Shown here piece after piece: positions 1 to 33,455 of a stretch of DNA of 33,455 nucleotides. The stretch is taken from the NCBI GenBank assembly GCA_938074335.1, contig CALJEL010000035.1, positions 1-33,455 of the forward strand. The letters are read 5' to 3'. The translations under genes were made by a program, and so were the position numbers. The DNA comes from an uncultured bacterium. GTDB taxonomy: Bacteria; Nitrospirota; Thermodesulfovibrionia; Thermodesulfovibrionales; CALJEL01. Under the pieces are notes generated by a model that was not told the origin of the DNA, made no database searches, and was given only the letters and a program-made list of their open reading frames with translations. How positions within the stretch are numbered: position 1 is the stretch's first letter; every line of letters starts with the position of its first letter.

Positions 1-1
1 A

Positions 2-133
2 AGAAGAAGGACAAGACCAATGAGCTGCTTTAACAATACAGCCTCTATAGAGAGGATCGTCTATGCAGTAATCAGTCATTTAAATGATAAATGGAGGATT
101 AAACCCTTAGATGAATTTACACAGAGATCTTGA
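2..133 (+). mobile_element. C-terminal remnant of an IS256/Mutator-like transposase (truncated by window edge)
   Basis: Frame 2 reads RRRTRPMSCFNNTASIERIVYAVISHLNDKWRIKPLDEFTQRS*, resembling IS256-type transposase C-termini. It is followed by TTTACACAGAGATCTTGACACTACC, which resembles an IS terminal end. Confidence 0.5.
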
Positions 134-191
134 CACTACCCAGGCGATTCGGTTAATTGACCTTTTCTTTACTGTCTATTATAATAAAGTT

Positions 192-683
192 ATGAGGTTT
201 CTAAACATTTTAATAAGTTTTACCCTCGTTCTGAGCTTCTCTTCAAGGCTTTATGCAGAGTACAGACAGGCTCCTGACTTCAGTCTTAATGACCTCAATG
301 GAAAAGCGGTAAAGTTATCTGATTTTAAAGGCAGGGTGGTTCTACTGAATTTCTGGGCTACCTGGTGTAATGTCTGTGTGGATGAAATGGATGGCCTTAA
401 TAAGGCTTACAGGGATATGAAGGACAGGGGATTTGTTGTGATAGCCGTATCCATAGATCAGTCAAAAAAGGCTGTGTCAGATTTTGTGAAACTCAAAGGT
501 CTTGAATTTCCTGTCCTGCTTGATCCTGAAAAGGAGGTCTATTTTGATAGATATGCTGTCTTTGGTCTTCCTGCAAGTTTTCTAATTGATAAACAAGGAA
601 ATATTAGAGAAAGATATATGGGCGAGGAAGACTGGCAGGACAGGAGTTTTACTGAAAAGGTCCTTAAACTATTAAATGAGTAG
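192..683 (+). CDS. TlpA-like thiol-disulfide oxidoreductase (redoxin family), exported
   Basis: NFWATWCNVCVDEMD thioredoxin CxxC motif; signal peptide MRFLNILISFTLVLSFSSRLYA. The ATG at 192 is preferred because the ORF-track start (111) lies in the putative IS end. Confidence 0.85.
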   Translation: MRFLNILISFTLVLSFSSRLYAEYRQAPDFSLNDLNGKAVKLSDFKGRVVLLNFWATWCNVCVDEMDGLNKAYRDMKDRGFVVIAVSIDQSKKAVSDFVKLKGLEFPVLLDPEKEVYFDRYAVFGLPASFLIDKQGNIRERYMGEEDWQDRSFTEKVLKLLNE

Positions 684-694
684 GGGAGGTAACC

Positions 695-1033
695 ATGTTC
701 AGGATAATATCAATTTTAATCATCTCAATTATAGTTTCTGGATGTGCCTCAACCTTTCTTGTTTATAAGGATGGGAAGGCACAATATTTTGGCTCCAATA
801 GAAAGGAGATTCAGGAGCTTCTCTGTAAGACGGATGATCTCAAGAGGGTTCTTGAACAGGCAAAGACAATTGATGAGTTAACAAGGCAATCGCTCTATAA
901 ATATACCTGTTTGGAACTTAACGGCGAACAGGTAAAGAAGATTTACTCTGACCTCTCGCCAGAACAGAGAAAGGATCTGAGACTTGCCTTCAGAAAAGAG
1001 GGGTATGATATTAATTATTATCCCTGTGGTTGA
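695..1033 (+). CDS. small putative lipoprotein of unknown function
   Basis: MFRIISILIISIIVSGCAS lipobox; good RBS (ggggagg) upstream. Confidence 0.65.
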   Translation: MFRIISILIISIIVSGCASTFLVYKDGKAQYFGSNRKEIQELLCKTDDLKRVLEQAKTIDELTRQSLYKYTCLELNGEQVKKIYSDLSPEQRKDLRLAFRKEGYDINYYPCG

Positions 1034-1049
1034 CTCGAGGGAAGACTAT

Positions 1050-1070
1050 AGCCATTCTGTAGGAATGGCT
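1050..1070. terminator. possible hairpin between convergent genes
   Basis: AGCCATTC-TGTAG-GAATGGCT 8-bp inverted repeat between convergent stops; weak U-tract. Confidence 0.35.
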
Positions 1071-1819
1071 TAAAGGTCACCATAAATAAATTGTAAAAGG
1101 CCCAGGGCTGTTATTGTAGCAGTTTCTGCCCTGAGTATCCGTGGTCCAAGACCTGCCTGAATAAAGCCTTTTGATGCTGCCATATTTATTTCATCAGGTG
1201 AAAAACCTCCTTCAGGACCCATTATGCAGTAAATTTGAGAGACCCTTTGAGCAGGAATAATTTCTTTCAGACCCTTTTTTGAATCTTCATAAAAGATAAA
1301 GCCTTTAAATCTTTCATCCATCAGTCTTAAAAAATCCTCAAAGAGGATTGGTTTATGTATAGCTGGTATCTCTGTCCTTCCGCATTGTCTCACAGACTCC
1401 TTTGCAATCTTATGCCATCTTTCGTATTTTTCTGTGCTTCTTGCAATGGTCCTCGAGCTTATAACAGGGTATATCTCTTTAACGCCAAGCTCTGTTGCCT
1501 TTTGTATGACAAGGTCCATCTTTTCACCTTTAAGGATTGACTGGACCAGGATTAATTTGAGGGATGATTCTGTATTGACCTTTTCTGTTCCTTTTATTTT
1601 TGCTATTACCTCTTTTTTATTTATTGAGATAATCTCTGCTGAGTGGACATTCCCCCTATCATCAAGTATATGTAACAGATCAGCCTTCTTTAATCTAAGG
1701 ACATTTATCAGGTAATGGGCATCCTTATCCGAAATCCTGACTTCCTTTTGAGGAGACAAAGTCACGGAAGGTATTATGATACGAGGCATTAGATTTTTAA
1801 GACTGAATAAAGGATACAA
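1070..1819 (-). CDS. rsmE: 16S rRNA (uracil1498-N3)-methyltransferase
   Basis: Motifs QKATELGVKEIYPVISSRT and GPEGGFSPDEI...LGPRILRAETATITAL are typical of RsmE. Confidence 0.93.
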   Translation of the reverse strand: MYPLFSLKNLMPRIIIPSVTLSPQKEVRISDKDAHYLINVLRLKKADLLHILDDRGNVHSAEIISINKKEVIAKIKGTEKVNTESSLKLILVQSILKGEKMDLVIQKATELGVKEIYPVISSRTIARSTEKYERWHKIAKESVRQCGRTEIPAIHKPILFEDFLRLMDERFKGFIFYEDSKKGLKEIIPAQRVSQIYCIMGPEGGFSPDEINMAASKGFIQAGLGPRILRAETATITALGLLQFIYGDL

Positions 1820-1823
1820 TTAA

Positions 1824-1852
1824 GCGGAGGGGAAACCCTGTTTCCCCTCCGC
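1824..1852 (-). terminator. Rho-independent-like terminator downstream of the cold shock gene
   Basis: Perfect 12-bp inverted repeat GCGGAGGGGAAA-CCCTG-TTTCCCCTCCGC just 3' of the csp stop; U-rich TTAATT follows on the minus strand. Confidence 0.75.
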
Positions 1853-1859
1853 AACTTTC

Positions 1860-2063
1860 TTAGAGCTTCACTACATTGATTGCCTTTGGACCGCGTGCGC
1901 CTTCTTCAATGTCAAACTGCACGCGCTGACCTTCTGAGAGCGTCCTGAAGCCATTTCCCTTGATGGAGGTATAATGAACGAAGACATCTGGACCATTATC
2001 CTGCTGGATAAAGCCAAAGCCCTTCGTCTCATTAAACCACTTCACCTTTCCTTCGTACGGCAT
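1860..2063 (-). CDS. cold shock protein (CspA family)
   Basis: 67 aa, [33 protein letters not shown]1/RNP2 motifs. Confidence 0.96.
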
Positions 2064-2188
2064 ACTGCTTAAACCTCCTTCTTCCCTGATTCCTCAGGTA
2101 ACTCAGCCTGAAAACTACAGGCAGGCAAATGAAAGAATTCATTCACCACTCTTTTTTAGCATACATCAATAATTGATAAAAAGTAAAG

Positions 2189-2545
2189 TTAAATCTCCTT
2201 CTGTATTTTTGGAGCTGTTATCTTGAGGAAGAACCTTGCCTTTCCAATATTTCCATCAGGTTCTGTTACAAGTATAAGATAATATTCCGGGGTGATCTTT
2301 CTTAATATAATTTTATATCTTTCTGTAGCTACAGAGAATTCATCCATGTTTCCGAGCTGGAGATTTTCAAGGGCAAAATTCATTGTTTTTAAAATGGCTG
2401 AGAACTCTGCACTGAGTGCTGACTGATCAATATTGTCTTTCTGGATGTAGGCATCAACAGGTATTCCATCAGATGCTATTATAAAGGCACCCACCGAGCC
2501 TTCCACCTTTGTGACAAGAGCTTTAAGGATTTCTGAGAAGCTCAT
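2189..2545 (-). CDS. Roadblock/LC7 domain protein
   Basis: 118 aa; VEGSVGAFIIASDGIPVDAYI...SALSAEFSAILK pattern of roadblock proteins. Confidence 0.75.
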   Translation of the reverse strand: MSFSEILKALVTKVEGSVGAFIIASDGIPVDAYIQKDNIDQSALSAEFSAILKTMNFALENLQLGNMDEFSVATERYKIILRKITPEYYLILVTEPDGNIGKARFFLKITAPKIQKEI

Positions 2546-3563
2546 CTTTTCTCTTCTTTATAGCCTCAAGAAAATTAATCAATTGCTGGGTAATTACTTC
2601 ATTGCCTTTCCCCAGTATCTTAAGGAATGCCTTTAGTTCCTCAAGCCTCTGTATAATCCTTCTGTCTTCAGGATGTTCTGAAAGCATCTTTTTGTAGACC
2701 TCTATTGCCTTTGGATAATTGCCCTGCTGGATTAATCTGTCAGGATAGGAAAAATCAGGTTCTGGCATCTCAAGCCCTGTAGAGGTTATCTCTGGTTCAG
2801 CCTCTACAGGTTCAACAGGGGTTATCTCTTCAACCTCTATCTCAGGAGGTTCAACAAAAAATTCCTCCTCTGTCTTGATATTATTAACTTCTAATAAAGT
2901 TGCTTCCTGCTCCTCTGGATAGCTCATGTTTTCGGGCTCGGGTTTAACTTCTGGAATCTCCTCGGCCTCGGTGACCTCTTCATGGAGTGCTTCCTTTGAA
3001 TAAAATTCATCCTTGAATTTTTCAAATTCCTCTTCACTGTAGGAGGTCCTGGTCACGGGCATAAAACCCTCAAGATCAAAATGTTCTGGTTCCTCCTTTA
3101 CTGGCTCAGGCTTTGAAAGCTCTATGGGTCTTGAGGCAGGAGGCTCAGGTTTTTCCTCAATTTTTTGGGTCTTCAGTGTTTCAAGAGCTGATTTTGCCTC
3201 TTCATCAAGGGGATTAAGTTTCATGATCCTACTGTATGCATCAATTGCCTCTGAAATCTCACCCAGCTGTGCTGATATCTCTGCTACCTTTTTCAGTGCA
3301 AAGAGGTTATCCGGTATGGCTGCTGTGACCTTTTTAAACTCATCACGTGCCTCTTTAAGCATGTTTTTTTCAAGGTATATCTTTCCAAGTGCAACCCTTG
3401 CTGTCATGTAATTTGGCTGATTTTCAAGTCCCTTCAAAAGGACAGAGATAGCCTCCTCAAGCATTCCTGCCTTTCTGTATTCTTCTGCAAGCGGGACAAA
3501 GAGTTTTGAAAGGGGATCCTTTTCAACCTTCTCTTTGAGTTTCTCAATGTCTTCTTTTGCCAT
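2523..3563 (-). CDS. tetratricopeptide repeat protein
   Basis: TPR repeats at the N-terminus (LAEEYRKAGMLEEAISVLLKGLENQPNY...), acidic linker, C-terminal TPR; overlaps the downstream roadblock gene. Confidence 0.85.
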   Translation of the reverse strand: MAKEDIEKLKEKVEKDPLSKLFVPLAEEYRKAGMLEEAISVLLKGLENQPNYMTARVALGKIYLEKNMLKEARDEFKKVTAAIPDNLFALKKVAEISAQLGEISEAIDAYSRIMKLNPLDEEAKSALETLKTQKIEEKPEPPASRPIELSKPEPVKEEPEHFDLEGFMPVTRTSYSEEEFEKFKDEFYSKEALHEEVTEAEEIPEVKPEPENMSYPEEQEATLLEVNNIKTEEEFFVEPPEIEVEEITPVEPVEAEPEITSTGLEMPEPDFSYPDRLIQQGNYPKAIEVYKKMLSEHPEDRRIIQRLEELKAFLKILGKGNEVITQQLINFLEAIKKRKDELLRNP

Positions 3564-3589
3564 GTTATTATAATTTTGCTTGAAATCCT

Positions 3590-4185
3590 TTAAAAAGTCA
3601 ATATTTTAACTGAAGGGAAAAACTTATTTTTTACCTTTTCTGTGTACTCTCTAAAAACCTCTCCAAACCTGTCCAGCAATTCCCTTTCCTCAAGGGGTAT
3701 GATTATGAGGTTCACTATGAGGAAGTCAAATATAGTGAGGATTGCCACAGGGATATTCCCGGTGAAAAGAAATATACCTGTAAACATAGTCGTATGGGCA
3801 AGATATGTGGGATGCCTCACTATGGAGAAAGGCCCTTCTGTTATAAGTCTAAAATTTATTTTTTCAGATACCTCTGGAATACCCATGAGGCCACGGAGAC
3901 CAAGGAGTTTTCCTGTCCAGATATGAAGAGCTGTTCCTGCTATTATTAATCATACTCCGGGATAATCAATGGAAAAGGCATTTTTATTGTAAGGCCCAGA
4001 AGATATTCCCTATTCTTAAAAATAATCCATGCAATCGGTGGCCAGAGTATGGCAGGCATAATATAGGTTAGAAGACCGAGTCTTTTAAATATCCTTGAGA
4101 GTCCATGAACAGGTATCCAGAAAAGGGGTACCACAGGACATACCATTATTGTAACAAGGGCTATAAGATTGATTAAGTTCAGCAT
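3590..4185 (-). pseudogene. isoprenylcysteine/phospholipid-type methyltransferase, split by a frameshift
   Basis: N-terminal ORF (3946-4185, ...PLIIPEYD*) and C-terminal ORF (open from about 3935, LIIAGTALHIWTGKLLGLRGLMG...GPFSIVRHPTYLAHTTMFTGIFL) are adjacent in different frames and together read as one ICMT-like protein. Confidence 0.6.
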
Positions 4186-5177
4186 ATCCGTGGAAGCTGT
4201 TCTCCTGAAAGCATATCTATTATCCTTGTGCCTCCAATCAGGGTTTTAAGAAGCACGATACCCTCTGGCTTCTCCTTTACAATTCCTATGATGGATGCCA
4301 GTGTTTCACCTGAGCCTTTCAATAGATAAAGTGTTTTTTCAGAATGCTCTTCAGGAACGAATATCACCATTATGCCTTCATTCGCTACATAGAGGGGATC
4401 CAGTCCTAATATCTCACAGGCACCCTTGACCTGTGGAAGCACAGGTATTTTATCTTCTTCTATTTCAATGCATAGACCTGTTTCAATGGCTATCTCTTTA
4501 AGGGTCGTGGCAAGTCCACCCCTTGTAGGGTCACGCATGGCATGTATATTTATGGATGCATCAAGCATCTTTCTAACAATATGGTTAAGGGCCTTTGTAT
4601 CACTATGAAGAGGTGGTTCAAAGGTGAGGCCATTTCTTTGTGAGAGGATACTTGTACCATGAGTCCCGACAGGTCCGCTTACTATTACCCTGTCACCAGG
4701 CCTTATGCAACCTGGATGAATTGCCACATTGTCAGGAATAATGCCGACTCCTGAGGTGTTAATGAATATACCATCAGCCTTCCCCTTCTCAACAACCTTG
4801 GTGTCCCCAGCCACTATCCTTATGCCTGCCTTTTCAGCAGCACCAGCCATGGAGATGAGTATCTTCTGAAGATCTTCTATCTGAAAACCCTCTTCTATGA
4901 TAAATCCTGCTGTAAGATAAAGTGGTGTGGCTCCCATCATGGAGAGGTCATTAACCGTGCCATTTACCGCAAGTTCTCCAATATTGCCTCCAGGGAAAAA
5001 TAGAGGTGTTACTACATATGAATCTGTGGTAAAGGCTAATTTCCCATCTACCTTATCAAGGATTGCAGCATCTCCTGTCTCTGTTATTGAAAACCGTGGA
5101 AGAAAATATCTTCTCAAAAGCTCATGCATGAGCTTCCCACCACTACCATGACCGAGGAGTATCCTTTCAGACATCAC
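4179..5177 (-). CDS. hypE: hydrogenase expression/formation protein HypE
   Basis: GHGSGGKLMHELL, TTDSYVVTPLFFPGGNIGELAVNGTVNDLSMMGA, and the diagnostic C-terminus PRIC. Confidence 0.95.
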   Translation of the reverse strand: MMSERILLGHGSGGKLMHELLRRYFLPRFSITETGDAAILDKVDGKLAFTTDSYVVTPLFFPGGNIGELAVNGTVNDLSMMGATPLYLTAGFIIEEGFQIEDLQKILISMAGAAEKAGIRIVAGDTKVVEKGKADGIFINTSGVGIIPDNVAIHPGCIRPGDRVIVSGPVGTHGTSILSQRNGLTFEPPLHSDTKALNHIVRKMLDASINIHAMRDPTRGGLATTLKEIAIETGLCIEIEEDKIPVLPQVKGACEILGLDPLYVANEGIMVIFVPEEHSEKTLYLLKGSGETLASIIGIVKEKPEGIVLLKTLIGGTRIIDMLSGEQLPRIC

Positions 5178-5887
5178 TGATATTTATTTTTTGACCTTTT
5201 TCCTGAAAGTCTTGCCCTCAGAAGACCGAGGTACTTGTTTAGTGGATTGTTTCTTTTCAAAAAGGGTAGTACAGGCTGTTGCCTTATTCCCAGGCAGGCG
5301 AGCTCTTTAATGGCCTCTTTATTGTCATTGTCAATCTTGAGGATCTTAAAAAAACAATCTACCGCAAGTCTTTTATTGCCAGACAACAGATAGGTCCTTC
5401 CAAGATGAAGATAGAAAAAAGGAAGAAAAAATTCCCTTCCAATGCCAGCCTTCCTGGTATATATATTAAGTGCCTCAATGCAGAGGTTAATTCCATCTCT
5501 GTATTTTTTTTCTATAAGTGCAGTAAGATAACCATCAAGACACATCATATAGGGGTCATCCGGATGAAAGAACCTCACCTCTCTTGTGAGAAAAAGGGCC
5601 TCATTAAATCTTTTTCTTTCAATCAATTCACAGGTCCTTTTAATATATTCACCGAGGTTCTCGGCAAGTATGAGCTTTTTGATATCTTCTACAATCCAGG
5701 CATGCTCCTTTATTGCCTGTTCGGTGTCAGATATTCCTTCCTTTTTTCTTATTGAAATAATCTGATTTTCCGAGGATATCTTTGTAAAAAGACCCGGGCC
5801 ATGCAGTTCAGAGTCAATGGAGAAAGACCTTTCCCGTAAGATAAATTCTGTTGAAAGGTCTCCTTTGTGTCTTACAGTTATATTCAT
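5174..5887 (-). CDS. TPR-like protein of unknown function
   Basis: 237 aa; FYLHLGRTYLLSGNKRLAVDCFFKILKIDNDNKEA; 4-nt overlaps with both neighbours suggest translational coupling. Confidence 0.7.
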   Translation of the reverse strand: MNITVRHKGDLSTEFILRERSFSIDSELHGPGLFTKISSENQIISIRKKEGISDTEQAIKEHAWIVEDIKKLILAENLGEYIKRTCELIERKRFNEALFLTREVRFFHPDDPYMMCLDGYLTALIEKKYRDGINLCIEALNIYTRKAGIGREFFLPFFYLHLGRTYLLSGNKRLAVDCFFKILKIDNDNKEAIKELACLGIRQQPVLPFLKRNNPLNKYLGLLRARLSGKRSKNKYQ

Positions 5888-7005
5888 AGATTTCTCAGTC
5901 TTGAAATCTCGTATTTTATTATCTCCATTGCCTGTGATATCTCTTCCTGAGTGGTGTCTTTACCTGTACTTATCCTCACAGAGGAGAGGGCCCTTTCGTC
6001 ACTCAGACCCATTGCCTTAAGTACATGACTTGGTTTTTTCTTCCCAGCATGGCAGGCAGCTCCAGCAGAGATGGCAACCCTGTCAGAAAGTCTTGAGACA
6101 AGTTCTGTGCCCTCTATCCCATCTATAGAGATATTAATTGTATTTGGAAGCCTGAATGTCCTGTGTCCATTAAGGCTTATTCCCTCAATTGAGAGGAGCC
6201 CTTCAAGAAGCCTTTCTGTGAGGTTCTGGAGCTTACTTTTCCATACCGGCATTTCAGAGGCTGCTATCTCTGCAGCCTTTCCAAGACCTGCAATGCCAGG
6301 GATGTTTTCGGTGCCAGGCCTGAGCCCCATTTCATGACCTGCACCATGAAGTATGGGCCTTAGGTCAATACCATGCTTTATATAAAGGGCACCAATTCCT
6401 TTAGGTCCGTAGAACTTGTGAGACACCACTGTAAGCATGGAGACATTGAGCTCCTGTACAGATGTAGCTATCTTTCCAATGGATTGAGCAGCATCTGTAT
6501 GAAAAAGGATGCCCTTTTCCTGAACGATCTTCCCGATCTCAGATATGGGCTGTATCACACCTGTCTCATTATTGGCATGCATTATGGTAACGAGGATGGT
6601 GTCCTTTCTTATGGCATTGACGAGCTCATCAGGCTCCACCATACCATGTGAGTTTACAGGAAGATATGTGACGGTGAATCCAATGGATTCAAGATATCTG
6701 AGGGGATTTATTACAGAAGGATGCTCTATGCTTGAGCTTATTATGTGACCCTTGCCAAATCTAAGGGCTGTGCCGAGGATTGCAAGATTGTTGGATTCAG
6801 TTCCACCTGAGGTGAAGATTATCTCTCCTGATCTTGCACCGATAAGTCTTGCCACACTGCTTCTGGCTCCATCAATGATTAATCTTGCCTTTCTGCCATA
6901 TATATGAGAGCTCGAGGGATTGCCAAATTCCTTGAGTGCATTCATTACAGCCACCTCTACCCTTGGGTCAACAGGTGTGGTGGCATTATAGTCAAGGTAT
7001 ATCAT
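5884..7005 (-). CDS. cysteine desulfurase (NifS/IscS family)
   Basis: MIYLDYNATTPVDPRV, HTDAAQSIGK, SHKFYGPKGIGALYI (PLP Lys), SAGAACHAGKKKPSHVLKAMG (catalytic Cys loop). Confidence 0.93.
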   Translation of the reverse strand: MIYLDYNATTPVDPRVEVAVMNALKEFGNPSSSHIYGRKARLIIDGARSSVARLIGARSGEIIFTSGGTESNNLAILGTALRFGKGHIISSSIEHPSVINPLRYLESIGFTVTYLPVNSHGMVEPDELVNAIRKDTILVTIMHANNETGVIQPISEIGKIVQEKGILFHTDAAQSIGKIATSVQELNVSMLTVVSHKFYGPKGIGALYIKHGIDLRPILHGAGHEMGLRPGTENIPGIAGLGKAAEIAASEMPVWKSKLQNLTERLLEGLLSIEGISLNGHRTFRLPNTINISIDGIEGTELVSRLSDRVAISAGAACHAGKKKPSHVLKAMGLSDERALSSVRISTGKDTTQEEISQAMEIIKYEISRLRNL

Positions 7006-7844
7006 GCTAACTCCCTGTGGATTATGGTTACCTTAACGGGAAATCTTTCTATGGTCTTTTTCAATTCCTCTACTACTACAGGCGATCTGTGTCTTCCACC
7101 TGTACAGCCCACTGCTATGAGCACATAGTTTTTCCCTTCTTTTATGAATTGCGGGATAAGGAATTCTAAGAGATTGCTGAGTCTCTTCAGGAGTTCTATG
7201 GTCTCAGGGTTTTTGAGGACAAAGTCTCTTACTTTTTCATGAAGGCCATCTTTGTCAGCGAGTTCAGGCACAAAGTATGGATTTGGAAGAAATCTTACAT
7301 CAAAAAGCAGGTCTATATTCTGAGGGATACCGTATTTATAACCAAAGGAAAGGAGTGTGACCGAGGGTCTGGAATCCCTCTCTCTTGAATAGTTAGTAAG
7401 TATCCAGTGCCTGAGTTCATGGGGACTCATATTGGATGTGTCCTGTATCCTGTCTGCCATGTCCCTCAACATAGAAAGGTCCTGTTTTTCTCTGTTTATT
7501 GCCTCATCAAGGTTATTGCCTAGCGGATGGGGTCTTCTTGTCTCCCTGTATCTTCTCTTTATAACCTCGGGATCCGCCTCAAGAAACACGATTTCTGTAA
7601 GATGCTCTTTTTTTAAGGAGGAAATAATATGCCTTGCCTCCTTTAAAAAGTCCTTTTCCCTCACATCCACTCCTATGCCTATCCTGTTTATGTCACTTTC
7701 AGATGGAAGGAGCTTCAAAAAATCTGGAAGCAGTGTAAGGGGAAAGTTATCAACGCAGAAATAACCTGCATCTTCAAGTGCCTTCAGGGCAACGCTCTTG
7801 CCCGAGCCTGAAAGACCTGTTATTATTACTATATTTCTCTTCAT
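7002..7844 (-). CDS. rapZ: RNase adapter / nucleotide-binding protein RapZ
   Basis: GLSGSGKSVALKALEDAGYFCVDNFPLTLLP; GCTGGRHRSPVVVEEL. Confidence 0.95.
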   Translation of the reverse strand: MKRNIVIITGLSGSGKSVALKALEDAGYFCVDNFPLTLLPDFLKLLPSESDINRIGIGVDVREKDFLKEARHIISSLKKEHLTEIVFLEADPEVIKRRYRETRRPHPLGNNLDEAINREKQDLSMLRDMADRIQDTSNMSPHELRHWILTNYSRERDSRPSVTLLSFGYKYGIPQNIDLLFDVRFLPNPYFVPELADKDGLHEKVRDFVLKNPETIELLKRLSNLLEFLIPQFIKEGKNYVLIAVGCTGGRHRSPVVVEELKKTIERFPVKVTIIHRELA

Positions 7845-9001
7845 AGTCTTATGAGTTGATTCAGTTCAAATACTGGAAGGACAACACCAAGGACTACAAA
7901 AAGGACAATTAGTCCCATCAGTATTATCATTGCTGGCTCAAGGATGGTAACCGCACCTGTGAGTCTTCTTGAAAACTCCTCTTCATAAGTGGAGGATGCC
8001 CTCTTGAGGTTTTCCACAAGCCTTCCACTTTTTTCACCATTTGCGATCAGCTCTACAAGCACAGGTGGAAGGAATCCCAGAGAGGCAGAGAGTCTTCCAC
8101 CCTCTGCTACAGACCTTGTAGCAGTTAGGATATGGGCTTCCATTACCCTGTTTCCTGTGCATCTTGCGGAGATCTCAAGGGCCTTTATCAGAGGGATACC
8201 TCCTTCAAGTAAAAAGGCAAGGGTCTTCGTGAATCTTGCTATGTAAAGGGGAAAGAGTATTCTTAAGGGATCTCTGAGTAAAAGTTTATCTATAAGCTCT
8301 GGTTTTTTTTCTTTTAGATGTCTGAATCCTAAAGATAGGGCTATGACCATTAGAGGTATGAAAAACCAGAAGAGTTTGATAAATTTTGTGACGGTAATCA
8401 GTATCTTGGTAATAAAGGGAAGGCCTGCCTTTGTGTTCTCAAAGATCTTTATAATCTTTGGCATGACATAGAGGAAGATAAAGAAGAGCACTCCTGTTGC
8501 CACAAGGAGCATGATGAGAGGATAGATCATGGCAGTCCTCAGTTTTGACTTTATCCTGTCCTGTGATTCAAGATACTCAGCTAACCTTTCAAGGACAGAA
8601 GGAAGCTCTCCGCTCATCTCACCTGCCCTCACTGCATTAACATAGAAATCAGGGAATAGCCTTCCCTGTTCCTCCAGTGCCTTTGAAAGGGACAGACCGC
8701 CAGAGACCTTTTCCTTTATATCATTAAGAATACCTGCTAATTTTGAAGAGGATTCCTGAGCTATTCCTTTTAATGCATCGGTAAGGGAAACCTGCGCAGA
8801 AAGCAATGTGGAGAGCTGTCTTGTAATGTAAGCGAGACCTTCTTTGGAATATCTTTTAACAGGCCCCTCTGTCTTAATCAGTCTTGGATAGATGCCCAGC
8901 TCCTTTAATCTTATAGAGGCCTCTTGAGGTGTTGAGGCCTCTATCCTTCCCTGAGCCTTCATGCCCTGAGCGGTATAACCAGCATATCTGAAGAAGGGCA
9001 T
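7841..9001 (-). CDS. type II secretion/type IV pilus inner-membrane protein, GspF/PilC family
   Basis: MPFFRYAGYTAQGMKAQGRIEA..., two T2SF domains with LSTLLSAQVSLTDALKGI and FTKTLAFLLEGGIPLIKALEI. Confidence 0.92.
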   Translation of the reverse strand: MPFFRYAGYTAQGMKAQGRIEASTPQEASIRLKELGIYPRLIKTEGPVKRYSKEGLAYITRQLSTLLSAQVSLTDALKGIAQESSSKLAGILNDIKEKVSGGLSLSKALEEQGRLFPDFYVNAVRAGEMSGELPSVLERLAEYLESQDRIKSKLRTAMIYPLIMLLVATGVLFFIFLYVMPKIIKIFENTKAGLPFITKILITVTKFIKLFWFFIPLMVIALSLGFRHLKEKKPELIDKLLLRDPLRILFPLYIARFTKTLAFLLEGGIPLIKALEISARCTGNRVMEAHILTATRSVAEGGRLSASLGFLPPVLVELIANGEKSGRLVENLKRASSTYEEEFSRRLTGAVTILEPAMIILMGLIVLFVVLGVVLPVFELNQLIRL

Positions 9002-9003
9002 CT

Positions 9004-10440
9004 TTAATCCATTGAAAGGGTCAGATGGAATGTCTGACCATCCCTGTAGATGAAGAGCAGTATATCTCTATCCTTGAGATTTGAAACAATCTTCTGATAA
9101 TCCTTTGTATTATTTATCCTTGTCCTGTTTATAGCCATTATCACATCACCCTTCTGAAGATAACCCTGTGCCGGGCTATCTTCAGATATATCTGAGACTA
9201 TAACACCGGTTATTCTTGATGGCAACTGAAGCTCTCTTCTTATCTCAGGTGTTATGTTCTGCACCACCACACCTTTAAGGGCATTCTCATATTCACCTCT
9301 TGCAGCAACCACCTCCATTGGTAATTCCTCTATGGTAACCCTTACTGAAAGCGTCTTTCCATCTCTGAATATCCTGAGCTCAATCTCTTTGCCTGGTGTG
9401 GTGCTTGCTACAAGGTTCCTTAGCTGTGTGGGATCAGTGATATCCTTTCCATTATATTGAAGTATTATATCTTCTTCCTTGAGGCCTGCCTTTTCAGCAG
9501 GGCTGTTTTCAAATACCTGATTTATAAGTACGCCCCTGTCTTCTTTAAGGCCAAAGTGTTTTTTCATATCAGGAGATAGTGCCTGTACAGTGACACCAAG
9601 CCATCCCCTTACAACCTTTTTGTGTTTTATGAGCTGGTCCATTACTGCCTTTGCCATATTTGATGGTATCGCAAAGCCTATACCCTGATACCCTCCAGTG
9701 GTACTGAATATGGCTGTGTTAATACCCACGAGCTCACCTCTTACATTCACCAGCGCGCCACCGGAATTGCCGGGATTAATTGCAGCATCTGTCTGGATAA
9801 AGTCTTCATAATCAGCAATACCAACATTTGCCCTTCCTGTGGCACTTACAATACCCATAGTCACTGTCTGATTCAGTCCATAGGGATTACCGATAGCTAT
9901 TACGAGCTCTCCAACCTTTAATTTATCGGAATCTCCGAATTCTATATAGGGAAGATCCTTTGCCTCTATCTTCACAACTGCAAGGTCTGTCTTTGGATCT
10001 GTCCCTATTACCTTACCCTTGAATTCCCTTTTATCAAGCAGGGTCACCTTTATCTCATCAGCTCCCCTTATGACATGATTATTTGTAAGGATATAGCCAG
10101 AGGGATCCACTATCACACCTGAGCCAAGACCTGTCTGTTTCCTCTCCCTGGGTATTCCAAAGGGTTCACCGAAGAATCTCCTGAAAAAGGGGTCATCAAA
10201 GAAGGGATCCCTGAGTCTTATGGTCTTTACAGTGGATATATTAACAACAGCAGGCTTTACTGCCTCCACAATAGAGGCCATTGCCTCTCCTGTCTTTGTG
10301 AGAAAATCAACAGACTCCTTTGGTATCTTCGGGCTTGAATACCCGAGGCTATGGATATCGAGATTGGAAGCAAGTATAAGGCCTATTATAAGTCCTGCAA
10401 TTATTGATAGTATGGATACAGTGAGTAATTTCCTTTTCAT
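9004..10440 (-). CDS. Do-like serine endoprotease (HtrA/DegP family) with two PDZ domains
   Basis: TNNHVI, DLAVVKI, GNSGGALVN catalytic motifs; N-terminal membrane segment. Confidence 0.95.
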   Translation of the reverse strand: MKRKLLTVSILSIIAGLIIGLILASNLDIHSLGYSSPKIPKESVDFLTKTGEAMASIVEAVKPAVVNISTVKTIRLRDPFFDDPFFRRFFGEPFGIPRERKQTGLGSGVIVDPSGYILTNNHVIRGADEIKVTLLDKREFKGKVIGTDPKTDLAVVKIEAKDLPYIEFGDSDKLKVGELVIAIGNPYGLNQTVTMGIVSATGRANVGIADYEDFIQTDAAINPGNSGGALVNVRGELVGINTAIFSTTGGYQGIGFAIPSNMAKAVMDQLIKHKKVVRGWLGVTVQALSPDMKKHFGLKEDRGVLINQVFENSPAEKAGLKEEDIILQYNGKDITDPTQLRNLVASTTPGKEIELRIFRDGKTLSVRVTIEELPMEVVAARGEYENALKGVVVQNITPEIRRELQLPSRITGVIVSDISEDSPAQGYLQKGDVIMAINRTRINNTKDYQKIVSNLKDRDILLFIYRDGQTFHLTLSMD

Positions 10441-10593
10441 GGCATGCCTCCTCTGTTACTCATAAGTTTCTTATTAATAATTTTAACATAAAACCCTTGT
10501 TATGTTATCAGGCTTTTTGTTAGGATATTCAAGGTTCAATACAGATTCATACCCTTAGGCCTTATTGCACAAATTCTTATTAGGAGGTAGGTT

Positions 10594-11013
10594 ATGAAGG
10601 CAAAGGTTACATTTGTGAAGGGACTTCAGTTTGTTGGTGAATCAGAGACAGGTCATGCAATTGTTATGGATGGAAATAGAGAATTGGGAGGTGAGGATAC
10701 AGGGCCAAGACCCATGGAACTGCTCCTTATAGGTCTTGGAGGATGTACAGGAATGGATGTGGTATCAATCCTCAAGAAAAAGAAGCAGGAACTTGAAGGT
10801 CTTGAGATAATCATAGATGGTAAAAAGGCAGAGGAACATCCCAAGAGGTTTACTGATGTGACCATAGAATTCAGAGTCAGGGGGAAGGCTCTATCTGAGG
10901 AGGCTGTAAAAAGGGCAGTAGAGCTATCAATGGAGAAATACTGTTCTGTAAAGGCAACACTGGAGAAAGAGACTAAGGTCTCTTTTAAGTATAATATAAT
11001 AAGCACTGAATGA
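10594..11013 (+). CDS. OsmC family peroxiredoxin-like protein
   Basis: GPRPMELLLIGLGGCTGMDVVSILKKK...VELSMEKYCSVKATLE; RBS aggaggtaggtt upstream. Confidence 0.9.
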   Translation: MKAKVTFVKGLQFVGESETGHAIVMDGNRELGGEDTGPRPMELLLIGLGGCTGMDVVSILKKKKQELEGLEIIIDGKKAEEHPKRFTDVTIEFRVRGKALSEEAVKRAVELSMEKYCSVKATLEKETKVSFKYNIISTE

Positions 11014-12664
<1,651 letters not shown>

Positions 12665-12668
<4 letters not shown>

Positions 12669-13396
12669 AAAAAGGTATATACATACTTCCCAATATGCTC
12701 ACCCTGGTAGGTATGTTTTTTGGTTTTCTGAGCATTATTGCAACCATGAGGGGGAATTATGTCCATGCTGCCTGGGCAATTGTGATTGCAAATATATTTG
12801 ATGGTCTTGATGGCTTTGTGGCAAGGGCAACGGGTGCATCATCAAGATTTGGTGTCGAGCTTGATTCCCTTGCTGACCTTATTGCCTTTGGTGCAGCACC
12901 ATCTATCCTTGTTTACAGATGGACACTCCAGGATTTTGGAAGACTGGGCTGGGCCTTCTCATTCTTCTTCCTTGCCTGCGGTGCCCTGAGGCTTGCAAGA
13001 TTCAATGTCCAGACAGCACCGGGCCAGTCAAAGGCCTTTACAGGTATGCCCATACCTGCTGCAGCAACCATAATGGCCTCTGTTGTTATATTTCACTACC
13101 AGTTCCATGATTATCCGCCTGAGAAGAGCCTCCTGGTTCTTATCCTTACAGCAATCTGTTCCTATTTAATGGTCAGTACACTCAGATTTCATGGACTTAA
13201 GGAGCTGAATTTGAGGAGCCGGAAACCCCTCTGGTTTCTTCTAGGGTTTATTCTTATTATGCTTGTCATAGTGATACATCCACCTGTGGCACTCTTTGTA
13301 TTTGCAATGGCATACCTTTTTGTTGGTATAATTGAGAATATATTTTTAATGTTCAGGAAAAAGAGGAAGGCTGATGAGGATAATAAAGGTCTTTGA
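12665..13396 (+). CDS. pssA: CDP-diacylglycerol--serine O-phosphatidyltransferase
   Basis: CDP-alcohol phosphotransferase motif [28 protein letters not shown]. Confidence 0.94.
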
Positions 13397-14882
13397 TACA
13401 ACACTCAGGGATGGTGAGCAATCTCCTGGTGCCTCCATGAATGTTGAGGAAAAGCTCCAGGTAGCAAGACAGCTTCAGAGACTCGGGGTTGATATTATTG
13501 AAGCAGGTTTTCCCATTGCATCACCAGGAGATTTTGAGGCTGTAAGAAGGGTTGCCTCTGAGATAAAGGGAGTAATCATTGCAGGTCTTGCAAGGGCAAA
13601 GGATGAAGACATTGAAAGGGCAGCAGAGGCCCTGAGACCTGCTCAGTTAAGGCGTATCCATACCTTTATTGCCACATCAGATATTCATCTGCAGTATAAG
13701 CTCAGGCTCTCAAGGGAGGCTGTTCTTGAGGCTGCCGAGAAGGCAGTAAAGAAGGCAAGGCAGTACACAGATGATGTGGAATTCTCTGCAGAGGATGCCA
13801 CCCGTTCGGAGCGGGATTATCTCTGCCGTGTCCTTGAAGCAGTTATTCAGGCAGGTGCAAGGACCATCAATATCCCTGACACTGTTGGATATGCTATACC
13901 TCAGGAATTTGGTGAACTGATTGAGTATATAAAAAATAAAGTACCCAATATTGATAAGGCAGTGATCTCGGTTCATTGCCATAATGACCTTGGCCTTGCA
14001 GTAGCCAATTCCCTTACAGCAATACTGAAGGGTGCTGGTCAGGTTGAATGTACCATAAATGGAATTGGTGAGAGGGCTGGTAATGCTGCCATGGAAGAGA
14101 TAGTGATGGCATTAAAGACAAGGCCAAGATTCTTTGAGGCTGATACAAAGATAGTAACTCAGGAGATTTATAAGACAAGCAGACTTGTCTCCAAGATAAC
14201 AGGAATGGTTGTTCAGCCCAACAAGGCAATAGTTGGTGCAAATGCCTTTGCCCATGAGGCTGGTATCCATCAGGATGGATTCCTCAAGGAGCGTTCAACC
14301 TATGAGATAATGAGGCCTGAGGATGTTGGGATACCACAGTCAAAGCTGATTCTTGGGAAGCATTCAGGAAGGCATGCCTTTAAGGCAAGGCTTGAGGAGC
14401 TCGGATACCGTCTTTCAGAGGAAGAACTTAACAGGGCCTTTGAGAGATTCAAGCACTTAGCTGATCAGAAAAAATATATATTTGATGAAGATATAGAGAC
14501 CCTTGTTTCAGAGGAGGTATCAAAGATTCCTGAGATATACAGACTCCTTGACCTCTCTGTAACGAGCGGGACAAATGTAAAGCCCACTGCAAGGATAAGG
14601 CTTGGAATAAATGATAAGGTGGTAGAGAGGATTGAGCAAGGAGACGGGCCTGTTGATGCTGTTTACAGGGCAATCGCCTCCATAACCGAGACAAAGAGTG
14701 AGCTTTTAAGATTTGAGGTTAAGAGCATCACGGGTGGCACAGATGCCCTTGGTGAGGTTACTGTTACACTTGAAGAAGAAGGTTATACTGTAAGAGGACA
14801 GGGTGCTGATACTGATATAATAGTTGCCTCTGCAAAGGCCTATATTAATGCCCTTAATAAACTTGCAATCAGGAAGAGGTGA
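13374..14882 (+). CDS. leuA: 2-isopropylmalate synthase
   Basis: [56 protein letters not shown]. Confidence 0.96.
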
Positions 14883-14917
14883 ATGGGTGAATGGGTGACG
14901 AGGTAAGGCCGGAGATA

Positions 14918-17686
14918 ATGGATTACAGAGATACTTTAAATCTTCCGAAGACAGATTTTCCCATGAAGGCAAACCTTCCAGAGCGGGAAAAGGAGATACT
15001 GGAGTTCTGGAAGGAAAATAAAATTTATGAAAAGATGCAATTGAAGGACCGGTCAAAGACCTATATCCTTCATGATGGACCCCCTTATGCAAATGGTCAT
15101 ATCCATATGGGTCATGCACTGAATAAGGTCCTTAAGGACATAATTATAAAGTACAAGACCATGAAGGGTTATTATGCACCTTTTGTTCCTGGATGGGACT
15201 GTCACGGACTTCCTATAGAGCTTCAGGTGGATAAAAACCTCGGTCAGAAAAAGGTATCAGTCTCTGTGCTTGAAAAACGCAGGCTCTGTAAGGAATATGC
15301 CGAGGAATTCGTAAAGATTCAAAGGGAGGAATTTGTCAGACTCGGTGTATTTGGTGACTGGATGAGGCCTTATCTTACAATGGACCCCCTTTATGAGGCA
15401 GCCATTGTAAAGGAGTTCTTTGAATTTGTCAAACTGGAAAATGTCTATAAGGGTAGAAAGCCTGTTCACTGGTGTCCATCCTGTGTTACAGCCCTTGCTG
15501 AGGCAGAGGTTGAATACAATGAGAAGGAGTCACCTTCAATCTATGTAAGATTCAGGGTGACTCAGGAAGATGTAGAAAGGCTCTTTCCTGAACTCAGGGG
15601 ACTCGCAGTCTATTTAATCATCTGGACAACCACGCCCTGGACACTCCCTGCCAATCTTGCCCTTGCTGTTCATCCAGAAATCAGGTATATAGGTATAGAG
15701 AAAGACAGCAGTGTCACGATCTTTGCCTCCACACTATCAGAAGACAAGAGGCAGAAGCTTAATCTTGAGGGAAGGTGTGTTCTTCAGGTAAAGGGCTCAG
15801 AACTTGAAGGTATAAAGGTGGAGCATCCCTTTATTGATAGATTGAGCACAGTTGTCCTTGCTGATTTTGTTGATATCTCTGAGGGAACAGGTATTGTTCA
15901 TATAGCACCCGGTCACGGCGAGGAAGACTATATAGTTGGCCTCAAATACGGGTTTCCAATATATGCACCTGTTGATGACAGGGGAAATTTTACAGAAGAG
16001 GCAGGAGACCTTAAGGGAGAGTTTGTCTTTAAGGCAAACGAGAGGATAAACAGGATACTTGAAGAAAAAGGAGCCCTTCTTTATAAAGAAAGATATACCC
16101 ATTCTTATCCTCATTGCTGGAGATGTAAGAAGCCTGTAATCTTCAGGGCTACAGAACAATGGTTTATATCAATGGAAAAGAATAATCTCAGGAAGAGATG
16201 TCTTCAGGAGATAGAAAAGGTAAGGTGGATACCAGCCTGGGGCAGGGACAGGATTTATAACATGATGCTTCACAGACCGGACTGGTGTATTTCAAGACAG
16301 CGCTCCTGGGGTGTGCCAATAACACTTCTTACCTGTGAGAGATGCGGGACTACTTTCAAGGATGAGAGATTCTTTAAAAGGACCATTGAGCTCATATCCC
16401 ATGAAGGTTCTGATATATGGTTTACAGAACCCGCGGAGACCTTCCTTCCAGAGGGTAGCAGGTGTGAAAAATGCGGTAATACCTCCTTTAAAAAGGAGAT
16501 GGATATCCTTGATGTCTGGTTCGAGTCAGGTGTGAGCCATGCTGCTGTGCTTGATAATGACAGCAGACTCTCCTGGCCTTCTGACATGTATCTTGAGGGA
16601 AGTGATCAGCACAGGGGATGGTTTCAGAGCTCATTGATTGCATCAACAGGAACCCGTGACAGGGCTCCATACAGTACAGTCCTTACCCACGGCTTTGTTG
16701 TTGATGGTCAGGGTAAGAAGATGTCCAAATCCCTTGGAAATGTTATAGCACCAGAGGACATTATCAAGCGCTCAGGTGCGGAGATTATAAGGCTCTGGGC
16801 TTCTGCAGAAGACTACAGGGAGGATATGAGACTTTCTCAGGAGATCATAAACCGTCTTGTGGAGGCCTACAGAAAGATAAGGAATACCGCAAGGTTTCTC
16901 CTCGGTAATATCTATGACTTCGACCTGGAGGACCATAGCTCCCGTCTCCTGGAGATTGACAGATGGGCAATGAGCAGGCTTCAGAATCTGATTATAAAAG
17001 TAACAGAGGCCTATGAGAGATTTGAATTTCACCAGGTCTTTCACAGTATTTATACATTCTGCGTAAATGATATGAGTGCTTTTTATCTTGATATCCTTAA
17101 AGACAGGCTTTATACATTCAGGGCTGATTCCCTTGAGAGGCGGGCAGCACAATGGGTTTTATATAACATACTTTCAGTGATGACCAGGCTCCTTGCACCT
17201 GTGCTTTCCTTTACAGCTGAAGAGATATGGATGCACATGCCAGGCAGAAAGAGCATAAGCGTGTTCCTTGCAGAATTTCCCGAGCCTGATAAGAAATTCC
17301 TTGACAGGGAACTTGAGGAAAGATGGCAGAGGCTTATTGCTGTGAGGGATGAGGTCAACAAGGCGCTTGAGATAAAGAGAAAGGAAAGGTTTATTGGAAA
17401 TTCTCTTGAGGCAAGGGTAATCCTTTATGCCCCTTCAGAATATCAGGAGCTCCTTACTCAATACAGGGAATTCCTTCCCTATCTCTTTATTGTCTCACAG
17501 GTTGAAGTGAGGACAAATAAGGATAAAAAGGGTTTTTTTGAGAGTGAAGAAATAAAGACTTTCTCCATTGATATAGAAAGGGCAGAGGGAGAAAAATGTG
17601 AAAGGTGCTGGAATTGGAGCCCCTCTGTTGGAAGATTCAAGGAGCATCCCTCCATATGTGAGAGATGTTATAATGTATTGAGATGA
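14918..17686 (+). CDS. ileS: isoleucyl-tRNA synthetase (start probably ATG 14918 rather than 14891)
   Basis: HDGPPYANGHIHMGHALNK (HIGH), KMSKSLGN (KMSKS), C-terminal CERCWNW...CERCYNVL zinc site. MDYRDTLNLPKTDFPMKANLPERE is a typical N-terminus. Confidence 0.95.
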   Translation: MDYRDTLNLPKTDFPMKANLPEREKEILEFWKENKIYEKMQLKDRSKTYILHDGPPYANGHIHMGHALNKVLKDIIIKYKTMKGYYAPFVPGWDCHGLPIELQVDKNLGQKKVSVSVLEKRRLCKEYAEEFVKIQREEFVRLGVFGDWMRPYLTMDPLYEAAIVKEFFEFVKLENVYKGRKPVHWCPSCVTALAEAEVEYNEKESPSIYVRFRVTQEDVERLFPELRGLAVYLIIWTTTPWTLPANLALAVHPEIRYIGIEKDSSVTIFASTLSEDKRQKLNLEGRCVLQVKGSELEGIKVEHPFIDRLSTVVLADFVDISEGTGIVHIAPGHGEEDYIVGLKYGFPIYAPVDDRGNFTEEAGDLKGEFVFKANERINRILEEKGALLYKERYTHSYPHCWRCKKPVIFRATEQWFISMEKNNLRKRCLQEIEKVRWIPAWGRDRIYNMMLHRPDWCISRQRSWGVPITLLTCERCGTTFKDERFFKRTIELISHEGSDIWFTEPAETFLPEGSRCEKCGNTSFKKEMDILDVWFESGVSHAAVLDNDSRLSWPSDMYLEGSDQHRGWFQSSLIASTGTRDRAPYSTVLTHGFVVDGQGKKMSKSLGNVIAPEDIIKRSGAEIIRLWASAEDYREDMRLSQEIINRLVEAYRKIRNTARFLLGNIYDFDLEDHSSRLLEIDRWAMSRLQNLIIKVTEAYERFEFHQVFHSIYTFCVNDMSAFYLDILKDRLYTFRADSLERRAAQWVLYNILSVMTRLLAPVLSFTAEEIWMHMPGRKSISVFLAEFPEPDKKFLDRELEERWQRLIAVRDEVNKALEIKRKERFIGNSLEARVILYAPSEYQELLTQYREFLPYLFIVSQVEVRTNKDKKGFFESEEIKTFSIDIERAEGEKCERCWNWSPSVGRFKEHPSICERCYNVLR

Positions 17687-18156
17687 TAAAGAAACTTTTT
17701 TTAATAATCTTTTTTATCGCCTCTGACCAGGTTACAAAGTATCTTATAAGAGAAAACCTGAGCCCTTATGAGGTTATTAAGATTATTCCTGGTATCAATA
17801 TTGTTCATGTATCAAATACCGGAGCAGCCTTCGGGATTCTGAGAGGAGCAGGAAACAGTTTTTTCATAATAATATCCCTTGTTGCCATAGCGGTAATCTT
17901 TTATCTTCTTTTTAAAGAGAAAAGGCATTTCATCCCTTATAGCCTTATACTAAGTGGAGCCATAGGGAATCTACTTGACAGGATTTTTATCGGACATGTG
18001 ACAGACTTCATAGATATTTATGCAGGAAGATTTCACTGGCCAGCCTTTAATGTTGCAGATTCCTGCCTCACGATAGGGATAATATTACTGGGTATCCAGC
18101 TTATCCGAGAAAGGAGTGCTGATGAACGCAGCAAGAGAGCTTTTCAGGAAAGGTAA
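17683..18156 (+). CDS. lspA: lipoprotein signal peptidase
   Basis: VSNTGAAFGIL, AGAIGNLLDRI-like GAIGNLLDRIFIGHVTDFIDIY, FNVADSCLTIG. Confidence 0.95.
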   Translation: MIKKLFLIIFFIASDQVTKYLIRENLSPYEVIKIIPGINIVHVSNTGAAFGILRGAGNSFFIIISLVAIAVIFYLLFKEKRHFIPYSLILSGAIGNLLDRIFIGHVTDFIDIYAGRFHWPAFNVADSCLTIGIILLGIQLIRERSADERSKRAFQER

Positions 18157-19006
18157 GGAATGCCTGAACAAAAACTGGCTCAGGGCTTATCAGTTTTTTC
18201 TTGCGGCAAGAGAGGCTGATCCAGCCTTTGTGCCTGTCTATTATGAAATGGCAGAATTACTTCATAAAAGGGGATTCACTAAGGAGGCCTTTTCTTTTCT
18301 TGAAGATGCCTTGAGCCTTAAGCCTGATGATCATCTGGGACTCTTTGCCATGGCAAATCTCAATCTTTCAACAGGAAAACCAGGACCGGCCCTTAAGTAC
18401 TACAGAAGGCTTTATGAATTAATGGAAAATCCTCCATCTGATATTTTTTTTCTCATGGGGCTATGCCATAGCCTGCTGGGACATTACAGAAAGGCCCTTG
18501 CACTTGTTAAAAAGGCCATAAATCTTGATCCCTATCTTCTTGAGGCCTATGACCTCTATGGAAGGCTCTGTCTTGAGACAGGTAAATATGAGGAGGCTGA
18601 ATCTTCCTTCAGGTATATACTTCAGTATGATAATGAGGATGCAAATGCCCATTATATGCTCGGTGTGAGCCTTGCGAGGCAGTATAGATGGAAGGAGGCT
18701 ATAGAAGAATGGGAGAGGGTTGTTGAGCTCTCTCCTGAGAATGATGATGCCATAAGGGAGCTCGGGTGGGCCTGGAATATGATGGGAGACCCTGAAAGGT
18801 CCATGTTCATGCTCAGGAGGGCCCTTGACCTTAATCCCTATAATCTCCAGGCAAGGATAGACCTGAGTGCTGTCCTCATCGGTCAGAGATTTCTAAATGA
18901 GGCTGTAAAAGAACTTGAGATAGCAAAGAAGCTCGATCCCCAGAATGACCTTGTTGAGAAACTTCTAAATGAGATTAGAGGAGTGGCAGGAACTGATGCA
19001 TCCTGA
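18122..19006 (+). CDS. tetratricopeptide repeat protein
   Basis: Multiple TPR units (AYDLYGRLCLETGKYEEAESSFRYILQYDNEDANAHYMLG). Start overlaps the lspA 3' end; exact start uncertain. Confidence 0.85.
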   Translation: MNAARELFRKGKECLNKNWLRAYQFFLAAREADPAFVPVYYEMAELLHKRGFTKEAFSFLEDALSLKPDDHLGLFAMANLNLSTGKPGPALKYYRRLYELMENPPSDIFFLMGLCHSLLGHYRKALALVKKAINLDPYLLEAYDLYGRLCLETGKYEEAESSFRYILQYDNEDANAHYMLGVSLARQYRWKEAIEEWERVVELSPENDDAIRELGWAWNMMGDPERSMFMLRRALDLNPYNLQARIDLSAVLIGQRFLNEAVKELEIAKKLDPQNDLVEKLLNEIRGVAGTDAS

Positions 19007-19766
19007 CCTATTCAGGATAGGACCAATAACGATCCATACCTATGGAGTAATGGTAGCCATAGGATTTCTCCTCGGTGTTGGTCTTGCCTTAAGGCAGGCA
19101 AGAAGAGAGGGGATTTCTCCAGAAAGGATTTCTGACCTTTCCTTTTATCTCCTTCTTGCTGCACTCATAGGTTCAAGGGTTTTTTATGTACTGCTTAACC
19201 CTGGACCTTACTTAAAGAATCCTCTCGCCATATTGAAGATATGGGAAGGAGGTCTTGTCTTTTATGGAGGATTGATCTTTGCTGTTCTAACAGGCGTAAT
19301 TTATATAAAGAGGCATGGCCTCAATCTCTGGCAGATTGCTGATATCTTTGCACCATCCATAGCAATAGGCCATGCAATTGGAAGGCTTGGCTGTTTCTCT
19401 GCTGGATGCTGTCATGGAAGACCAGCAGACCTGCCCTGGGCAGTTACATTTACAGATCCACATTCACTTGCACCATTGGGGATTCCAGTACATCCCACTC
19501 AGTTATATGAAGCAACTGGTGAGTTCATAAATTTTCTGCTCCTGATACTCCTCAGAAGGAGACAGGGCTTCAGAGGTGAACTCTTCTGGACCTATGTGAT
19601 GCTTTATTCAATTTTAAGGTTTTTCGTGGAATTCTTCAGGGGTGATGCTGCAAGAGGTATGCTTACCGAGGGCCTCTCAATGGCACAGGCAATAAGTATA
19701 TTAATGTTTTTTGTTGCCATAGGATTCATGACATATCTCAGAAGCCGTGGAGCAGAGAAGAGATAA
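18996..19766 (+). CDS. lgt: phosphatidylglycerol:prolipoprotein diacylglyceryl transferase
   Basis: MHPDLFRIGPITIHTYGVMVAIGFLLG...AIGRLGCFSAGCCHGRP, HPTQLYEA. ATG at 18996 preferred. Confidence 0.94.
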   Translation: MHPDLFRIGPITIHTYGVMVAIGFLLGVGLALRQARREGISPERISDLSFYLLLAALIGSRVFYVLLNPGPYLKNPLAILKIWEGGLVFYGGLIFAVLTGVIYIKRHGLNLWQIADIFAPSIAIGHAIGRLGCFSAGCCHGRPADLPWAVTFTDPHSLAPLGIPVHPTQLYEATGEFINFLLLILLRRRQGFRGELFWTYVMLYSILRFFVEFFRGDAARGMLTEGLSMAQAISILMFFVAIGFMTYLRSRGAEKR

Positions 19767-20976
19767 GCCCTCTCATGATCCTCTATTTCTCAATAAACTT
19801 AAAAGAGAGATAGAGGAATGGCTCAGGGAAGGATTGATTGATGAACCACTCAAGGACAGACTCCTTTCAAGATACAGGTTTATTGAGGATACAGGGCAAA
19901 GGGCTGTTCCATCAAGACTCATAACAACGCTCTCTGTACTGGGTGCAATACTTGCAGGCCTTGGTGTCATTCTATTTGTTGCATCAAACTGGTCCTTAAT
20001 TTCGAGATGGGGCAAGATAGCAATCCTGTATAGCTCTCTTATTTTAACCTACGGGTGTGGTTATTATCTGGGTTATGAAAGGCAAAACTATCCAAAGACA
20101 GGTGCAGCCCTTATCTTTGCTGGTTCCTTTGTATTCGGTGCGGGTCTATTCCTTATCAGCCAGATATATCATATAAGTCTTCATTATCCCAATGGAGTTC
20201 TTGCCTGGTCACTTGCTGTTATGCCAGTGGCTTATCTGCTCAGGTTGAGGACATTGCTGAGCCTTTCCATAGTGGTTCTTCTTGTATGGTTCGGGATGGA
20301 GGCAAGTTTTCAGGTTATTGAAGATGAAAGGGTTTATATGCACTATATATTTCTGTATTTCATGGCAGGTATAACTCTATGGTCAATTGGACTGATGCAC
20401 AGGGATTTTTTATCTCTTAAGACCTTTTCAGGACCTTATATAATTACAGGGGTAGTTGTAACATTTCTATCATGGTTTATCCTTACATTTACTGATGCAT
20501 GGCAGAATTCCGGACAGAATGAGCTTCTTATTTTCTTTATTGTGATAACAGGTCTATTTTTATTGTCAATCGCCTTCCGTTCCTTAGCAGGAGACAATGA
20601 AAGGCTATGGTTAATTGAGAGTATCTCACTCTTTATATTAATAGCCATTGTGTTTTATCTCTCTGTATCAGCAGGTAATTTTTCAGGGAGCAGTTTAAGA
20701 ATATATGTAATACTATCTAATATTTTATTCCTGATAGTAACCCTTGGAGTTATGATCCTTGGATACATAAGGAGGTATCCAGCCTATATAAATACAGGTC
20801 TCTTATTTTTTGTACTTTTTGTATTTGCAAGATACTTTGATATCTTCTGGGAGATGCTTCCGAGGTCGCTATTTTTTATCACAGGTGTGCTGCTTCTTCT
20901 TATAGGTGGTTTTATGCTTGAAAGAAAGAGAAGAAAGGTCATCAGGCAATTTAAGGAAGGCACAGATGCGGTATAA
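19747..20976 (+). CDS. DUF2157-type multipass membrane protein
   Basis: N-terminal helical region then VLGAILAGLGVILFVASNWSLISRWGKIAIL and many TM segments. Confidence 0.8.
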   Translation: MEQRRDKPSHDPLFLNKLKREIEEWLREGLIDEPLKDRLLSRYRFIEDTGQRAVPSRLITTLSVLGAILAGLGVILFVASNWSLISRWGKIAILYSSLILTYGCGYYLGYERQNYPKTGAALIFAGSFVFGAGLFLISQIYHISLHYPNGVLAWSLAVMPVAYLLRLRTLLSLSIVVLLVWFGMEASFQVIEDERVYMHYIFLYFMAGITLWSIGLMHRDFLSLKTFSGPYIITGVVVTFLSWFILTFTDAWQNSGQNELLIFFIVITGLFLLSIAFRSLAGDNERLWLIESISLFILIAIVFYLSVSAGNFSGSSLRIYVILSNILFLIVTLGVMILGYIRRYPAYINTGLLFFVLFVFARYFDIFWEMLPRSLFFITGVLLLLIGGFMLERKRRKVIRQFKEGTDAV

Positions 20977-21679
20977 ATTCATAATACTTATCTTGATCCA
21001 GATATTTATTCTTACAGGGATTATCCTTTACAGAGAACACTGGATAAAGACAGGCACAAAGATTATCCTTAAAACAGCACCTATTGATCCGAAGGATATA
21101 TTCAGGGGAGACTATCTTTTACTGAGATATCATATCTCAAGCCTTGACCTTGATAAACTCAATGTAAGGGAAGACTTTAAAAAGAAAGAAAGGGTATATG
21201 TGAGCCTTGAAAAGGCTGATGATATATGGAGACCTGTTTCTGTTACAAAGGCAATGCCGTCTCAGGGGATTTTCATACAGGGCAGGGTGAGGTCTTTTTC
21301 TGAGTCTTCAAGATGGGAGATTACGGTTCAGGATGAGGCAGGACAGATTGTGAATCTCAGCATAGCCCATTCTCCTAAGTTGAGAAAAGAGGATCATGTG
21401 CTTTTCTGTATTGATTCAGAAAGGAATGTGCTTGCCTTTTTTAAAGATCTTGAAAAGACCTGTTCTTCAGGTGCTCCTGTGCAGGGAATAGTTGAGGATG
21501 TGAATCCTGTAAATTTCAGGAGACTTGACATTGAATATGGTATAGAGAAGTATTTTGTGGAAGAAGGTGCAGGTAGAGGAATTGAAGGGCAGAGAGAGCT
21601 TATGTCAGAGGTTTCTATAAGAAGAGATGGAAGGCCTATCATCACAGGGCTTTATATTGATGGAAAGATAATAAGATAA
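20966..21679 (+). CDS. GDYXXLXY-domain membrane-anchored protein
   Basis: TAPIDPKDIFRGDYLLLRYHIS motif. ATG 20966 (MRYKFIILILIQ) preferred over the ORF-track start; typical partner of DUF2157 proteins. Confidence 0.85.
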   Translation: MRYKFIILILIQIFILTGIILYREHWIKTGTKIILKTAPIDPKDIFRGDYLLLRYHISSLDLDKLNVREDFKKKERVYVSLEKADDIWRPVSVTKAMPSQGIFIQGRVRSFSESSRWEITVQDEAGQIVNLSIAHSPKLRKEDHVLFCIDSERNVLAFFKDLEKTCSSGAPVQGIVEDVNPVNFRRLDIEYGIEKYFVEEGAGRGIEGQRELMSEVSIRRDGRPIITGLYIDGKIIR

Positions 21680-21688
21680 AATTTTTTC

Positions 21689-21726
21689 TTGACATGTGAT
21701 ATTCAAATATAATAATATTTGCATAT
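21689..21726 (+). promoter_or_regulatory. putative promoter and ArsR-type operator
   Basis: TTGACA (21689-21694), 18-nt spacer, TAATAT. Overlapping interrupted palindrome ATATTCAAATAT-AATA-ATATTTGCATAT (21699-21726, 11 of 12 arm positions match). Confidence 0.7.
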
Positions 21727-21742
21727 AAGGAGGATGATTCAT

Positions 21743-22078
21743 ATGAGGTCTGTTTATAGGAGGGTAGAGCTCTTGAGGGTCATTGCCCATCCTATAAGGA
21801 TAAGGATTCTTGAGGAGCTTACAAAGGGTGTTAAATGCGTGAGTGACCTTGAGAAGTTTCTTGATATAAGCCAGCCAAATGTATCACAGCATCTGGCGAT
21901 ACTCAGGCAGTACGGAGTAATTGACTATTATATGGATGGAAGGCTCAGGTGCTATTTTCTTAAGGACCCTATAATCCCGGACATCCTCGAGATTCTAAAA
22001 AAGGACTACATTGAGGAGCTTCCAGCACCAGCCTGCTGTCCAGTAACAAAAAAGGGTAAATACCCAGGGAGGAGGTAA
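21743..22078 (+). CDS. ArsR/SmtB family HTH transcriptional regulator
   Basis: VIAHPIRIRILEELTKGVKCVSDLEKFLDISQPNVSQHLAILRQYGVIDYYMDGRLRCYFL; RBS AAGGAGG 21727-21733, ATG 21743. Confidence 0.9.
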   Translation: MRSVYRRVELLRVIAHPIRIRILEELTKGVKCVSDLEKFLDISQPNVSQHLAILRQYGVIDYYMDGRLRCYFLKDPIIPDILEILKKDYIEELPAPACCPVTKKGKYPGRR

Positions 22079-22079
22079 C

Positions 22080-22433
22080 ATGGCAAAGGTCTTAACGATC
22101 TTTCTCGGGACATCGCCCTATTCTTATGAAAATACCGTTACAGCCATCAAGATTGCGGAATCAGCCCTTAAAAAGGGTAATACCGTGAATCTCATTGCTT
22201 CCGGTGATGGTGTCTATTGCTTTCTTAAAGGACAGAAGGCAAAAGGAATAATGAACGCAGAGGAAAGATTTTCTGAACTCATCCAGAAAGGACTTAAGGT
22301 CTATCTTTGAGGCGGTTGCATGAATTTTCGCCGTGCAGCGAAAGAGGATTACATCGATGGCTCAGAGGTTGGTTCATTGAAGGGTCTCTTTGAGACCATG
22401 GGTAACTCTGACATATGGCTTAATATCGGATAG
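22080..22433 (+). CDS. DsrE-like protein, putative selenoprotein (TGA at 22308-22310 read as Sec)
   Basis: ORF track stops at TGA 22310, but the same frame continues 40 more codons (GGCMNFRRAAKEDYIDGSEVGSLKGLFETMGNSDIWLNIG) to TAG 22431-22433 at the RBS of the next gene. Combined motif is KVYL-U-GGC-MNFRR. Confidence 0.8.
22325..22344 (+). promoter_or_regulatory. candidate bacterial SECIS hairpin in the DsrE-like gene
   Basis: TTTTCGC-CGTGCA-GCGAAAG: 6 Watson-Crick pairs plus one G-U, loop starts 21 nt after the TGA and has G at its second position. An alternative stem GTTGCA/TGCAGC (22315-22339) also exists. Confidence 0.55.
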
Positions 22434-22444
22434 GAGGTATTACA

Positions 22445-22798
22445 ATGCCAATTGTTTCTATTATCTTAAGAAGACCACCCTACGGAGATATAAATGCAGC
22501 AGAGGCCTTGAGACATGCCCTTGGCGGTGTGACTTCAGGTTATGATGTGAATCTTATAATGGTTGATGGAGGGGTCTTCACTGCCAGGAAGGGCCAAATT
22601 GAAGAAGGAACCGGATTCACGAATCTCGAGGCTACACTTAAAGACTGTATTGATATGGGTATAAAGGTCTACATGGATAAGGGCTCCATGAAAGAGAATT
22701 ATCTTGACCCTGAAATGATCGTTGATGGATGTAGCATCATTAACAGCCATGAGATTTCCACTATAGTAAAGGAATCAGATAAAATCATGATATTTTAG
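22445..22798 (+). CDS. DsrF/DsrE-like protein
   Basis: Same fold pattern as upstream gene: IILRRPPYGDINAAEALRHALGGVTSGYDVNLIMVDGGVFTARKGQ. Confidence 0.8.
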   Translation: MPIVSIILRRPPYGDINAAEALRHALGGVTSGYDVNLIMVDGGVFTARKGQIEEGTGFTNLEATLKDCIDMGIKVYMDKGSMKENYLDPEMIVDGCSIINSHEISTIVKESDKIMIF

Positions 22799-22807
22799 GA
22801 GGCAAGG

Positions 22808-23089
22808 ATGATCACTGTAATCAAAAGCTCGCCTGATACACCTGAAGGCAAAAGGGGGTTCAGGCTCGCAAGGGATATGGCCTCTGATATGGTATTGCTG
22901 CAGAATGGTGTATATTTTGCCCAGAGAGAGAGGTTTGAGGGATTCTGCGGAAAGGTCTATATACTTGAGGAGGATATGAGACTCAGGGGTTTAAATGATA
23001 AAGAGATACTTAAAGATGCAATAAAGATTGATTACGATGGGCTTGTGGATTTGATGGTAGAGGAAGAAAAGGTTATAGGGATGTTTTAA
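22808..23089 (+). CDS. DsrH/TusB-like protein
   Basis: 93 aa; MVLLQNGVYFAQRERFEGFCGKVYILEEDMRLRGL, in DsrE-F-H order. Confidence 0.7.
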   Translation: MITVIKSSPDTPEGKRGFRLARDMASDMVLLQNGVYFAQRERFEGFCGKVYILEEDMRLRGLNDKEILKDAIKIDYDGLVDLMVEEEKVIGMF

Positions 23090-23119
23090 ATAGCGCAGTA
23101 GAGTAGCAGGCAATAATAG

Positions 23120-23220
23120 AGCAGTAGAGCAGCGGAGCAACAGAGCAGCAGTTAAATAATAATATAAAAAATTCTTTAATAAAAACTACTGCACTACAGT
23201 TCTGCTGGTCTGCTGCTCTG
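23120..23220. repeat. two oppositely oriented 8-bp-period degenerate arrays flanking an AT-rich spacer
   Basis: Left AGCAGTAG AGCAGCGG AGCAACAG AGCAGCAG (23120-23151); right CTGCACTA CAGTTCTG CTGGTCTG CTGCTCTG (23189-23220). AACAGAGCAGCAG and CTGCTGCTCTGTT form a 13-bp perfect inverted repeat. Confidence 0.85.
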
Positions 23221-23272
23221 TTAAAGACTCTATCCCGCCTCAGACGGGCCTGCTCTAAGGAGGTAGGTAACG

Positions 23273-24460
23273 ATGGCAAGGATAGTTATTCTTGGGGGTT
23301 CTTTTGGAGGCCTTACAAGTGCCTTTGAATTGAAAAGACTTCTTGGAAAGAGGGCAGAGATAACAGTAGTTTCGGATGAGGATAAATTCATCTTTATCCC
23401 CTCACTTCCCTGGCTTTCCTTTGGATGGAGGAAAAAGGAGGATATAACGATTCCGATCAGGCCAATCCTTGAGAGAAAAGGTATTAATTTCGTCCATGAG
23501 CCAGCAACCGATATTAAGCCTGATACCTTAAAGGTTCTCACAACAAAAAAAGAGATCTCCTATGATTACCTTGTTATAGCAACAGGTTCTCATCTTGCCT
23601 TTGAAGAGGTTTCAGGTTTAGGCCCAGAGAAGGGTTATACAGATTGTATCTTCACACTTTCCCAGGCAGAAAAGACATATATCTCCTGGCAGAGGTTTCT
23701 TGAAGACCCTGGCCCTGTAGTAATAGGTGCTGTTCAGGGAGCGAGTTGCTTTGGTCCCGCCTATGAGTATGTCTTTGAGATGGATGCTGAATTAAGAAGG
23801 AGGAGATTCAGGCATAAGATACCCATAACATTTATAACCTCTGAGCCTTACATAGGCCATTTTGGTATAGGAGGGCTCAGCAATTCAAGAAGGCTCATGG
23901 AGGATGAGTTTGCAAAAAGGGATATTAAATTCATGGTGAATCAGGCTGTTGAAGAAATAATTCCAGGTGAGATAAGGCTGAAGGATGGCACAAAACTTCC
24001 CTTTAAACTTTCTGTGCTCGCACCTGCCATGAAAGGAGTCCCTTCTGTAGCCGGGATTGGAAATCCAAGGGGGTTCATACCTGTGGATAAATACTATAGA
24101 CATCAAAAGCATAAGAATATCTTTTCAGCAGGTGTGGCTGTTGCTATTGCACCACCCGAGCCCACGCCTGTTCCAACAGGTGTTCCAAAGACAGGTTATA
24201 TGACTGTGAGGATGGCAAAGACAGTAGCTTACTCAATATCCTCTGAGATAAAGAATGAGAAGCCTCCAGAACCGGAAGATATATCCGCCATATGCCTTAT
24301 GGATATGGGCAACACCGCAGCCTACATGAAGGCATCACCTGTGCTACCACCAAGGCAGGAGGCTGTCTTAAAGGCAGGTATTCATTACAGATGGCTCAAG
24401 GCTGCCTTTGAGAGATACTATCTATGGAAGATAAGACATGGCCTGAGCAACTGGCCATAA
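23273..24460 (+). CDS. sulfide:quinone oxidoreductase-like FAD-dependent oxidoreductase
   Basis: ARIVILGGSFGGLTSAFELKRLL (FAD Rossmann), YDYLVIATGSHLAFE, VAVAIAPPEPTPVPTGVPKTGYMTVRMAK typical of SQR/NDH-2-like enzymes. Confidence 0.85.
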   Translation: MARIVILGGSFGGLTSAFELKRLLGKRAEITVVSDEDKFIFIPSLPWLSFGWRKKEDITIPIRPILERKGINFVHEPATDIKPDTLKVLTTKKEISYDYLVIATGSHLAFEEVSGLGPEKGYTDCIFTLSQAEKTYISWQRFLEDPGPVVIGAVQGASCFGPAYEYVFEMDAELRRRRFRHKIPITFITSEPYIGHFGIGGLSNSRRLMEDEFAKRDIKFMVNQAVEEIIPGEIRLKDGTKLPFKLSVLAPAMKGVPSVAGIGNPRGFIPVDKYYRHQKHKNIFSAGVAVAIAPPEPTPVPTGVPKTGYMTVRMAKTVAYSISSEIKNEKPPEPEDISAICLMDMGNTAAYMKASPVLPPRQEAVLKAGIHYRWLKAAFERYYLWKIRHGLSNWP

Positions 24461-24472
24461 ATTTCGGGGACA

Positions 24473-24571
24473 ATGGCAGAGATAAGATTTCTGAGAAATA
24501 CAGATGGTAGTATTGTAGAAATAGTTGATAAAAGGGTTTCAATCCTTTTGACCATTAAGAAGGAGGGGTAG
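24473..24571 (+). CDS. possible small protein (32 aa)
   Basis: MAEIRFLRNTDGSIVEIVDKRVSILLTIKKEG*, fills the gap between the SQR-like gene and the next DsrE-like gene. Below the ORF-track length limit. Confidence 0.4.
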   Translation: MAEIRFLRNTDGSIVEIVDKRVSILLTIKKEG

Positions 24572-24572
24572 T

Positions 24573-24995
24573 ATGGCTAAGGTCACGAAGAATGTCTCAA
24601 TTATGTGTTTTCATGATGAGCTCTGTCAGGTCTACAATGCCTTGATGACTGCGTTGAGCCTTTTAAGGGAAGGCTCGAAGGTGACCATATTTTTTGGCTC
24701 AAGGGGTGTTAATGCAATTCATAAGGAAAAGGTAAAGAATCTCCAGTGTCTTCCTGACCAACCAAAGGAAGTTAGTGATGCAGTAATGAAGAGAATGGAG
24801 GAGATGGAGCTTCCGAGTGTTGAGGACCTATTTGTCATGCTCTATATGGAAGGTGCGAGACTACTTGCCTGTCCTTTAAATGTCCCGCTATTCGGGATGA
24901 GCAAGGCTGATTTTATTGAAGGAGTGGAGCTTGCAGATCCTACAACATACTATAAAGAAATAGTTATTCAGGCAGATATGAATTTGACCTTTTAG
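24573..24995 (+). CDS. DsrE/DsrF-like family protein
   Basis: NVSIMCFHDELCQVYNALMTALSLLREGSKVTIFFGSRGVNAIHK...ARLLACPLNVPLFGMSKADFIEGVELA. Confidence 0.75.
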   Translation: MAKVTKNVSIMCFHDELCQVYNALMTALSLLREGSKVTIFFGSRGVNAIHKEKVKNLQCLPDQPKEVSDAVMKRMEEMELPSVEDLFVMLYMEGARLLACPLNVPLFGMSKADFIEGVELADPTTYYKEIVIQADMNLTF

Positions 24996-25000
24996 GAGGT

Positions 25001-27358
25001 ATGATGAAGAGATTGAGACTTGTAGAGTTTTCTGTGGACCATCCGAAACTCATTGTTGCTATTACTATCTTTATAACCATCCTCTTTGCCACACAATTCC
25101 CAAAGATAAAGATAGATACGAATCCAAAGCATATGCTTCCAGCCACATCAGATGTGAGGGTTTGGAATGATGAGGTTGACAGGACCTTTGGGCTTTATGA
25201 GGATGTAATAGTCCTTGGTATAGTGAATGAAAAGGGGGTCTTTAATAAAGACACCCTTAAGAGGATAAAGGGGATTACCGATGAGATATTAAAGATAAAA
25301 GGGGTTGCATCAAGGGATGTGAACAGTTTCACTACAATTACAAATGTAACTGCTGAAAAAGGCACGCTTCGTGTAGCTCCTCTTATGACGGATATCCCTG
25401 AGGATGATAAAGAGATAGAGGCCCTCAGAAAGAGCCTTCTTGAAAATCCCCTCTTTCTGAACCGTATTATTTCAGAGGATGGAAAGACCGCAGCCATCTA
25501 CATACCCCTTGAAAAGGGTGCAAATGGCAAGGAGGTGGCTGATAGAATCAGGGAGATGATCAAAAGGCAAAAAGGTGACGAGAAATATTACATTGCAGGA
25601 GACCCTGTTGCAAGGGATACCTTTGGAGTGGAGATGTTCAAGCTCATGGCAATCTTTGCACCCATGGCAGGTGCTGTGATGCTCATCGTGAGATATTTCA
25701 TGTTCAGGGACTTTTTCCTCTCCGTTACATTAATGATGGATGCAATGATCAGCATTATCTGGAGCATGGGCCTTTTTATTGGGGCAGGTATCCCCATTCA
25801 TATAATGGCCTCAATGAGCCCTGTATTCTTAATGGCAATCGCAACGGACAGTATCCATATATTCAATGAATTCTACTTCCGATTCAGAGAGGTTGGTAAC
25901 AAGAGGACAGCCATAATAGAGACAATGAAGGCTGTTGGAAGGCCTGTAAGGTATACAGCAGCAGCAACCGCAGCAGGATTTGCAGTCTTACTTATCATGC
26001 ACATAATACCTGTTAAGGTCTTCGGTGCACTTGTTGCCTTTGGAACAATAATACTCAGGTTTCTGAGCTTCAGCTTTATACCTGCCATGTTCATGTTTGT
26101 TAAGGAAGAAAAACTTGCCGAGGCGGCAAGGCGTGAGGATATGGAGAAGGGCTCATCAAGGTTTTTAAAAAGACTGGCAGGGCTCGGAACATTTGCTCCA
26201 GAGAAGACCATCTTTATCGGGGCAATTCTTCTTTTAATCTCAATTGCTGGCATGACAAGGATTACCGTGAATAACAACATGGTTGAATGGTTCAAGAAAA
26301 AGAGCGAAATCAGGGTTGCTGACAATGTCCTGAATAATAACCTTGGTGGAAGCTCCCTTGCTTATATTGTTGCTATTGCGCCTGAGGATGAAGATATGAA
26401 GTCTCCTGATGCCTTAAGATACCTTGAAGGTCTTCAGAGACACCTTGAAAGGCTTCCTGAGGTGGGAAAGACCTTTTCTGTAGTTGACCTGATAAGGAGG
26501 ATCAATAGGGTTATCCATGATGATGATCCTGCCAGTGAGAGGATTCCTGATTCAAAAGAGATTATAGGCCAGTATCTCTTTTTATTCAGTATGTCAGCAA
26601 GGCCCTCTGATCTTGACAGCCTTGTTGATTATCCCATGAAAAGGGCAAATATCTGGATACAGCTCAAGACATGGGATGCTCAGGCAATGAGGAATGTGAT
26701 AAAGGCTGTTGAGGAGTATAAAAGGGCGTACAGGACATCCCTGGAATTCAGGCCCGCAGGCATTGCCTATTTCAATCTTGTCTGGAATGATGAGGTTCTC
26801 TGGGATATGGTCAAGGGCTTTATCCTTGCCCTTATAGTTGTCTTTGTGATACTGAGCCTTGATTTCAAGTCCATTAAATGGGCGATCGTTGCCTACGTGC
26901 CTTTGCTTTTTACAATAGTCCTCATTTATGGTGTGATAGGTTACACAGGTAAGGATTTTGATATGCCAGTATCTGTGCTTTCATGCCTGAGTCTCGGCAT
27001 GGCAGTGGACTTTGCAATACATTTTGTAAGCAGATTTAGACAGAGATTGAAAGAACAGGCCTTAGAGTTAGGAGTCCAGAGTTCGGCGGCAGGAGAAGCT
27101 AAAAATCTCGTCACTCGTCACTCTTCACCCGTCACTGATGCATTACTATGGACTGCCGCAAGACCGGGCAAGGGTATTATGCGTAACGCAGTACTTTTTG
27201 CCTCTGCCTTTTCAGTAATGCTCTTTGCACCATTGACACCTTATATAACTGTAGGTGCCTTTATAGTGAGCATGATGACACTGAGCGCATTAATGGTAAT
27301 AATTTACCTGCCAGCCCTGATAACCTTATTACAGGGATGGTTATTAAGGGAGGTATGA
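25001..27358 (+). CDS. RND/MMPL superfamily exporter
   Basis: 785 aa, two 6-TM-like halves, SMSPVFLMAIATDSIHIFNEFYFRFRE and LSCLSLGMAVDFAIHFVSRFRQRL. Confidence 0.9.
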   Translation: MMKRLRLVEFSVDHPKLIVAITIFITILFATQFPKIKIDTNPKHMLPATSDVRVWNDEVDRTFGLYEDVIVLGIVNEKGVFNKDTLKRIKGITDEILKIKGVASRDVNSFTTITNVTAEKGTLRVAPLMTDIPEDDKEIEALRKSLLENPLFLNRIISEDGKTAAIYIPLEKGANGKEVADRIREMIKRQKGDEKYYIAGDPVARDTFGVEMFKLMAIFAPMAGAVMLIVRYFMFRDFFLSVTLMMDAMISIIWSMGLFIGAGIPIHIMASMSPVFLMAIATDSIHIFNEFYFRFREVGNKRTAIIETMKAVGRPVRYTAAATAAGFAVLLIMHIIPVKVFGALVAFGTIILRFLSFSFIPAMFMFVKEEKLAEAARREDMEKGSSRFLKRLAGLGTFAPEKTIFIGAILLLISIAGMTRITVNNNMVEWFKKKSEIRVADNVLNNNLGGSSLAYIVAIAPEDEDMKSPDALRYLEGLQRHLERLPEVGKTFSVVDLIRRINRVIHDDDPASERIPDSKEIIGQYLFLFSMSARPSDLDSLVDYPMKRANIWIQLKTWDAQAMRNVIKAVEEYKRAYRTSLEFRPAGIAYFNLVWNDEVLWDMVKGFILALIVVFVILSLDFKSIKWAIVAYVPLLFTIVLIYGVIGYTGKDFDMPVSVLSCLSLGMAVDFAIHFVSRFRQRLKEQALELGVQSSAAGEAKNLVTRHSSPVTDALLWTAARPGKGIMRNAVLFASAFSVMLFAPLTPYITVGAFIVSMMTLSALMVIIYLPALITLLQGWLLREV
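27062..27134. repeat. paired 7-bp-period arrays inserted in frame in the RND exporter gene
   Basis: TTAGAGT TAGGAGT CCAGAGT TCGGCGG, 17-nt spacer, CTCGTCA CTCGTCA CTCTTCA CCCGTCA. Confidence 0.85.
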
Positions 27359-27359
27359 G

Positions 27360-28187
27360 ATGAGGAGGTTCAGGACTCAAGATTCAGGATTCAAGATTTT
27401 TATTATCTGTTGTCTGTTATCTATTTTCAGTTTCCTTTCTTTTGATGCTATTGCCCTTACTGCAGAGGATATAGTTAAAAGGTCTCAGGAGGCCTTTTTC
27501 TATCAAGGAAAGGACTTTAAGGCAAGGGTGATGATGAAACTTATTAGTAAGGGTGGTCAGGAAAGGATAAGGGAACTTACAATGTTGAGGAAAAACTATG
27601 GAGATACAGGTGGTGAACAAAAGTATTTTATCTATTTCTTCCAGCCAGCCGATGTTAAGGACATGACCTTCATGGTCTATAAGTATCCTGCGAGGGATGA
27701 TGACAGATGGCTCTTCATTCCCGCATTAAATATGGTGAGGAGGATCGCTGCACAGGATAAGCGTTCAAGCTTTGTTGGCTCTGATTTTACCTATGAGGAT
27801 GTATCTGGAAGGGATATTGAGGATGACAGACATGAGATTATAAAAGAAGAAAAACTCAGTGATAAGGATTGTTATGTAATAAAAAGCACACCAAAGGCAG
27901 GCGATGTTGACTACAGCTATAAGATTTCATGGATTGATAAGGTCAATTACCTGCCTTTGAAGGAAGAATATTATGACAAGAAAGGAGAGCTTTATAAGAT
28001 ATTTACAGCCGATGAGATGAAAGATATAAAAGGGTTTCCTACTGTCACAAAAAGAACAATGAAGAACCTCCAGAATGGGCATATGACTGAGGTGGTATTT
28101 ATTAAGGTTGATTACAATATTGGTATTGAGGATAGCCTCTTTTCAGAGCGGTATCTCAGACAACCGCAGAGGAAGTGGATTGAATAG
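27360..28187 (+). CDS. outer-membrane lipoprotein-sorting protein (LolA-like fold)
   Basis: SQEAFFYQGKDFKARVMMKLISKGGQERIRELTMLRKN...KYFIYFFQPADVKDMTFMVYKY...LFIPALNMVRRIA...KRSSFVGSDFTYEDVSGR. Confidence 0.88.
   Translation: MRRFRTQDSGFKIFIICCLLSIFSFLSFDAIALTAEDIVKRSQEAFFYQGKDFKARVMMKLISKGGQERIRELTMLRKNYGDTGGEQKYFIYFFQPADVKDMTFMVYKYPARDDDRWLFIPALNMVRRIAAQDKRSSFVGSDFTYEDVSGRDIEDDRHEIIKEEKLSDKDCYVIKSTPKAGDVDYSYKISWIDKVNYLPLKEEYYDKKGELYKIFTADEMKDIKGFPTVTKRTMKNLQNGHMTEVVFIKVDYNIGIEDSLFSERYLRQPQRKWIE
27369..27426. repeat. 7-bp-period arrays in the signal-peptide region
   Basis: TTCAGGA CTCAAGA TTCAGGA TTCAAGA (27369-27396) followed by TCTGTTG TCTGTTA TCTATTT (27406-27426). Confidence 0.7.
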
Positions 28188-28189
28188 CC

Positions 28190-28480
28190 CTAAAAGAAAA
28201 AGGTCTTTATTAAGAAGGCTACAACTCCCATAAGATTTAATATAACAATGAGATATAACCTGTCTATTCTCTTATTGACATCATCAAAGCGTTTATTGAC
28301 ATCATCAAAGCGTTTATTGACATCATCAAAGCGTTTATTGACATTTGCAAGCTCTGCCTTGATTTCCCTAATCTCACCATGTATGAGGTCAAGCTCACGA
28401 AATACAAAGGTGAAGGGATCTGCCCTGTATAAATACTCCTCTTTTCTTTCTTCTGTTTTCTTTTCCTCTGTCTGTGGCAT
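28190..28480 (-). CDS. small coiled-coil membrane protein with C-terminal TM segment
   Basis: MPQTEEKKTEERKEEYLYRADPF...NVNKRFDDVNKRFDDVNKRFDDVNKRIDRLYLIVILNLMGVVAFLIKTFFF. Confidence 0.7.
   Translation of the reverse strand: MPQTEEKKTEERKEEYLYRADPFTFVFRELDLIHGEIREIKAELANVNKRFDDVNKRFDDVNKRFDDVNKRIDRLYLIVILNLMGVVAFLIKTFFF
28272..28345. repeat. 21-bp tandem repeat, three perfect copies plus a partial
   Basis: TTATTGACATCATCAAAGCGT x3 (28272-28334) then TTATTGACAT; encodes DDVNKRF heptads on the minus strand. Confidence 0.95.
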
Positions 28481-29702
28481 AATCCATATTACTATGATAT
28501 TAGCCCTCATGTCAAGCAATTCCTTTGCAATTGATGCCTCTCTTCATGGCTTTTTTCAGGGAAATTATTCCTTGAGTGAAAGAAGTAATCCTGATGGCGG
28601 GGATTTCAAATGGGCAGAAGAGAGGTTCCAATTAAAACTCGATGGAGTAGAAGAGCCATTCAGGCTGTTTATCAAGACTGATGCATACTTTAATCATATC
28701 GATAAAAAAGGTGATCTGGAAGTGAGGGAAGGCTACATAGATTACACAGCTAAAAACTGGGATTTGAGGATTGGCAGGCAGGTTATCACATGGGGGCTCG
28801 GAGATTTGCTCTTTATAAATGATGTATTTCCAAAGGACTATGAGGCATTCTTCTCGGGAAGGCCTCTGGAGTACCTCAAAAAAGGTATTGATGCCGTAAA
28901 ACTTGGCACATATCCAGAGGCTGTATCTCTTGAACTCGTAGTCATTCCCTTTTTTGAGCCTAATAGATTTCCTGATTCAAAAAGGTTCTGGAGCTATAAT
29001 CCTATGCTAGGGATACCACTGGAAGAGAAAGAACCTGTGACAAACTTTAAGAATACAGAAATTGCCATGAGACTATATCGTGATATTTCAGGTTTTGATG
29101 CATCTATATATCTTTATCGTGGCTTTTTCAGACAGCCCTCCATGAGGCCCGATAACTTCACGATGCCAGCACGGCTCACGCTCTTTTATCCGAGACTCTC
29201 TGTTTATGGAGCAAGCCTTCAGGGAAGGGCACTGAATGGTATTTTGAGCCTTGAGGCAGGATATTATGACTCAAGGCAGGACAGAAAGGGAACCGATCCT
29301 GTGATACCTAATTCTCAGACAAGGTTTCTGATAGGTTATCAAAAACAGGTCTGGGAAGATTTCACAATAGGCCTTCAATATTATGGGGAATACATGCATG
29401 ACTATTCAGAATACATAAGGAGTCAACCTTCCCAAATTCCTGTAGCCAGAAGACTTTATCAGCTTACCTCAATTAGGCTTACACAATTTTTGATGCACCA
29501 GAACTTAAGGCTCAGCCTGTTTTCCTTCTACAGCCCCTCAGAGGGAGATTATATGCTGAATCCTGAGATCAAATATAATTTTTCTGACCACCTCTGGGCT
29601 GCCCTTGGCGAAAATATCTTTGGAGGTGGTAGGGAAGGAAGTCGCCTTGGAAGCCTTGACAGGAATGATAATCTTTATATACAGTTGAGATACGAGTTTT
29701 AG
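28383..29702 (+). CDS. outer-membrane beta-barrel protein (DUF1302/porin-like); start uncertain
   Basis: GYIDYTAKNWDLRIGRQVITWGLGDLLFINDVFPKDY...LYIQLRYEF* (terminal aromatic). Codons before 28383 are antisense to the coiled-coil repeat. SSVCGIIHITMILALMSSNSFA could be a signal peptide; ATG 28494 is an alternative start. Confidence 0.75.
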   Translation: MRSSSRNTKVKGSALYKYSSFLSSVFFSSVCGIIHITMILALMSSNSFAIDASLHGFFQGNYSLSERSNPDGGDFKWAEERFQLKLDGVEEPFRLFIKTDAYFNHIDKKGDLEVREGYIDYTAKNWDLRIGRQVITWGLGDLLFINDVFPKDYEAFFSGRPLEYLKKGIDAVKLGTYPEAVSLELVVIPFFEPNRFPDSKRFWSYNPMLGIPLEEKEPVTNFKNTEIAMRLYRDISGFDASIYLYRGFFRQPSMRPDNFTMPARLTLFYPRLSVYGASLQGRALNGILSLEAGYYDSRQDRKGTDPVIPNSQTRFLIGYQKQVWEDFTIGLQYYGEYMHDYSEYIRSQPSQIPVARRLYQLTSIRLTQFLMHQNLRLSLFSFYSPSEGDYMLNPEIKYNFSDHLWAALGENIFGGGREGSRLGSLDRNDNLYIQLRYEF

Positions 29703-29729
29703 TATAAATTATTACTGGAGGATGAGGAA

Positions 29730-30533
29730 TTGAAGGCTGAAAGCAATAATAAGTTTTCTGGTAGTTGCTGACCAACAAAGGATGGTGCAGGTGTGCATCA
29801 CTATGCCTTTGTAGAGAAGGCTCAGATTAATACACTTAAAACAGAGGACTGTTTGTTCTGTGGGGCTCCTTTTCAATATCTTGAAAGATCTCAGGAGATG
29901 ACCTGCCTTTATTGTGGTAAGAAAGAGCAGGGTAACATAAAATGTCCTGATGGTCATTATATATGCGAGGCCTGCCATAACAGTGATTCCATGAGGTTGA
30001 TAGAAGAGATAGTGTTCACCACAACCTCAAATAATCCCTTTGAGATATCTGAACTGCTTATAAATCATCCGGCCCTTCCAGTGCTTGGCTGCCAGCATGC
30101 CTATATTGCTGGTGGTGCTTTAATGGCTGCAATAAAAAATCAGGGTTCAGGGGTGTCTCCAGAGGATATAAAAGAGGTCTTCGCACGTACAGGAAGACAG
30201 GCACAGGGAGGATACTGTGGACTTACAGGCATATGTGGTGTAGTTCCAGCTATTGTAGCATGTTTTTCGGTGCTTACAGGTTCAAGATGTGGCACTGACA
30301 GGCAACAGCAGATTACAATGGAGGCTGCCACCAGGGTTATGAGGGCAATAACAGCCCTTACAGGACCGAGTTGCTGTAAGGCCTATGTGAGGGCAGGCCT
30401 TGAGGTTGCTGTAAGATATCTTGGTGAGAGTCTCGGGATAGTCCTTCCTTTGGAGCGGGTTTCAAAATGCAGGCATTCTTTAAGGCATCCTCATGGCTGT
30501 AGAACAGAGAGGTGCCCTTATTTTGATGCTTGA
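29730..30533 (+). CDS. DUF5714-like Cys-rich protein, putative selenoprotein (TGA at 29769-29771 read as Sec)
   Basis: GGAGG RBS (29717-29721) sits 8 nt before TTG 29730. The frame reads MKAESNNKFSGSC-U-PTKDGAGVHHYAFVEKAQINTLKTEDCLFCGAPFQYL... and joins the ORF-track protein; strong SECIS-like hairpin after the TGA. Confidence 0.78.
29783..29800 (+). promoter_or_regulatory. candidate bacterial SECIS hairpin in the DUF5714-like gene
   Basis: TGGTGCA-GGTG-TGCATCA: 7-bp stem (one G-U), GGUG loop exactly 18 nt after the TGA. E. coli fdhF has GGUUGCA-GGUC-UGCACC with the loop 18 nt after its UGA. Confidence 0.8.
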
Positions 30534-30565
30534 AATTGTTTATGGTTATGATAAATAATTGATTT

Positions 30566-32341
30566 ATGAATATACTTTTATTGTTAACCTTTACAATCAT
30601 TATCTTTTTCCTTGCCTACAGGATATACGGTGGATTCATAAGCCGTGTGTTTAAAGCTAATGATGCCAATCCCACACCGGCAAGGGAGATTTATGATGGC
30701 ATAGATTATGTTCCTTCAAAAACCCCGGTTGTATTTTCCCATCATTTTGCCTCTATAGCAGGAGGAGGCCCTATAATAGGACCAACTGTTGCCCTTATAT
30801 ATGGTTTTTATCCATCGTGGCTCTGGATTATCCTTGGAGGTATACTGATAGGTGCTGTTCATGACTACACATCCCTTTTTGTGAGTATGCGAGAAAAGGG
30901 AAGGTCAATAGCAGAGATAGCCCGTAAGACAATGGGTAACTGGGGCTTTGTATTGTTCATATTTTTTACATTATCTCTTTTAATTCTTGTATGCTCTGCC
31001 TTTCTGAGCCTCACCGCAACAGCACTCACATCAATGGTAAATCTAAAAACCCTTCAGCTTCCAGAGGGTCAGACTCTCCTCAGGACCGTGGCTGATCCAA
31101 AGACAGGCGAGACAAAGGCAATAATAGGCGGTGTTGCCTCAACCTCAGTTATTGTTATTACCGTTTTTGCACCATTACTGGGTTTTCTTATTACAAAGAG
31201 GTCTCTGAAGACCATTCCTGCTGTGATCATCGCATCAAGCATTGCATTTATTTCTGTAATTATAGGCTTAAAGTTTCCTGTTCGCCTTTCTCCAGAGACA
31301 TGGATGATATTGCTTTCTTTATATTGTTTCTTTGCATCTGCAATCTCTGTATGGCTTATACTTCAGCCAAGGGATTTTATAAACTCCTTCATACTCTATG
31401 GTGGGCTTCTTGCACTCATTGCAGGGATAATTATGGGAGGGCTTAAGGGTATTAATATCTCAGCACCAGCCCTTAATGTTGCAGAGGGTCATTCAAAACT
31501 GGGTCCCCTCTGGCCAATACTTTTTATAACAGTTGCCTGCGGTGCCATATCTGGATTCCATAGCCTTGTGGCAGGAGGAACAACATCCAAACAGATCCAG
31601 AAGGAGTCAGACGCAAAGAGGATTGGCTATGGAGCGATGCTCCTTGAGTCATTACTTGCTGTCTCTGTCTTAATAGCTGTGGGAGCAGCCCTCACATTCA
31701 GTGAGTATTCCAATATTGTATTTCCAGATCCGAAGGCAGGAAAGTCCAATCCAGTACTTGCCTTTTCCCTTGGGACAGGTCTGCTTCTTGATAAAACCAT
31801 TGGCATACCTGTTTATATGGGGACCATTTTCGGAATAGTAATGGTTGAGGGATTTCTTGCCACTACGCTTGATACCTCTGTAAGGCTTGGCAGATATCTA
31901 CTTGAAGAATTATGGAAGGTGATATTTAAGAAAACTCCGGGACTACTTGGCTCCAAGTATTTCAATGCAGCTATTATTGTGATTGCCTCCTTGCTCCTTG
32001 CTTATAAACAGGGATTTCTGCTTGTCTGGCCTGTATTTGGTTCTGCAAATCAGCTCCTTGCAAGCCTTGCCCTCATAGCAGTCTCTTTGTGGCTAACAGG
32101 CAGAGCAAGGAAGAGCCTTTTTACACTTCTTCCAGCAGCCTTTATGCTTATTACAACAATAGTCTCTCTTTTATATCTAACTATCACGAAGTATCTACCC
32201 TCTCATAATCAGGTCCTCACAGGTATATCAGTATTTTTAATCATACTTGCCTCATGTGTGAGTGTACTTGCCTGGAAGAATCTTTTTTCCTATATGAATG
32301 GCTCAAGAGAGGTTGTGAAGGATCCGTTAATCAATAATTAA
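30566..32341 (+). CDS. cstA: carbon starvation protein CstA-like peptide transporter
   Basis: FVLFIFFTLSLLILV..., SHHFASIAGGGPIIGPTVALIYGFYPSWLWIILGGILIGAVHDYTSL, ISGFHSLVAGGTTSKQI. Confidence 0.94.
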   Translation: MNILLLLTFTIIIFFLAYRIYGGFISRVFKANDANPTPAREIYDGIDYVPSKTPVVFSHHFASIAGGGPIIGPTVALIYGFYPSWLWIILGGILIGAVHDYTSLFVSMREKGRSIAEIARKTMGNWGFVLFIFFTLSLLILVCSAFLSLTATALTSMVNLKTLQLPEGQTLLRTVADPKTGETKAIIGGVASTSVIVITVFAPLLGFLITKRSLKTIPAVIIASSIAFISVIIGLKFPVRLSPETWMILLSLYCFFASAISVWLILQPRDFINSFILYGGLLALIAGIIMGGLKGINISAPALNVAEGHSKLGPLWPILFITVACGAISGFHSLVAGGTTSKQIQKESDAKRIGYGAMLLESLLAVSVLIAVGAALTFSEYSNIVFPDPKAGKSNPVLAFSLGTGLLLDKTIGIPVYMGTIFGIVMVEGFLATTLDTSVRLGRYLLEELWKVIFKKTPGLLGSKYFNAAIIVIASLLLAYKQGFLLVWPVFGSANQLLASLALIAVSLWLTGRARKSLFTLLPAAFMLITTIVSLLYLTITKYLPSHNQVLTGISVFLIILASCVSVLAWKNLFSYMNGSREVVKDPLINN

Positions 32342-33111
32342 TCCTCTAAGGACTTTGCCTCCTCCCAGAGTTTATCCATCTCTTCAAGTGTCATTTCAGA
32401 GAGGTTTTTACCCATCTCTTTTGCCTTTATCTCAATATGCCTGAATCTTGAGATAAATTTGCTTATAGTCTTTCTCAGGGCATCCTCAGGATTCACTCCA
32501 ACAAACCGTGAGATATTTACAAGACTGAAGAAGATATCTCCAAGCTCATCCTCAATCTCTTCCTGGTTTTTTTTGTCAATTGCCTCTCTGAATTCCCTGA
32601 GTTCTTCATTTAGTTTTTCAAGTACATCACTTATGTCCTTCCAGTCAAACCCCACCTTTGCAGCCCTTGATTGCACCCTGTGGGCCTTTATGAGGGCAGG
32701 GAGTTCCTTCGGTATCCCTTCAAGTAGGGATTCCCTCTGCTTCCCCTCTTCCTTTTTCCTTTCTTCCCATTGTTCGAGAACCTCCTCTGCAGTCTTATAC
32801 TCAGCATCTCCAAATACATGGGGATGCCTTGAGACCATCTTACTTGCTATGTGCTCCATTACATCATCTATGGTAAATTCACCCCTCTCTTTTGCGATCT
32901 GGCACTGAAATATTATCTGAAAGAGAAGGTCTCCGAGTTCTTCTTTAAGCTTCTCGGGCTCTCCTTCATCAATTGCCTCTATCACCTCGTAGGTCTCCTC
33001 AATGAGAAAGGGCTTGATGGACTCCCTGGTCTGCTCCCTGTCCCAGGGACATTTAATCCGCAGTTTTTCCATTATCTCAATGAGTTTTTTAAGAGGTTTC
33101 ATAAGTGGCAT
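32338..33111 (-). CDS. mazG: nucleoside triphosphate pyrophosphohydrolase MazG
   Basis: KLRIKCPWDREQTRESIKPFLIEETYEVIEAI...EELGDLLFQIIFQ, second EDELGDIFFSLVN domain. Confidence 0.95.
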   Translation of the reverse strand: MPLMKPLKKLIEIMEKLRIKCPWDREQTRESIKPFLIEETYEVIEAIDEGEPEKLKEELGDLLFQIIFQCQIAKERGEFTIDDVMEHIASKMVSRHPHVFGDAEYKTAEEVLEQWEERKKEEGKQRESLLEGIPKELPALIKAHRVQSRAAKVGFDWKDISDVLEKLNEELREFREAIDKKNQEEIEDELGDIFFSLVNISRFVGVNPEDALRKTISKFISRFRHIEIKAKEMGKNLSEMTLEEMDKLWEEAKSLED

Positions 33112-33281
33112 TCAAGCTTATCCAATCTAAAGTTAAAAAGTCAAATCTGAGAAAATAAATTAGCAAATTAAAGAGGTGATTTATTCTTTTGAGATTAATT
33201 TCCCGCAACATCTTTTTGCATCCCTTTTCTTGAACTTTTTGATAAAAGATAACCTCAGAATCTGCTCTGATAAGACTTTGA

Positions 33282-33356
33282 GGCAGCCCGCCAGTTTTCT
33301 ACTGGGAAAATACACCCTAAACTGCCGATAGGAATGGCGGGGGATGCCGAAAAGGC
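33282..33356. ncRNA. possible structured RNA / riboswitch-like leader (unassigned)
   Basis: Nested pairing GGCA-g-CCCGCCA (33282-33293) with TGGCGGG-gga-TGCC (33335-33348); alternative hairpin TGCC-GAAAA-GGC; GC-rich island in AT-rich intergenic DNA. Confidence 0.35.
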
Positions 33357-33455
33357 TTTATCGCGACACCTTAATGTAAGATTTTTAATAACATTACCGA
33401 ACATTTCTTACTTCACCTTTTGGTGAAAAACTGTTTAATACATGATAAATAAAAA

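What the first reader, a model, noticed from the sequence alone, without database searches (positions are those of the whole stretch)
27062..27134. In-frame insertion of paired 7-bp-period arrays inside the RND exporter
Four degenerate heptamers (TTAGAGT/TAGGAGT/CCAGAGT/TCGGCGG) and four others (CTCGTCA/CTCGTCA/CTCTTCA/CCCGTCA) sit next to each other and encode QALELGVQSSAAGEAKNLVTRHSSPVTDA between FRQRLKE and LLWTAARPGKG. Two unrelated 7-mer words arrayed side by side is the same architecture seen at 27369-27426. This looks like an insertion of a non-coding repeat element tolerated in a cytoplasmic loop, not a normal protein repeat.
Basis: partly seen in the sequence, partly recalled or inferred. 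Interest (0 to 1): 0.6.

Follow-up and report, generated by a model that had tools for sequence, protein, structure and literature searches.

The report
Heptamer-repeat insert in a membrane exporter
A short DNA element made of two facing rows of 7-letter repeats sits in frame in a floppy loop of a membrane exporter, many related bacteria carry different versions at the same spot, and elsewhere the same kind of repeats frame genes for a small "intervening-sequence" protein, which suggests that these puzzling bacterial repeats are remnants of one widespread selfish element.

Summary
The right array (CTCGTCA x4) is far beyond chance (0 of 2000 shuffles). The left array (TAGGAGT-like) is weak alone but is upheld by homologs. 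The insert is not strain-specific. Of 86 distinct homologs, 18 carry a 7-bp-periodic insert at this loop (other periods 0-3), with different words; one pair 89-90% identical around the site carries different words. AlphaFold makes the loop (691-708) the only internal disordered segment. The typical element is bipartite: two arms of about four heptamers (or octamers), inverted to each other.

Following the class further gave the main result. Genes of the 23S rRNA intervening-sequence protein family (PF05635, "S23") are framed by just such arrays. In relatives 39 of 48 are flanked on at least one side and 30 on both; on plasmids of three phyla 15 of 15 and 13. Transposase controls: 3 of 23 and 0. 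In the window's own genome one S23 gene lies between octamer arms that recur without a gene at 12 other places read. S23 gene number tracks array abundance (rho 0.61-0.66).

Best reading: an old gene-less (MITE-like) copy of an S23-linked element, kept because the loop tolerates it. Mobility and S23's role are inferred.

The parts
25001..27358 (+). RND/MMPL-superfamily exporter gene, 785 aa, host of the insert
   Evidence: ORF; PF03176; HAE3-type profile TIGR00921 matches below its curated cut-off, so the subfamily stays open
27062..27089 (+). left arm: TTAGAGT TAGGAGT CCAGAGT TCGGCGG
   Evidence: sequence; weak alone, 215 of 2000 shuffles as high; corresponding arms are clean in homologs
27090..27106 (+). 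spacer CAGGAGAAGCTAAAAAT; GCTAAAAATCT is shared with the homolog L011
   Evidence: sequence and pairwise alignment
27107..27136 (+). right arm: CTCGTCA CTCGTCA CTCTTCA CCCGTCA CT
   Evidence: TRF 27107-27136; score 15.4, 0 of 2000 shuffles
27071..27124 (+). codons of residues 691-708, the only internal segment of the exporter model with pLDDT below 50
   Evidence: AlphaFold2 model on a 44-sequence alignment
27369..27433 (+). second pair of heptamer arrays (TTCAGGA-type, then TTATCTG-type), encoding the signal peptide of the LolA-like gene 27360-28187
   Evidence: TRF; score 16.8, 0 of 2000 shuffles; also arrays in L004, L005, L009, L017, L018, L025 but in no other homolog with sequence there
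23117..23220 (+). intergenic gene-less element of the octamer version: arms 23117-23151 (TAGAGCAG-type) and 23185-23220 (inverted)
   Evidence: TRF and period-8 scan; hairpin z -4.85, 0 of 200 shuffles fold as well

Best explanation
The segment is an old, gene-less copy of a small bipartite element: two facing arms of about four degenerate 7-bp (elsewhere 8-bp) repeats around a short spacer. Full-length members of this class carry, between the arms, a gene of the 23S rRNA intervening-sequence protein family (PF05635/S23, a four-helix bundle). Gene-less copies look like MITEs (miniature copies that have lost the gene). The exporter copy stays because its length keeps the frame, it encodes no stop codon, and it lies in a disordered cytoplasmic loop. 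Arrays at this and other sites differ in word, and even in period, between related species, so they are turned over or replaced faster than the DNA around them. Shown here: the arrays, their recurrence at one loop, the disordered loop, the framing of S23 genes by such arrays, and gene-less copies of one S23-framing array family in the window's own genome. Inferred: that the elements move, that S23 helps them move, and that this particular copy arrived as such an element.
For: Period-7 inserts at the same loop in 18 of 86 distinct homologs, other periods 0-3. Facing arms: 27 of 56 arrays have an inverse-complement partner within 90 nt, controls 6 each. Close pair L006/L025 with different words; orthologous sites with heptamers in one species and octamers in the other. 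Only internal disordered segment is 691-708. PF05635 genes flanked by period-7/8 arrays: 39 of 48 on at least one side, 30 on both; control periods 0-4; RAYT genes 3 of 23 and 0; flanks inverted in 36 of 48. Plasmid S23 genes of three phyla: 15 of 15, 13 on both sides, arrays about 12 times denser near the gene. PF05635 number against array number: rho 0.61-0.66, n = 101. Own genome: one S23 gene between octamer arms, plus 12 gene-less copies read. Coxiella IVS has heptamers just before its S23 ORF (PMC4990558).
Against: The window copy does not fold as a hairpin (z +1.7) and its left arm is weak. Its word occurs nowhere else in the genome, so no parent copy is known. Word sharing between exporter inserts and S23 arms is only modestly above permuted controls (mean 17.4 against 14.1). 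Six of 43 array-rich genomes show no PF05635 gene. No target duplication or movement was shown. Gain and loss on the tree cannot be told apart; L022 keeps AGTCAGGAG at the site and may be a deletion remnant.
Confidence: 0.62

Rival explanations
1. Local birth: replication slippage and quasi-palindrome correction made the arrays in place, with 7 bp favoured by the polymerase; the loop merely tolerates them, and S23 genes sit beside arrays because both collect in tolerant gaps.
For: Heptamers are over-represented in many bacteria and a polymerase-footprint cause has been proposed (cited in PMC4692102). Unit number varies, one CTCGTCA in L011 against four in the window. Words differ between close relatives.
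Against: Facing arms are in excess. S23 genes are flanked much more than transposase genes and on both sides. In the own genome a long fixed left end is shared by the S23 copy and gene-less copies on other contigs, which slippage does not explain. L013 and L025 share nearly the same insert although their flanks are 71% identical.
Confidence: 0.2
2. REP-like elements moved by IS200/RAYT tyrosine transposases.
For: RAYT number correlates with array number (rho 0.43). Hairpins in intergenic space resemble REPs.
Against: RAYT genes are not framed by arrays (0 of 23 on both sides) and RAYT loci are not enriched in arrays. Eight of 43 array-rich genomes have no PF01797 hit. S23 correlates better.
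Confidence: 0.05
3. Protein sites: the paired arrays are binding sites of a global regulator (IHF/HU-like), as proposed for Geobacter metallireducens, and their presence in genes is incidental.
For: Paired tandem heptamers and octamers on opposite strands, with octamer consensus GTTGCTYN, were described so (PMC2700814); the own genome's octamers include GTTGCTCT.
Against: Words differ between close species at the same site, arrays lie inside coding loops and signal peptides, and counts run from 0 to 340 between genomes of one order; a shared regulator would keep its site. Binding was not tested here.
Confidence: 0.08
4. An ordinary variable protein loop; the repeats are chance or codon-usage effects.
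For: The loop varies in length also in homologs without arrays (13-23 aa).
Against: The period is 7 nt, not a multiple of 3, and it is seen at DNA level in 18 homologs against 0-3 for other periods.
Confidence: 0.03

Closest known systems
23S rRNA intervening sequences (IVS) with S23 protein ORF (Coxiella, Leptospira)
   Same: Small element with inverted ends around an S23/PF05635 gene; the Coxiella IVS has tandem heptamers (GACAGAT) just before the ORF, varying in number between strains, and is called selfish (PMC4990558).
   Different: IVSs lie in 23S rRNA and are cut out by RNase III. Here gene-bearing copies lie between protein genes, and the exporter copy has no gene and is translated.
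Paired heptamer/octamer sites of Geobacter metallireducens
   Same: Three to five tandem units per arm, pairs on opposite strands, periods 7 and 8; the octamer consensus GTTGCTYN fits the own genome's octamers (PMC2700814). Multicopy families inside genes without frameshift are noted in G. bemidjiensis (PMC2996986).
   Different: They were read as regulator sites, with no S23 link; the loop hotspot and the change of words at fixed sites are added here.
Heptamer repeats of Xanthomonas, Nostoc, Beggiatoaceae (GGGAATC, GGGGAYT, TAACTGA)
   Same: Short arrays, often four units, convergent pairs in Xanthomonas, same gene neighbours with varying sequence (PMC4692102; PMC4679880).
   Different: G-quadruplex or translational roles were proposed; no encoded partner was named.
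REPIN/RAYT system
   Same: Small non-autonomous hairpin elements tied to a single-copy gene.
   Different: RAYT is a tyrosine transposase; here the framed gene is a four-helix bundle without a known enzymatic domain, and RAYT genes are not framed by the arrays.
Borg tandem repeats in proteins
   Same: DNA repeats in ORFs that make disordered, fast-evolving segments, with a hotspot region (PMC9879509).
   Different: Borg repeats give perfect amino-acid repeats; here the 7-nt unit shifts frame each time and gives no amino-acid repeat.

Membership tests
Bacterial heptanucleotide tandem repeats (SSR/STRR type) | several tandem units of 7 bp, above chance | tested here: met
   right arm score 15.4, 0 of 2000 shuffles; left arm weak alone
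Bacterial heptanucleotide tandem repeats (SSR/STRR type) | same word dispersed through the genome | tested here: not met
   CGTCACTCGTCACT with up to 2 mismatches only at this site; other heptamer arrays of the genome are few
S23/IVS-linked inverted-array element | two arms of 7- or 8-bp units facing each other around a spacer | tested here: inconclusive
   window: arms face each other with a related core but do not fold (z +1.7); homologs L033, L008, L069 fold
S23/IVS-linked inverted-array element | PF05635 gene between the arms (full-length form) | tested here: not met
   spacer of 17 nt, no gene; would be a gene-less copy. Gene-less copies exist for one S23-framing family of this genome
S23/IVS-linked inverted-array element | PF05635 genes as a class are framed by such arrays | tested here: met
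   39 of 48 at least one side, 30 both, 36 inverted; RAYT 3 of 23 and 0; plasmids 15 of 15 and 13
23S rRNA IVS proper | location in 23S rRNA, removed by RNase III | tested here: not met
   lies in a protein gene and keeps the reading frame
MITE | terminal inverted repeats | tested here: inconclusive
   clear in several homologs, not in the window copy
MITE | target-site duplication | not tested
   no pair of near-identical strains with and without the insert was available
REP/RAYT element | associated Y1 tyrosine transposase framed by the repeat | tested here: not met
   0 of 23 RAYT genes framed on both sides; RAYT loci not enriched
RND/MMPL exporter (host gene) | MMPL/RND profile match | tested here: met
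   PF03176 E 1.4e-23

The most novel reading that the evidence does not exclude
The long-unexplained 7-bp (and 8-bp) tandem repeats of many bacterial phyla are the ends and gene-less offspring of one class of selfish element built around the S23/PF05635 four-helix-bundle protein. These elements insert between and even inside protein genes, where they are recoded into loops and signal peptides, and they exchange their repeat words rapidly at fixed sites.
Probability: 0.5. Interest if true: 0.86.

Novelty: new variant of a known kind. Interest (0 to 1): 0.72.

Why it matters
Heptameric repeats have been reported in bacteria for decades without an accepted cause. A link to a defined protein family turns this into testable questions: does S23 bind or copy the arms, and do the elements move? 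It also shows a route by which non-coding repeats become protein parts (a disordered loop, a signal peptide) without breaking the frame, repeatedly at the same place.

Tried and rejected
Strain-specific insertion: rejected. Spread of CTCGTCA arrays in the own genome: none beyond this site. RAYT transposases as the motor: partly correlated but not adjacent and missing in some rich genomes. Reverse transcriptase as the motor: no correlation (rho -0.01). Hairpin as a feature of this very copy: rejected (z +1.7). Known RNA family: no Rfam hit in the window. Single unbroken origin of the loop insert: the tree needs 12 changes, at least 8 by starred branches, but gain and loss cannot be told apart. 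Word sharing between exporter inserts and S23 arms gave only modest support.

Full report
What is there. The gene 25001-27358 is an RND/MMPL-superfamily exporter of 785 aa. Between FRQRLKE and LLWTAARPGKG it has 29 aa encoded by two runs of heptamers. The right run is unmistakable; the left run is weak by itself.

Homologs. Loci were collected by protein similarity; 86 distinct sequences had a readable loop. Uninserted loops are mostly 13-23 aa. In 18 of the 86, including the window, the loop DNA has a period-7 score of 8 or more; for periods 4, 5, 6, 8, 9, 10 and 11 the number is 0-3. Words differ: AGGAGTC, AGAAGTC, AGTTCGG, GAGAGTT and AGCAGTC types on the left, GACTC, AACTC and CTCGTCA types on the right. 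L113 and L050 carry a different, palindromic insert at the same place, and L010 seems to have a further insert nested in its array. L006 and L025 are 89-90% identical around the site but have different words, while L025 and L013, only 71% identical upstream, have nearly the same insert. The window, L004, L006 and L011 share the CTCGTCA word; L011 has one unit where the window has four. On a tree built without the loop the trait needs 12 changes, at least 8 by well-supported branches; direction cannot be read, and one uninserted homolog (L022) keeps AGTCAGGAG at the site, as a deletion would leave it.

Structure. An AlphaFold2 model (mean pLDDT 87) has one internal segment below 50, residues 691-708, between the helix 655-689 and the helix 710-720. 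In RND topology this is the cytoplasmic loop between TM10 and TM11 (established knowledge of the superfamily). The insert is therefore a disordered, tolerated loop.

The same architecture elsewhere. The next gene (LolA-like, PF17131) has its signal peptide written in heptamers (27369-27433), as in six homologs; the other homologs have ordinary signal peptides without arrays. L033 has a further array inside an open frame downstream. In 0.93 Mb around the homologs there are 57 period-7 arrays, against 0-5 at four of the control periods (5, 10, 11, 13), 4 at period 4 and 6 at period 6. Of 56 tested, 27 have an inverse-complement partner within 90 nt, against 6 for each control. Among 101 related genomes the count of AGT-type heptamer matches ranges from 0 to 340; period 6 is nearly empty. 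The window's genome has almost none of these but the highest count of the octamer version; the pair at 23117-23220 in the window is one example of that class.

Fixed sites, changing words. At orthologous sites in related species, arrays of different word, and even of different period, take each other's place: L012:3916 heptamers against L015:3234 octamers; L011:9163 octamers against L017:9134 and L025:9231 heptamers. This agrees with the remark on Xanthomonas that repeats stay with the same genes but vary in sequence (PMC4692102).

The S23 link. A heptamer array of the own genome (G000:C27) stood just before a gene of the 23S rRNA intervening-sequence protein family, PF05635. Searching the 101 genomes for this family gave loci chosen by protein alone; 20 further stretches were taken, partly from array-rich genomes. 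Of 48 such genes, 39 have a period-7/8 array within 180 bp on at least one side and 30 on both; control periods give 0-4, and RAYT genes 3 of 23 and 0, in a wider 400-bp window. The two flanks match each other inverted in 36 of 48, directly in 15, as complement in 9. The 5' arm ends a median of 8 nt before the start codon and the 3' arm begins around the stop codon. On plasmids, all 15 sampled S23 genes (Cyanobacteria, Azospirillum, Riemerella) are flanked, 13 on both sides; arrays are about 12 times denser near the gene than far from it. Some of these genes sit inside gene clusters, between cas6 and cas4 or between the two ribonucleotide reductase genes. Across genomes, PF05635 number and array number correlate with rho 0.61-0.66; RAYT gives 0.43 and reverse transcriptase -0.01.

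Gene-less copies. In G000:C2 an S23 gene lies between octamer arms (left end GCTAAAGTAGTGAGTTAGTATGCAAGTGAGTTAG, right arm CTAACTCACTAATTCACTAATTC). About 50 bp beyond it lies a copy with the same left end, a short spacer and the same kind of right arm, without the gene. Eleven more gene-less copies were read at other places of the genome, in either orientation, most with the same left end. This is the pattern of a MITE beside its parent. In G000:C28 the arm beyond an S23 gene reads as the start of the following gene (MDNQFTNSPIHRFTQ), another case of an arm taken into coding sequence.

Conclusion. The exporter insert is best read as an old gene-less copy of this class, kept in a loop that tolerates it. 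Not shown: movement, a role of S23, and a parent copy with the exporter's own word. The Coxiella IVS, which carries heptamers just before its S23 ORF (PMC4990558), is independent published support that arrays and S23 belong together. In the paper library I found no statement of the general link; subscription journals are mostly not in that library, so priority cannot be judged from here.

Limits. The S23 sample comes from one bacterial order plus plasmids; size-matched small-gene controls across whole genomes were not run. Array detection is a simple ungapped period score with chosen thresholds. Most relatives are MAGs, where repeats can be misassembled, although the signal across many genomes and complete plasmids makes that an unlikely cause.

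Noticed in passing
window 27360-27440: The signal peptide of the LolA-like protein is written in heptamer arrays; the same happens with other words in L004, L005, L009, L017, L018 and L025.
   Followed up: partly
window 28272-28344: Three and a half perfect copies of a 21-bp unit (TTATTGACATCATCAAAGCGT) on the + strand, just after the LolA-like gene and within ORFs on both strands.
   Followed up: no
window 23117-23220: Octamer version of the element (TAGAGCAG/CTGCTCTA), a strong hairpin; its words fit the Geobacter consensus GTTGCTYN. Period-8 arrays are frequent in this genome (43 in 303 kb).
   Followed up: partly
L113 and L050, exporter loop: A different palindromic insert (TGTAGGGGCGAAC...GCCCCTAC) occupies the same loop; L005 may hold a short relative.
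   Followed up: no
L238 (G000:C28:8500-10600): The octamer arm beyond an S23 gene forms the N-terminus of the next gene, a P-loop protein.
   Followed up: no
L258, L264, L269: S23 genes with arrays sit inside CRISPR gene clusters of cyanobacterial plasmids (cas6/cas4; cas10/Cmr3).
   Followed up: no
window 29793-30533: This ORF matches the double-selenoprotein MbdU model only over model positions 32-267 of 468, so a UGA selenocysteine codon may cut the predicted ORF short.
   Followed up: no
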